The translations under genes and the position numbers were made by a program. A stretch of 64,000 bases of DNA from NCBI GenBank assembly GCA_024516035.1, contig CM044958.1, positions 23,148,108 to 23,212,107 on the forward strand. Direction: 5' to 3'. This DNA comes from Bactericera cockerelli (lineage: Eukaryota > Arthropoda > Insecta > Hemiptera > Triozidae). Below are positions 1 through 64,000 of the stretch, piece after piece. Each line of letters begins with the position of its first letter. The first letter of the stretch is position 1. A model generated the notes under the pieces. It was not told the DNA's origin. It saw only the letters and a program-made list of their open reading frames with translations, and ran no database searches.

Positions 1-155
1 CTCTCTTTCTTTCACTCTCTCTCTCCCCCTCTTTTTTATTTCTCGTTCTCTCTCCCACTCTTTTTTTCTCTCTCTCTTATTATTATATTTCGGCCTCCCA
101 TTATTTCTCTCTTTTACATTTCTTCATCTCCCTTCTTCCCTCCTGTATTTATTAT
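1..155. repeat. CT-rich low-complexity sequence
   Basis: Pyrimidine-rich sequence dominated by CTCTCT and TTTCTC runs opens the window. No gene is visible. The same kind of sequence recurs at 8.9, 27.1, 33.3 and 63.1 kb. Confidence 0.8.
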
Positions 156-269
156 TAAGGATACCGAGACAAGCTTCCAGGAATGTTTTAATGAGGCCGG
201 ATTTTACCCACACAAATAAAATGCGTCTCATGACTGAAGTGGAAATCCCACCATATCAGAATTCAGATA

Positions 270-345
270 GTATAAGTATATAAATATAGTTATAACAAGT
301 GCTTTATTCAGAATGTTAGCGCAAGACAGTACTCCTATTATGCCC
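270..345. repeat. Short interspersed repeat, also at 59858
   Basis: About 75 bp ending in a CTATTATGCC-like motif is repeated in the same orientation near 59858-59935. Shared words include GTGCTTTATT and GCGC/TAGACA stretches. The family and function are unknown. It abuts the SINE piece at 340-515. Confidence 0.45.
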
Positions 346-515
346 ATCATAATAATAATAATATCGTCTTATTTATACTGCCTGATTAGGACTATTAAGT
401 CCCATTATTCCAGTAGTAAGCCCAAGGTGTATTACTATGTGGTAAAAATCCCAAATGGGATGATAAGTTGTCATGTACCGGCTGGGCTTCGAGAGCTACC
501 GGGACAATAATTTAG
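340..515 (-). repeat. Degenerate tRNA-headed SINE with (ATT)n tail, minus strand
   Basis: This aligns by eye with the better copy at 26455-26690. Both begin with an (ATA)n run, share the words TATTTATACT, CCTGATTAGGA and TATTACTATGTGGT, and end in a CCGGCTGGG...TTCGA segment. Read on the minus strand that segment is a tRNA-like T arm. The 65-residue reading frame over it is incidental. Confidence 0.5.
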
Positions 516-1080
516 TGTACCGATAGCTTAAAGAAAGTACCCATGGTAAATAATTTATTGTATATAAGATTAAACTAGTATTTTATTGAATCTTCTTTCT
601 CCATTAAATATCTTAAAGCTCTTGTCTAAAAATTGTAACAAATACATTATGGAAAGCTCTTGTGGTAGACCCCTGGGCATTCTAAAGCTCTTGTGTTGAC
701 CTAACAACTGTGTATTATGTAGCTACTAATTTGGTTCTACATATAATTCCTTCGGGATCAGAAAAAGAAGAGAACAAGACCACAAATCTATAAGTAAGTA
801 TCTAGAGTAGGTATCTGTTATAATTATTACATTAATGGCTACGAATGAAAATACATAGAAAATACACATCAGTAACATGAAAAATTACGGTTAAAAAAGT
901 TCTCCCTTGTGATTTAAAATTAAGAGAAATATTTCAGTTGGGATCTATTTTCCATTTTTAATCAACAAAAGGGATTTTTTCAGGTATTTTTCATTAGCTT
1001 TCTGGAAGGGCAGGAGAATAAATCCCCAGGGAAAAAGGGATCAAGCTCATGTTGGACTTGTTATTTTACATTGCTGGTAT

Positions 1081-1130
1081 TTTTTTTTTTGGTGGGGGGC
1101 GTGGGTGGGGGGGGGGGGGTTCGGAGAGCA
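1081..1130. repeat. Poly-T followed by poly-G tract
   Basis: Ten or more T are followed by an almost pure G run of about 30 bases. This is a simple repeat that could form a G-quadruplex on the plus strand. No gene is associated with it. Confidence 0.8.
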
Positions 1131-1691
1131 AGTTCACTTAACACAGTCATAAAGGACATGAAGGATTTTCTGGAATCTTTATCAAAGTAGGTAATTAAAG
1201 AAAATAATTCCCATGAAACAAAATAAATGTCATCGCTTTCTGGAAAAGTAACCACACTATGTCGGGACCAAGCGAGAAAGATAACCTCAGGTTTCGAGAG
1301 CCGAAATGATTTTGAAGTTGATAGCTTTAAGAGACAGAAATAATTGCCCCGAGATTGTTGAAATTCAAGACACGTCTGCAGTTCTATTCTTTCTAATTAA
1401 ACTTTTCTCGGGGGATAGCAACTTTAGAATTTCTTTTTTGGGGGTAATATTAGAAAAGAGCTCCAGTGTAATCCTTTTACGAAGGTTGCTTTATTTTTAT
1501 ATGAGCAATCTTAACAAAAACAATAGAAAAATACGCGGTAAATGATGGACACAGTACTTCCTCATGGATGGTTTACATTTTTTACAGACTTTCCAATATC
1601 GATATATTTATGTATTTTGAGATATTCTACTAATCTCCAAAATTTCTTTTATCTCCAAAATTTCTTATTGGATTCTCTTAAAATAGGTTCC

Positions 1692-1760
1692 AAACGCGAA
1701 CCCCCGTGGTGTAGTTGTTGTTACTTCTGCTCAGGACACAGTGGTCCCGAGTTCGAATCC
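1692..1760 (+). repeat. tRNA-like SINE head fragment
   Basis: A box-A-like TGGTGTAGTTGTTG lies about 35 bp before a good B box, GAGTTCGAATCC, which is the spacing of a tRNA-type RNA polymerase III promoter. There is no acceptor-stem pairing, so this is a SINE head and not a tRNA gene. Confidence 0.5.
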
Positions 1761-1775
1761 TTTTTAGGTACATTA

Positions 1776-1955
1776 AATTAATCAGTATAACCAGTATCAG
1801 TATAAATAGATAAGTGAAAAGTTGTACTACATGTACATGAAAATCAGAACATACCTGGACAGCTGTTTCGAGTTTATTTGCTCTCATCAGCAGGTAATAG
1901 TTCTCAATATCCATGCCATCAACTAACCTCTCTATTTTAATCAGTATATTAAATT
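1776..1955 (-). mobile_element. Penelope-like or retrozyme-like repeat, copy 1
   Basis: On the minus strand this is the same ~170-bp repeat as 28737-28905, with words such as AGAGAGGTTAGTTGATGGCA, the hammerhead core, and a TTATACTGAT motif at both ends. Terminal reuse of that motif suggests the copy came from a partly dimeric template. That is usual for Penelope-like elements and retrozymes, which carry hammerhead ribozymes. No reverse transcriptase is present, so the assignment to a class is inferred from the ribozyme. Confidence 0.65.
1846..1904 (-). ncRNA. Hammerhead ribozyme (type I), copy 1
   Basis: The minus strand contains, in order: stem I strand AGAAC-tat-TACCTG, core CTGATGA, stem II GAGC-AAATAA-ACTC (one mismatch), core GAAA, a very short stem III made of ACAGCTGT, cleavage-site C, then CAGGTA-t-GTTCT closing stem I. 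Every conserved core base of a hammerhead is present. The tiny stem III is typical of ribozymes from Penelope-like elements, which work best as dimers. The only difference in the paired core from the 28790 copy is the weakened stem II. Confidence 0.8.
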
Positions 1956-2063
1956 AAATAAGTTATACCTACGATACGAGTATACCGGAAAGTCAATAGG
2001 GCCTCGAAATAAATCAAGCTCACTGGGAGACAAGGTCTCGCCAGCCGGTCTATTTTAACACGA

Positions 2064-2185
2064 AACATAACCGACCTCAGTAGCTTGATTGATAAGGCGG
2101 TGGATTTGTAACCTGGTACAGCGAGTTTGAGTGGTTGTGATATCACGAAAGTGATTAACACAAATATGATAATCTAACTTGATAG
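2064..2185 (+). repeat. tRNA-headed SINE (family with GATATCAC tail), partial
   Basis: The A-box region GACCTCAGTAGCTTGATTG and the tail GAGTTTGAGTGGTTGTGATA match the fuller copy at 32063-32215. The T-arm/B-box part is missing, so the copy has an internal deletion. Related minus-strand copies lie at 43775, 50985, 53325, 60010 and 62380. Confidence 0.65.
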
Positions 2186-2865
2186 ATACGATACACTATT
2201 TTGGTATTTGATTCTGAAAGTGTTCGACTTATGTTCATCTTATTAGAACTTCTTCCTTGAAATATTGTTAAATAACGTTCCATTTAAATCGCAGTACTAT
2301 GAGAATCCTCGGGGAACAAAAGTAGAAAGAAAAAGGGGCAAAGAATACACACACCAAAAAAAAAATAGAGCAAAGATTTTCAATTACAAAATATTATGTA
2401 CATAACCCTATACGTATGTAATATGTATGTAACATTACCCCTAACGGTTCTTCCGTCCTCCTTGTATATTATAAGCTCATTCCTGTAACTCAGAAGTCAC
2501 CCAGAAGCAGGAGTAACGGTTATACCTTACCATGGTGTTGCCATCATGGAGTCACGACTGGGGAATAACTTCTAGCGACTATCACAGAATGTAGAAGATA
2601 CGTAAGGGGTAATCTGCAATTTTGCACCTAATCATAGCAAACTCTTTATATATAGCTATAATGCTTGGATTGGAAAATATATAACAGCTATCGGTTGGTA
2701 TCTTTTCATACAAAAAAATATATCTGTTAAATTGTCACTTTTTGTGATATGATAAATATTTAGCTAGAATTCACTTTGTCAGTTTACTTTTTTGAAAGCT
2801 TTGAAAAACAAATCCAAGTCATCATTGGTTTCTCTTAAGATAATACAACGAATATTTGTTATCAC

Positions 2866-2890
2866 ACGCTCTCTCTCTCTCTCTCTCTCT
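2866..2890. repeat. (CT)n microsatellite
   Basis: About twelve CT units in a row. Confidence 0.9.
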
Positions 2891-3469
2891 TACTATTGTC
2901 CTTTTTTCATCTGTTTATACTTACTTTATAACCCGGTCTTCTTTTTATTTATTTCCTACCCCTTCCCTACTTTTGTTTGAAAGGAGGCTTGTAGTCCAAA
3001 CACAAAAAAATTAGACATTTATTTTATAGGATCCTTTACACGGTCCATTTTTTAAGACATTTTTTTTAATTCAAATAACTAAAATTATTTTTTTGTCACT
3101 TTTTATGTACCTTGACATATTCATGTCTTATCATCATTTTGAGTTCATATGCAATTTAGTATCATTATAAACATTCCCAGTCATATGCGCTTAAAATGAA
3201 AAGTAACGTGTTTATCTTTACGACTGAAATCCATGAAGCCTCTAGAAAATTGAAAATTAAAAGATAAATTTTCTTCAAAATATAGCGTTGCATTCCAAGA
3301 GTAAATAATACTCGAGTCAACTTGGCGTGTAAGAGGTCTTTTGGTTTCGAAAGTCGATAAAGAAGTTTGATGAGGAGAAATAAATAAATAAAAACAGCCT
3401 AGGTATATGCCTTTGCCGTCGTTCCCCTACCTTTCAGGCCGAAAATTGTCAGGGGATCTCGTTAGTTCA

Positions 3470-3827
3470 ACCTGAACAGCACTTTCTTGTAACTATGAGG
3501 AAGGGGGAAAATACGGTTTAGGGAGAGAAATAAAAATAAGGATGGGGAGACTCGAAGTGAAATAGATGATATATGGAGAAAAAAGAGACTGAGAAGAAGA
3601 ACAACAAGAGAAGGATGCTGGATGATGAATAAACAGGAAAAGAAGAAAAAAATCAAAGAGGAAGAGACCAACGGAGGGTTTAACAAGATTTAACAAATAA
3701 ACATAAATATATAAAATTAAAGGACAGAGAGGGAAAGATATGAAGAGAGTGAGGGTGACTGAGGATTTGAAGAACAAAACGAGGAAAACGAATAAACAGA
3801 ATAAGAGGAAGAGGGAAATAAAGAAAA
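3470..3827. repeat. GA-rich satellite, left part
   Basis: Purine-rich sequence built from imperfect units with words such as GAGAAAAAAGAGAC, AAGAGGAAGAGACCAA and GGACAGAGAGG. It continues after the transposon at 6534-7225, so the DNA transposon 3830-6531 landed inside it. Several long open frames on the minus strand here are only a by-product of the purine bias. Confidence 0.7.
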
Positions 3828-4538
3828 TATACAGGGTGGACCAAAAAAACGTTTACACCCGTTAATGGTAGATTACTGACGACATTTCTAGGACGGATCT
3901 GCAATCCGTTTTTTCGGATTCGCCTTTATAACTGTACAAAGTGATTTTTTGCAACTTTCTGAAAAAGTCCGACTTTGGCTTATTCTTCAGGTCAGAACTT
4001 TTTTCCTGTTTAAGATGAGTTGATTCTGAACATTTCTGCAGAAAGCCAACAAAATTTCGATGTTTCTAGCTACACTACTCTGTTTTTTACGGTTTGGTTT
4101 GGCATATTTTTTGACACCTGAATAGAAAAAAAATTCTCATGTAAATTTTTTACACTTTGAAACACTCAAGATTTGCCCGAGCAAATTTTGGCACAGACAT
4201 GGGCAAGTTTGATAAAAGTTGGCGGCCAACCCAAGGATGCTAAAAAATAATTTTACGATTTTTTATCAAGTGATCTTCTGGGTAAACAAACCAGGTAAGT
4301 CTCAAAAAATGATGTTCAAAATCTTAAAAGTGTTGACCGTGTAGGGTCGTCTTGTACTCAAAGAGTAATTAGCTATTTATGTCTGATAATTATTTTCCTT
4401 GGAATTAATTAAAGGCCAGTCAAATGAATGATTTCTCGTTTGTTTCTCGATGATAGTTTTCAAGCATATTTTTCTGCATTCTATGAAATATTATCTTTAC
4501 ACTTCTTGAGTTTTTTTTAGTACAAGTTACATTATTAT

Positions 4539-4771
4539 AATTCGGATGCTGAAATGGCAGATACGCATTTAGCATATGGAGTTGCCAACAGGAACAATTG
4601 CAGGGATCACGTGAAAAACATAGTTTACGAAATCTGGTAGCAAGAATCCAGTTGGCATTCGATGACCTGACAGAAAAACCTGGAATCTTCCGCAACATTC
4701 GACAGAACATGATGAAGAGGTTCAACCTTTGCATCCAGGAAGTTGGACGCCACTTCCAACAGTTCCTCTAA
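4539..4771 (+). pseudogene. Remnant of an HTH (DUF4817-like) transposase
   Basis: The first frame gives SDAEMADTHLAYGVANRNN, which resembles the start of the DUF4817-type helix-turn-helix transposases of insects. From 4628 another frame gives 47 residues with LVARIQLAFDD, PGIFRNIRQNMMKRFNLCI and GRHFQQFL before a TAA stop at 4769, which resembles the C-terminal end of the same proteins. The whole catalytic DDE centre between the two is missing and the two pieces are out of frame. The element must therefore have lost its middle by internal deletion. The family assignment is from memory of conserved words and was not searched. Confidence 0.55.
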
Positions 4772-4787
4772 GGGAATTTAGAAGGGG

Positions 4788-4840
4788 GAGAGAGAGAGAG
4801 GCAGAGAGCGAAAGAGAGAGAGAGAGAAAGGCAAGAAGGT
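4788..4840. repeat. (GA)n run
   Basis: A GAGAGA-rich tract inside the 3830-6531 transposon, just after the transposase remnant. Confidence 0.8.
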
Positions 4841-4944
4841 AGAGGAACAGAACTACGGTACTAAAGTCACCATTGGTTTCAAAAAATTGTGTGAGGAGAA
4901 TCCTTATTGTGTACTATGGCTAAATAAAAAATGGCAACAGTCTT

Positions 4945-5014
4945 TTTTATTTTGTAGTCGGACCTGGCGTTCGGTCCGGATGGACTAGCTTACCACTGAG
5001 CTAATCGTGAGGGT
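4945..5014 (-). repeat. tRNA-like fragment, minus strand
   Basis: Read on the minus strand, TAGCTCAGTGGTAAGC is a near-canonical tRNA A box. It is followed after about 30 bases by a weak B-box-like GGTCCGACT. It is a SINE head or tRNA pseudogene. The acceptor ends do not pair. Confidence 0.5.
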
Positions 5015-5336
5015 CTAATCGTTTCTCATTGAACATACTAACACAAAATGTTTTTTTAAATACCTTTTTGTTTATATCAAAATAGTATAAAACATAATAC
5101 CTAAAGACTGCAAAAGTTTATTAATTTTACAAAATATTATCTTGTTTTTTTCAAGACTTCTATTAAGAGTTGGCAATCGGTAAATATTTGTTATTTAATT
5201 AGTATTGTTTATGATAGAAGAACCTACCTACATATTTACCTGGATTTATTTCATAAACTCTATTTTCGTTTGGAAAATTCGCTATTTTTTTTTTTTTTTT
5301 TTTTTCTCGTAGGGAAGCATAAGAAAAACCATCCTT

Positions 5337-5611
5337 TCAAGCCAGCGTCGATGGCATGTTGAATACACCGGTTCCCTTCAGAACACCGAAGTTATGCGAC
5401 ATCCAGCGAGGTTAAGACTTGGATGGGTGACCATTCAAATTCTAATTCTCGTGACGCTGGCTTTTCCCGGCCCCACTCAAGCTGGGTGAGGTCAATGTGA
5501 GTAGCAGGTTTGTGAGTTTCCTGCGAATGGAGGGTAAAACCCCCGTCCTGATATGACCATAGCAGTTGAAAGCGACGTTAAAACCCCACTTAAAAAAAAA
5601 AAAAAAAAAAA
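5337..5611 (+). mobile_element. 5S rRNA-headed SINE, full length with poly(A)
   Basis: The first ~90 bp follow a 5S rRNA gene: GGTTC...CACCGAAGTTA, CCAGCGAGGTTAAGACTTGG, then ATGGGTGACC, which cover the internal promoter elements. A central body follows (CTGGGTGAGG, GTTTGTGAGTTTCC, GCGAATGGAGGGTAA, GATATGACCA, GCGACGTTAAA), then about 20 A. A 7-bp direct repeat CATCCTT (5330-5336 and 5612-5618) brackets it and fits a target-site duplication. This is the SINE3 class of element. Other copies are at 11281, 22508 (tail only), 24941, 43239, 52405 and 54634. Confidence 0.85.
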
Positions 5612-6533
5612 CATCCTTACATTATCAAGTCAGTCTCTCAGGGGCTTACATGAATAATAATTATGTGTATTGTGATACCAATAGTATCTGATATAACTCA
5701 ATTTACAGATGGTATTACCCCCATAAAAACCATAAGTTGTTGGTGTTACAACAGGTCAGATACAGGTATGAATAAAATATTCCATCAGATTTTTTTGATA
5801 ATTAAAATAATATTGACCGCCGATAATTGAACCTCGGTCATGCGACTTACACTCTTAGCATTACCACATCTAGCTAACACCACTGACAATCTGAGAAGCA
5901 CGAAAATTATCATTTGAATTTTCCTAAACTGGCTGATGAAGGCATGTGAGACCGCGGTATTCAAAAAAAGCAATGTAAACAATTTTTGTAAACAATGCAA
6001 GACGCCCTTACACAGTCTACAGCTAGAAAACTGTTAGGATTTTTGAAGAGTTTTTGGCAAACATCTAATAATTTTTCCCAGAAGATCACGTGATAAAAAA
6101 TCGTAAAATTATTTTTTAGCATTCTCGGGGCGGCCGCCAACTTTTATCAAACTTGCCCATGTCTGTGCCAAAATTTGTTCGGACAAATGTCGAGTGTTTT
6201 ATTTAGTAAAAAAGTTTTTTTGGGTGTTTTTTTTCTGTTCAGGTGTAAAAAAATATGACAAACCAAATCGTAAAAAACAAAGTAGTGTAGCTAGAAACAT
6301 CGAAATTTTGTTGGCTTTCTGCAAAATTGTTCAGAATCAACTCATCTTAAACAGGAAAAAAGTACTGACCTGAAGAATAAGCCAAAGTCGGACTTTTTCG
6401 GAAAGTTGCAAAAAATCACTTTGTGCAGTTACGAAGGCGAATCCGAAAAAAACGGATTGCAGATCCGGCCTGGAAATGTCGTCAGTAATCTACCATTAAC
6501 GGGTGTAAACGTTTTTTTGGTCCACCCTGTATA

Positions 6534-7225
6534 AAGAACAGACCAATGCGTAACGGAGGAGATAACCATGAGGAAGAAAATGAAGAAACAAGTGTAGAAA
6601 GGATGAATGAATAAGGGACAGAGAGGAACAGAGGAAGAGGATAAAGAAAAATATCAAAGAAGAAGAGACCAACAGAGGATATAAACAACAAGAGGAAAAG
6701 GAAAAAAGGATGAAGAAATAAGGAACAAAGAAGAACAGAAATGGATAGGATAAATAAAGAAAAATAACTGAGAAAATAAAGAAGAGAAAGAAAATGAGAG
6801 AAACAAGTGGAAGGAGGATGAATAAATAAGGGATAGAGGTGGACAGAGGAAAAAAAGAAAGAAAAATATGAAAGAGCAAGAGACCAATGCTTAAGGGCGG
6901 AAAGGATGAAGAAATGAGGGACAGAGAATAACAGAGATGGACAGAGGAAGAAGAGAAAGAAAAATAACGGAGGAAATAAACATGAGGAAGGAAATGAGAG
7001 AAACAAGTGGAGGAAAAGGAAAGAGGATGAAGAAATAAGGGACAGAGAAAACAGTGATAGAGAGAGGAAGAAGAGAAGAAAAATATCAAAGAGGAAGAGA
7101 CCAATGCGAAACAGAGGAAATAAACATGAGGAAGAAAATGAAGAAACTAGTGGAAAGAGTATGAAGAAATAAGGGACAGAGAGAACAGATATGGAGTGAG
7201 ACAGAGGAGGGACATGAGGTAAAGG
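6534..7225. repeat. GA-rich satellite, right part
   Basis: Imperfect tandem units of roughly 130-200 bp are marked by the recurring words AAGAGACCAATGCG, AGGAAATAAACATGAGGAAG, GAAACAAGTGGA and AATAAGGGACAGAG. It is the right half of the satellite interrupted by the transposon at 3830-6531. The 267- and 202-residue minus-strand frames (runs of Ser, Phe and Leu) have no domain content. Confidence 0.75.
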
Positions 7226-7587
7226 TAGGTAGGTTCCCAGGGGACTTGAGTATGCTCCAATGGAGGGGCCATTTGCTTTATTCATTCCTTTACCTTTTCC
7301 TCCGAAACTTTCTCTCCTTCCATACGTCTTCTATTTTGTGTTATCCATCTTTTTTTTATGGCTCCTCTTTCATCATAAAAAATTTCTTAGCCTACACTTA
7401 TTTCAACCGTTTGTTGGTCTGCAGTTAAGGCAGGCTATGAACTCGTAACCTGAATCAAGCAGAATTTGTCAAGGATTGCATGAGAAATAATTGTTCAACA
7501 ATAAAAATTCTTAAAATTGAATTCAATTTATAATCAAATTCGAATCCTCATGATTACTCCTTTGAACCTTTTCTGACCTCACCAGAT

Positions 7588-7645
7588 TTGGTGGGAAGCT
7601 GGTTTGTGACTATCGAGCGAGTGGATGTTAAAACTCCCGTTCACC
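7588..7645 (+). repeat. Degenerate SINE body fragment
   Basis: AAGCTGGTTTGTGACT followed by a GAGCGAGTGGATGTTAAAAC segment resembles the shared body of the 5S- and tRNA-headed SINEs. It leads straight into the minisatellite. Confidence 0.4.
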
Positions 7646-8003
7646 CTGTAAGTGTATCAGCTAGGAAGTGGATCGTGGTACCACTTGACTAGTGCATGTT
7701 CACCCTGTAAGTGGTTGCAGCTAGGAAGTGGTGGATCGTGGTACCACTTGACTATCAGTGCATGTTCACATTGTTCACCCTGTAAGTGTATGCAGCTAGG
7801 AAGTGGATCGTGGTACCACTTGACTAGTGCAGGTTCACCCTGTAAGTGGTTGCAGCTAGGAAGTGGATCGTGGTACCACTTGACTACCAGTGCATGTTCA
7901 CCCTGTAAGTGGTTGCAGCTAGGAAGTGGATCGTGGTACCACTTGACTACCAGTGCATGTTCACCCTGTAAGTGGTTGCAGCTAGGAAGTGGATCGTGGT
8001 TTG
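7646..8003. repeat. Minisatellite, about 60-bp unit, six copies
   Basis: The unit contains CTAGGAAGTGGATCGTGGTA, CCACTTGACTA, GTGCATGTTCACCC and TGTAAGTGGTTGCAG. The word CTAGGAAGTGG starts at 7661, 7721, 7796, 7856, 7919 and 7982, giving spacings of 60, 75, 60, 63 and 63. All are multiples of three, so both strands stay open in one frame (141 and 123 residues). I see no start context, signal or domain and treat it as non-coding. Confidence 0.85.
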
Positions 8004-8414
8004 TTATTACAATGTTTCTTTCCGTCATAATTCACACAAATGTTTTTTTCTCATTCTCTTGTAATACACCAGTATGACATGAGCAAAATGAATTAATGAG
8101 GACAATATGTTGTAGTACACATGTTTTATATTTTATAATTTCGCACGTTACGTATTCATAGCACGGAATGTCAGTTTTACAGGGTGGTCGAATAAAATAA
8201 AATACACTACCTTCAATTAGATTTACTGAGCTCTGTAAAAGGCTTTATCAATTTCAAAGGTCAGAGACCATCATATTTTTACTTCTTATCGTAACTAGGA
8301 ATGAAATTGTTAACATTTCATTTCCATTTGAAAAGAGATTAAAGCCAAAAATATTTCAATATGAGGTCCGAAATATTTCAATGAAGAAAATAATAATTAT
8401 TATAATATACAGTA

Positions 8415-8670
8415 CTAGCTGTTTCACTCGTGCTTTGCTACGTTTATATTTATTGTCTATCTTGAAAATGGTAAGATATTTTAATTTTGATAATTTTCTA
8501 AGTAGTTTGACGGTGGTTTAGGGGGGGCGGTCAACTCTCATGAAATGTCAATATCAACAGATAACAGGGTAACAACCCTCTGGGCTGTGGTATTGTAAAC
8601 AGAAAACCCCTAAGAGGACATAGTCAGCCAGTCAGAGCCGCACAGATCTGAGTTTTATAGATATAGAAGA
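8415..8670 (-). mobile_element. Non-autonomous Helitron, 256 bp
   Basis: On the minus strand it begins TCTTCTATATCTATAAAAC after an A and ends GAAACAGCTAG before a T. That is the A|TC...CTRR|T signature of Helitrons. The 5' end resembles that of the large Helitron at 48993. The interior has no open frame. The 3' hairpin is poor, so the end is less certain than at 20772. Confidence 0.6.
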
Positions 8671-8941
8671 TTAGTTTTTCCGAAAATATCAATAATTTTT
8701 ATGGTCCGAATAGGGTTCATGTCTGAACTTTGTTCCATACCACCCTTTGTAAATGAATCGTCTCATGAAAGCACAGACAGCAACTAGTTATCCCTGCAGC
8801 GTTTCCATAGGGGTATATCACTTACATAACAAATGCTTCACAAATAAAAATAATGCTTCACGAAAACTCATTTTTCATGTCACATAAATGCTAAAATCTA
8901 CGTGCTGTCCCCAATTCCAGTAATAAGTTTTATTTCTCCTA

Positions 8942-8957
8942 CTTTGCTCTCTCTCTT

Positions 8958-9022
<65 letters not shown>

Positions 9023-9062
9023 GTTTCTCTCTTTGTCTCTAACTCTTTCTCTCTCTCACACA
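8942..9062. repeat. (CT)n microsatellite
   Basis: Long CT tracts with TTT interruptions. The Arg-Glu repeat frame on the minus strand is a by-product. Confidence 0.9.
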
Positions 9063-9199
9063 CATACTTATTGTACTCTTTTTCTCTCATTTCCCTCTCC
9101 TTCAATCTGTATTAATATTTATTTTCCTTACGTCATTGCATAGCACGAATGCATTATCACAATAGAAATGTTGAATATAGCTAAAACCTAAAAATAAAT

Positions 9200-9770
9200 T
9201 AATGTAATGCTAGGTATAATTTTAACTTTCAGCATTTCAGGTATAATGTATTTCAGCAAATTTCCAAACGTAGTAGGTCTGAGTTTTCCGTATTAAATGT
9301 TATTATTTTCCACCTAATTACGAAAATACCTTCAAATTATTAATGTTCATGGAAATTTGCTTTTAATATGTAATTGTTTATTTTCAATTTTATTATTATT
9401 GCCAAGTACCATGAGTAATTCTATTAAACTTCCCCAAATAGTATTATGCATATTGCCTACTTAACAATATAACAGGAGCGCATACAATTTGATAAATTTT
9501 GAAGATTTTTATTTTACCAAATTTTAGATTAATACATTACTAGGTAAAGTGAGTTGAAGCAGTTTAAAATTTTGATGTTTCTACCCAACTCCAAATGATT
9601 CTAAAAACGAATCTGTGATTCTGAATCTGATGTTTACCAACTTTGATCTGAATATATTAAGTTTGAAGCCTCTGAGTTAGTGACATCTACTCGTATTAAT
9701 TTTCATTACCTAAAATTTGAATTTTCTACCTCAAAATAGCATCATCTAATTTGATTTTGCCTTTTAACAA
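9200..9770. other. AT-rich sequence without recognised features
   Basis: I see no convincing frame, promoter or repeat here. It has short A/T runs only. Confidence 0.5.
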
Positions 9771-9771
9771 G

Positions 9772-9838
9772 CTCGGGGTCAGCATTGCTCAACCTATACC
9801 TCACGGTTGAGGTTGGTTCTGGCATTCTTACTTCCACA
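9772..9838 (-). repeat. 3' tail fragment of the tRNA-headed SINE/LINE family
   Basis: On the minus strand it reads AAGTAAGAATGCCAGAACCA, then AACCTCAACCGTGAGG and AGCAATGCTGACCCC. It matches the tails at 39726-39800 (minus) and 57860-57945 (plus). Confidence 0.6.
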
Positions 9839-9999
9839 TAATTATAATTACCTCAATATTAGTGGTAATGATTTAAAAAATATTATCATCATAGGGTGGC
9901 GTCATCGTGAACGATGGTGGCCAGACAATGGAGGAATGACTCAGCAGTCTCAGCACTTCTACCTTTGTCTTTACAAGTATGCTAATAATTGACAAGGGC

Positions 10000-10128
10000 C
10001 CCCAGAACCAAGCCACTGCTGGTCTACTCCCTGTTTATAGTCCCCCAGCCAGACTGCTGGTCTACTCCCTGTTTAGATGTTTAGAGTCCGACAGCCGGAC
10101 TGCTGGTCTGGCTGGAGGACTATACATA
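10000..10128. repeat. Short local direct and inverted repeats
   Basis: CTGCTGGTCTACTCCCTGTT occurs twice about 45 bp apart, followed by CTGCTGGTCTGGCTGG and inverted CCAGCC words. It looks like local slippage of unknown origin. Confidence 0.55.
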
Positions 10129-10299
10129 TTTATGTATGTAAAAATATATATAAAAAAATAGTCACTTCCTGTTGCACGTCTGCTCAATTGCCCAGGTCAC
10201 TCCGGGATCCCCTATCACCGTAATATTACTGTTTCAACCATGAGGGATCGTGCGAAGTGTATTACATGCGGTGGGTTTGTCGCATTCTATCCTATTACA

Positions 10300-10650
10300 A
10301 GCAAGAGAGATGAGAGAGTGAGATGGAGAGATATATGTAGAGAAATTGGGGGAGGTGGAGGGAAAGGGAAAGGGGGGCGGGGAAGAAATGGAGAAAGAGA
10401 GTGAGATAGAGATATGGGGGGAGGTGGAGGACTGCAGGGGAAGGGGAAGAGAAATGGAGAGAGAGAAAGTGAGATAGAGATATGTTAATGGGGAAGAGAG
10501 AGAAAGAAATGGGAGAGAAATGAAGAGAGAGAGATGGGAGAGAAATAGAGAGAAGAGAAACAGAGAGATGGGAGGGAAGTCAATTGTGAGAGCGATAGAG
10601 AGGGCAGAGAATGAGAGAGAAAGAAGGTAGAGGAGAGATGATGGGGGAGT
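10300..10650. repeat. GA-rich minisatellite
   Basis: Repeated GAGATAGAGATATG, GGGGAGGTGGAGG and GAGAGAAATGG words. The Ser/Leu frame on the minus strand is a composition effect. Confidence 0.8.
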
Positions 10651-10954
10651 GGGAGGGGGGCACTGCGGTTTCTATTAAATGAGAAGGATACGAGAGCAGT
10701 GAGCACAATGCACCAGGCGGCACCTTTGATAATAAAACTGTCCAATGAGGGAAAAAAAATAGTCTGGGAATGTAAAACAGTCAGGCATGTAGTCCAGGCA
10801 TGATCTGAAAGAGGGACTCTCCATTATAATTATTTGCATAACGTTTGAAGAATAGAGCTCGGTATTGAAAATTGTCTCAAATAAGTTTAATTACTTATCA
10901 GTATATAATAATAATTAATTTATTATTGTTGTTTCCTTGTTGCAGGTATGTAAA

Positions 10955-11125
10955 TATGGTCATTCATACGTATAGACTGAAGTATATTATATGTATGTTA
11001 CTTGGATTATTTTCTTCTATCTTAAGACAGCTCGAAACAGCTGTCCAGCCAGGTATGTACTGATATTCAGGCACATCTAATACAAATTCTCACTTTTCTG
11101 TTTATACTGATTATACTGATTCCTG
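10955..11125 (+). mobile_element. Penelope-like or retrozyme-like repeat, decayed copy
   Basis: It keeps GCTCGAAACAGCTGTCCAG and CAGGTATGT of the hammerhead 3' half and the CTCACTTTTCTGTTTATACT end shared with 28737. The CTGATGA core is gone, so the ribozyme cannot work. Confidence 0.6.
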
Positions 11126-11280
11126 AAGCACGTACTTTTTGGTGTACTCCTAGGACATGAACTGATGTGATCCAAAAAAATAAAAAGAACAAAATCTAAA
11201 TTCATTCAACAAGGTTGTTGAACAACTGCAAAGTTGCATTACAAAGATACAAAGTTTTCTTTTCATTTTAAAACATTTTT

Positions 11281-11508
11281 CAGTCAGCGTCAATGGCGTG
11301 TAGAATGCACCGCTTCTCGTAGGATCACCGAAGTTAAGTAACGTCCAGCGAGGTGATGACTTCATGATGCTGGTATTCCGGCCAAACCCAGGCTGGTCGA
11401 GTTTAATGTGATTATCAGAATTGTGAGTTTTCCGAATGGAGGGTAACACCACCGTCATGCAATGACCATGCAGCTGGAAGCGATATTAAACCCAAATTAA
11501 TAAAAAAT
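11281..11508 (+). mobile_element. 5S rRNA-headed SINE
   Basis: The head has GGCGTGTAGAATGCACCG, CTCGTAGGATCACCGAAGTT and GTCCAGCGAGGT, close to 5S rRNA. The body has CCCAGGCTGG, GAATGGAGGGTAACAC, ATGACCATGCAG and GCGATATTAAACCC. It is slightly more diverged than 5337-5611 and the poly(A) is short. The 102-residue minus frame is incidental. Confidence 0.8.
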
Positions 11509-11509
11509 G

Positions 11510-12400
11510 ACATTATCGTGATTGTAACTTTAACTTAGGCCAATTATTAATGCAACAAATAAAACTATAAAATAATAATCTTTATTTTTTAGAAGAATTA
11601 TCATATACATAAATGCTATAGTATCATTGCTTGTGTATGCATAAAAAAATAAAATAAAGAATGAAAATATTTTACATACCCATTTTATTTATATTCTCAA
11701 AAAAAGCTTTACATTATTTCTGGGGGTATTTTCTAAAAGAACAAAGAAATTAGGCCGGAATTTCTATTTGAAAGTTTTAAAAGCACCCTACAACAGTTCG
11801 CAGATTAAAAAAAAAAAAAAAAATGGGCAGGGAGCATTCCACAGCAACATTGAGACCGAACATTTTTTTTTCTCATAAACTTGTTATAAGATTTTTTCTT
11901 TGTTTTATTCCGATATAAAAGTTTCTTTGATAACTTTATTTCTGTAATAATATAACAGAAGGCCCACGAGCTGATCTATCAACACATTGTATTATATTAT
12001 TATCACAATAAGAAATACCATCTCCACTAATGTAATAATTTTCTATCCTCAAATGAAATAATGATTAGAAACATTCCATTTGATTCTGAGGGTACCCTCT
12101 GATCAATAATCAAAGTAGCAACTAAACAAAATCAGCTAGCCTCTAACATTATAGAAGTGAATTTTCGGCCCCAGACATTTTTACACAAGTAGAGAAATTT
12201 TAATTCAGCCTTATTGAGATATTTTGTGATATCCACAATATAAATATTTAAAAAAAAAATCTTATAGAAATAAGATTAGTATAGTAATTTTACTTCAGAT
12301 AAATTTCTAACATTAAAAATCGGAAATATTGTGTTCCTTTTTTATATTTCTATTCTCTACAAAAAAGGGTACCAACACTACCTGCCTAAGTACCTACGTA
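11510..12400. other. AT-rich stretch, nothing recognised
   Basis: The only repeat-like word is AAAAATCGGAAATATTGTGT near 12315, shared with 16681, 20130 and 25284. There is no gene. Confidence 0.5.
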
Positions 12401-12424
12401 CCCTCTAGTTCATTTCAAAGGTAC

Positions 12425-12485
12425 TTGAATGCTTATCTCTACTGCCCGCAGTCCAGAGATCTTTAAGCTCGATTCCATCGTTCAG
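12425..12485 (+). repeat. Fragment of tRNA-headed SINE
   Basis: CTACTGCCCGCAGTCCAGAG followed by ATCTTTAAGCTCGATTCC matches the anticodon-to-T-arm part of the tRNA-headed SINE at 39726-40044. The flanking DNA is unrelated, and the small frames on both strands (84 and 95 residues) have no domain. Confidence 0.5.
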
Positions 12486-13039
12486 AAAAAAAACAACAAA
12501 ATATTCTATTCCACCCGAAAACCAAACAGAATCATAGGACATGTAAGAAGCCTCGACATTGGATCTAGACGTCCTGTAAGAAAAGCCTCTATTACTACTG
12601 CCCCTCATAGCGATGGACATGGAAAAATCTTCATACCACTCCAAGCGAGAACCAGTAATAATTTTACAGTGAAAAATTGGTAAACTCAGCAAGATAGGTT
12701 TTGCATGGAAAATTTTGAATTTCCACCTGACTGGAGAATTTGTACAATTTATTAGTTAAATTGTTAATCCAATCATAATTATTTTTCCGTATACAATGAT
12801 TATAGGCATATCTACATTATTATTAAACTTTGCATATTATGCAATAATATATTTAGCAAGTGGAGATTAGGTAGAAACTCATTTTAAAAGCTAATTTTAA
12901 TTCTACAGTTCAAATAGTAGGTATTTAACAATGAATATTTTATCTCTTTATTCAATCTTTTTATCATCATCATCTCTCTCTCTCTCTCATCCCTTTTTTC
13001 ATTGCTAATTAAACCATAGCCTCTCATTGTCCTCGGATT

Positions 13040-13085
13040 TGAAGAGAGAAAAATAAACTGGTGTGAACATCACACGACTTTCTCT
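13040..13085 (-). repeat. End motif of the GGATAAGGAAAG repeat family
   Basis: AATAAACTGGTGTGAACATC followed by ACACGACTTTC is the reverse of the right-end motif seen at 17765, 45965 and 59325. It contains a small hairpin, GTGTGA/TCACAC. Confidence 0.5.
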
Positions 13086-13489
13086 TACAATTATCAGGAA
13101 AAAAATCAAAAACAAAACTCCCTGATATCAGGGAAAGTTTCTAAAAATATCAGATATTTATAAATTCAAAGTAAAAAATAATTATGGGTAATATCACCAT
13201 TTAAAGCAAATTTATTCAAATGAATTTTTCGATAGTTTAACCCCTTAGAAGTTGGATACAAAAGCGGATCGTGAATGGACTTGTTGGGATTGTTGGATAC
13301 CTTGTTGGAGAGTTGGGTGATATCCTAAAGTTCCGACTCGTCCGACTTGAGACTCCAGTTGGAACATGAATGGGGAAATCGGATGAATCGGATCCAACTC
13401 CTCAGTCAGTGCTAGGTCCCGGCTTGTAATAATTTTTAATTTTTACACGTTATTTTATTATCATTATCATTATTATTATTATTCCACTT

Positions 13490-13990
13490 TCTCTCCTTGG
13501 AGGGTAATTATTACCCTTCAATGGGTAGTACACCAGGAGTAGATCATATGATCAAAGCTCCTGGTGTATTAGCTTCAGGAGCGGATCCGAAGATCAAGTC
13601 TCCTGAAGTTGTTTGGTTCATAGTGTGGGGAGGCAATTCTATGATGGACTCTGATGTCCATCTTTTTCTCTCCCGTGGCTATCCCCCTTGGTGGTCCAAT
13701 GGAATTTTCCATAGGAAAACGGATGAATCCGAACAGCCACTTGGTCACTTGCTGCATGTCCCACTATAAGTAGTGGGACAATGTCCCACTACTTAATAGA
13801 GAAGGTGTCTCTATGCTTCTGTTGACATACCTCGCAGTCAGTGTTCATATGGTATTGTGAATTACCATACTACTTCCTGGGACGTTGCTGATACTTGCAA
13901 CCATCCAGGGATCACTGACCACTTGCTCGGGTGCCTCGGGAACGCCAAATCCCGTATGACCATTTATTGCTAAATAGTCATCCCTGAGGT
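13490..13990. other. Cluster of short perfect hairpins
   Basis: At least six inverted repeats follow one another. These are GGGTAAT/ATTACCC (13502-13516), ACACCAGGAG/CTCCTGGTGT (13530-13568) around a GATCATATGATC palindrome, CTTCAGGA/TCCTGAAG (13573-13608), GTCCCACTA/TAGTGGGAC (13758-13779) with a third copy just after that can pair in the alternative way, TATGGTA/TACCATA (13848-13869), and ATGAC.ATTTA/TAAAT.GTCAT near 13957-13982. A 90-residue plus frame crosses part of it but has no domain. The identity is unknown. Confidence 0.6.
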
Positions 13991-14248
13991 TCTATTTATT
14001 ATTATTATTGTTACTATTATTATTTCTTTTCTCATAGTACCACGTGTAATTTATTTAGTATTCATTAATCAACATATAAATTTTTCACCCAACATTTTTT
14101 CTTTTCCTTTTCAAATGATGATCTAGAAAATTTGGCACATGGTCTCAGATTGGTCAGGTGGAGAAATTACAACAAAAAAAATAATTTATATTCATATGAA
14201 AAAAAAAAGTGTAAAAGATCACAATAAAAGACGACTTCACCGTATAAT

Positions 14249-14428
14249 CGCCAGCCTCCGTGGCGTAACGGTTGTGACTACAACACGTAGTCCAGAGATC
14301 CTGAGTTCGATTCCCGGTTGGAACAAACATTTCGAATAAAATTCTGTTCTCTCCAAACACGTAAGGCTGGCATTTCCGGCCCTACCCAGGCTGGGAGAGG
14401 TTAATGTTGGTCGCTGGTCAGATAATAA
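14249..14428 (+). mobile_element. tRNA-headed SINE, 3'-truncated
   Basis: The head begins GCCAGCCTCCGTGGCGTAAC (A box), with AGTCCAGAGATCCTGAGTTC and GATTCCCGGTTGG as B-box/T-arm. Then come CAAACACGTAAGGCTGGCAT, CCGGCCCTACCCAGGCTGG and GAGAGGTTAATG of the shared SINE body, after which the copy stops. The minus-strand mate at 39726-40044 is full length. Confidence 0.8.
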
Positions 14429-14459
14429 TAAAGATATAAGTATTATGATGGAGACATTG

Positions 14460-15510
14460 ACATCAAATTTATATTATACAAATATGAAAAAAATTAGCTG
14501 AGATAATAAAGTCCTAGGGGGGGATCATATACTCGTACCCTTAGGCTCTGAATTCCCGCCAGTTTACAAAAAGATATCGCGTGTATTGGTCAGAGATGTA
14601 TAAGCTTGTAAAATATTACAGACAGTTTTCCATTTTTGGAACGGGCGCACAGGATTTTTTGTCGGTCTTCTGAAAATTTGCAACAGATTGTCGAACATGA
14701 AAATGTTACTGGAGTGATGTCAAAATAATTGCGGTATTCGAGTCCATCTGATTTATTGGCATCCCTTTCGAATTGTTTTCAAATCTTCTTCTCCCACTTT
14801 ATCCTTCTCCTTCTCACCACAGCTCGCTTGTTTTTTCTATCTCTCTCTCTAACATGATCCTATTCTCTTAAAAAGTCTTTTACTTGAAGATAAAAATATT
14901 TGTCTTTTCTCCTTTTGTTAATTTACGAGTATGACTCATCCATTCATATAACTACTAACTATGTCGGTATACCTTCATGGGTACCATATCTCAAATTAAA
15001 CTTGAGAGGAAGTAATCCAATTTATTATTATGTACCTATACCTACTTCTATCATATTGGCCTAAATGAAATAACTGTAATTAAAATACAAATTCATTAAC
15101 TCATAGATAAAACACTATATCTACTGTCCTCTTCATTGTTCCCAACACACTCGCAGCATTTCCGACCTGAACAGCCAAACTGATTCTTTGCATTAGGTAT
15201 GTTTTTGCTCTCTTCTCTATTATATCTATTATATCCCTACTTCTATTATTTCTAAGAGAAGTTTTCAACATTACCAAAGCAACATTATTTTGCTGAACAG
15301 GTAACTGCTATTCAACTCTGAGTCTGGTTTCCGCTACGGAGTGCTGAATAGTTTTGTCAGCTTTTTGTTTCACCTTCGAGAGTTAACAACTACAGGCCAC
15401 AAATTCCGCTTATAAATCTGTCGACACATTAAAAAAATTCTATTCCCATCATTGTTCATTAGATATGTCTGCAGTAGTTCCTTGGTAGCATGTTTTACGA
15501 CAGCTCATTA
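14460..15510. other. Unique-looking AT-rich stretch
   Basis: Small A/T- and CT-rich runs only. I recognise no gene, RNA or repeat. Confidence 0.5.
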
Positions 15511-15513
15511 TAT

Positions 15514-15537
15514 TTTTTTTTTTTTTTTTTTTTTTTC
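15514..15537. repeat. Poly-T tract
   Basis: A homopolymer of about 24 T. It may be the tail of an unrecognised minus-strand retroelement. Confidence 0.8.
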
Positions 15538-15957
15538 TCACCTTATTGAATTATAACTTGAGACATCATTTCCCAATACAGGATCAAGTTCTTGACATTT
15601 GTGTGAAATCAAATACAAGGACATTAATACTGCCCTGGCTAATGCCTTAACGAAATTTAGGAAGAAAATAATAAACAGGAACACAATAAATAAATATACC
15701 AAGACTATAAACTGTTAAGTTACGGCGAGGGAGAGAGAAGGAGAAGGTGGGATGAAAATCAGAAAACTAAATTCAACAAAAGTGAAATGCAATGCTGGGA
15801 AGATAGCCTGGAGTCAGGAGTTGGCAAACGTGGCCCTGATGTTAGAGAGAATCAATGCATAAGAAAAGTCTGTAAATCCTATTACTATATTGGATAATAT
15901 ACGAGTATAATTATATTGTAACTTTCAACATTTGATGCTAACCTCTCACCTGCAAAA

Positions 15958-15958
<1 letters not shown>

Positions 15959-15990
<32 letters not shown>
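15959..15990. repeat. Poly-A tract
   Basis: Thirty or so A in a row. It may be the tail of a plus-strand retroposed sequence to its left (roughly 15720-15958), but I could not identify one. Confidence 0.8.
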
Positions 15991-15994
<4 letters not shown>

Positions 15995-16659
15995 GTCTAG
16001 GTTTTAATAGACTATCTTGAATATAAAAGAACCATGCTTCAGCGTATTAAGACTGCTGTGACGGCTTAAAAAGGCCATGCACTTCTATGTTGGTATATCG
16101 CTACATTAAGATATATGTATTTTGCATCCAAAGAGGGAAACTAACACATTGTACAATTTTATTGTACATGGAACATATCAAATTTCAATACAGTCCACGG
16201 TCAAATTTGAGCAGCCCTGAATCTAACCAGTTTGATTTATTGAAATTCAACATCATAAATCATGGCCCTCCAAAGAAGATAAAAAATAAGATATCCCTTA
16301 TTTTCTCCTATTCTTTTCCCTCTCCCTGTTTGCCTTGTGTAAGTTAGAGTAAACTTTTAAGCATTGAGTCTCCATCCACATCCTTCCTTGACGGAAAGTC
16401 TCCCCCTAGTCTCCAGGATTATTTGTGGTTTGTTGCTCGGTCAACTGTATCCGACAGGGTTCAAAGGGCTGAAGTCAGTAGGTTGAAACAGTTCGGTCAT
16501 AATATTGAGAGGGAAACAACAATACCAATTGACTTATTGTTTTGTCTTAAATTGAATAGTCTTCTAAACACATCGTACATGATACTATTCGCAAATCCCA
16601 GGGTTGTCCATAGCAGAGCGGGATAATATTGTGACAACACATAAATCAATATGATTCAC

Positions 16660-16720
16660 TTTTTACTCCCGAAAGTATCTTTTATTAGAAATCGGAAGTA
16701 TTGTGTTCCTTTTTGTAATA
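16660..16720 (+). repeat. TTAGAAATCGGAAGTATTGTG repeat family
   Basis: TTAGAAATCGGAAGTATTGT followed by a T-rich run recurs at 12315, 20130 and 25284 with one to four changes. The 25262 copy is preceded by its own inverse, so the word may be one arm of a palindromic element end. Confidence 0.5.
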
Positions 16721-16727
16721 AATAACT

Positions 16728-16948
16728 GCACTGTTAGTCAAGTGGTTAACGCGCTAGTCTGGTAATCCAGGTAGTGTAGGGATCCGTTGGTTCGAATCCC
16801 ACCCAGTGCATGAATTTTTTCTCATTAATTTGAGCTGTGACCACATAATAATAAGACTCTGAGGGTTAGGTAGTAGAAAATGCTTTGAGCATGAACCTCG
16901 CCTGGTGGTTACCTTCCACTAAAGAGTGTTGTTATTATTATTTGTAAA
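16728..16948 (+). mobile_element. tRNA-headed SINE with paired acceptor stem
   Basis: 16728-16810 reads as a tRNA: acceptor strands GCACTG and CAGTGC pair, TAGTCAAGTGGTTAACGC is the D arm and GTTGGTTCGAATCCCAC the T arm. A 3' body follows up to a (TTA)n-like tail near 16940. A minus-strand copy of the head is at 31272-31372. I cannot assign an anticodon because the middle arm does not give a seven-base loop, so I read it as a SINE and not a working tRNA gene. Confidence 0.6.
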
Positions 16949-17137
16949 AAAAAAGACACATCAATTATTTGCTCCCATTTCATATTTCTGGACGTTTCAT
17001 GACCTCCTGAGCAACTTCGGTTTCCTATCAGAGAAGATGAATCTCATCATATTTTAAAAGGGCTGCTCAGAATACTTGCTGATACATTTTTGAATAACCT
17101 TTAATTTAATATGAGATTTCTATGGAAAATACTTTTT

Positions 17138-17790
17138 ACTTTCCTTATCCTATAATAAGGAAAGTATTGTATTCGTCGAAAATTTGACCTACCTAGTTTT
17201 TCACATTTCTGGACGAATCATAGCCTCAGGATACCAAAAAAGTTGTTTTCAGCCATTGGTCCGTGCGTCTGTCTGTCTGTCTGTGTGTCTGTGTGTGTGT
17301 GTGTTAACAGGATATCTCAAGAACGGTATGAGTTAGAGACTTGAAATTTGGTATGGTAATTAATTTTATACCCCAAACGAACCATGAAACTTTTGGTTGA
17401 AATCGGCCGCATTCTGCGGCCGCAGGGCCGTAAATACTAGCCGCAAGCGCCGAATCTTCGAATCGGTTAAAGATACAAAAAAAGTTAGAGAATATCATTT
17501 TCTTCGATTAAAAAAATAATAGGGGTCTATTCTGATCATTTTTTTGATATCTTGAACTTTTTGGACCTCAGCCTCAATTTACCAGTATTTTAGGGGGACC
17601 CGCTCGGACTAACTTTTTTATTATTCACCCTAGATGGGGGTTGCGACATATCAAATCCAATGATTTTGAAGTGCTGATTACGAATTTGGTATTGATTTTT
17701 AGTTATCTGTTACCGTTCAGTCACCAGTGGCGGAATTCGACTTCTTTTTTGGGATAAGGAAAGTTGTGTGATGTTTACACCAGATTTTTT
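17138..17790 (+). repeat. Interspersed repeat with GGATAAGGAAAGT inverted ends
   Basis: It starts ACTTTCCTTATCC, immediately followed by a hairpin partner AAGGAAAGTATTG, and ends GGATAAGGAAAGT at about 17753 followed by GTGTGATGTTTACACCAG. The interior has a (CTGT)n/(TG)n run, GAACGGTATGAGTTAGAGAC and TGAAATCGGCCGCATTCTGC. Related sequence lies at 31160 (start only), 42650-43220 (reversed), 45960 (end only) and 59030-59365. It has no long frame, so it is probably a non-autonomous transposon. The class is unknown. Confidence 0.6.
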
Positions 17791-18239
17791 TAATTTCTGA
17801 TAGAGCGCAGTTTATTTATTTTTGCTTATTCAAAATAGATTTGACTCTTATAAATATTTGTATACACCTAATAGTTAACCACCCATATTGATATAATTAT
17901 GTATTTGCATTGCATCGATTCATTCACTACGCGCTAAAGTCGTTTCCAGCGTAATTACACCCCTGTTGCTCACTCAGGCCAGGGATCAAACGCTTCTTGC
18001 ATTGCTTTGCCAATATTATTCCCTTTGTTTTATGTATATTATTTGCCCGCATGATAGCTTTCCCTCCTTCTCTGCCTCTATCTTTCTTATACTCCTTATT
18101 TTCACCTATACTCTTCTCTCTCTCTCTCTTCTTACTGTTTACTCAGTCATTTGTTTTTTTTCCGATTTAGGCGCTGTAACTCTGTCAGTTGACATGTCGT
18201 TCGCGCCGATTGCTTGTTGTGTTAAACAAGTGTAGGTAT

Positions 18240-19140
18240 ATAGTTTAATTATTTTCAGATAGTTTAGAAGGGAATCAGTGCTCTCGACGGAGTCTGACAG
18301 AGCTGGAGGCACAGGCAGAGAGGATCTTATTTGTGTATGGAGGTGACACTTAATTATATGATTAACAGAATTTCGCCACAATGGCAGTTTGGAGGAGCAG
18401 TACGCTTAAATAGGAAGCTGTGAGTACATCGCGTAAGGCCAATCCTCATACGGCAAAGCACAATCTCCTCAAATCTAGTCTGTCGGTTACTTGAGCTCCA
18501 GTTAGCAATAAGGGGTTTAATAGACTTTAGTTTGTTAGAGTTTGGTATGTCGTTCCATATGAGCTGCCATTTTTCCTTGATGGTTTTTGATATGAATATC
18601 GATGAATGTCATTTGTTTATTTATTTATTTACACTTTATTTTATTTTTTACAAAACAATCAACAACAACAACAACAACAACTTAATAACAATAAATAAAG
18701 ACTTAGAAATATGTACAAAAAAATTAAGAACATTATTAATTTTTAATGACAATTGTTTTGTAATAATAGATTTAATTTTCTGTTTTTCAAACATGGGTTT
18801 ATGTTTACTTTCTCCTTGTGAATCTCTCTCATTCTCTAACTTTTTCTCTCTATCTTCATCACTTCGCTTTTCTAATAATCTCTTTCCCAAAGTTTCACCG
18901 AGTACATTTTAATTAACTTAGTTCTTCTTGAAAACTTGCTTCTGGCTCTTGAAAAAGAGCCGAGTACATAGCTAGAAAGTACATAGGTAACTACGTAAAT
19001 CTTTGGGTTCATTTCATCAGGAGGACTATCTTGTTCTTCTCAAATCCATTCCAAGGTTTCGTTTTGTGGAAAATTCCAGGGAAAAAGTTAGAAGATACAA
19101 AAAAAATGAAGAACTTTTGGTTAAGAAATTTTGCATTGTC
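18240..19140. other. No gene recognised; small (CAA)n run
   Basis: An ACAACAACAACAACAACAAC run sits at about 18662. The frames on both strands between 18532 and 18912 are low in complexity and have no domain. Confidence 0.5.
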
Positions 19141-19144
19141 TCAA

Positions 19145-19215
19145 TGTTGATATGGCTCATGGTTCAAGTGGTTAGAACAGTGGATAGAGAGTCAGGAGGT
19201 CGGGGTTCGTACAAA
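19145..19215 (+). repeat. tRNA-like SINE head
   Basis: TGGCTCATGGTTCAAGTGG (A-box-like) and GGTCGGGGTTCGTACAA (B-box-like) lie about 30 bp apart. The copy is degenerate. Confidence 0.45.
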
Positions 19216-20771
19216 GATACCTATTTAATATCATATGAATACTATTCAGTTTTTACGTGAATAACATTTTTTGGAAGAAATCTAGTCAAATATGGTAGAA
19301 TAAAACAGCGTAGGTTCTCGTTAATAGAGCTCGTTAATGGGGTTTTTCCTTTGTATGAGCAAAACCCCAAAAATGGAGGAGAATCAAACACAAGTTAGAA
19401 CGTGTCTTATCCTATTATTTTCTTACATATCCGCGTAAGTAGATCTCTTCTGGTAAAAATAAATAGAGAGAATAACTTGGACGTTGACTCCTCATCACCG
19501 AGTTGTACATAAATTGTGGAACAAGCTTTAGTTCTGGGAATTTCTCTTGAGCTGCTTCATCCTATAATCTTCAACAAGTTTCTGAAGAAATTCTTTTCTG
19601 CTTTGGATTTCATTTTATTTTATTCTTGTATTTTTTTTTTTTTTTCTTGTTACTTTCTCGCTACTCCCACGTCTTTCATCGCCGCTTTTTCTCCTTATCT
19701 TTTTCCTCTCCTACTATTCCCACTCTCTCTCTATCTCTCTCTCTCCCACACACAATATCTCCATATAGTTTTCTGCAATTTTCTCTCTTTCTCTTTATCC
19801 ACTTTTTCAGTAAGAATTTCTCATCTCTCGCTTGCCGAATCTCAGATTGAAACCATATTCAATTGAGACGGAAATATTCTGTTGTGCTTTCGTAAAAAAA
19901 AAAAAAAATGTTTTTCTCTTTTAGGTAGATTTTTTTCACTCTTTTCAATTTAAAACCAAAACTTTCCCCGCATTAATCCATTGGGGACCTGGCATTCCTA
20001 AGGGAATCAGTAAATTTTATATCGAGTGTGAAGTATCAGGAGTGTATTATCCATCTTGCATATTTCTACGAGTAATGTCTTAGGGACAACTTTCTATCAT
20101 TACTTCACATACTTCTAGGTAATATGTATTAGAAATCGAAAGTATAGTGTTCATTTTTTATGAAAGAAAACATTTTTTTGCTCCGATTTCAATTTCTTTC
20201 ACATTTCATAATATTTAGTTTTAGGTATCTGTAAATTAGTAAATATAAGTACATACATACCTACATATAATTCTTTTGTATGTAAGTAGGTACGAAAATC
20301 TACAATACTAAGAAAAACCCATTGAGTCACGTTTATACAAAAAGGGTCAACTCAGAACTAAAGTCAAGAGTTTATCCACACCCCACTTTCTGAAATAAAC
20401 CCTGGAAAGAAAGTCGGAAAATTCTGAATTATTCAACAAAACACAAAATTGCCTTCATTCGGCAGGTATTTTCTTTCTTTTCTTTTTGGCAGTAACTTTT
20501 CTATTGGAGGTTTTTTATGAATGCAATTTACAAATAATTCAAGGCTGAAACGAGTGAGAAAGAAGTCCAAAGATTGTACCTCTTCAGTTTTGATGTCCCA
20601 TCAGCAACTGTTCAATAAAAACGTTTCTCTCATTTATCTGTGTACCTACTGAAACAACTCAATAAAAAACATTCGAGATTGGAGGCTGTACCTATGTTCA
20701 GTTCTAAGCACGACAAATTTTAAGAAGGCCATTTTGAGCACTCTTGTGATTCAATCTCATATATGTGATAA

Positions 20772-21007
20772 CTAGCGGGCTGTCGCCCGCTTTGCGGGCC
20801 GAGGCATGGCCGTGAAAGCAAAAAGTCCTTTTTCGCCAATGGCAGGTGTTGTAGTGGGAATTTCGAAAAATCCCGTCTGATAAGCACATCTAGACTATAA
20901 GACAAAGCTACCTACCAAATTTCAGCTTCCTAGGACTTACCAGTTCGGAGAAACAGTGATGATCAGTCAGTCAGTCAGTCAGTGACTTTAACATTTATAT
21001 ATTAAGA
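20772..21007 (-). mobile_element. Non-autonomous Helitron, 236 bp
   Basis: On the minus strand it begins TCTTAATATATAAATG after an A and ends with hairpin GCGGGC-GACA-GCCCGC then TAG before a T, a textbook Helitron 3' end. The interior has four or five TCAG/CTGA steps and no frame. Diverged related sequence is at 48060-48220. Confidence 0.85.
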
Positions 21008-21044
21008 TATTGATAATCCATTTTTTCCTTCTCTTTTTCATTGG

Positions 21045-21115
21045 TCTGAGAAGCACGATTGTTTATGCTGTAGACTCGTAACCTGGAAATCGATGGTTCG
21101 AATCGCATGCAAATT
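21045..21115 (+). repeat. tRNA-like SINE head
   Basis: GAAGCACGATTGTTTATGCT, ACTCGTAACCTGG and GATGGTTCGAATCGCATGC give a D-arm-like start and a good B box with tRNA spacing. Confidence 0.5.
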
Positions 21116-22507
21116 TTACTAAAGCAATATTTTTCTCAAATAACCCCCCAGTCCCCAGTGTAGAGAAAGAAACGACAGATAAGAAAAAAAATCTTGGAAA
21201 TAAAACAGGGAAAAGAGACAAAGATGTAGGTATATTCTGCTAGGTATGGATGTATATACAATTTTATTATTATGTACCTATACCTAAGGAAGAAAATGAG
21301 ATTTTTTTCCACAAAAGTGTCACATAAAATTAAATCAAAATTCTTGAGGATAAACAAGAAAAACTTGAAACTTGCAAATAATATAAAGTGTTGGTTTTTT
21401 TGTCAGGCATGATGTCTGAAGAGGCTTAAGATAGAGAGTTGTGAAGGAAAATTGAAAATTATAAAGAAAAGGTAGCGAAGCTGAAAGAGCAAATGTTGCA
21501 CAAACCCTGGCAAGGAGAAAGAAGGAGATAGGGAGAGAAGGAGAGGGAGAGAGAAAAGGAGACATAGGGAGAGAAGGATGGAATAGCTCTGTGGCTGTGA
21601 AAAAGAAAGTCCTTATGTTTTCCTAAAACCTCACAATATTGCTTTCTCAATCTGTTTATCTTGGAACGATAGTCCTGAGTATTTATTTGGAAATTGCTCT
21701 ATGTTTCCCCATGAATCGGAAGTTCAAAATCATTTTGTGATATATATGAACTATTTTGTGATATAATAGTATGAGTAAACAGTTGTAATAGTAATGTTTT
21801 GCCGGGATTTCATAGAGTGCAACATTTATGGCCGGGTCGAGAGTCGAGACTCGACTGCTGGGTCCCAGCTCATGTAGATTTAGCGTTACGTGATCAATTC
21901 GGAGCTCTGTGATTGGTGGAAAGTCATCACGTTTTCATGCTTTGCTCTTCCTTGAGAAACAAATGGGATCGAATTCCACTGACTGAAACATTGCTTCGAA
22001 ACGCATCGCAACACTTCCCATTCGAGATGCAAGAGCGCATCCCCACACACAATCAATTCAACTAACTGTTCAATTAATCAAACGAAGCCGATTTGTTATC
22101 TGGTTATCAACTAACCTGCTATGCTTTCACTCCTGTCAGGGAAGAAGCGAAGGAAACTTTATTTGCTCAAAGAAATGAAAGAAGAAGATATATTTTGATT
22201 TTTTTGTAAATATTGAAAAAATCATAGAGCTGTTTATTTTGTTGGATATTTTTGTTCAAGCTTTCTCTCTGTTTACAAAAGTTTTCTATAAAAATGCTTC
22301 TGCTGTCTCGTTACAACAATGGAACATGCAACTTTCTGATTTCCTTTCCAACTTTGTATATACCATTCGGCAAGGGCGTAGGCAGCGTGGAGCAGGTAGG
22401 AGCAGGTGCTCCTACCTAAAAATGCTTAATGAGTATGCAATTTGTGAAGGGGCTCCTTCACAGATATTGAATTGAATATAAGGAAGATATTGAAAAAAAA
22501 CCCATTA

Positions 22508-22565
22508 AAATATAAGGAACCCGTCGTGATATGACCATGGCAGTTAAAAGCGACGTTAAACCCCA

Positions 22566-22604
<39 letters not shown>
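22508..22604 (+). mobile_element. 3' end of a 5S-headed SINE with long poly(A)
   Basis: CCCGTCGTGATATGACCATG, GCAGTTAAAAGCGACGTTAA and ACCCCACTTA are followed by about 36 A. Only the last ~60 bp of the SINE is present, so it is strongly 5'-truncated. It is nested in the hAT-like element. Confidence 0.75.
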
Positions 22605-22609
<5 letters not shown>

Positions 22610-22974
22610 GGAAAGTAAAAAACTGCAGTGTCGCTCCTTGTGATGGTTATATTGTTATTTTGTACCTATACATATAGTCGTAATATTCCATACAACCGAT
22701 GGCATAAAACTGGCCAAGTTAGAGGATAGTTTGCAGTTAAAAACATACAAAATGAGGAACTCAGAACACGGGTTTTAGTAAAATAAATAATTTAGTACCA
22801 AGATAACTTGGCCGCAAACAAGATATCACTGCATTCATTGGCGAAACCTTTTTGGATAGAAGTTCTGGAACTTGGCCCTTTTTTTAACGGTAGTTTTTTG
22901 TCGGATATCATTACTTTTTGTAAATGGTTCGTTTCACAGCACGTTTCACTACTTTTTATTAATTTTTTTTAGGA

Positions 22975-23266
22975 TTCTTCACTTTTTTATGCTCCCTAAA
23001 ACGACACCGTTTAACAACAGAAATAGTGCGAAAGTGCCGGTTTTCAGATTTTTCCCTGTATTTTTACAGTAAACCCTAGCTAGCACCATGCAAAATGTCA
23101 GCTTTGTAGGTAGTAGAGAAGTACCTCATAATTTATATACCATAATCGAGTATATTTCCTCCCTAAAATAACACCGTTTAAAAGCATGATAAGTGCGAAA
23201 GTTTGGTTTTCAGATTTTTCCCTGTACTTTTACAATGAACCCTAGCACCATACAAAATTTCATCTA
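22975..23266 (+). repeat. Satellite inside the hAT-like element, left copies
   Basis: Units of about 180 bp carry ACACCGTTTAA, GTGCGAAAGTGCCGGTTTTC, AGATTTTTCCCTGTA, AACCCTAGC, CAAAATTTCAGCTTT and AGTGCCTCATAATTT. The array resumes at 24030 after the mariner insertion. Confidence 0.7.
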
Positions 23267-24027
23267 CGAGGCACGTCCGGAAAGTAAGGGGACAATTGAT
23301 GTTAAAACTCGAAAAATGCATATATTTTCATAAAATTTACAGGGTAAGTTCCAAATATAGTCCTTTATTTCTCCACATAATCACCGACAAGCTCCACTCA
23401 CTTCTGCATCCTGGGTCCGAACTTTTTTATGCCTTCGTCATACACGCTCTGCTCCACCTCCAACAGCCACTTCTCTACAGTCTCCTTGACCTCCTCGTCG
23501 CTGAAAAACCTTTTTCCAGCCAATAACTCCTTCAGTTTCGTGAACAGATGAAAATCCGAGGGCACCAGGTCAGAGGTGTACGGTTTTGAGGGTCACACGA
23601 CGATCGCTGCGACTTTTTCATTGACTTGCTGCACAAGTTCTTCTGAAACGACAGACGGCCTGTTCTTTCTTCATCGTGTGTGTTTGTGCGACCTTCTTTA
23701 AGCTTCTTAACCCACTTGAAAACCTTGGAACGTGAAATCACTTCAGGTCCATAGGTTTTCAGTAGCTGAGGATGGATTTCAGTAGCTGAATTCCTACGCA
23801 AAGTGATAAACTGCCCGAATCTCGCACCTACGGAAGGTGGAGCAAACGGCACCTGTAGAGGTTGACGCGACGGGCTCCTGCGACGACATTTTCCAATGAA
23901 CTGAGATGGGCAAGGGCTCATTGTGACCGTTAGGAGTTCCCCTACAAGCAGGTATGCCAACCTTGAAAAAAAGACATTCCTACCAACCCCTACGACAGTT
24001 GTCCCCTTACTTTCCGGACGTACCTAG
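23267..24027 (-). mobile_element. Internally deleted mariner element, 761 bp
   Basis: The inverted ends of ~29 bp share ACGTCCGGAAAGTAAGGGGA with two or three mismatches, and TA flanks both sides (23265-23266 and 24028-24029). The interior on the minus strand has the start and end of a mariner transposase but not its middle. It lies within the satellite of the hAT-like element, so it inserted later. Confidence 0.85.
23365..23889 (-). pseudogene. Mariner transposase, central part deleted and frameshifted
   Basis: From an ATG at 23889 the frame soon breaks. Another frame then gives IRFGQFITLRRNSATEIHPQ, TYGPEVISRSKVFKWVKKL and a DEERTGR segment, matching the N-terminal helix-turn-helix of mariner transposases. 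After a second shift, PSDFHLFTKLKELLAGKRFF, SDEEVKETVEKWL and VELVGDYVEK match the C-terminal end, with stop codons in the tail. The region between, with the first two Asp of the D,D34D site, is absent. A full mariner transposase is about 345 residues and this could encode about half. It is not functional. Confidence 0.8.
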
Positions 24028-24029
24028 TA

Positions 24030-24365
24030 TGTAGGTAATATCGAAGTGCCTGATAATTTTATGCATAGTCGAGTATACTTTCTCCCTAAAATAACACAGT
24101 TTAACCGCAGAAATAGTGCGAAAGTGCCGGTTTTCAGATTTTTCCCTGTACTTTTACAATAAACCCATCATGCAAAATTTCAGCTTTTTAGGTAGTAGGG
24201 AAGTGCCTCATAATTTATATACTAATATAGTATACTTTCTCCCTAAAACGATACCGTTTAACAGTTTTCAGAACTTTTTTAGATTTTTCCCTGTACTTTT
24301 ACAATAAACCCTACCATCATGCAAAATTTCAGCTTTCTAGGTAGTCAGGAAGTGCCTCATAATTT
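24030..24365 (+). repeat. Satellite inside the hAT-like element, right copies
   Basis: Two further ~160-180-bp units have the same key words as 22975-23266, followed by a (CAGT)n start similar to Helitron 5' regions. Confidence 0.7.
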
Positions 24366-24940
24366 TGATGATCTGTCAGTCAGTCAGTATCAAAATCGCA
24401 AATTTCAAAATTACATTCTTCTGAAAGTTTTTTGCATAGAGTCTTTAAATTTTCAATGTCTTTTTAATGATATTAGGACAATCTCTGTTTCATATCTCTA
24501 TGATCAGTTGAACCGAAGATATGAGGGTGTGAAAAACCGGGTGAATCGGTTCGTGTAAAGATACACTGCTGTGCTTGCTGGAACTTGGCCTGGCGCACTG
24601 CCGTGCGCTCAGATATAAAAAAAGGTTGGGTAAGGCTGCCCTAGGTTACAAGTCCCAACTGTTCCTTTGAAGAATTTCCCCAAAATACGGCTTTAAATTT
24701 TTTTCCCCAATTTGGGAAAAAACTCAATCTGGCAACCACAAAAACGTAAGTAGTTATAAAATATCAGGTATACCTTCTTTATACTAAACTTTTTTTTCGG
24801 AGTTGCTGGACGCCCCCCCCCCTGCTCCGGCCGGAAACTGCCCCTACCTAACGCAAATGCTGCCTACGCCCTTGCCATTCGGGAATCAATCCATCGAGAC
24901 GAATAGACGTGCCAAGTTAGGGCGGCTGTTTGGTTCCTTA

Positions 24941-25187
24941 GCCAGCTTTGATGGTACGTTGAATGTACTAGTTTTCATTCTGTCACTGACATTATACAAC
25001 ATGCAGCGAGGTTAGGACTTGGATAGGTGACGATTCAAACTCAAACTTTGGATATTTCCGGCCCGATCCTGTCTGAATAAGGATAATTTGAGTAGCTGGT
25101 TTGTAAGTTTCCAGCGAAGTGAGGGTAAAACCCCGTTATGATATGACTATTCAGCAGTTGAAAGCGACGTTAAACCGAAAATAAACT
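24941..25187 (+). mobile_element. 5S rRNA-headed SINE, diverged
   Basis: ACATGCAGCGAGGTTAGGAC, TTGGATAGGTGACGATTC (5S box C region), GTAGCTGGTTTGTAAGTTTC, GTGAGGGTAAAACCC and GTTGAAAGCGACGTTAAACC show head and body. The first 40 bp of the head are badly changed. It starts 59 bp after the hAT-like element's target duplication. Confidence 0.75.
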
Positions 25188-25261
25188 ATTCCTTTCAGTT
25201 TCGAAAACCTAACGATATCCCATCACAAAGAATGAAATACCTTCCCTATTATAACATATTA

Positions 25262-25320
25262 CTTCCGAAAATTTCTAATATTAGAAATCGGAAGTATTGT
25301 GTTAGTTTTTTTTTTTTTTT
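25262..25320. repeat. Palindrome of the TTAGAAATCGGAAGT family
   Basis: ACTTCCGAAAATTTCTAATA is followed at once by TTAGAAATCGGAAGT, its near-perfect inverse, then a T run. It could be a small foldback element end or a hairpin RNA. It has no coding content. Confidence 0.55.
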
Positions 25321-25820
25321 TGATAACTTACTCACATGTTATCAAGAATTAATCTATAATTATGAATGAGAAAGTCATCTGAGACTCATTGAGTTGATTT
25401 AGTAGGACGTACACAATCGGTATTGATACTCTTTACTGTAGTAGTGGAACATAAAGATTAACAGCTTTCTTCAAGAGCCGCAGCTTCGAAATAAGGAAAT
25501 GATGATGGCACCCGGGAAGAAATAAGAACACGCTCTCTATCAATCACAGTTTCTACTTTTGGAAATCAGTGTTTCATATCCTCCAGCTGGATTTAAAACA
25601 GTCAAGTGAATCTAGCACAGAGAAGTAAAGTTGTAACATCCACATTTTTTATTATTTTTTTATTCATGCTGGTTTTTCAGTCATAACGTTCCAACTTATA
25701 GTTCCTCTTTGGACTCTACTTCACACTAGAGCCCAAAGTTTATAAAAACTTTGGTAAGAATTATATACCATACCCGTCAACTCGTTCCTATGATTTCTTT
25801 GAGTACAACTGAATATTTCA
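25320..25820. other. No feature recognised
   Basis: Unique AT-rich sequence with a short hairpin CCAAAGTTT/AAACTTTGG near 25735. Nothing else was seen. Confidence 0.5.
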
Positions 25821-25827
25821 TACTCTT

Positions 25828-25915
25828 TGGCTAACAAAGCCTGGTGATTAAAGGTGCTCGTTTTGTAAACAGAAGAAGATTGTTCAAATCCTGAGTTTGA
25901 TTTTAACTTTATTAT
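25828..25915 (+). repeat. Degenerate tRNA-like SINE head
   Basis: AAGCCTGGTGATTAAAGGTG and GATTGTTCAAATCCTGAG occupy A- and B-box positions about 35 bp apart. Confidence 0.4.
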
Positions 25916-26454
25916 AATTATTGTTTCTCAAGTTGAGCACCGTTACATATCACCAAATTGAGTTGAACAAATAACAAAGACTTACGGTAACCATAGAGTT
26001 GTGGTCCTTAAGTGATACAGACCGTATGACTATTATTGTTGATATGTCCATCAGACCTACTATTTTGAATATATTATGAACGAGAGTGCTAAATTTAGAG
26101 GTACCAACAAAAAGCTCTCAAAACAGTCTTCCTAAGCTGCTCAGAAACTTCAAACAAACTGAGGCGGAGAGATAGAGAAGCTTTTAGGATTAAAGAGTGA
26201 ATGGGGAGAGAGAGAGAGAAGGAGAAAGAGTTTAGAAAACAATGATGTAAACACATGATGGATAAGGCTGACGTAAGCGGATTTGTCCATTAGAGTAGAC
26301 ATCAGAGCTGTGAATAACTTTGTGTTTAAATAAGAGGCAATACTACTTATGTAATACATTGGATGTATATTTTTAGAAGTATGATTGTATATGAGAAGTT
26401 TTCATATAGATGAACGTTTTCCTCCTTGAAATAAATATACCTTCAATGGTGAGT

Positions 26455-26690
26455 GTTCAACATAATAATATTATTATAATAACAACAACAACAACATGGT
26501 CCTATTTATACTATCGTCCTATTTTCCTGATTAGGATTAATGACATAATGAGTTCCATTTCTCCAACAATAAGACCAAGACGTATTATTATGTGGTCAAA
26601 ATCCAAATTAGAAGGGTAACTGGTCCTTTCCCGGCTGGGTTTCGAACCCGCGACCTCTGGATTATTTGACCTCATGTTATAAACATTTTA
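26455..26690 (-). mobile_element. tRNA-headed SINE with (ATT)n tail
   Basis: On the minus strand GAGGTCAAATAATCCAGAGG and TCGCGGGTTCGAAACCC form the anticodon-side and T arm. The body continues to an (ATT)n/(TTG)n tail at 26465-26495. A decayed relative lies at 340-515. Confidence 0.65.
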
Positions 26691-27097
26691 AACGTTATCA
26701 CCACAATAGATAACAACTGGTAGAAATCGTACAGACGTATACACCTTGAAAAGAAGAAAAACTCTCTTACTGAGGCCAGGAATAGATGAGTGACCCTTTG
26801 AGCGCTGTGAGGTATGAAAAGAGGAGGTCCACAAAGATATATTTTAAATTTAATGGTGGATGTAGGTTTCAGATGTTCCTCTCTGTCCCGTTCTAGTCCT
26901 TAGTTTCTGAATGGCCTATTGAATCCATAGTATGTGAGTATTATCTGTCGACCTCAAGACATAATATGTTATTATTTTCCTCCGTTTTCTCTAGTTTTCC
27001 ACCTTTGGCACTTTTTTCGCTTTAAAATATCAACGGTCTCATTTTTCTGGTACTATCATTTCGTATTTTTCATCGATCCTATTTTCACATATACCTA

Positions 27098-27148
27098 TCT
27101 ATCTCTCTTTCTCTCCCTCCTCTCTCTCTCTCTCTCTCTCTCTCTCGT
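27098..27148. repeat. (TC)n microsatellite
   Basis: About 20 TC units with few interruptions. The Ser/Leu/Phe-rich frames around it are not supported as genes. Confidence 0.85.
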
Positions 27149-27599
27149 TCTTCTTGTGTTTTTGTTCTTTTTTGGCATTCAAATTTCCTTCTGTTATGCC
27201 TCGTGTGTCTTCTCTCACCCTTCTGCATTTACTTGTTTTCAAGTTTCTTTCTCATTCTCCTCCTCCCCCCTTCTTCTGTCTCCTCTTTCCTCTCCCGTGG
27301 GCTTTTGTTCAGAAGAGCTCAGAGCGTTCCAACTTTTCTCTCGTCTCTAAATCAACATTTGGGGCGGCTCTTTCTTTTGACCTTTGGAATTACCCGTTTG
27401 GGAATATTAATAACATTAATTCACGATTTTCTCGCTGCCCTCTTTTCCCCGGCCACCTCTCTAACCCTACCTTCCTTAGCTTTCCTGAGTTTGGCTTTTC
27501 CTTGGAACAAAGTTCTGAACAAATTTTTCCTTTTTTGGGTGAAAGTTTTCCAAAAGTAAAGGAAAATATTGGGAGAAGAAGGAGGAGGAGAAAAGTCAT

Positions 27600-28100
27600 T
27601 CAGAAGATGTGAAGAACCAAGCAGGAGACAAATAGTTTCTTATATCGTATATTTTGAGATCAATGCGAATTTTCAGTGAAATCAAATTTATCATAAAATG
27701 TTGTCATGGGACTTGGTGTTTTGACTTGACAATCAAAATGAGCCTTATACCCACTTACAGGACCTACTTAGGAACAGATATTAATGTATTATTCAATTAT
27801 CTTTAGATCCGTAAGACAACATAATATTATTATTCTATGACATGTTTTCTTGACTTCTCCAAGTTTGAAATCCCACTGATTAAGAAAACGAGATTCAAGA
27901 CAGTAACGTCTCCTGTTCAATTAAAAAAAAAAAAAATATTAACCACCAACTTGTTGACCCATGTCCAAGTTACCAAATTTACCATGAACATATTCAATCT
28001 AGTTAACTAGACTAGGAGAACATTCTGATTATCACCAGCCGTTCTTTAAGTGAGTAGGCCAGAGAACTAGAAGTTCATAGTAAAAAGAAAACTAGAATTT
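27600..28100. other. No feature recognised
   Basis: AT-rich unique-looking sequence with a 13-A run near 27923. Confidence 0.45.
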
Positions 28101-28104
28101 ATTC

Positions 28105-28362
28105 ACTTCACTCCCTAAGTGAATTCAACTCTAATTGGACTAATTAAACACGGAAAATAGTTTTTCCTCACTTAAAAAGGTATTTCTTTAGAAGTAAAGA
28201 ATAATCTATTTGGAAGTTCAACCCCTTGAAATATTCTCATTAGTCTACCTTAAGAGGGTATTATTATTTATAAAGGCAGTCTCTCGGTAATAATTTCACA
28301 GATACTGGTCTGGGGGCAATCTCCTGGCAATAATTCTAGCTCTTCGGGGAAGGGCTCCTAGG
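28105..28362. repeat. Inverted duplication A, left arm
   Basis: It pairs with 29478-29790. Examples are GTCTACCTTAAGAGGGTATT against AATACCCTCTTAAGGTAGAC, and ATACTGGTCTGGGGGCAATC against GATTGCGCCCAGACCAGTAT. Identity is perhaps 75-80% with indels. Confidence 0.8.
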
Positions 28363-28736
28363 ATTTATTGGATTGTGAAACGCAACCACGGAGATGGGCG
28401 ATAAGCTGGCGAGAACAATGCTGGGGACGCGAAGGCAGCCCGTTTGTTTATGAATTGCTTTTCCCAATTCGGGAATGGGATATCATTCGCTGACCAGCCA
28501 GGGGTATACTTAGGAGGGCTCAGGAGTTTGTGAAACAAGGGATGCTTGCGTAGTTTTTTACCATTCGAAATATTCAAAGATCTTTATTAACTAGAAATTT
28601 ACTGCACAGATTTCAATACAATATTCCCTGTGTGGGATTGAGAAAAGTCTTGTTTTGAAATACCGAACAGCTGACCGACCGCAACAGTCAGCTGATAAAA
28701 TCTAAGGGCGAAATTATAGACGTTTTGTAATACAAC

Positions 28737-28905
28737 TTCTCACTTTTCTGTTTATACTGATTAAAATAGAGAGGTTAGTTGATGGCATAAGAACTATTAC
28801 CTGCTGATGAGAGCAAATAAGCTCGAAACAGCTGTCCAGGTATGTTCTAATTCATGTACATACAACTTCTTACTTTTCTCGGATTGCGTATACTGATGGG
28901 GAAAG
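28737..28905 (+). mobile_element. Penelope-like or retrozyme-like repeat, best copy
   Basis: It begins CTCACTTTTCTGTTTATACT and, after the ribozyme, runs into CTTCTTACTTTTCTCGG and TATACTGAT, a second start of the same unit. One unit plus a partial second copy is what reverse transcription of a tandem or circular RNA would leave. No protein is encoded. It interrupts arm B of the inverted duplication, so it inserted after that duplication or was lost from the other arm. Confidence 0.7.
28790..28848 (+). ncRNA. Hammerhead ribozyme (type I), intact core
   Basis: The order is stem I outer AGAAC (28790-28794), internal loop tat, inner TACCTG (28798-28803), CTGATGA (28804-28810), stem II GAGC with loop AAATAA and GCTC (28811-28824), GAAA (28825-28828), and stem III ACAGCTGT overlapping the last A (28828-28835). 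Then comes C at the cleavage site (28836), with CAGGTA (28837-28842), t and GTTCT (28844-28848) closing stem I. All core positions fit the hammerhead consensus and the helices are perfect. Stem III is self-complementary and nearly loop-less, so a dimeric fold is expected. It should self-cleave after position 28836 when transcribed. Confidence 0.88.
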
Positions 28906-29477
28906 CTGGGGAATGTTTGGACAAAATCTGTAGAACATTGCACATTTATCAATAGACAATAGGACAAAAGAAGAAATAATAAATCTTACCTGATTCTGCA
29001 GGACTCGCATGCTGTGAAGTTTAAACACTGAAAAAACCCGACTCTATACAAAATTTAAAAAGTCGACTAGTTGATTGAATCCAAATCCAAAATTTGTTTT
29101 CTAGTGCCTATGTGCCTAAGAAAGTCCGAACCAATTTCAGGGACCCCAGCTAGCCTAGAAATTTTCCTCGATTTTGATTGGTCAAACTGAATTAGGTAAG
29201 GGAAAAGGTCTGTGAGAACTTTTTAGTTGTGAAATTCTCACACTAAATTCGGAAACTTTCGAACCAGACCAGTGGCGTCGTCTGAATTTTAATTTTCAAC
29301 AGTGGCGTGAACTAAATTTGTTTTTTTTTTTTTCATAACTTTCTTTACAGAAATAAATAAAATTTGTGTAAACTTTGGTTTTGTGTCTGTCTGTCGGTTT
29401 GTAAATACATGACTTGTAACTCGCAAATCTCAGAAACTGCTAAATGGATTTCAACGAAATTTTTACAATCCAATTAA

Positions 29478-29790
29478 CCTTAGGAGCCCTTCTTTGAAAA
29501 GTTAGAATATGCCAGGAGATTGCGCCCAGACCAGTATCTGCGAAAGTATAACCAAGAGACTACCCTTAAAAATAATAATACCCTCTTAAGGTAGACTAAT
29601 AAGAATATTGAACTTCCAAATACATTATTCTAGAGAAATACCTGTATTAGGGAAAAAGTATTTTGTGATTTTCTGTGTTAATTAATCCAGTAGGGTTTTT
29701 TACTATTTAATTAAAATTATTGGTAGTTGTATTTTTACAATATATAGAAAACTTCACCAAGACATCCAGTTAGAATTGAATTCACTTAGA
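29478..29790. repeat. Inverted duplication A, right arm
   Basis: Reverse partner of 28105-28362, with about 70 bp extra near 29695-29765. It lies in the spacer between the two B arms. Confidence 0.8.
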
Positions 29791-30049
29791 CCGATGTGTA
29801 TCAATAAAGCCAGTTCATTTATAGTGAGATTAGTGAGTATTTAGTTCCAACACATTATATTATGTAGATACGTGTGTACAACGTCTGTATAACTGTGTGT
29901 CTGGTGATTGATGTACAGAATGTTCTGAGAACAGTGCAAATTAGAGTCTTGAAATTTGTAAAGAAATTTCATTAATTTCTGTAAAGAAAACACAATACTC
30001 AGATGGAATGATGTTATTGCAGCCAAAAATAAAAATATAATCGACGCAA

Positions 30050-30910
30050 CCATTGAAAAAATAAAATTTAGTTCACGCCACTGTTGAAAAATAAAACTCA
30101 GTCGACGCCACTGGTTTGGTTCGAAAGTTTCTGATATGAGCGTGAGAATGTTACAACCAAAAAGTTCTCAGAGACCTTTTCCCTTATCTAAATATCTAAC
30201 TTTTACCTGCCACCCGAACGTATGATAACGGGGTTGACCAATCAAAATCGAGGAAAATTTCTAGGCTACCTGGGGTCCCTGAAAAGCATTCCGTTCTACT
30301 CAGTTCAGTTTCGTTCGATCTTTCCTCTGTTAATGTTGTCAGTGCTGGCTAAGCTTTCAAAGTGATTTCTTTTTTGAATTTATACAGGTGTTTTAAATTA
30401 GCATATAGGTACTAGAAAACAGATTTTGGATTTGGATTCTATCAACTATTCGACTTTTTAAATTTTGTAGAGTCGGGTTTTTCAGTGCTTAAACTTCACA
30501 GCATGCGAGTTCTACAGAATCAGGTAAGATTTAATATCTTTTTTCTTCCGTCCTATTGATAGATGTTAAATGTTCTACAGAGTTTATCAAAATTTCTTAG
30601 AATCAATCGATCTCATACCCCAGCATACACTCTAGGAAATATATTATGAAACAGGATTAAACTGACCTTAGGGCGGAATTAATAGACAACATCAATAACT
30701 TAAGTCGTTGGTAAGTGTTGATTTTCCCTACCTTACACAGTACGCAATCCGTGACTTAGCGCCACAGAGGTATTACAAAAACGTCTATTAATTCCAGCCT
30801 TAGATTTTATCAGCTAACTATCGATATCGGTCAGTTATTTGGTATATTAAAACAAGATTTTCCTCAATCCCAATCCCACAAAGGGAATATTTCACTCGAA
30901 TCTGTGCAGT
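30050..30910. repeat. Inverted duplication B, right arm
   Basis: Reverse partner of 28600-29340. It holds about 90 bp extra near 30278-30400 and a complete MITE (30666-30803), of which only one end is seen in the left arm. Confidence 0.8.
30666..30803. mobile_element. MITE with GGGCGGAATTAATAGAC ends
   Basis: CTTAGGGCGGAATTAATAGA at the left and TCTATTAATTCCAGCCTTAG at the right are inverted copies. The interior has TTACACAGTACGCAATCCGT. A second whole copy lies reversed at 31741-31878. The target duplication is not clear. Confidence 0.65.
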
Positions 30911-30957
30911 CCACGTAGAAATCGTTGTATAATTCTGTGGGGCTCTTTGTTTATAGA

Positions 30958-31060
30958 ATTTTCTGTGTGAAAAGTCTGCTCCGACTAGGTACGCACTCAG
31001 GACCTCTGAACTGTGGGCAGTAGTCACAACCGTTACGCCACTGAGCTACAAAGCCCGACT
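30958..31060 (-). mobile_element. tRNA-headed SINE, head portion
   Basis: The minus strand reads GTAACGGTTGTGACTACTGC, CCACAGTTCAGAGGTCCTGA and AAAAGTCTGCTCCGAC in reverse positions, matching the head of the 39726-40044 SINE. The body is lost. Confidence 0.65.
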
Positions 31061-31159
31061 GAGATATGATATCTACAGTAATGTTGTTCAGGTGAAAGGA
31101 AAGGTTTAGTGTCCACTAAGGTTAACTAATCCTGTTTCATAATTCGGCCCTAAGTAGTA

Positions 31160-31262
31160 TGTGTTTTTTTTACTTTCCTCATCCTGTTAAAAGGAAAGTA
31201 GGTATTTTATTCGTAAAAAATAGCCTCGGTATACCACAAAAGTTGTTTTCGGGATACCAATT
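31160..31262 (+). repeat. Start of the GGATAAGGAAAG repeat family
   Basis: ACTTTCCTCATCCTGTTAAA, AGGAAAGTAGGTATTTTATT and GGTATACCACAAAAGTTGTT match the first ~100 bp of 17138-17790. The copy is cut off by the SINE at 31272. Confidence 0.55.
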
Positions 31263-31271
31263 GATAATAAA

Positions 31272-31372
31272 AAAATCATACACCGGGTGGGATTCGAACC
31301 AACGAATCCCTACGCTACCTGGATTACCAGACTAGTGCGTTAACCACTTGACTACCAGTCTCACTATTCATT
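31272..31372 (-). repeat. tRNA-headed SINE head, minus strand
   Basis: On the minus strand TAGTCAAGTGGTTAACGCAC, AGTCTGGTAATCCAGGTAGC and TTGGTTCGAATCCCACCC match 16728-16810 closely. The following body differs, so the head has been joined to different sequence or truncated. Confidence 0.65.
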
Positions 31373-31649
31373 GCATGGGAGCCAACGTAGAAAAGTGCCT
31401 GACGAAGACAAATAATTCCCTCTTTTGTTTTCCATTCATCCATTGTATTATCATTCTGTTGTGATTAGTAGGAGTAATTGTTGTAGCCTGGAATCCACCG
31501 ATGATGTTATTGAAAAGAAATGTCTCGTTTTCAATAAAATGTAAATTAGGCAAATGAGTTATTTCCTTTGTGATTCTCTTTCTCTGCCTTCCCTTTCTTC
31601 TTCGAACTTCATATTCTATTGATCTACTTTATTATTCTCTCTGTTTCCC

Positions 31650-31740
31650 TTTATTAGCGCAGTAGGCTTCCACGCACGTAGACCTGGGATCGAGCCCCAG
31701 CAGGATAGGATATTTTCTGCTCTGTAGAAAAATGTAGCTG
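31650..31740 (+). repeat. tRNA-like SINE (TTTCTGCTCTGTA family)
   Basis: GACCTGGGATCGAGCCCCAG as T arm, then GGATATTTTCTGCTCTGTAG. It matches 40465-40620. It abuts the MITE at 31741. Confidence 0.5.
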
Positions 31741-31878
31741 CTTTAGGGTGGAATTAATAGATGTTTTTGTAATACCTCTATGGCGCTAAATCACGGATTT
31801 CGTACTGTGTAAGATAGGGAAAACCGACGCTTAGCAATGACTTGAATTATAGTATTTGTCTAATAATTTCGCCCGTAG
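31741..31878. mobile_element. MITE, second copy
   Basis: The left end TTTAGGGTGGAATTAATAGA and right end CTAATAATTTCGCCCGTAG are inverted. The interior TACCTCTATGGCGCTAAATC and TACTGTGTAAGATAGGGAAA is the reverse of 30666-30803. Confidence 0.6.
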
Positions 31879-32062
31879 TGTGAGCAGCAATATGTGACGG
31901 GTTTATGGGCAAATGATACAAAATAAAAATTTGATGAGAAGAAAGATAAGGGCAGCATGACCCTCATGTTGGACTAATAGTGCACTGTGATTGGTTGAAA
32001 TTCACTTGAGGGACGGTCTCTACCCTTATTTTCGTTGTATTTCTAAAATAATCTATTTTAAG

Positions 32063-32215
32063 ACAGAACCTCAGTGGCTTAATCGATAAGGCGACGGACT
32101 TGTGACATGGAGGTCGGTGGTTCAAGTCCTGGTTTCAGCCTAGAAATTGTAAAGCGAGTTTGAGTAGTTGTGATATCACGAAAGTGAATATAACACAAAT
32201 GTGATAACTTAATCT
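32063..32215 (+). mobile_element. tRNA-headed SINE (GATATCAC-tail family), best copy
   Basis: GAACCTCAGTGGCTTAATCG is the A-box region and GTCGGTGGTTCAAGTCCTGG the B box. The 3' part is GCGAGTTTGAGTAGTTGTGA, TATCACGAAAGTG and AACACAAATGTGATAA. Six other pieces of the family are in the window. Confidence 0.75.
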
Positions 32216-32219
32216 ATTG

Positions 32220-33240
32220 TATGATTTCATAAGGCCCTTATAGATTGTACGAGTAACGTCAACTTTTAAAAAAATAATCTATTTAAATATTATATTGTTT
32301 TGTAAGAAATAATTGGTATAGGAGTAGGCAATTTAAAAAAAAAATACAATGACTTTCATAAAAATCTTACCAGTTAAATGTTTTAACCAACTTATTTGAC
32401 AAGGAGCTGTGTTCTTCAACAACAACAAAAAAAACTGAAATGAAATCTTTCAAAGAAGTCATTTTTCAATTATTTGAAATCCAAAAAAGAAGTGAAAGCC
32501 CAGGTACGATCATTAATTTTCTCGGCTTTCAAATTCCTGGCGTTAACGTGACGCCATTAATTTTTTGAACAGACTTGTTTTAAATATTCAATAATTTCAA
32601 TCTGGCGCTGCTTCTTTCTCCTCCTCAACCTCCTTCTCCTTCTCCTTTTTCTCCCTCCCTAAAATTTAATGGTGTTAGTCACGTTTGTTAGATGATTTGA
32701 AAAATATGTTCCATTTCCATATTGACTATTAATATGGTATGTAGATATAAAAAGCTGTTAGTTCTCACAGTTGTGCCTCTTTTGGTGTCAAAAAGCCATA
32801 CATTATCATAAAACCATGCTAAAGAGGTTACGGAATGTCATAAATAACACACCAGAAGACACACACGAAACCAAATTTGCATAAAAGTTTTAGAAATTGT
32901 TGTATTTTTTATACAAACTCCTGATATCTTTAGAAATGCATGTTCAGAAGTTCAATCTAAATCTAAATATAGGTAGTAAGTAAAAAATCTATCGAGGTAC
33001 TTCATTAATGTTTCCTAGCATGACTTTTTCTTTGAGCTTGACTTTCCCAACAAATCCCCCGGAGGAGAGTCGTACTTCAATGTCTCGCTATCCAGCATTG
33101 ATCTCCTATCTCACATGAAAGAGAATGACTGCAGCAGGTTTCGGGTGGTGCATTGAACGCCAAGTCACGTACTGTAGTTTGCACCCGTCAAAGCAATGAA
33201 TTATTTGTACTTGGCACGGTGCCAGCACATTCCTTGCATG
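32220..33240. other. No gene recognised
   Basis: Mostly unique AT-rich sequence. 33050-33240 is less AT-rich than its surroundings but has no supported frame. Confidence 0.45.
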
Positions 33241-33269
33241 TGATTTGAATAAAGCTTCCTCTAAATCCT

Positions 33270-33570
33270 GTCCCTTTCTCATTCCTGATTTCCTCTTTTC
33301 TAGCTCTCTTTTCACTGTTTTCCCTCTTTTCCATCGAACTCTCCCTGACTCGCTTCTCTCTCTTTCTCTCTTCTCCCTCCCTGCTTTCTCTCTCTCTCTC
33401 TCTCTTTCTCTCCCTCTCTCTCTGCTCTCTCTCTCTCTTCTCTCCCTCCTTCTCTTATCTCCCTCTCTATTTCTCTCTCTCTCTCCATTCCTCTCTTCTA
33501 TCCATCCCTCTTTTCTCTCTACCGTCCCCCCCTTCTCTTCGTCCCTCCCTTCTTACCCTATCTTCTCTTC
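33270..33570. repeat. CT-rich low-complexity tract
   Basis: Repeated CTCTCT, CCCTC and TTCTC. The 120-residue plus frame is almost all Ser, Leu, Phe and Pro and is a composition effect. Confidence 0.85.
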
Positions 33571-33574
33571 CTGC

Positions 33575-34420
33575 CTTTGGAACTCTCTTTTCCTTCATTA
33601 TCCTTAACTAGTTCTTTGACTTTCTTGTGCCTCTTCTTCTTTCTTATTTTCTTTGTTTACATAAACACTCTATCTTACGTTTCTTCTTCTCTTCTTCATT
33701 TTTTAACAGTTTTTCATCATTTCATATCCAATCGACATTCCTCTTCTCTTATTTATCTGTTTTTCTACTATCGTCAAATTTCTTTCTAATTTATTTATTC
33801 TATTTGTCAATTGTTCTTTTTTTAATTCTTCAGATTGACCACTTTCCTCTCTCCCTATATGCGTTCAATTCCCCAGAATTTTTGATTTTTTCTATGTGAT
33901 TCCGCAGTTGAATTCCCTCGAAAAAATATCTGGGTACCACCCTTGGACTTGTGCTGTTCATCCAATCTTGTAGGTATGTCCAAGTCCAAGTATAAAACTT
34001 TAGTATGTCACATTCCTACTAGCGTTACGAAGTTCAAATTAATATTTCCACGGAATGAAAGCCTTTGGGCTTCAAACTTTTCGACCGGGGGAATTAGTAT
34101 GAAATCGGTAAAATCTCTCTCTTTTTCATCTCGAAGTTTTTCTCTATATACATTTTTCTTCTTCAAGATTATAAAGTTTTCTTTTCTCAAGATTTCTGCA
34201 CAGATTTTTCTCTGTCTCGTATGTAAGATTACAGATGGCAGCTGTTGGTGCCATTTTGTATGCGAATGGATTATTGTTTTTTATACTGCTATTTTCTTAT
34301 TGTTCGCGTCAAGTAATTCAACCTACTAATGTACATTGAGGAAATTTTCACCAGTTGAATATACGATCAGGTTATTCTTTTTTATGTGACGATTAAATTT
34401 CATCTTCTAATAACAGCATC
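33575..34420. other. T-rich flank without recognised gene
   Basis: Several overlapping plus frames of 70-128 residues rich in Phe, Ser and Leu occur. I see no splice structure, domain or start context that supports one. This is the right-hand host flank of the LINE on its own strand. Confidence 0.45.
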
Positions 34421-34423
34421 AAT

Positions 34424-34435
34424 GCATCTGTATTA
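34424..34435. repeat. LINE target-site duplication, copy 1
   Basis: GCATCTGTATTA here is repeated exactly at 50928-50939. The two copies bracket the LINE together with its nested Helitron. Confidence 0.75.
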
Positions 34436-34826
34436 TAATAATAATAATAATAATAATAAGCCCTCTGACACTCTGTACAGAGCACGGGCCTCCCTTTTTG
34501 GGGTTTTATTTTGTTTTTACATATACATTACATAAACAAGATATTCAAACTATTGTTACATAAAAACATAAAATACCATACCTATAATTTAACAAGTGCT
34601 AACTTAATACCTTTTCCAAACTAGGTTTTTGGTAGGTATTTTTAGAATTCATGTGTGTTTCTAAAGATTTATTTCATTTAACATATATCTAAATATTTTT
34701 TTTTTTTTTCAAATTCTTTTGTTTCTTTTAATTTATCTTCTTCCTTCGTATATCTAAATAGTTATAACTTAACTTTACATATTTTTTATTTTTTTTATTT
34801 TTTTTATTTTTTATTATTATTATTCA
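34436..34826 (-). mobile_element. RTE-like LINE, 3' untranslated part and (TTA)n tail
   Basis: This is the separated 3' end of the LINE at 48994-50927. On the minus strand it starts with a short stop-rich TGAATAATAATAATAAAA, runs through AT-rich sequence and GGGAGGCCCGTGCTCTGTAC, and ends in (TTA)n at 34436-34459 next to the target duplication. RTE-clade LINEs often end in short tandem repeats. It is joined to the coding part only when the Helitron 34827-48993 is removed. Confidence 0.75.
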
Positions 34827-34866
34827 CTAGCGGGTTACACCCCGCTCCGCTTCGCCACACCCCATC

Positions 34867-35300
34867 AAACACACACACACAACGCACACCACACACACAC
34901 AACGCACACACCACACACACACACACACGCACCCACACACACACACACACGCCACACCCCACCACACAACCACCCCACACACACACACGACACACACACA
35001 CCACACAACACACACACCACACACACCACACACCAACACCACACACACAACAACACACACACACCACACCCCACACCACACACAACACACCACACCCAAC
35101 ACACCAACACCACACACACAACACACCCACCACACACACAACACACACACACACACACACCACACACACACACCACACACACACCCACACACACAACCCA
35201 CACACACACACCACCACACCACACACACACCACACACACACACACACACACCACACACACCACACACACACCACAACACACACACACACACACACCACAC
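34867..35300. repeat. Interrupted (CA)n microsatellite, 434 bp
   Basis: CA repeats with many CC and AA interruptions lie directly inside the Helitron 3' end. The small Helitron at 36858 has a short (GTGTGG)n in the same place, so the array grew from a family motif. Three minus frames of Val and Cys are artefacts. Confidence 0.95.
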
Positions 35301-35570
35301 AGCGTCATTTGAGTCGATAAAAGAGAATATATTTTGTGTCACCCATCCATTTCAAGTGCGGTGTACCTTAAGAACGATTCATCATTATTTTGCGATCGAT
35401 ATGACCTAAAACTTTATCGATTTGAGTTGACATCACTTCAAATTTCGAGGAAAAGTCATTTAGGTTGAAAAACGTGAATATTTTTTCTGCCACCTATCGA
35501 TTTTTGTCCTTCCTCCAGACGGACCTATGTATGTGCAAAATTTCAAGTTTCTCTGTCTAATTAAGGAATA
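35300..35570 (-). repeat. Helitron 3' subterminal repeat
   Basis: GATCGATATGACCTAAAACT, AAATTTCGAGGAAAAGTCAT and TTAGGTTGAAAAACGTGAAT match the 186-bp repeat unit at 48300-48835, so both ends of the element carry the same motif. Confidence 0.65.
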
Positions 35571-35777
35571 AGTTGTAGAGTGCGTGAGAGGTAGCCAATT
35601 CTTTCGGATATTAGTACAGGAAGGTGAGATAGTAAGCATACTAAAAGTCCTGATGTCTATCATGGGAGGAAACAGAGTTAGGGGGGGAGGGGAGGTAAAG
35701 GTGGTTCAAAGGAGGTGAAAAGAGGTCCTATTTAGATTTTTCGCTTATATATCAAGTATGCTACGTATTTCTACGTA

Positions 35778-35990
35778 TTTTTTTTTTTTTTTTTTTTGGG
35801 TGGGGATGCCCGGGAGGTAAAATCCTCTCTTACTCTCAACATTAAAACTCCCACTCTTATTGGAGTGTGAGTGTCAATGCTGAGATTAGGACGAATATTG
35901 TCGTAGTGACAATAGACAGTGTGGGGATGATGTACACCACTCGGAAAGGGTAGAGGACCCTCTCAGGATGATGCAAACCGACCCACTAAA
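35778..35990 (-). mobile_element. Poly(A)-tailed retroposed insertion of unknown family
   Basis: A run of about 22 T at 35779-35800 is a poly(A) tail on the minus strand. It is preceded in that sense by GCATCCCCACCC, AGAGAGGATTTTACCTCCCG and GTGGTGTACATCATCCCC. It looks like the 3' end of a SINE or LINE inserted in the Helitron 3' region. I found no tRNA or 5S head. Confidence 0.5.
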
Positions 35991-36016
35991 AACCCCCCTC
36001 ATCATCCATCATACAC

Positions 36017-36049
36017 ATTTATTTGTTGTGATGTTCACAACAAATAAAT
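36017..36049. promoter_or_regulatory. Perfect 15-bp hairpin below the Helitron stop codon
   Basis: ATTTATTTGTTGTGA and TCACAACAAATAAAT pair perfectly around a TGT loop, about 160 bp past the stop codon in the transcript direction. It may be a 3' UTR structure or the remains of a small palindromic insertion. The function is unproven. Confidence 0.55.
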
Positions 36050-36211
36050 TCTCGGCGTATTGTAGCTGCCGTAGTTCTGCACCGGCCGCGGTCCTGGAAA
36101 TAAAAGGAAAACATTTTATTATATTTATAAATATAAATTTTCATATATTGATTAATGCTTTATTCGTCATTGATGCATTGTTGTAACAATTAAGGCATTT
36201 ATTTACTTACT

Positions 36212-36741
36212 TTATTCCAAGGCTTTTGGATAGACGACATTTTTAGTTTTCCCTTCAGGAGCATGGATGTATAGACTGGATGGTTTGCCCACGCGAGAGC
36301 ACGCCACGTACAGCTGTCCATGGGAAAAGCAGGGGGTTTTTAAATCAACACCGCACACTTCAAGGGATTGTCCTTGAGCCTTGTTTATGGTCATGGCGAA
36401 TGCAGGCCTGATTGGAAATTGGATCCGTTTGAACTCAAACGGCACATCAGATGGTATGATTGGCAATCTAGGAAGTAGGAAATCTTTTCCTTTGAACTTC
36501 CCTTTAATGATCGTTGCTTCGATTACATTATTCATCAATTTTTTGACTACCAATCTTGTGCCGTTACAAAGTTCAGGTGGATGAATATTCCTCATCAGGA
36601 TCACTGGTATGCCAACTTTAAGTTTCAACTCATGGGGTGGCACCCCCGGCAGGTCGAGAGAGTTGAGGAACTCGGTTGGATAGTTCACTGCCTCGTCTTG
36701 GTTCATCATCGAGTCCAGTGATGTGTACGTTTTGTACTCGC
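36212..36741 (-). CDS. Helitron exon 6: helicase C-terminus
   Basis: It follows a 604-bp intron (36742-37345) with acceptor CTACAG. LPGVPPHELKLKVGIPVILM, FPIRPAFAMTINKAQGQSLE and HGQLYVACSRV are helicase motifs of the Pif1 family as found in Helitrons. It ends at TAA 36212-36214. Confidence 0.92.
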
Positions 36742-39700
36742 CTGTAGGAGAGAAGAGCACTTGTTAAATAGATAATAATTATGTACCTTGTTCGTGGGTA
36801 CTGTTATTTAATACATTATTTGTTTGAAAATAAGTACTTACAATACACATACCTATATCTATATCTATAAAGGAAAGCTGTCTGTATGTGTGTGTGTATG
36901 TATAATTGTATGTATGTTCTTTATATAAATCCACACCGTTTGACCGAGAAACCTGAAATTTTGCACATAGGTCCGTTTGGATTAGGGAATTCTTCTAGGC
37001 TAGGTTATATCTCCCTAAGGTTAAGCTACAATGAGCAAGGATAAAAATTGGATGGGTGACGCAAAAAATATTCAGGTTTTTTTTCAGTGTGGGTGTGGGT
37101 GTGTTTATGGTGTGTTTGATGGGCTGGCGAAGCGGCGGTAGTTATTATAACCCGCTAATAATTATATACAATAATATATGCATATCTAAACATAATATAT
37201 CTTATGTTTGTATGATTATCATTTGTGTGTGCTTGATGATTTAGCGGAGCCGGCGATGGGCGCTGGTATATTTTGTTTACTTTAAGAGGAATTTAGAGAC
37301 ATAAAATGACAGATAATGTAAAAGAACAGTGATACTACCACTTACCTGGTATTTTGTCTTGTATTGTTGAGTTGATAGTATTAACATCACTGTTCTTAGG
37401 TGCCAAAATAGCTCTTGAACTCAGCCAGTCTTTGTCTGTGAATTTGGTTTCAATAGTGGGAAATACCAAAGCTATAAGTTCATCTGTACAACTGGCTAGA
37501 GTACAGAAATCTTCTGGTAGTTTATGAGTGGTATCATACCCATTTCCAATTGCCAGCAGTTGTTCAGAGAACTCTCCGGCTGAAGTGTTGTCACGTTGGA
37601 GCTCGATCCTCATGTTGGTTTTTAAAGTGAGCGTCTTTACGTGACACCACAGAGAAGAAGACTTCAGGCAGGCATTTATTTCGTCAGCAGGGGTTGACCT
37701 TGGAATTACTGGCAATGTTTGACGAAAATCGCCCGACAGCAAAATTAAAGCATTTCCAAAGATCTGGGCGCTGCTTCTGAAATCTTTCAGAGAGTTTGAC
37801 AGAGCCTCCAATGATTTTTTATGCGCCATTGTGCACTCGTCCCAAATGATAAGGTCGCATGTTTTCAAAACTCGACCCATGCCTGAGTTCTTGGTGATGT
37901 TGCATGTTGGGGTCTCTGTCAGATCAACGTTCAGTGGTAGCTTCAGTGCAGAATGAGCAGTTCTGCCTCCATCTAATAATGTGGCCGCTATGCCGGAGGA
38001 TGCGACTGCCAATGCGATTCCACCTTCGGCTCGTATCTTTGCGAGGATAAGAGATATCAGGAAAGTTTTCCCTGTTCCTCCTGGAGCGTCCAAGAAGAAA
38101 AATCCTCCTTGCTTGTCTATAACTCTGCTCATTATAATTTCAAATACCTCCTTTTGTTCACAATTTAGTTTGGAGATGTTTTCCCTTACAAAAATCTGGA
38201 GCTCTTCAACATTGAAGCTAGATTCACGCCGGTAATCAATCTGGTCAACTTCTGATCGATCTATATTAATCGTTAAACCTAATTGGTCTAACGACTTATG
38301 TGCAATTGAAGTACAAATATCTTCAATTTCTAACAGAGCTTGATTGAAAATTACCGGTGTATACATGTCGCTTGAATGACGATGGAGAATATCTTCACTC
38401 ATACTCTCCTTGTGTTTCTCCCAAAGTTCTTGCGGGTTCGATGGAGCGCAAGTTGTTAGTATTATAGAGAAGAGGAAACGTATTTGCTGAGGTAAGGCCG
38501 TTTCTGAGGCATCTGAAAGTGCATTGTCCCAATGGGAGTCATTCTCCAGAAGGTTCAAGAGCTGGCATGCTTCTCTGTATGTTGCACAAACCCTATCCTC
38601 CACGTTCTTCAAGGCCTGAAATGATGTGGGGCCGCAGATATTGACCAACAACAACCGAAGAAAGAAGCACTCCGCATTGTTAGGGTGCACAGTGTAGATC
38701 CGGCCTATTGCATCTGACGCATACATATTTGCCTGTCCTTCTACTGGTTTCCCTTCCTTACGGGCTACAAATTTCTTGGTACTTGTGTTCCAAGTGTAAT
38801 ATGTAGGTACTTCTGAGTAGAGGAGTTTCTTTGCAAATGAATCAGATGAACAGAGGGAAAAAAAAGCTGTCAGGGTTGTTTCAGGGGGCGTTTCAGCTCT
38901 GGCCTGGGCATTGTCGGAGGTGAAATAAACCCGTTGTCCGTTCTCCAGATGCACAGCTAGATGAACCACTGTAGGATATCGCTCGTGGATGGGGAAAGAA
39001 AATATTCTCCACACAGCTTCATTACTGCTGATGTATCGTCCCAGCTGATATTGTAGGATTTCATCTCTGTTTTCTACTGCAAATACAGCCATGTCTGATC
39101 CTTTGTTTACATATTTGCATATGTACTTAATGGACTTGACTGAATTGCAGTATTCCACGTTGATATGTGCTTGAAATGCTTTTGACAATATGGGTGAATA
39201 AGGGACAACCCATCTATTATCTACATCCATATCATTTCCTCGCACTTTCAATGTAGCATACTGGCCTCCATTGTCAGTTGACCTTCTACGGTAGAGGGGG
39301 TATCCGTCATTGCCACTGACAGTTTCTGGAACCATTTCTCTTGGGTATCTGAAAGAAAGAGGGAGAAAAATGTCATGTAAATTTATAGGGACAAAATACA
39401 TTGTTGTAGAGGTATAATGATTCCTAATAATATTATTGAAATAATGACCAAGTTCCAACTACTTCCGAAAAAACTTGGCTTCTAGAAGTAGGTAGTACGT
39501 AATATCTCTAAACTAAAACCAAGTGAATTTGGCCAATGTCCCCTCGGACTTAATTATCTACCCTTCCAAAAAATTTGGGCTTTAAAAGTAGGAAGTGATA
39601 TTTCAGAAAGACGGCCAAGTGAGTTCGGCTAGTGTCCATTCAGACTTTTTTACCTAGTATCCTTAAGACACTATAAATATAAAAATCTCCCTTGCCTTTA

Positions 39701-42700
39701 TCCCATATTAGCTTATGTTGCTTTTGGGGTCGGCATTGTTAAACCTCATGGTTGAGGTTGGTAGGTTGGAGCAAGTTTTTTATGGCTGGATGCCCTTCCT
39801 AACGCCAACGATTCTATTTGATTTTAACGTTCTGATCTGGACGGGGGTGTTACCCTCCATTCGCTGGGAATCGTACCAGCTACCCACATCAACCTCACCC
39901 AGCCTGGGTAGGGCCGGAAATGTCAGCCTCACGTGTTTGGAGGGAACAGAATTTTCTTCGAAAAGTCTGCTCCAACCGGGGATCGAACTCGGGATCTCTG
40001 GACTACGGGCAGTAGTCACAACCATTACGCCACGGAGGCTGGCGTATGGCCAGGCCGTACACTAATGGCCATATTTTATAGCTTGAATTTTTTTCTTCTA
40101 AATTCGACGACAACCTACATTAAGTCAAAACTACTAAATTTGATTCATACAAAATGTGGCCAAGTATTTTTTAAGGAACACAGGTAGACATGAGGAACAC
40201 AGGTAGACATGACTAAAGGACACTGGCGGAATTCACTTGTCATTCATTCTGATTTATTACACTACCTTTGGAGGCCGTAATTCGTTTTTGTTCTGAGATA
40301 TATAACTTTTAAAGCCGTTTTTTTTTTTAATTTAGTTAGGACCTGGTCCTTTTTTCATTTTCAGTGTGTGTTTAAGTCAGTACATCAGTTTCTTATAATG
40401 ATACCTATTTATAATGAATATGCTTCAGGAAAATTTACATGCCTAATTATTATCTAATTGAGTAGTCACTGTGGCCAAGTGAGTTATCGCGCTAGGCATT
40501 GCCTGTATGGTGACCTGGGTTTGATCTCCAGCGGGGCAGGATTTTTTCTGCTCTGTATTTGGGTGTTCGGGGTCCACTCATACCTCGTGAGAAAAAATGA
40601 GTAGCCGCTTTAATGTTAGGAGCGACCAGTGGCGGAATTATAGGCAAAAATTATATATTGGGATATCAAAAATACGGAAAAGTCCTATAATTCTGCGCTA
40701 CCCACTAAAATTCTGATATAATAACACAAAGAACACACATTTATTTATTTATTATTTAATTGGTACTTACTGTACACTGGACAGTATTAATTGCTATTAA
40801 TTAAGTGAGTACCTACCTACCTACCTAAAAATGTATGTGATGTGTAAGTAATATATACCTAATTATGCTTGCTATAACTATATCATTATTCAAATCGAAC
40901 TTCATTTTTTATAATTGTATATAGATTACCTATATTATTCTTATGAATCATTTATATTAGTGGAGTTTTGAATACTTAAGTACCATTAGAATTAGGTATA
41001 AACCAGTTATAATAAACAATTTACCTCTTTGTACATTTTCCATCAGACATACATGGTGAGTTGCTATTCAGGGAACCACATGGACCATGGATCATGTTCT
41101 TAGTCACAATTTGAAATAGCTCAGGATCGACATTATTGTCTGGTATCTCCGCTGAGATGATTTGGTCAATCTGATTTGGTCTAATTTTTTCCACTAACCA
41201 AACCAAAATGTGGGCATGGGGAAGACCTGAAGAAATAAAAATAAATAATAATTAGATAGGTTGGTACTCATCAGTTGGGTTTTATTTAGAAATCTTTGAC
41301 CAACAACTGAAAATTATACGTTTCATCTGGCTTATCTTATCAAAAGATGTAAATTTGGATGAAGAATTTGGAATCTGTAGGTCGCTAGTGCGGGTCCTGC
41401 CAGAACCGTAAAAATTTACCACTGTATAAGGTTTAATTATTGGTTGTGATATTATGACTTTTGAAAATAGCAGTAATCTGCTTTAGAAAAAAGAAGCACT
41501 TTACCTCTCTTTTGCCATTCAATGGAGTACATCCAGCATCTAACTTCCCCAAAAACTTGTTGCTTGGTGAGTAAATCTAACAGGAATTTGCATTTCCGTT
41601 TGAATATACGGGCAGTAATATCGTGCCTGTCACTTGCGGCTTGTCCAGGCAACAGCAATTCTTTTATGTCATCCCATGTTGGGTTACAGGTAAATGTGAT
41701 GAATAGGTCTGGACGGCCCCATGTTCTCACAAACGCCATAGCATCTTGTGCATATTCATGCATGTGTCTGGGGCTCCCAGTGAATGTGGATGGTAGAATC
41801 GTCGCTCTGCCTAATTCATTGGGGTCTACGTTGCCATCATTTGCAACAGCATCACGAAGGTGGACATATTGTTCTGATCTCAATTTAGTTTGATTGTGTC
41901 GTATGTACAACAATCTCTCGGTTTCAATTTTCGCGTACATATCGACAACAAATTGATGGAAAAGTTGTCGACATTTTAGAATGTGGTTTTCATTCTCGCG
42001 AATCATAAGTCTGTATGCATAAAAGTTCATGGCTGAGACCTTCTTGGAAGTCGGCTCACCAGTAGCTGGTGTGATCTGTTTGATTAGAAAATGATATCCA
42101 CTTTCTCCATAGGGGAATATGAGAGGATATTGTAATCCATCATAGTAAGCATGTGTCTCTGTGATTCTTTTTATTACATTGCTTCTTTTTTCAATTACAA
42201 TATCCCTGTGCTGCTGTATATCATTTGTCATTAAAATGGCAACTTCATTGACTTGAGGAGCATTAAACCGTCTTTCATGTTCTCCTGCAAATTAAAAAAA
42301 GAACTATATAGATATTTTCTTGAAATGTAGTTGACTTTTTTTTGTACATTGGTAATTTTTCTTTAAATAGGTAATTTTATAATTTCATTTAATTTCATTT
42401 AAAAATTTATACATAAAATATATTATTTACAACGCACCTCCATACATGAAATGATATGGTTGTTAGTATTTATTATTATCTAAAACGAAGAGTTGTTTCG
42501 TAAAACTAAAGTGTACGTTTAAGTTTAAATCAACCAGTCACTGATAATGATACCTATAATATGAACAATAGAACATAACATGAAGTACAACACGGAGTTC
42601 TCGAAATGGACCAAAGTAAAAGTATAACCTACTCATTAATAAATAATGAAAATAAACTGGTGTGACACCACACAACATTCGGATTCTGCCATTGGTGACT

Positions 42701-45180
42701 CAACGGTAACAGTTAGCTAGAAAGTATCATCAAATTTTTAATCAGCACCTCAAAAGCGTTGAATTTGATACGTCACAACTCCTGTCTAGGATTAATAATG
42801 GAAAAATGAGCCCAATTGGGTCCCCACCCAAAATACCGGGGAATAGGGGCCGGATTTCTAAAAGTTCAAGATATCAAAAAATGATCGAATTAAACCCATT
42901 GAAACCTATTGTTTTTTTTTTTTTTTTTTTTTAAGAAAAACTTGTTCTAATAACGTATTTTTTTATCGTTTCACCAGAATCGTCAGATGGCGATCAAAAG
43001 GCCGCCACTGGCGGCACCGATTTCATTGAAAAGTTTCGTATCACATCCTCTCTAAAAATAAAGTATTACATACCAAAGTAGCTCTTACCGTTCTTACTGA
43101 CACACGGACCAATGGCTGAAACTTTGCATTTAGGCTCTCGGGACACTAAAACATGTTTTGGCACTAAAAACTGACCACGAAAATTTGCGGTGATTCTATT
43201 ACTTTCCTTTCTATAGGATAAGGAAAATAAAAACTTATCTGTCTGTGTTGATGGCGTGTTAAATGCATCGGTTCTCGTAGGATCACCGAAGTTAAGCAAC
43301 GCCCAGCGAGGTGGATACTTCGTGATGCTGGATTCCGGCCTAAGCTAGGCTAGGTGAGGTTAATGTGGGTAGTAGTTTTGTGAGTTTCTTGCAAATGGAT
43401 GGTAACACCCCCGTCGTGATATGACCATGCAGTTGAAAGTGACGTTAAAAAAAAAACATAAAAAAACAAAAAAAGAACATACCCACTGGAGTTCGATCTG
43501 CTTTAATGACAACTCTATGTTCATCATGGGTCATCTTCTCCAGAGAAGATTTAAATGATTGGAGAAGATGGTTTTCCTGGTGTAACATAGACTGAATATT
43601 ACTGACAATGTCAGACCGAACACCTGGAATGTGGTGACACCTAGTCTCAGTCTCTTCCTCTTCATCCCCCATGAAGTAAATCTGGAGGAACTTCGGTGTT
43701 TCACCTTCTGGTGGTAGCATGGATCCTATGCGATGGTAAACCTGGAGTGGGAAAAATATAAGATTTTCTAGTTAATCATGTGAGTGATATCACAATTACT
43801 CAAAACTGAATTACTAAATCCATGCATTGCTTGGTAGTCGAACCACCATCTTCAGCCTTAACGATCAAGTTACTGAGATGAGTTAAAAAATATATCTATT
43901 AGTTACGTTTATAGTGATATAATTTAGATTCCGTGAATTCACATATACCTATGAATAACAAAAATTGCTATTTTTTGGCGGCCTCCGTGACAGAGCAGTA
44001 TTACACTGACCAAGTATGCGAGATGCCCGAGTTCGAATCCCAGCGGGTATACATTTTTTCTTTGATTGTGTGAGGTTCATTCATACCTCGAGGATGTTAT
44101 TATTATTATTAATAATAATAATTCAATCTAGCTTACCTGTCCTTGTATGGTGAAGGTTGACTGAAATCCAGACTGTTCTACGATATTTGTAGCACCGAAT
44201 GACGTCATTTGGAAACAGCTGTTGTACCGTCGCAAGTTTTTCAGGAAGTGTTTACTTTCTGTAGTCTCTCCAGCCATGTATGTTTGTAGTGTGGCAGGTG
44301 GTGGCGCTAAAGGCTCCAATTTTACTTTTCCGCCATTGCAGCACAAACCAGGAGGCTCTGTGGGGAACTTTCGTGCTTGGCAATGACGGCAAATTTTGTT
44401 CATAGAACCAATTCGAATTTTTGGATGATTAGCATAGTCCTTTTGCCTGTCATAAGCAAAGCCTACCATAGCGAGTTCTGGATTTTTTTGTCTCCTTGCA
44501 GCTGTTCTTATCCTGTCTTCTGTTATTCTCTCTGTCCTTTCCTCTTCAGTCTCATTTCTTCTATCTTCTTCAACTCTCATTCTATTCTGTGTCAGTCTCT
44601 CTGTTCTTTCTTCTTCGGTCTCGTTTCTTCTATCTTCTTCAACTCTCATTCTATTCTGTGTCAGTCTCTCTGTTCTTTCTTCTTCGGTCTCGTTTCTTCT
44701 CTCTTCTTCAACTCTCATTTTTTTCTGTGTCAGTCTCTCTGTTCTTTCTTCTTCGGTCTCGTTTCTTCTATCTTCTGCAACTCTCATTTTTTTCTGTGTC
44801 AGTCTCTCTGTTCTTTCTTCTTCGGTCTCGTTTCTTCTTTCTTCTTCAACTGTTATTCTTTTCTGTGTCAGTCTCTCTGTTCTTTCTTCTTCGGTCTCGT
44901 TTCTTCTATCTTCTTCAACTCTCATTCTATTCTGTGTCAGTCTCTCTGTTCTTTCTTCTTCGGTCTCGTTTCTTCTATCTTCTTCAACTCTCATTCTATT
45001 CTGTGTCAGTCTCTCTGTTCTTTCTTCTTCCGTTTCTCGCCTTCTTGTCTCTTCAATTCTTTCTCTATTTGTTTGTAGACGGGATTGACTCTGTGCTGGG
45101 GTCTCATTCATGCGGATCTGTCTCATTTGTTTTGCTTTAGGTTGAACACTTCCAATGGATTTGCGTTTTTTTGGTGGCAT
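36212..45180 (-). CDS. Helitron RepHel protein (HUH nuclease plus Pif1-type helicase), six exons
   Basis: Rolling-circle transposase that nicks DNA, transfers strands and unwinds them. The proposed exons are 45180-44137, 43741-43483, 42284-41505, 41226-41025, 39348-37346 and 36741-36212. All introns are GT-AG, junction phases agree (0,1,1,2,1), and the sum is 4818 bp or 1605 residues with no internal stop. In order there are eight 23-residue charged repeats (38-221), a zinc finger CRHC...CC (264-281), the Helitron-like N domain with FITFTCNP (629-636), HUH motif PHAH (697-700), YICKY (837-841), Walker A GGTGKT (1185-1190), Walker B IIWDE (1262-1266), LSGDFRQTLPVI, NKAQGQS (1549-1555) and LYVACSR (1573-1579). 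The ATG at 45180 is chosen because a good acceptor lies 9 bp upstream. The exon model is inferred from the sequence and needs RNA support. Confidence 0.85.
36858..37158 (+). mobile_element. Non-autonomous Helitron, 301 bp, nested in intron 5
   Basis: Plus strand. A|TCTATATCTATAAAGGAAAG starts it and AACCCGCTAA|T ends it. Its first ~200 bp match the 5' end of the large Helitron read from 48993, and its last ~60 bp (TTTGATGGGCTGGCGAAGCG) match the large element's 3' end. It is a deletion derivative of the host element's family sitting antisense in its intron. Confidence 0.85.
37346..39348 (-). CDS. Helitron exon 5: catalytic Tyr and helicase core
   Basis: It starts YPREMVPETVSGNDGYPLYR after a 1.68-kb intron (39349-41024). 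YICKYVNKG supplies the nicking Tyr pair, and the Pif1 part has APGGTGKT, IIWDECTM, GDFRQTLPVI and TNMRI. It ends DKIPG at donor G|GTAAGT. There is no stop or frameshift over 668 codons. Confidence 0.92.
39726..40044 (-). mobile_element. tRNA-headed SINE, full length, in Helitron intron 4
   Basis: On the minus strand the head GCCAGCCTCCGTGGCGTAAT and B box GAGTTCGATCCCCGG are followed by the shared SINE body (CTACCCAGGCTGGGTGAGG, GCGAATGGAGGGTAACACCC). A tail follows with GTTAGGAAGGGCATCCAGCC and AACCTCAACCATGAGG. Tails with GGGCATCCAGCC are familiar from RTE-type LINEs of many animals, which suggests the partner that copies it. It has the same sense as the Helitron gene. Confidence 0.85.
40465..40620 (+). 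repeat. tRNA-like SINE (TTTCTGCTCTGTA family)
   Basis: GTGGCCAAGTGAGTTATCGC (A-box region), GACCTGGGTTTGATCTCCAG (B box) and GATTTTTTCTGCTCTGTATT, then GGTCCACTCATACCTCGTGA. It shares pieces with 31650 and 43978. Confidence 0.6.
40628..40704. mobile_element. Tiny palindromic MITE
   Basis: AGTGGCGGAATTATAGG is opposed by CCTATAATTCTGCGCTACCCACT about 40 bp later, giving a 16-18-bp imperfect stem. It is inserted just behind the SINE in Helitron intron 4. Confidence 0.5.
41025..41226 (-). CDS. Helitron exon 4: HUH motif
   Basis: It follows a 278-bp intron (41227-41504) and starts GLPHAHILVWL, carrying the two metal-binding His of the HUH nuclease. The splice junction falls four residues before the first His. 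It ends DGKCTKR with a split Arg codon. Confidence 0.9.
41505..42284 (-). CDS. Helitron exon 3: Helitron-like N domain
   Basis: It starts at acceptor TTGCAG. It contains SAMNFYAYRLMIR, GRATILPSTFTGSPRHM and the first Rep motif FITFTCNPTWDDI. It ends EWQKRG at donor G|GTAAAG. The 1.2-kb intron before it (42285-43482) holds a 5S-headed SINE and an older reversed repeat. Confidence 0.9.
42650..43223 (-). repeat. GGATAAGGAAAG repeat family, reversed copy in intron 2
   Basis: Read on the minus strand it starts with TTTCCTTATCC, then GAAAGGAAAGTAATAG (43195-43218), contains GAAACTTTTCAATGAAATCG, and ends near GTTGTGTGGTGTCACACCAG (42655). It corresponds to 17138-17790 and 59030-59365. Confidence 0.6.
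43239..43456 (+). mobile_element. 5S rRNA-headed SINE in Helitron intron 2
   Basis: The best-preserved 5S segment in the window: GGCGTGTTAAATGCATCGGT, TCTCGTAGGATCACCGAAGT and TAAGCAACGCCCAGCGAGGT. The shared body and ATATGACCATGCAGTTGAAA tail follow. It lies antisense to the Helitron gene. Confidence 0.85.
43483..43741 (-). CDS. Helitron exon 2
   Basis: It begins after acceptor CTCCAG with VYHRIGSMLPPEG and ends ADRTPVG at donor G|GTATGT. Joined to exon 3 it reads TPVGEHERRFNAP, the conserved Helitron stretch, which confirms the junction. The intron before it (43742-44136) holds a reversed SINE and a tRNA-like SINE. Confidence 0.85.
43775..43890 (-). repeat. tRNA-headed SINE (GATATCAC-tail family), reversed
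   Basis: On the minus strand ATCTCAGTAACTTGATCGTT, GATGGTGGTTCGACTACC and GAGTAATTGTGATATCAC match 32063-32215. It lies in Helitron intron 1. Confidence 0.65.
43978..44122 (+). repeat. tRNA-headed SINE with (ATT)n tail
   Basis: GCGGCCTCCGTGACAGAGCA and GCCCGAGTTCGAATCCCAGC are A- and B-box parts. GTTCATTCATACCTCGAGGA and a (TTA)n/(AAT)n tail follow. Confidence 0.6.
44137..45180 (-). CDS. Helitron exon 1: repeats and zinc finger
   Basis: Residues 1-348, starting MPPKKRKS (a basic, nuclear-localisation-like start). It contains the eight-fold repeat and the ICRHC...LCCNGGKVKL zinc finger found near the start of Helitron Rep proteins. It ends ...FTIQGQ at donor AG|GTAAG. An in-frame upstream ATG at 45240 lies within the proposed 5' UTR intron, so I do not use it. 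Confidence 0.85.
44518..45069 (-). repeat. Coding 69-bp tandem repeat, eight units
   Basis: It encodes eight 23-residue units of the form NRMRVEEDRRNETEEERTER plus LTQ in Helitron exon 1. Units differ by a few residues (K/R, D/E, I/M). They are highly charged and should form a long helix or coiled coil. The 233- and 214-residue plus frames are the antisense of this repeat. Confidence 0.9.
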
Positions 45181-45189
45181 GATGATTGT

Positions 45190-46578
45190 CTGAAATTGAA
45201 ATGATTTGTAATGTACATAAAATATAAATAACCTCTTCATGTAAGACTCAACAATCGATTGATTTCCTAGGTAAAATCGGTTTTAACATAATCCTAAAAA
45301 ACATTTTTTTTATAATTATTATATTGTATGAATTTTATTTGTATGTTTGGGTGAAGACAATTTTTTCCTTTTTTTTTACATATTTTAAACATATTCAGAA
45401 ATTGGTCGATTTTTTTTTCTCCTTGATCCTCTAATTCTCAAGTCAATGGATCTAATGATTGAGAACTATGTGTTGACCCAAGCAATGTTTTTAACCATAC
45501 TGAAAGACTTGTTCCATTTGTCACTCAATACTGTTCTTTGTGGAGTGCACCTTCAGTAGAACAAACCATGCGAGTGAAAGTACTCCTTGCATCTTCAGAT
45601 ACCTTATCATTAGGATCCTAAAAAACATACTTGCAGGCTCTTACGGGAGAAAAAAAATGTTCCCACTGAGTTGCTGTTTTTTATTTTATTTTATTATTAT
45701 TATATATTGGGCGAGCAATATAATAGAAAGGCGTATTCTAGTTCATTGGACGCAAAAAATGAAAATAGAATATGAAAACGTACCCATTAGATAAATTTAA
45801 TTTGTGAGATAGATACACTGCCAATTATGGACACAATTCATCCTCTCTATTATCGCTAAATTCTGAGATTATTTACTAAATCATTTGTAACTAAATCACG
45901 ATTTTTCTTTAAATTTAACTTAAAAATGTTTTAATTTCTGGTAAAATTTCCTGAATTGTAATTGAAAGTCGTGTGATGTTCACACCAGTTTATTTTTCTT
46001 CCTGCTATGCATGCATATTATGAACCTATCATTTATTATTAGGAAAGTACCTAGTTAGGTAGGTACCTATTGATTAAGGTGTCCTAGTGCTTCCTTTACT
46101 CATCATAAATTCAATGATTTTTTTTTATTAAAGTGTCAGTACTTAAAAATAACAATGCGCGTGTTTTCTTGAAACCAAGCAAATGTCATAAGTAATAGGT
46201 GCATAACTGCAGAATATTTCTCTTCAATTTTGTGTGGACAACTGTATATTAAACAGTTATGCAATGTGCTAAGTTAGAAAAGTTGTAGATACATCACATT
46301 AATTTTACTAAAATGAAGTATAAATTTCCATTCCGTTTGTTTTCTAACAGAAAAAAAACCAAGACTGAATAGGCATGATTTTTTCTGTTCAGATTACTAA
46401 AATGTACTTCTTTACTTAAATGTACCTAAGGTACTACTTCCATTTAAAAAGGAAACAGAATGATACTTTCCATTTAAGATATTTTGCTTTTCGAAATGTA
46501 TTAGACCTTGGTTTACTACTGATAGAAAACTATCGCAGAAATAATTTTAAAAATTGAAATTAACAAAGAGAAACTTAC
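45190..46578 (-). other. Proposed 5' UTR intron of the Helitron gene
   Basis: Minus strand. A strong donor AG|GTAAGTTT at 46578 and acceptor TTTCAG at 45190, nine bases before the ATG, frame a possible leader intron. It contains the 45960 repeat end and AT-rich DNA. It is inferred only from the splice-site words. Confidence 0.45.
45955..46000 (+). repeat. End motif of the GGATAAGGAAAG repeat family
   Basis: GAAAGTCGTGTGATGTTCAC is followed by ACCAGTTTATTTTTC. It is a solitary right end, as at 13040 (reversed). Confidence 0.5.
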
Positions 46579-46919
46579 CTTTATAGGATCTAGGGAAAGT
46601 AGGTACTTTTCACTTTATATTTACAGTACTCTATATTGTGCTTCTATTATTACTTCGGTATCATTATAAATTATCAGGGTATCAGTATTGAGTATTAATT
46701 ATCAATGTATCATTATTAAGTATTAATTATCTAAGTATCATTAATAACTATCAAGAATATTCAAACAGGCATGGTCAATTTTAAGATCAAAGTTCAAACG
46801 CCTTTTTCTCCCGCAAAAATTGAAATGAAAAGAAAAAACGGTTTTAATTATACAGTGATGCCAACAATGCATGGAAATCAGCGCTCGTTGATAGCCTTGG
46901 AGGAAAGAAGGGGAAGCCA

Positions 46920-47500
46920 TTTTTGTAGGGTACTTGGATACTTCGCGCTGTAGGGTACTTGCGTGTAGGGTACTTACGTTATTATCAACAATTCTGATCA
47001 AGCTTTATTTACAATTTTTTATATACAAAATGACTATAATACATAATATGTAATTACCATAATTTTAAACAAAATGTCTGTTCAAGGATGCTGATAATGT
47101 CTTCAGCATTCTCTTTCAAATGTCAAACGAATTATAACCACCCATCTTGGTACATATGGGTATAGGGCATGAATAAATAAGTTATGAAAACCTCGTAATA
47201 CTTCAAACCCGTCCCCGCAAAATTGGTCATCTTGGTTCTTTTTAATAATATAGAAGAATATCACAACAACAAAATTTGTTTAATTTGATTTTGATCAAGT
47301 TTTCTTCTTACATGCTTTTAAAGGTAAAAATGGTAGCACTGTAGTATAATTTGTTGTGGGACGGAATTATTACCCATGGTAGCATTGTTAGATAGTTTGT
47401 TGTGGGACAGCTATACGTTATGACGTCTCCATTTCCTCCATGTTGTAGGGTAGACCAATGCATCGCTCAAATTGTAGGGTACTGGCGTCCAGGTAATAAA
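46920..47500. repeat. Scattered TGTAGGGTACTTG motifs in the Helitron 5' region
   Basis: TGTAGGGTAC occurs at about 46925, 46950, 46965 and 47480, with TGTAGGGTAGACC at 47444. TTTGTTGTGGGACGG and TTTGTTGTGGGACAG lie between. The short clustered motif could be a binding site or a decayed tandem repeat. Confidence 0.45.
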
Positions 47501-47847
47501 TTTCTCATGAACGGCTCTTCAAAATCGTAGCTTAACTTCCAACTTTTGTCCTTACTCGGTGTATCTCAACAACGGCTCACCAGAATTTCGCGATCAATAT
47601 GTTAAATGAAAGCCTGAACCCTTGCCTAAAACTTTCTCGCTTTGAGTTGGTAGGTCGTCACTTTAAATTTCGAGAAAAAATCTCATTTAGGTCAAAAAAC
47701 GTGAATATATTTTGCGTCACCCATCTGTCCGTGTGCATTTATTGAAACGAAAGTAATGTTGAGTTTTATTATTCTTCATTTAATCATAGGATGTTATTTG
47801 AGTGTGTATTTGCTAATGATTTTTTAAAGGAAAATAATAAAATGGAA

Positions 47848-48040
47848 AAAGCGTGAAATCATCGTTTACAACGGTTCAAAAAAAAAAAACTCAATCCACA
47901 GAAGAGGGGAGAATACTGTGGCTTATAGAGGGGAGAACACTGTGGATTAGAAAAAAAGCGTGAAATCATCGTTTACAACGGTTCAAATAAAAAAAACTCA
48001 ATCCACAGAAGAGGGGAGAATGCTGTGGTTTATAAAGCGG
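47848..48040. repeat. ~107-bp direct repeat, two copies
   Basis: GCGTGAAATCATCGTTTACA starts the copies at about 47850 and 47957. Each continues with ACTCAATCCACAGAAGAGGG and GAGAAT(A/G)CTGTGG. Confidence 0.8.
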
Positions 48041-48059
48041 ATTAGTGTAAAATTTCCCG

Positions 48060-48220
48060 CTTCTCATAAGAAGTAAAGTCCTTTTTCCAACGCGGCTGGT
48101 GCCGCAGTTAGAATATAATAAAATCCTTTCTTATTGCACATATGCACATCTACAATATAAAATCAACTTACACATAAATTTTTAGCCACCAGAAATTTAC
48201 CGGTACACAGAGAAACAGTG
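48060..48220 (-). repeat. Diverged piece of a short Helitron
   Basis: AAGTCCTTTTTCCAACGCGG, ATATGCACATCTACAATATA and CACAGAGAAACAGTGATAAA parallel the interior of the Helitron at 20772-21007. Confidence 0.5.
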
Positions 48221-48299
48221 ATAAAAAGATGAAAAGAGAAACAAACACACACACACACACACACAAAACAATTAGAGAGAGAGAGAGAATGTGTCGAAA

Positions 48300-48835
48300 A
48301 CCTTGAAAATTTTGTCCTCAGACCCTTGACTACAACTTTCTCACTCTGAGTTGATAGGTCTCACTTCAAATTTCGAGAAAAAATGTCATTTAGGTTAAAA
48401 AACGTGAATATTTTACGTGTTACACATCCATTCTTTTACCTTACCCGGCGTAGCTCAAGAACGGCTCATCAGAAATTCGCGATCGATATGTAAATTGAAA
48501 GCTCAAACCCTTGCCTAAAACTTTCTCGCTTTGAGTTGACAGGTCGTCGCGACAAATTTCGAGAAAAAATGTCATTTAGGTTAAAAAACGTGAATATTTT
48601 ACGTGTTACACATCCATTCTTTTACCTTACCCGGCGTAGCTCAAGAACGGCTCATCAGAAATTCGCGATCGATATGTCAATTGAAAGCTCAAACCCTTGC
48701 CTAAAACTTTCTCGCTTTGAGTTGACAGGTCGTCGCGACAAATTTCGAGAAAAAATGTCAGTTTTGTCAAAAAACGTTAATATATTTTGCGTCACCCATC
48801 TATTTTTTATCCTTACTCATTGTAGCTTAACCTCA
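48300..48835 (-). repeat. 186-bp tandem repeat in the Helitron 5' subterminal region
   Basis: TTTCGAGAAAAAATGTCA starts at 48371, 48557 and 48743, an exact 186-bp period. Units carry CGGCGTAGCTCAAGAACGGC and CCTTGCCTAAAACTTTCTCG. A diverged unit is at 47520-47740 and another in the 3' subterminal region (35300-35570). Confidence 0.85.
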
Positions 48836-48993
48836 GGGAGATATAATCTAGCCTAGAAGAATTTCCTGATCCAAGCGGACCTATGTGCAAAATTTCAGGT
48901 TTCTCGGTCAAACGGTGTGGATTTGTATAAAGAACATACATACATACACACACACACACATACATACAGACAGCTTTCTTTTATAGATATAGA

Positions 48994-50885
48994 TTTATCT
49001 TTTCTTCTACCGCTTTTTTCCATTCTAACCGATCTAATGCTAGATTTTGCCAATTTGATCCCATAACTTTCCTAACCTCTTCACACCATCTCATCCTTTG
49101 TCTTCCTCTATTTCTCGTTCCTGTTGGTTTCCAGAGTGTGACCACTCTAGTCCATCTCTTCTTTTCCATTCTCATTATGTGACCTGCCCATTTTATTTTC
49201 ATTTTTTTTTGTTATTTTTTCAATATTTTCAACTGGTGCTAATCTTTGAATGGTTGTATTTCTCACTCGGTCAGATTTCTTTATTCCTAACATGCTTCTC
49301 ATCATCGTAGTTTGGGTAGATTTAAGTTTCATCAGTTGGCATTTCTTTAGAGACCAGGTTTGACTGCCATAGTATAAACATGGGAATATACAACTTCTTA
49401 GTATTTTTATTTTTGCTTTAATTGATATTTTTGATTTGAATATACCTTTTAGGGCCCAATATTTTTTCCAGGCCAGACTTCTTCTTCTATCTAACTCTTG
49501 GTCCATTCTGTTATCCAGTGATATTAACTGTCCAAGATAAATATATTCTTGAACTTGACTAATTATTTTTTCATTTACTACTTAAAATTTTTGTTTTTTT
49601 CAGTATTAATCTGTAGTCCAAATTTGTTGCTTTCTTTTTCCAACTGTCCCAACATTTCCTTAAGTTCAGTCTCATTATTAGCAATCAAGACAACATCATC
49701 AGCAAACCTTAAATTATTTAGTTTAATATTTCCAATTTTTATTCCATAATTTTTCCAGTCCATTTTATTAAATATGGACTGCAGCACATTAATAAACAGT
49801 GTTGCCGATAAAGGACAGCCTTACCGGACGCCCCTGCTGATATTGAAGGTTCTTCCTTTCTTGTCTGTAGATATAAATGCCTTGTTTTTATTATAAATTG
49901 TTTTTATTATACTAATAATTTTTTTGGACACTTTTAATCTTTCCAAACTTGACCAAATTTTTTCCTTTCTGATAGAGTCAAAAGCTAGGGAATAGTCCAC
50001 CATACCAAGAAAAATATCTATATTGAATTCTTTACATTTTTCAATAAGTTGATTCACTGTCTGTAAATGATCTGTTGTCGAGTAAGAGGGACGAAATCCA
50101 GCCTGTTCTTCATCTTGATCTTTGTTTATTTCCCCTGATATTTTCATTTGTATTATTTTTGTAAACAGCTTGTAGAAATTGGGGGCCAGACTTATTGGGC
50201 GGTAATTTGAAACTATGTCTCTGGGACCTTTCTTATGTATTAAAATTATTGAACTTGTTTCCCATTCTTCAGGTATTTCATTAATGTCTATTATTTTATT
50301 ATAAAGTACAAGTAAATATCTTATGAGCCATTCTCCTCCTGCTTTAATTAATTCTCCAGTTACTCCATCTTCACCTGGAGTTTTGCTGTTCTTCAAATTT
50401 TTGATTGCTAGTTCTATTTCTTCTCTTGTTATTTTATGTGTCATACTACACTCTTCACTCTGCAAATTTTCTATTTGATTTATCAATTCCTCTGAATCTT
50501 CTGCAACTTGTGGGTGTATACTGTAGACTTTTTCGTAATGTCTTGTAAATTCTTCTACAATACCTTCTCTGTCTGTCATTATTCCACTTTCAGTCTTGAT
50601 TCCATGAATGTAGCATTTCCTAATGAATGAAATATTTTTTATTATTTTCTTTGTAGAGCCACTTTCTTTCACTATCTCTTCTATGATCTTCTCTTCATAT
50701 TTAGCAATGTCTTTTCTGATTTCTTTTCTGGCTTGTTTTCTTAATTTTGCATGCTCTAGTTTTTCCTGTGTTGTTTTATTTTCTTTTTTGTTAAGTGTTT
50801 CTCTTTTTCTAATTATTTCTTTGTTTCTTCTGAAATTTTGTTACTGTATGATCTTCATATTTTTTCAGTTTGTTATCTTCATTCT
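48994..50885 (-). pseudogene. LINE reverse transcriptase, RTE-like, broken
   Basis: Fingers/palm segments are SSIILIHKKGPRDIVSNYRP, GFRPSYSTTDHLQTVNQLIE, motif A MVDYSLAFDSI, motif B GCPLSATLF and motif C FADDVVLI (49706-49683). The C-terminal part has WAGHIMRMEKKRW and RGRQRMRWCEEVRKVMGSNW, as in RTE-clade proteins. Lesions are a stop codon TAA at 49821-49823 where the family has Gln before GCPLS, and frameshifts near 50830, 49575 and 49205. It would have copied its own RNA at nicked target DNA. It is dead. Confidence 0.85.
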
Positions 50886-50927
50886 CTTTCATTATTGCTC
50901 CTTCTATACTTTTCACTAATTCTCATG
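48994..50927 (-). mobile_element. RTE-like LINE, coding part, 5'-truncated
   Basis: Minus strand, from 50927 down to the Helitron insertion at 48993. It begins within the linker before the reverse transcriptase, so the endonuclease is lost. The 12-bp target duplication (34424-34435, 50928-50939) fixes both ends. Without the Helitron the LINE is about 2.3 kb. Confidence 0.85.
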
Positions 50928-50939
50928 GCATCTGTATTA
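50928..50939. repeat. LINE target-site duplication, copy 2
   Basis: GCATCTGTATTA is identical to 34424-34435. Confidence 0.75.
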
Positions 50940-50984
50940 CTTAAGATTAAATTACCCAAACTCACCTTTCTAAACATTTTCCGT

Positions 50985-51055
50985 AGGAACTTGGGACTCG
51001 GAACCATTGACTTTCAGGTTCGTTGCCTTATCAATGGAGTTACTCAGGTCGGTGA
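50985..51055 (-). repeat. tRNA-like SINE head, minus strand
   Basis: On the minus strand CGACCTGAGTAACTCCATTG, ATAAGGCAACGAACC and CAATGGTTCCGAGTCCC give A and B boxes of the GATATCAC-tail family. Confidence 0.55.
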
Positions 51056-51059
51056 GAGA

Positions 51060-52400
51060 CTGAAACATCATGACATATTGCATACAATTACATCAGCACA
51101 ACTATTCCTGCTTTTATTACTATTTCTGAGTTCAATAAATCACGGGACTGTGCCTGACAGTAGACAACTAGACACACAGCACTCTTGTGAAGAGAACGAG
51201 AGGGAAACCCACCTGTTCCTGTTGTAGTCAACTTGTCTGGGATGCTCCTGGTATGATTAATGAGCAAGAGGATTTCAATCACATCTTGTGTGCAAGACCT
51301 TAAGTGTTTTCCCCTAGAAAGTCAGGGAGGCAACGAGTGACTAAAGGAAAAAGGAGAGAACAGATGTTGAATTCCACGGCAGAAGAAAAATGAGGAGTGC
51401 ATTGGATAAAAAATGAAGTGTATCCAAAATAGAAGAATTTATGTATGTAGAAATTTTCAGAAGACGAAATAAAAAAGAATGAATTCAGGAGAAAAAGATA
51501 GCTGAGGTTGAAATTTGGAAAGACTTGGAAAAATATAATTTTATTTTATGAGGTACTTGACTGGGTAAATAAGTGTACACGACGTACACGTGTTCAAATA
51601 GGGATTAATTTGTGTATTTAACCTAGTTAAATTAATATTTTAGTTATTTCGTCATAAATTTCACAAGAGTCTTCATATTGATATCTATAATGCTAACGTA
51701 TGTAATCTATCGATGGAAAGAAAATAACGTGACACTTTTTTTTAACACACAAGGCCGCAGTTATGGGCCCTACTAGTGCCAATCAACGGTAAAAAAACGT
51801 AATATTTGGTGAGAAACTTAACGATATTACATTGGTCAGACCATGGAGGAGATGAAGGATGTATGAACCATAAAATGTATGAAGAATATCCAGATCTAGA
51901 TGAATAATACCAACAATGACAACAGTAATAGTAGAAATAAAATGAAAAAGATTAAGAAGATCAAGTGGAAGAAAAAGAAAACGCCGAAGTAAAAGAAAAA
52001 GAAAAGAAAAGATGACAGGAGACAAATGACAAGGACTTGGCAAAACATATTACTATAGTTTTCTCTGACTCGTTTCGGTAACCATAAATAACTTTTTACC
52101 GTCTGCCATGCTTTCTTGAAGCTCAAACATAAATACCGATTAGGTTCTTAAACTGGTGTTGTAAATCGTAGCATGGGATAAGTGATTGGTGTGGTCTGGA
52201 AAGCAGATGGAAAGCTGGGTAGTTGAGGTCAATGAACGGAGAGAACAAAGGTTGAGACACATGAGCATGAGGATACCATTGAATACTAAGACATACATTG
52301 CTAGTGGACGGAGATTTATTATAATCCTGACGCACACGAGACGTTTACACAGTTCATAGGAGACCTTACTAAAGAAATAAACTTCTCTGTTAAACAGCTA
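51060..52400. other. No gene recognised
   Basis: Unique-looking sequence with an A/G-rich patch at 51930-52015. The small minus frames have no domain. Confidence 0.45.
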
Positions 52401-52404
52401 TAAT

Positions 52405-52615
52405 AACGAGGCTCGTTGAAAATACACCGTCTCTTACGATTCCTCAAGTTAAGCAACGTCCACCAAGGTTATAACTTGCTGGATGACCACTCAAATTCGA
52501 GCAATCTAGATGTCAATTCTCGGCTGAAGACCGAATTGTTCATGTTAATGTTGTTATCTAGTTTGTGCACTTTTAGCGAATGAAGGCCAAAAATGTCGCT
52601 CCATTAGGGTATTCT
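52405..52615 (+). repeat. 5S rRNA-headed SINE, badly decayed
   Basis: GCTCGTTGAAAATACACCG, TCAAGTTAAGCAACGTCCAC, GGTTATAACTTGCTGGATGA and TTAGCGAATGAAGG keep the order of head and body. It has no poly(A). Confidence 0.6.
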
Positions 52616-52843
52616 ATAAAGTCTGCATCCGGCGTAGTTGTTAGCTAGACGAAAAGCCATCCTCTGACATAGGTACATGCATAATTATGTACATAGCTTC
52701 CGCTGTTTACGTTGGGGAGCTGGGGAATTATTTCAGGTTCTACTGTAATTTATTTCCATTTCTCCTCATTTTGAATCTAGTTTTTATGCTACCAAGAGTT
52801 TTGTATTTTATCTGGATGTATTGCTGAAGGTACATTATTTCTG

Positions 52844-53020
52844 ATGCTAGCAGTACACTCTCGCCGAGGCAAGGCGAGGGCAGCCGAGCGCGAGAGTAAA
52901 CTTGTGCACCTCGCTTACGATCGGCTAGACTCGACTAGGCAAGTCTCGGGTACGCCTCGCACTCCCTCGCCTCGAATGGTCTCGATACCGAACGCCTCAG
53001 CGAGAGTGTACTGCTAGCAT
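52844..53020. mobile_element. GC-rich MITE, 177 bp
   Basis: Its ends ATGCTAGCAGTACACTCTCG and CGAGAGTGTACTGCTAGCAT are exact inverses over 20 bp. The interior is rich in CTCG/CGAG words, unlike the AT-rich surroundings. The target duplication cannot be separated from the symmetrical ends. Confidence 0.75.
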
Positions 53021-53324
53021 AAAACTAATTTTAAAGCATAAAACTCCAAGTATAAGGCGTGAAGAACATTAACAGTATATCTTCAATGGTTCTAATAATA
53101 AGTATAATTTACCTAATTATATTAGCTGGAAGAAGAAGTATATTTTATGATGAACATTTTGTTTATGATGAACATTTTCATCATAATTTCTTTTAGACTT
53201 CTTTGGTTAATGGAATTTTGAATTTGAACTGAATCTTTCAAAAAAATTAAACTCATATAGAAGGTGAAAGAATCAAATCAGTGCTGTTCTCATTATTTGA
53301 TCAAATCGGTCTCACTAAATATTT

Positions 53325-53400
53325 TACACATTTGAGACTCGAACCATCAACCTCGTTACAAGTCCTCTTGCCTTAACAAAGTTAGATTTGTTGTGTCAGT
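53325..53400 (-). repeat. tRNA-like SINE head, minus strand
   Basis: On the minus strand TAACTTTGTTAAGGCAAGAG and GAGGTTGATGGTTCGAGTCT occupy A/B-box positions of the GATATCAC-tail family. Confidence 0.5.
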
Positions 53401-53404
53401 TTCT

Positions 53405-54320
53405 ATCCATTCAATATTAAACTGTGACGGCCAAACTAGTACAATGAATAATTGTAAAAGACTCCTCTGTAAGATTAAAACCTTTTCATTGAATTTACTA
53501 TTGTACTGTGACAAGTTTTACTAACCCAACCTATTCATACCCTGTAGATTTTTCAAAAGAAAAACAAAGAAAGGAGACAGCAGAATAGGGAGAAGAATGA
53601 GAGAAAAAGAAATCAAGACTTTAGAAAGAAAAAGTTCTGTATGGTAATTTCGCAATCATGCCATTTTGCACAGTTGTCAGGCAGAGGTTTTCCTTCAAGA
53701 CTTGGAGATTTTCAGAAGTTTTACAACGAAAGCCAGATGGATTATTATGCAGTTTTTTTTTTTTTTTTTGAACATTCGGATGATATTCTTTCTGCATGCT
53801 AAAATTTGATGTAGAAAATGAACTGAAAACTGCCCGGCCTGATATAGTCAATTTAAAGAATTCTTACAGGCAATATATTCTTTTTATAAATTAAGGTAAT
53901 TAGTATAATATATGTACATTGTGCAGACCTATGAATTATTATTTTTTCATCACTAATTTACCTATCATAGTATTAGTATTTACTCAAAATTTTTGTTTTT
54001 ATGGTTTGGCTTTTGAACCAAAGGGGCTATTTTCTTGACAGATCCAAGTCTTCAGTATATACCACATTTTTTTTCTTCTAAAATCGTGTAAGGTGAATTA
54101 TTCAATTAAAAATATTTAAACTCACTTTCGTAATTATTATTGAAAATACGAAAATCGAGAAAGTCACTTTTCTGATGTAGCAATAGTTCATAACAAAGTA
54201 CCACCCTGTGTTTCATACTATAGAGAAGAAAAATAAAATGAAAACAGTCAGGCATTATTCATAAGCCAGAGACTTTCTAATTATAATTGTTATCAAGAAG
54301 GAAAAGTAGAACAGACTTGC
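53405..54320. other. No feature recognised
   Basis: AT-rich sequence with a poly-T tract near 53753. No gene. Confidence 0.5.
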
Positions 54321-54323
54321 GGT

Positions 54324-54549
54324 GGATATGTACGTATGTTTCCGCGACAACTTTGTCATACGAACAGACAGGGTGTTCTTGAACACCGAAGATGTAACTA
54401 AAGAAAAGATATTAATGTGCTAGTAACAATGGCACTGGATATGTGCGTATGTTTCCGCGACAACTTTGTCATACGAACAGACAGGGTGTTCTTGAACACC
54501 GAAGATGTAACTAAAGAAAAGATATTAATGTGCTAGTAACAATGGCACT
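54324..54549. repeat. 113-bp tandem duplication, two almost identical copies
   Basis: The unit starts GGATATGT and runs to AACAATGGCACT. Copies at 54324 and 54437 differ at one base that I can see. Each contains the hairpin GGTGTTC-TT-GAACACC. The near-identity indicates a recent event. Confidence 0.9.
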
Positions 54550-54633
54550 ATCCAAATTTATGGCCGTAATAAAGTTATAAACACAAAATGAAGCCCTGAA
54601 AATCTCTCGAAAATGAAAAAAATGAAAATCCCT

Positions 54634-54912
54634 GGCCAGCGGAGATGACACATTCTCATACAATCACTAAAGTTAAGCAACATCCAGCGTTATGGAAATG
54701 GATTGGTGACCGTTTTGTTTTAGAATCTATCCATATCATTGCAAGCCATGTTCTTCTTCCTATTCCTGGCCACACTCAGGCTGGGTAATGTTGATTTGAG
54801 TATGTGGGTTGTTTGCCCAGAAAATGTTGCATAAAAATTACCGACCTAATAGGACCATGTACCTGCCTAGTCACCTAGTTGAAAGCAACGTTAAAATCAA
54901 GTTACGAAAAAA
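54634..54912 (+). repeat. 5S rRNA-headed SINE, diverged
   Basis: ATCACTAAAGTTAAGCAACA, TCCAGCG, GGATTGGTGACCG (box C), CACTCAGGCTGGGTAATGTT and GTTGAAAGCAACGTTAAAAT preserve the order of head, body and tail. About 30 bp is inserted in the middle. Confidence 0.65.
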
Positions 54913-55139
54913 CCCTTTCACTATTTTTACATAAATACCTATATGTACGTATAGCAACATTAGTAACCAAATATGAAGACACATTCATGCGCAGACATTG
55001 ACAATATCCATGCTTGCTAACTTCAGTGAAACCTTGGTTTAGAACATCTTTTATTTTATATATAAAAAGAACACAGACCTGTCTCTTTTATCCGTAAAAC
55101 TTCTTGGAAATAATTATAACTAGGGGAATTTTTTTAATG

Positions 55140-55430
55140 AAAGAATATGAAGGGAGAGAAGACTAGGAAGAAAGAGAAAATAAACAGCTCAAGGAAGAAT
55201 TTGAAAGAGGTAGTGTAAGAGCATAAGAAAGGCGAAAGAGTGAGAATAGAGGGAGAAAGAGGGTTAAAGAGGGAGGAGGATAGATTAATACAAAGTTAGT
55301 GAGAGAGAGAAAAAAAGGGACCGAGAGAGAAAGGAGGAGTGAAGAGAAAGGGCTGAAAATGGAGAGAGAAAAAAGGGAGAGAGAGAGAGAAAAGAAAGAG
55401 AGAAAAGAAAGAGAGACAGGCTTCACCTGG
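55140..55430. repeat. GA-rich low-complexity tract
   Basis: GAGAGAGAAAAG runs. The Arg/Glu/Lys frame and its Ser/Leu antisense are by-products. Confidence 0.8.
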
Positions 55431-55434
55431 CTGT

Positions 55435-57730
55435 TTCATATTGTGCCTCGCAGGTTCGAAAATCTCGTCAAAAACTTTACCATAACTTCCTCTACTTCTA
55501 ACCAAAAATAACCAAGGAAAGGTGGTTTTAACGTAAACAAAAGAATATTATTAGACCGAAGGAAATTTAATATATTCTATACTTGGGAAACGAAATAATG
55601 TCTGTGTTAATATTTACAAAGTATTTTATTCCACCCTTAGTTTTAAATAAGTCTTTTAGCATCACTCCTGTGTCTGCTATGCCATTTTTGTGGTTGAAGT
55701 TTCTGAGGAGACGAAGTTTCCTTTTCCTCATTAAAGAGATTCTGAAATGATATATTTTGAAATGATATAAAAGCTACTCAAATTTTAGTCTTATTAATGA
55801 ATACATAAGTACCTATTTCTTCACATTATAAGTACACATTTCTTCTTTACACCTCTATCCCTAGACAGCCAAGGTAACATGGTCTTGTTTCAAGTTCATG
55901 GACATAGGCCAAATGATAGTGTACACTTGTATAGTGAGTGAGTTTTATTTGAGTTTTAATAGATTGGTAAGCATAACTATATTGTATAATTTATTGTATA
56001 TAATCTCTAGAATTTTTTTCTGGTTGCCCTTCTCTGCATTTTAGAATCTGGAGATAAACAAATTATTTGTGCTTTGTGAAACCTAAAAAAAAGTACATTT
56101 GGCGTCTCCACTGATTTTATTGTATAGTTTTTTTATTTGTACGTATAATCCTTAAAAGTTTAATCAAAAGCACGGCTTATTTTAGCAAAGCGGTCTTAGG
56201 TAAATTTAATGTGGTATACAAATACCAAAAGCAATCCAGTAACTCGTGATTAAATCATTTCTATGTCATATTAGTTTACAAAAAATCTATGTGAGCGAGC
56301 TATAGAAACATGGAGAGATGTACCTACTTCCAACGTCCTAGTCGCAAAACGTTTTTATTATAATTATAAAATAATACCTAATCATAATAATAATAATACG
56401 ACTTATTGTTTGGCAGTAAATAAAATGATGTAAAATATTACAATAAATGTAATATGGGCGTGATTATTGCCTATGGCAATCCCTGCCATCCATCCTTACA
56501 AGCCTCTTTAATCGCCAATAAATATTTTGGATAAGATTTAGGTGAGAAAAAGAATTGAACAAAAAGTGAAATAGAGAGAGAAAATATGAACAGGAGTGAT
56601 GAAAGGAGGGAAAGGGAGCTGTGAAGGACAATGAAGGAGAGAGAAAAGAGATAAATGGGGTTTTCTGTATAAATACAAGAGAGTGTTGGAAAATACTTAG
56701 TGCGTGATGTTTTTGAGCAAAAAGCTGTGAGAGGAGTTTTTAACTTGTAATGTTCGCAAGATTTCAAGTTTAATTTTCCCTACAAGACATCTTTCTCATT
56801 ATAAGACATGAGTAGAGAGAAAACTATATCAATAAATCTTCCAACTTTTGCTTCTGCTTTGAAAGGGGTAAGGCAAAGGAATGGCTTAGAAAGAGAGGGA
56901 GGGAAGGAGATAGGGACGGAGGATGAGGGATGAAGAGGGTGTGAGGGACTAGGAGGGGCACTCTGTGACTTATTCATGTCAGACACAGCCCCTGTACTTC
57001 AGGAGTACAGAAAGAACATGGGTACTCAGAGGTTTTTGTCTCTAACTTTATGCTTTCTGTCTCACTCCCTCAATGGGAGAGTTGAACAGAAAGATTAGTT
57101 CTCATTCTATTCTTCCCCTCATCCTCCCAACCCCACCTTTTCTTTTTTCTTTCCTCTCTTTAACACTTTCTCTATTTGAACCATCATGAACAGTTGCATA
57201 TTGTTGCTCACTTTTGATGCAACTCATCTATCAGATGAACCTACCATTAGGGTGTCTACAGTTATTCAGTGCCTACTGCTGATAGAAGGACTATTCCTGA
57301 TTCCCCACAACTTACATGAGTATTTACAATTCATAATTTATTATTATCTTGGAGATTTCAAACGTTCAAAAGTGACTCTTTGGCCTCACCTGAACCGGAT
57401 AGAGCACAATACAGTAGGGTACCTACCTGAATAGAACTTCGGGCACTGCAGAAAATTTTATGGCAGGGACTTAATTAAGACGTTAAATTTTCATGCAAAC
57501 TTCTCAATATCAACTAGAAGTCACAAGGGTGTACTTAACTCCATGTTGCATTAGAACCCAACTGGGGACAAGGGGTTAGGGGGGCGGGGGATTTATGTAC
57601 CTCCATGTCGCATGTAGCTCCCCACTCCATAACCTCTGCTAGTCTAGGGGGGGGCCACCAGAGGGTCATAACCTTCCCTCGCTTCCATGAGTGAGTTCCT
57701 CCACAGTGTGTTTCAGGCATCTTGTACAGG
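55435..57730. other. No gene recognised; GA-rich patches
   Basis: GA-rich patches occur at 56560-56660 and 56885-56960. 57530-57720 is GC-richer with G7-G8 runs. No frame, RNA or transposon end convinced me. Confidence 0.45.
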
Positions 57731-57799
57731 TCTTGACAAACGCGTTACTTTAAACCCAGTGTCGGCTTTGTTACTATAAACCGGTACCAGCTTTGTCAG

Positions 57800-57945
57800 G
57801 CCAAAAGATAACAACACAAATCGTGCGCCCAGAACTGGGTTGGCGTTGGAACGGCATCCAGCCGTAAAATATGGAAGTAAGAGTGCCAGAACCAACCAAC
57901 TTCTACCATGAGGAACAGGTTGAACAATGTCGACCTCCAATTAAG
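57800..57945 (+). repeat. Tail fragment of tRNA-headed SINE or RTE LINE
   Basis: GGGTTGGCGTTGGAACGGCA, TCCAGCCGTAAAATATGG, AAGTAAGAGTGCCAGAACCA and ACAATGTCGACCTCC match the tails at 39726-39800 and 9772-9838 (both minus). Confidence 0.65.
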
Positions 57946-58424
57946 TTTCGGAAAAGACAAAGTTCAAAATTATTAATATAGGTACTCGTAGATATGAGTA
58001 ATCCTTCCACAGTTTAGATTTATCCACAGTTTCCACATGGTATCTCACTGATTGAAGAAAGGTATCAACTTTTGGCATCACCTGTAAAGGTTTTTGAGAG
58101 GAAAAGGGAGCACACTGCGTTTCATAATTTTACGACCACCCTGAGAAATATTGACATTACAAGGTACCTCAAAGCTGCTGCTTCTTCAATAATTCACGAC
58201 GGAATCCATAAGTTCCTCTAGTTTCGTCCCACCCTAGAATTGTTGCCTCCCATCCTTCAAGGCTTCCCTCGCTCAAAAGAGGTCAAACCCGTTTTGACGC
58301 TCAAATGAGAAAGAAAATATGATTTCCCTCGAGAGCTCGAGAGGATGGTAAAAAAATCCCTCATAAAGATTTAATGGTGAGAAATAGACGGGAAAGTCGA
58401 ATGGTGGGGGAAGGGGGTTATTGA

Positions 58425-58634
58425 AGGATGGCGTTAATGAGTTCTTGTTTTGCCGTCGCGGATGAAGGGCGTGAAATCTATTCTGACAAGGATATCCGAC
58501 CATCTTGCGTTCCGTTTCCTCCGTCCCTGTTCAATTTGTCGGAGCTGTCAGATGGGCTCATTGTCGAGGGAGACAGTAATTACGACGTGTTAGGCAAGTC
58601 ATGTCTTGTGAATAACTGTGCTCACAGGTGAAAG
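58425..58634 (+). other. GC-richer unique segment with a small open frame
   Basis: An ATG at 58428 opens 67 codons ending NNCAHR followed by TGA. The segment 58200-58640 is less AT-rich than its surroundings and is not a repeat known from this window. It could be conserved non-coding DNA or a host exon. I cannot support either. Confidence 0.2.
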
Positions 58635-59029
58635 AGGCATTGCTTTTTGAAATATGATCCTTTATTCAGCTTGAGTGTTTTTTATATTTAAAAGGTAAAA
58701 TTTCCTCGGATAAAAAGAAGTGGAAAAATAGGCAAAAGTTCGTGTTTGACCTTGTATTGGATTTCACTTGTCTATAAAAGTAAAGATCATGACAGATGAC
58801 TACATTTTAAAATGTTTAAACTTGTCTCAAATGTCTCATATACAAGAATGTTTTCTTTTGATTATTAGGTATTTTTTATTTTTTTATAATAATAATGAAA
58901 GTTAAACCCATAACTGTTATCTGATAACGGTAATGGAATCTCTCGATAATCAGTTTTTGTGCCAAAACACGTTTCGCATTAGTTAGAGACTTGCAATTTG
59001 GTATTTAGACCTCATTTATGGAGAGGACG

Positions 59030-59365
59030 TGACACGAAACTTTTCGATGAAATCGGTGCCGCCAATGGCGGCAATTGGTGGTTCTGGCTAAACAATAAAA
59101 GATACATAAAAATAAAAGATACAAAACAAATATTAAAACAACTTCTTCTTACAAAAAATTTTGGAGGGGACCTGCTCTGACTAACTTTTTTAATATAAAT
59201 CCTAGTTGAAGGTTGTGATATAATATCAAATCCAGAGATTTTGAGGTTTTGATTAATTTTTAGCTAGCTCTTACCTCTGAATCACCAGTGGCGCAATTTG
59301 GCTTCTTTTTGGGGGATAAAGAAAGTCGTGTGATGTGACACTTGATTTTTTTTGTGTGTTTTTCT
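59030..59365 (+). repeat. GGATAAGGAAAG repeat family, partial
   Basis: GACACGAAACTTTTCGATGA, CTGACTAACTTTTTTAATAT, AATCACCAGTGGCGCAATTT and GGATAAAGAAAGTCGTGTGA parallel the right half of 17138-17790. Confidence 0.6.
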
Positions 59366-59857
59366 AAAATTGATGTCTTAGAAATTCAATAAAATTATAT
59401 CTCTTAGATTGATTGATTGATAGAAAGAGAAAGTTAAACTTTTGGCGACATTATTGGTAATAATTAAGACTTGCTAATAATCAAACAGAGCGTAAAACAT
59501 TGATTCATTTAATGAAAAACTGATCACTTTATTTCTTGGTAGGTAAAACTTAGCTAGATCTTTTTAAAAAATCTAAACTAATACGTCCAATAAGAAAGGG
59601 ACGCCACAACCCAGCAGCTTTTGAGCTAGTTATAATTTTAATTGTTCCATTATTTATGAAAAATTTAGGTCGTAAATTCAACCATTTTTAAGGTACGAAT
59701 ACAATGCATGGGTGTAGGTTCTTAGAACACAATAGAATTTGTAAAGACTTTAGCTTGTTTTCAAGTATTACGGCACGAAAACTTTTCCCATTCTTTATTA
59801 TTAAAATCAAGTTAGGCAAGGGTAGTTCTTCTAGTCAGGGATAGTAGGTTTTAATTA

Positions 59858-59935
59858 TAAATATTTATAAGTATATAAGTAGTGCTTTATTTAGACTGTC
59901 AGCGCTAGACAAGTAGTCCCATTATGCCAACAGTT
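59858..59935. repeat. Second copy of the 270-345 repeat
   Basis: AGTGCTTTATTTAGACTGTC, AGCGCTAGACAAGTAGTCCC and ATTATGCC match 270-345, followed by a T run. Confidence 0.45.
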
Positions 59936-60009
59936 TTTTTTTTTTTTTACTAAAGAATCTGGAGATACTTCAGATAGCATATAGTGAACAACAGTTCTAG
60001 AGTCTAATA

Positions 60010-60115
60010 GATCACTAAGTTGAAGGTTATCATATTTGTGTTAATCTCTTTTGTGATGTCACAACTACTCAAACTCGCTTTTGCCATTTTACATTTCAAA
60101 ATTATGGCGAGTTTT
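60010..60115 (-). repeat. tRNA-headed SINE tail (GATATCAC family)
   Basis: AAGGTTATCATATTTGTGTT and GTGATGTCACAACTACTCAA, CTCGC are the reverse of the 32150-32215 tail. The head is missing. Confidence 0.6.
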
Positions 60116-60343
60116 TGTTAAAGAACAATGCGACAAAAACTCGCCATAAAAGCGTGAAAAGTCGGTACGTAGAGCGGAGCAAATTTTCACTGGTGGTATA
60201 TCTGATATTTTTAATAAAAAGTGTCCCATAAAGAGCTGGATTTTATTGGCTTCATATTAGAAATTCCTACGGGTTCAAAAAGCACGGGTTCAAAAACTTC
60301 GAACAAACGAAGTCTGCCTGATAACAATGTCAAACTTGGACTA

Positions 60344-61231
60344 TACAGGGTGAGCATAAAGTCTCACCCCACCCCCCGTATTTCGAGAATGGCTAATAAT
60401 ACAAGAAAACGCAAAAACCCGTATTCCTTAATTTTTAGGGGGATTAATTTTCAGCCAAAAAAAATTTGCCTACACGGCCCCAGTCAGGCTGGGCATGGAC
60501 CAAATTTAAAATCTTAAATAGAATGGTATGTCTTGTGGCATATTGTTTTAAAGGTCTCATAGAGAGAAGTTTATTACAAAAAATTTCAGTGAGCTACAAC
60601 TTACCGTTCTTGAGATACAGGGTCGGACGCCCTGCGTAATATCCATATATTTTGACCTATATTTCGTTAACCGTAAATTATAGAAAAATGAAATTTGTTG
60701 ATAATAACTCCTTATGACAAGCACTTTCGAAAAAATTATAACTCGACATACTCTGTTGATATTAGTTTCTGGTCGGTTTCATCAGCCACCCGAACGAAAA
60801 GTCCGAAAAAATTTAACGAAAAAACAAATTCAGTTTTAACTTGTTCGAAAGTTCTTGCGATAAGGAGTTATTATCAACAAATTTCATTTTTCTGGAATTT
60901 ACGGTCAACGAGTTATAGGTCAAAATATATGGATATTACGCAGGACTTCCGACCCTGTATCTCGAGAACGGTAGGTTGTAGCTCACTGAAATTTGTTATA
61001 ATGAACTTCTCTTTATGAGACCTTTAATACAATATGCCACAAGACATACCATTCTATTTAAGATTTTAAAATTGGTCCATGCCCAGCCTGACTGGGGCCG
61101 TGTAGGCAAATTTTTTTTGGCTGAAAATTGATCCCCCATAAAATTAAGGAATACGGGTTTTTGCGTTTTCTTGTATTTTTAGCCATTCTCGAGATACGGG
61201 GGGTGGGGTGAGACTTTATGCTCACCCTGTA
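60344..61231. mobile_element. Foldback MITE, 888 bp, arms of about 390 bp
   Basis: It starts TACAGGGTGAGCATAAAGTC and ends with the exact inverse, each flanked by TA. The arms (60344-60735 and 60848-61231) pair almost throughout, for example CACGGCCCCAGTCAGGCTGG against CCAGCCTGACTGGGGCCGTG. The loop is only about 110 bp. There is no transposase. The ends place it in the Tc1/mariner group by target duplication. A transcript would form a long double-stranded RNA. Confidence 0.88.
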
Positions 61232-61234
61232 TAT

Positions 61235-61845
61235 CCAATATCCAGTTTCGTCTCTATTACCTATCTAGAAAACATCATTTGTAAATTTTCAGACGGAAGT
61301 TTTGTGGTGATAGCTTTATCAACTAACGTTACCAATAAATAGTTGAACATTTAAACAATCATTGAATTCAATGTATCTAAGAAAAATTTAATTGGTTTTT
61401 TATTGCACAGTCGAAACATTTTAATCATGGAAATCATGGACCGCCCGAAAGTTAAAATGAAAATATTCAAAAGAAAAGAAAACAATATAAATACCTTTTC
61501 ACCCACCGACTCATCGAGAAAAAACCCCATTGTTAAAGTTTACATACCTCCAACGAAGACTCTTATTCTGCTTTTTTGTCGACGGTCTTTTCAGTAAAAT
61601 TAACAATAGAAAGGGCGGAAAAAACAGTTGAACTATAGTAAGAAAATTACAAGAAGTCTTGAGAGCAAGAATTTCTCGGGAATTTTTCACACAAGGGTTT
61701 CTAGAGGGAAAGTTTTTTTCGAGTCCCATTAGAGCTAAAAACGGCGTGATTTACTCTCTTTTGAAAAATTACAATTTTAAGTGAAAACTTTTGTAACTCT
61801 TCGTATTCTTACCTACTAAAGCTTTTTACATTATTGTTTAGAATC
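61235..61845. other. No feature recognised
   Basis: AT-rich sequence with no supported gene. Confidence 0.5.
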
Positions 61846-61849
61846 CAAG

Positions 61850-62040
61850 TTAAGATAGAGGGGGAGTAGGAGATTAAGAAGCAAGGGCTTTGTGAGAGTG
61901 AGGGGAGAGAGAGACTGGAGAGTGGCAGAGAGAAAGGAAACTGCGAGGAATGGGGAAGAAAAATTAGGAGAATGAAGATTAAAGGGAAGAACGATGGAGA
62001 AGTGAAAGATAGGACCTGAATCGTAAAAAAAAACACGATG
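61850..62040. repeat. GA-rich low-complexity tract
   Basis: AGAGAGAGACTGGAGAGTGG and similar purine-rich words. The Ser/Leu/Pro minus frames are by-products. Confidence 0.7.
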
Positions 62041-62379
62041 GAGAAGATGATTAATAAAGCGCATAACAACAGGTACCGCGCCAAACAAAATACATAATAG
62101 AAACCAACGAAACACAAATGGACATACGGAAGAGAGAAATTCACAAGAAAATGATAAAATTGTTATTAGTTTCCGGATTGTACATATCCAAGATTTCTAT
62201 ATCAATCTTTCCCCAATCTTCCTAAATGTTAAGAAAACTGACATGAAACAAAATTACTAAAGAGAATAAAGATTATGAAGATGACTTAAGTAAAGTAAAA
62301 ATAGGAAGGTGGTGGCGATCGATTAGGAATCGACATTCAATTAGGAATCGACATTTCCATTTTCCATCTAACCCACTTT

Positions 62380-62462
62380 ACAAAAGTCACCACGCTAGGA
62401 GCCCGAACCATCGAGCTGGAGTTTGCGAGTCCGCTGTCTTCACGATGAAGCTATTGAGGAAA
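62380..62462 (-). repeat. tRNA-like SINE head, minus strand
   Basis: On the minus strand CAATAGCTTCATCGTGAAGA and CTCGATGGTTCGGGCTCC are A- and B-box-like with tRNA spacing. Confidence 0.5.
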
Positions 62463-62464
62463 AG

Positions 62465-63100
62465 AAAATCGTATGAGAAAGTTTTCACTTCCTTCACCAA
62501 ATACTTTCTTACTAACGTGGAATTTGTTCAAGCTCAAATTTAGGTGACAGTCTCTGTAAAGTTAAAACTTTGTGTCTCGAAATGTAAACTGTGTTTCCTG
62601 TCTCTGTAATGACGCTCCTTTATTCTGCGAGTTTATGATGTGTGAGACATGCTTTCTATTAGTTGTGTATTAGTCGAGCTAATGTCTGCACAACTTTTTT
62701 ACGTAGGGTTAGAGAGGCAAGCTTTGCAAATGTTGTGATGGAAACTTAGCCTTCACAACCGGAGTCAGTAGCTCAATCATTATTCATTAAGGCAGTGTAC
62801 ACATAATCTAGGAATGAGTAATCTCCTACGAGTGTGTAGGTTATAAAAACTGTTTTTTAATGCATATCCAGTCACATTTGTACAAAATAGTTGGCTTCCA
62901 AGTAGTTTTGGTACTTCGAAGATACGAGTACAGCGAGTCAATCAATCAGTGCGTGGAATTTATGGTTTAGATTTTACTTACTTGTAGTATTTTCGTAAAA
63001 TCGAAAAGAGAAATTTTTAATATCAGCCTAATACGACGAACACACAATATGTGTATTATGTCAAACTGTTTTGTCTCTATTTTTCTGGATGTTTGAGTTT
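62465..63100. other. No feature recognised
   Basis: A possible A-box word GGAGTCAGTAGCTCAATCAT at 62761 lacks a B box. Nothing else is seen. Confidence 0.45.
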
Positions 63101-63109
63101 CCGCCTCTC

Positions 63110-63990
63110 ATCCGTTCTTCTTTGATCGTTTTCCCTAAGTTTTCCCTAAATCCTTTGATACGTTCTTCCTCTCAGTCTTCTTTTTTTCACACAAATCTCT
63201 CTTATCTTCGTGATGTAATCAGAAAATATATTTTCTTCCACTTTTGAACAATCTTGTTCTCTTTTCCTTTTTCTCTCTCATTTTTCTGCATCATTTACTT
63301 TTATTTTCTCTTAACTTTACTTCTACCAATTCCTCCTCTACCATTGGTTCTTTCTCCTCCTGATTCCTCTTGATTCCTTCACTCTGTCTTCAATTTATCA
63401 TTTTCAAGTATTTTAGTATACATTCCTGTTTTGCCCTCGGGGTTAATTTGTCCCATTTGCTCCACAAAGAGAAACTGAGGGAGAGCAAAACAGTATTTAT
63501 TTATGTTTTGTTCGTTCAATTTGAGTTTTGCCTTCTTACATTTTCGTTTGAATATCCCACTCGTTTATTATTTTATTTTGCAGCCCATTTCATTCCAAAT
63601 CTCTCTCGCTCTCTATCTCTTTCTCTCTTTTCCAGGCCATTTATTTCAGATCTTGCCTCGCACTTTCTCATTTTCTCTTATCCACCGCTTTTCCTTATTT
63701 CTCTCCTTCACAATCTTTCCCTTTCTCTTCCTTATTATCTTTTCTCCCTTCTATCTCTCTCTCTGTTCTATTTCAATATCCTTTTATATTATATCTAGTC
63801 TTTTTATGCTCCCTCGCTAGTTTTTCTGTAATTCCCTTCTAATTGAGTCTCGTTTTCTAGCCATTTGTTCTTTCTGTTTAATTATCTAATCCCTTCTTCA
63901 TATTTTTGTCTTTTTTTTCTTTTATACGGTTATCTTCTCCAAGATTGCTATTCCTGGGGCCCTACATCATTGCTGTGGTTTCCTTAAAAA
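63110..63990. repeat. CT-rich low-complexity sequence at the window end
   Basis: Long pyrimidine-rich stretches (CTCTCT, TTTCTC). The 142- and 105-residue plus frames are Ser/Leu/Phe-rich and unsupported. Confidence 0.75.
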
Positions 63991-64000
63991 GCAATACTCT

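Follow-up and report, generated by a model that had tools for sequence, protein, structure and literature searches.

A hammerhead ribozyme-bearing repeat family of Bactericera cockerelli as a predicted self-cleaving non-LTR retrozyme with a sharp 3' end

The window (the whole 64,000-nucleotide stretch of Bactericera cockerelli contig CM044958.1 that was analyzed) contains three copies of a short repeat family, designated F1. Copy A (149 nt, positions 28731-28879, plus strand) comprises 1.13 units and has both ends inside the unit, as determined from a direct repeat with a spacing of 130 and from alignment to the 144-nt unit of a genomic copy, L048. The initial annotation stated that the repeat restarts its own sequence at its far end, and this is the case: positions 28730-28749 recur at 28860-28879 with 95% identity. 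The single unit of copy A (28732-28861, plus strand) is 130 nt long, 14 nt under the 144-nt unit of L048 and copy B, rather than the ~160 nt previously suggested. Copy B (1782-1947, minus strand) has an intact ribozyme core (1852-1896), a 3' tail, and a 10-bp flanking repeat, TTAATTTAAT. Copy C (11029-11119, plus strand), referred to as winC in the samples below, is 5' truncated within stem II of the ribozyme and has the 3' tail TTATACTGATTATACTGA. The GC content of copies A and B is 34-35%, and the unit has no open reading frame because it is too small.

A host repeat related to the surroundings of copy A occurs without the element at 30401-30910 (minus strand), an unoccupied site, and a shorter partial copy of this host repeat, also without the element, is located at 31745-31874 (plus strand). 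Both empty copies have ~18 nt at the junction that are missing from copy A. Therefore, copy A was probably inserted with a small deletion and without target duplication. A large inverted repeat (28154-28380 and 29461-29664) forms a fold-back element around copy A. Elsewhere in the window there are repeats resembling 5S rRNA at 5341-5462, 11283-11375, and 43241-43333 (59.7, 30.3, and 32.2 bits; cut-off, 38), which are probably 5S-derived SINEs. A broken Helitron with Helitron_like_N and PIF1 domains lies at 36212-42291 (minus strand). The protein look-up with its open reading frame gave one relative at 87% identity, and the named ones among the best 120 relatives listed were mostly from insects and a spider, but also from frogs, a lizard, a snail, and hookworms, with ~55-69% identity. 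An open reading frame for a non-LTR-type reverse transcriptase (RVT_1) is located at 49824-50840 (minus strand), and its named matches were mostly from insects.

Reading the bases of copy A, together with its Rfam matches, identified a type I hammerhead ribozyme with a complete core at 28790-28848 (plus strand). The outer part of stem I pairs AGAAC (28790-28794) with GTTCT (28844-28848), and the inner part pairs TACCTG (28798-28803) with CAGGTA (28837-28842). The core elements are CTGATGA (28804-28810) and GAA (28825-28827). Stem II consists of 4 bp between GAGC (28811-28814) and GCTC (28821-28824), closed by the loop AAATAA, and the predicted cut is 3' of C28836. The type I assignment with all core bases, the stem I of 6 plus 5 bp, the 4-bp stem II, and their positions had all been given in the initial annotation and were borne out. 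A caveat applies to stem III. The palindrome ACAGCTGT is present at 28828-28835, but in the monomer it can form only 2 bp with an AGCU tetraloop; the 8-bp stem is available in a dimer alone.

The ribozyme of copy A scored 34.3 bits (E value, 7.6e-5) against the Rfam model Hammerhead_HH9, below the curated cut-off of 52, and its trimmed core scored 32.5 bits against Hammerhead_1, below the curated cut-off of 34. These scores are significant even though they are under the cut-offs. The core of copy B at 1852-1896 (minus strand) scored 31.9 bits against Hammerhead_1 (E value, 5.4e-4), also below 34. A loose core pattern matched the window twice, compared with 0.16 matches expected, and at least two matches were found in 1 of 100 shuffled sequences. 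Thermodynamic folding was of no use as proof of a hammerhead. The nearest-neighbor optimum for copy A was a misfold (-18.9 versus -11.3 kcal/mol for the hammerhead pairing), and the result proves nothing because the optimum for Rfam's own consensus was likewise a misfold (-12.8 versus -7.8 kcal/mol).

The whole genome (565 Mb in 1032 contigs) was searched for relatives. The F1 core had 4007 near-matches with no more than two mismatches, 2006 on the forward and 2001 on the reverse strand, although an intact core is not present in all of them; the reversed-pattern control had none. This result supports the earlier proposal that the type I hammerhead belongs to a family that is dispersed and encodes no protein. 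In the genome-wide Hammerhead_1 search, 74 of 85613 candidates were scored, which gave 54 matches, 51 of them over the cut-off, and matches were found in 0 of 14 control genomes. In the proposed check against Rfam models, six of eight family members from this search were over the cut-off and the two window copies were under it. It is very unlikely that the motif arose by chance or is so decayed that it lacks a function in every copy. The window scores under the curated cut-offs and the loss of core bases in many single copies (11 of 27 in the second sample described below; L057 in the first) are what such an origin would predict, but it does not account for thousands of near-matches against none for the reversed control, or for cores that are complete in each of the two full copies of the window. 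Neither exact-pattern searches of GTDB and viral collections nor a blastn search against phages gave a match; the window's own genome may be absent from those collections.

The hammerhead matches sorted by sequence into three families: F1, the family in the window; F2, defined by CTGATGAGTCC...GGACGAAACTAGTC; and F3, defined by CTGATGAGTTC...GAACGAAACGATCGTC, with L016 and L032 as decayed F3-like members. The F2 members (L008-L011, L018, L020, L022, L023, L025, L027-L029, L033, L035, and L036) share repeat similarity that begins near stem I. Their stem III is minimal (ACTAGT), resembling the minimal type described for Penelope elements. The cleavage triplet is altered in L027-L029, and in L010 stem I is repeated upstream as an inverted, snap-back copy. 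Among ten aligned F3 stretches, five (L001, L003, L007, L024, and L034) have a B-box-like sequence close to GGTTCAAACCCTGGGCTCGG, changed in some, that precedes the hammerhead by ~45-60 nt; in L001 and L034 there is an A-box-like TGGCNCAATGG as well. These five perhaps represent a tRNA-SINE with an embedded hammerhead; the Rfam tRNA model and ARAGORN reported no tRNA at these box-like stretches. L014/L015 (C7:17217000-17236800) is an array of twenty F3 hammerhead 3' halves with spacings of ~710, 1517, and then 619, 124, and 107 nt. In L026 (~1040-1220) an F3 copy is immediately preceded by a microsatellite of the hammerhead 5' half with a period of ~22 bp (CCTAACTGATGAGTTCAAATAAG).

In F2 and F3, stems I and II are built from other base pairs than in F1. 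In an alignment of 24 chosen ribozymes (9 from F1, 6 from F2, and 9 from F3), 95.7% of the stem cells pair. The covariation score was 0.569, compared with 0.181 for shuffled and at most 0.080 for slid alignments, and both-sided changes were found in 79 cells versus 28.3 in shuffles. The numbers of changed pairs (8 versus 7.2 shuffled) and of pair types (15 versus 16.1) were not above those of the shuffles. The compensatory stem changes that were sought from the outset are present between families but hardly at all within F1, which varies little (both-sided change in 1 of 32 RNAalifold pairs).

F1 copies were read in detail as samples: of the 419 and 254 candidates from two DNA searches, 40 each were scored. 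Sample 1, from a full-length query and including the three window copies, was chosen by likeness to copy A and favors long copies; sample 2, from a query with the 3' half, is less biased. In sample 1, ribozyme sites had 31 changes in 2124 cells (core, 4 in 476), compared with 103 in 2196 elsewhere. However, the special conservation of the ribozyme that this suggested was withdrawn, as it was not reproduced in sample 2, in which the changes were 15/349 in the core, 30/1098 at other ribozyme sites, 39/536 in the 5' part, and 19/925 in the 3' part, so that the core was more changed than the 3' part and less changed than the 5' part. In a first set, whose members were selected through Rfam or because they resemble copy A, 49 of 51 rows kept all core bases, the misses being L057 and the truncated winC. 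In sample 2, 16 of 27 nonduplicate rows did so (19 of 32 with duplicates) and 11 of the 27 had lost one; part of this loss falls at a CpG. Conservation of the ribozyme inside F1 is therefore unproven, and single F1 copies decay, as expected for dead insertions. The failure to reproduce the conservation lowered our confidence in a retrozyme explanation and raised that in a template that is not cut, which is considered below.

The ends of the copies were located by alignment to the 144-nt L048 unit. Seven same-flank duplicates (L062, L066, L081, L082, L090, L101, and L105) were removed before 3' ends were counted; the 5'-end counts additionally leave out winC, L059, L075, and L042 from sample 1 and L092 and L100 from sample 2. 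Nine further copies were aligned to the unit but lie outside these end samples (L004, L005, L015, L017, L021, L030, L031, L037, and L039). Most copies share a 3' end, TTTATACTGAT(T), which was found in 37 of 40 copies in sample 1 and 26 of 27 in sample 2; the exceptions are copy A itself, L049, L059, and L092. Another ACTGA lies no more than 14 nt beyond this end in 24 of 40 and 11 of 27 copies, respectively. In the window, the unit position at which most of the genome copies examined end corresponds to a predicted apical hairpin loop region at 28751-28766 (plus strand; TTTATACTGATTAAAA), placed there by circular folds and by these 3' ends.

The 5' ends are ragged, and the copies are mostly 0.7-1.7 units long. 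The 25 usable copies of sample 2 span 0.66-1.65 units: 7 are shorter than one unit, 10 have 1.0-1.2 units, 6 have 1.2-1.44, and 2 have 1.44-1.7. With 18 of 25 thus containing at least one full unit, the earlier expectation of more than one unit per insertion, as a multimeric template would give, was supported. In sample 1, whose query favors long copies, 9 of 36 usable copies have 1.0-1.2 units, 15 have 1.2-1.44, 8 have 1.44-1.7, none have 1.7-2.2, and 4 have at least 2.2. Most multiunit copies are partial rather than full dimers; a tandem trimer is located at C12:3109679-3110113. The F1 copy L044 has at its 5' end three head-to-tail copies of ~22 nt (CGAAACAGCTGTCCAGGTATGT) that span the cleavage site, a triplication that perhaps arose through slippage or template jumping.

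Setting of 5' ends by hammerhead cleavage was rejected as a general rule. The 5' ends lie within 2 nt of the cleavage site in 2 of 36 (sample 1) and 1 of 25 (sample 2) copies, and within 5 nt in 7 of 36 and 2 of 25. Because the ends are hardly enriched at the cut, the insertions are no evidence that the RNA was cleaved. It is possible, and at somewhat long odds a serious contender, that F1 is a SINE-like element whose template is uncut tandem read-through RNA, with the hammerhead a dispensable trimming device or a relic. An internal cleavage site in all 40 copies of sample 1 and in 25 of the 27 of sample 2 (a crude test), 5' ends that are not clearly at the cut, and a sample 2 core that loses bases and does not change more slowly all agree with this. 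The possibility also retains its standing partly because ribozyme mutants of an anole Penelope element are reported to have left insertion in vitro unchanged (PMC11167929). Yet the stems of the ribozyme have been kept through compensatory change in three families, the copies most like copy A, when so picked or selected by Rfam, keep the core, and decay after insertion would remove core bases as well.

Short target duplications are not general. Flanking repeats of at least 7 bp were found in 6 of 45 copies, compared with a shuffled mean of 2.6 and maximum of 8; 6 of 51 rows were left out of this test and 13 of 83 out of the corresponding test of long flanks. The 10-bp repeat flanking copy B is matched by 0.165% of random pairs. 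Long direct repeats in the flanks are rare, with 6 of 70 pairs scoring at least 22 versus a shuffled mean of 0.8 (maximum, 3). Two of these pairs (L069 and L088) fall in sequence that is tandem or poly-T, three (L054, L071, and L083) are away from the element ends, and L102 has a flush 40-bp direct repeat. The latter speaks against F1 being satellite DNA that multiplied through segmental copying or unequal exchange, without RNA. Some copies do form tandem pairs or trimers at a spacing of 141-144 nt, and some are within larger duplications (for example, L047/L066 and L061/L062), but most copies read are single and have unrelated flanks; one of their ends is common, the other is ragged, and a short tail is frequent. 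Moreover, the near-matches are about equally frequent on both strands. A satellite origin is thus highly improbable. Likewise, the long tandem arrays of newt-type hammerhead satellites were not found among the copies read, which for the most part lie singly at scattered loci and form no more than short tandems.

The schistosome element SMalpha carries a Pol III promoter with A and B boxes inside the element. A type 2 Pol III SINE of this kind, with its own A and B boxes, would be alike in size, dispersal, and possession of a hammerhead. However, the best A- and B-box matches in the F1 unit are at chance level, since shuffled units score as well (P = 0.29 to 1.0), and we consider this origin improbable. 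SMalpha has been termed SINE-like with a type I hammerhead (PMC8490949), and the schistosome SMalpha/W-elements resemble F1, as far as their description goes, in being SINE-like repeats with type I hammerheads; the SMalpha-like W36.2_W001 is given there as 335 bp, compared with the 144-nt unit of F1.

The closest resemblance in the published accounts is to animal hammerhead repeats, which are described as transcribed, self-cut, and circularized, with a copying enzyme thought to come from another retroelement (PMC7229834, PMC7761336). Non-LTR retrozymes of coral, mussel, and axolotl are reported to share with F1 the type I hammerhead, the lack of a protein, and low GC content, and metazoan retrozymes also occur in thousands of copies (~5000 in mussel), as dimers to multimers, with a highly self-paired circular RNA prediction and longer target duplications when these are present (PMC7229834). 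They are given as repeats of 150-450 bp with RNAs of ~170-400 nt (PMC7229834), slightly larger than the F1 unit of 144 nt. Both full window copies have an intact core and a stem III that can form, in a short repeat slightly under that size range with GC below 50%, and no open reading frame, and F1 loci mostly hold more than a single unit. Putative target duplications of over 4 bp measure 10 bp at copy B and 40 bp at L102; most copies show none. F1 differs in having copies mostly of 0.7-1.7 units, a sharp 3' end in the predicted apical loop, and ACTGAT tails.

Other hammerhead-bearing elements are more distant. Plant LTR retrozymes are likewise non-autonomous elements with a circular RNA (for F1, a predicted fold), but they are described as having type III hammerheads, a length of ~700 bp, an LTR, a PBS, and a PPT (PMC7761336, PMC7229834). 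Penelope-like elements, as reported for anole PAc, resemble F1 in partial-tandem copies, optional tails, and copying that starts inside a stem-loop, as is proposed for F1; they prefer AT-rich targets and encode a reverse transcriptase and a GIY-YIG endonuclease (PMC11167929), whereas the F1 unit encodes nothing. There is no room for an open reading frame in 144 nt, and stem III, ACAGCUGU, is present. Because stem III can form, F1 belongs with the canonical retrozymes and not with the minimal hammerheads of Penelope elements, which lack this stem. These comparisons support identification of the element as a non-LTR retrozyme that is non-autonomous and predicted to be self-cleaving; as a family it is new, but its kind has been published. 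The initial reading as a family of non-autonomous retroelements is thereby supported by the genome-wide copies, with self-cleavage as a prediction. No description of the F1 family was found among the titles and abstract openings listed in full-text searches of the open-access literature.

The L048 unit folded as a circle had a computed energy of -43.4 kcal/mol, compared with -22.6 (standard deviation, 3.5) for shuffled sequences (z = -6.0; 0 of 500 as low). The circular folds were weaker for copy A (z = -3.4) and copy B (z = -1.7). In the predicted fold of L048, the common 3' end is the apical loop opposite the ribozyme. We consider it highly probable that, overall, retrozyme RNA is read through, cut, and copied from this loop on a circular or oligomeric template. 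Read-through transcription of the copies would yield RNA of more than one unit, which the type I hammerhead may cut between GUC and CAGG. The monomers would probably be closed to rod-like circles by a host ligase. From the anatomy of the copies, the reverse transcriptase of an autonomous element would begin opposite the ribozyme, in the apical loop UAUACUGAUU, and slippage at this start could leave the ACTGAT tails. Target-primed copying would then proceed round the circle or along an oligomer, mostly for 0.7-1.7 units, with a variable 5' stop. A Penelope-type enzyme is a candidate helper. More tentatively, and with considerable doubt, we propose that the apical loop is a dedicated start for reverse transcription, at which a Penelope-type enzyme would enter the circular RNA, slip to produce the ACTGAT tails, and complete one round with a ragged extra.

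In its account of animal retrozymes, a review describes them as having no conserved motif that reveals the mobilizing enzyme (PMC7761336). What is new here is the sharp 3' end in the predicted apical loop. Found in two samples, it supplies such a motif and makes the helper testable. If the proposal is true, then a start in the apical loop would supply the signal, missing so far, by which animal retrozymes are linked to the enzyme that helps them.
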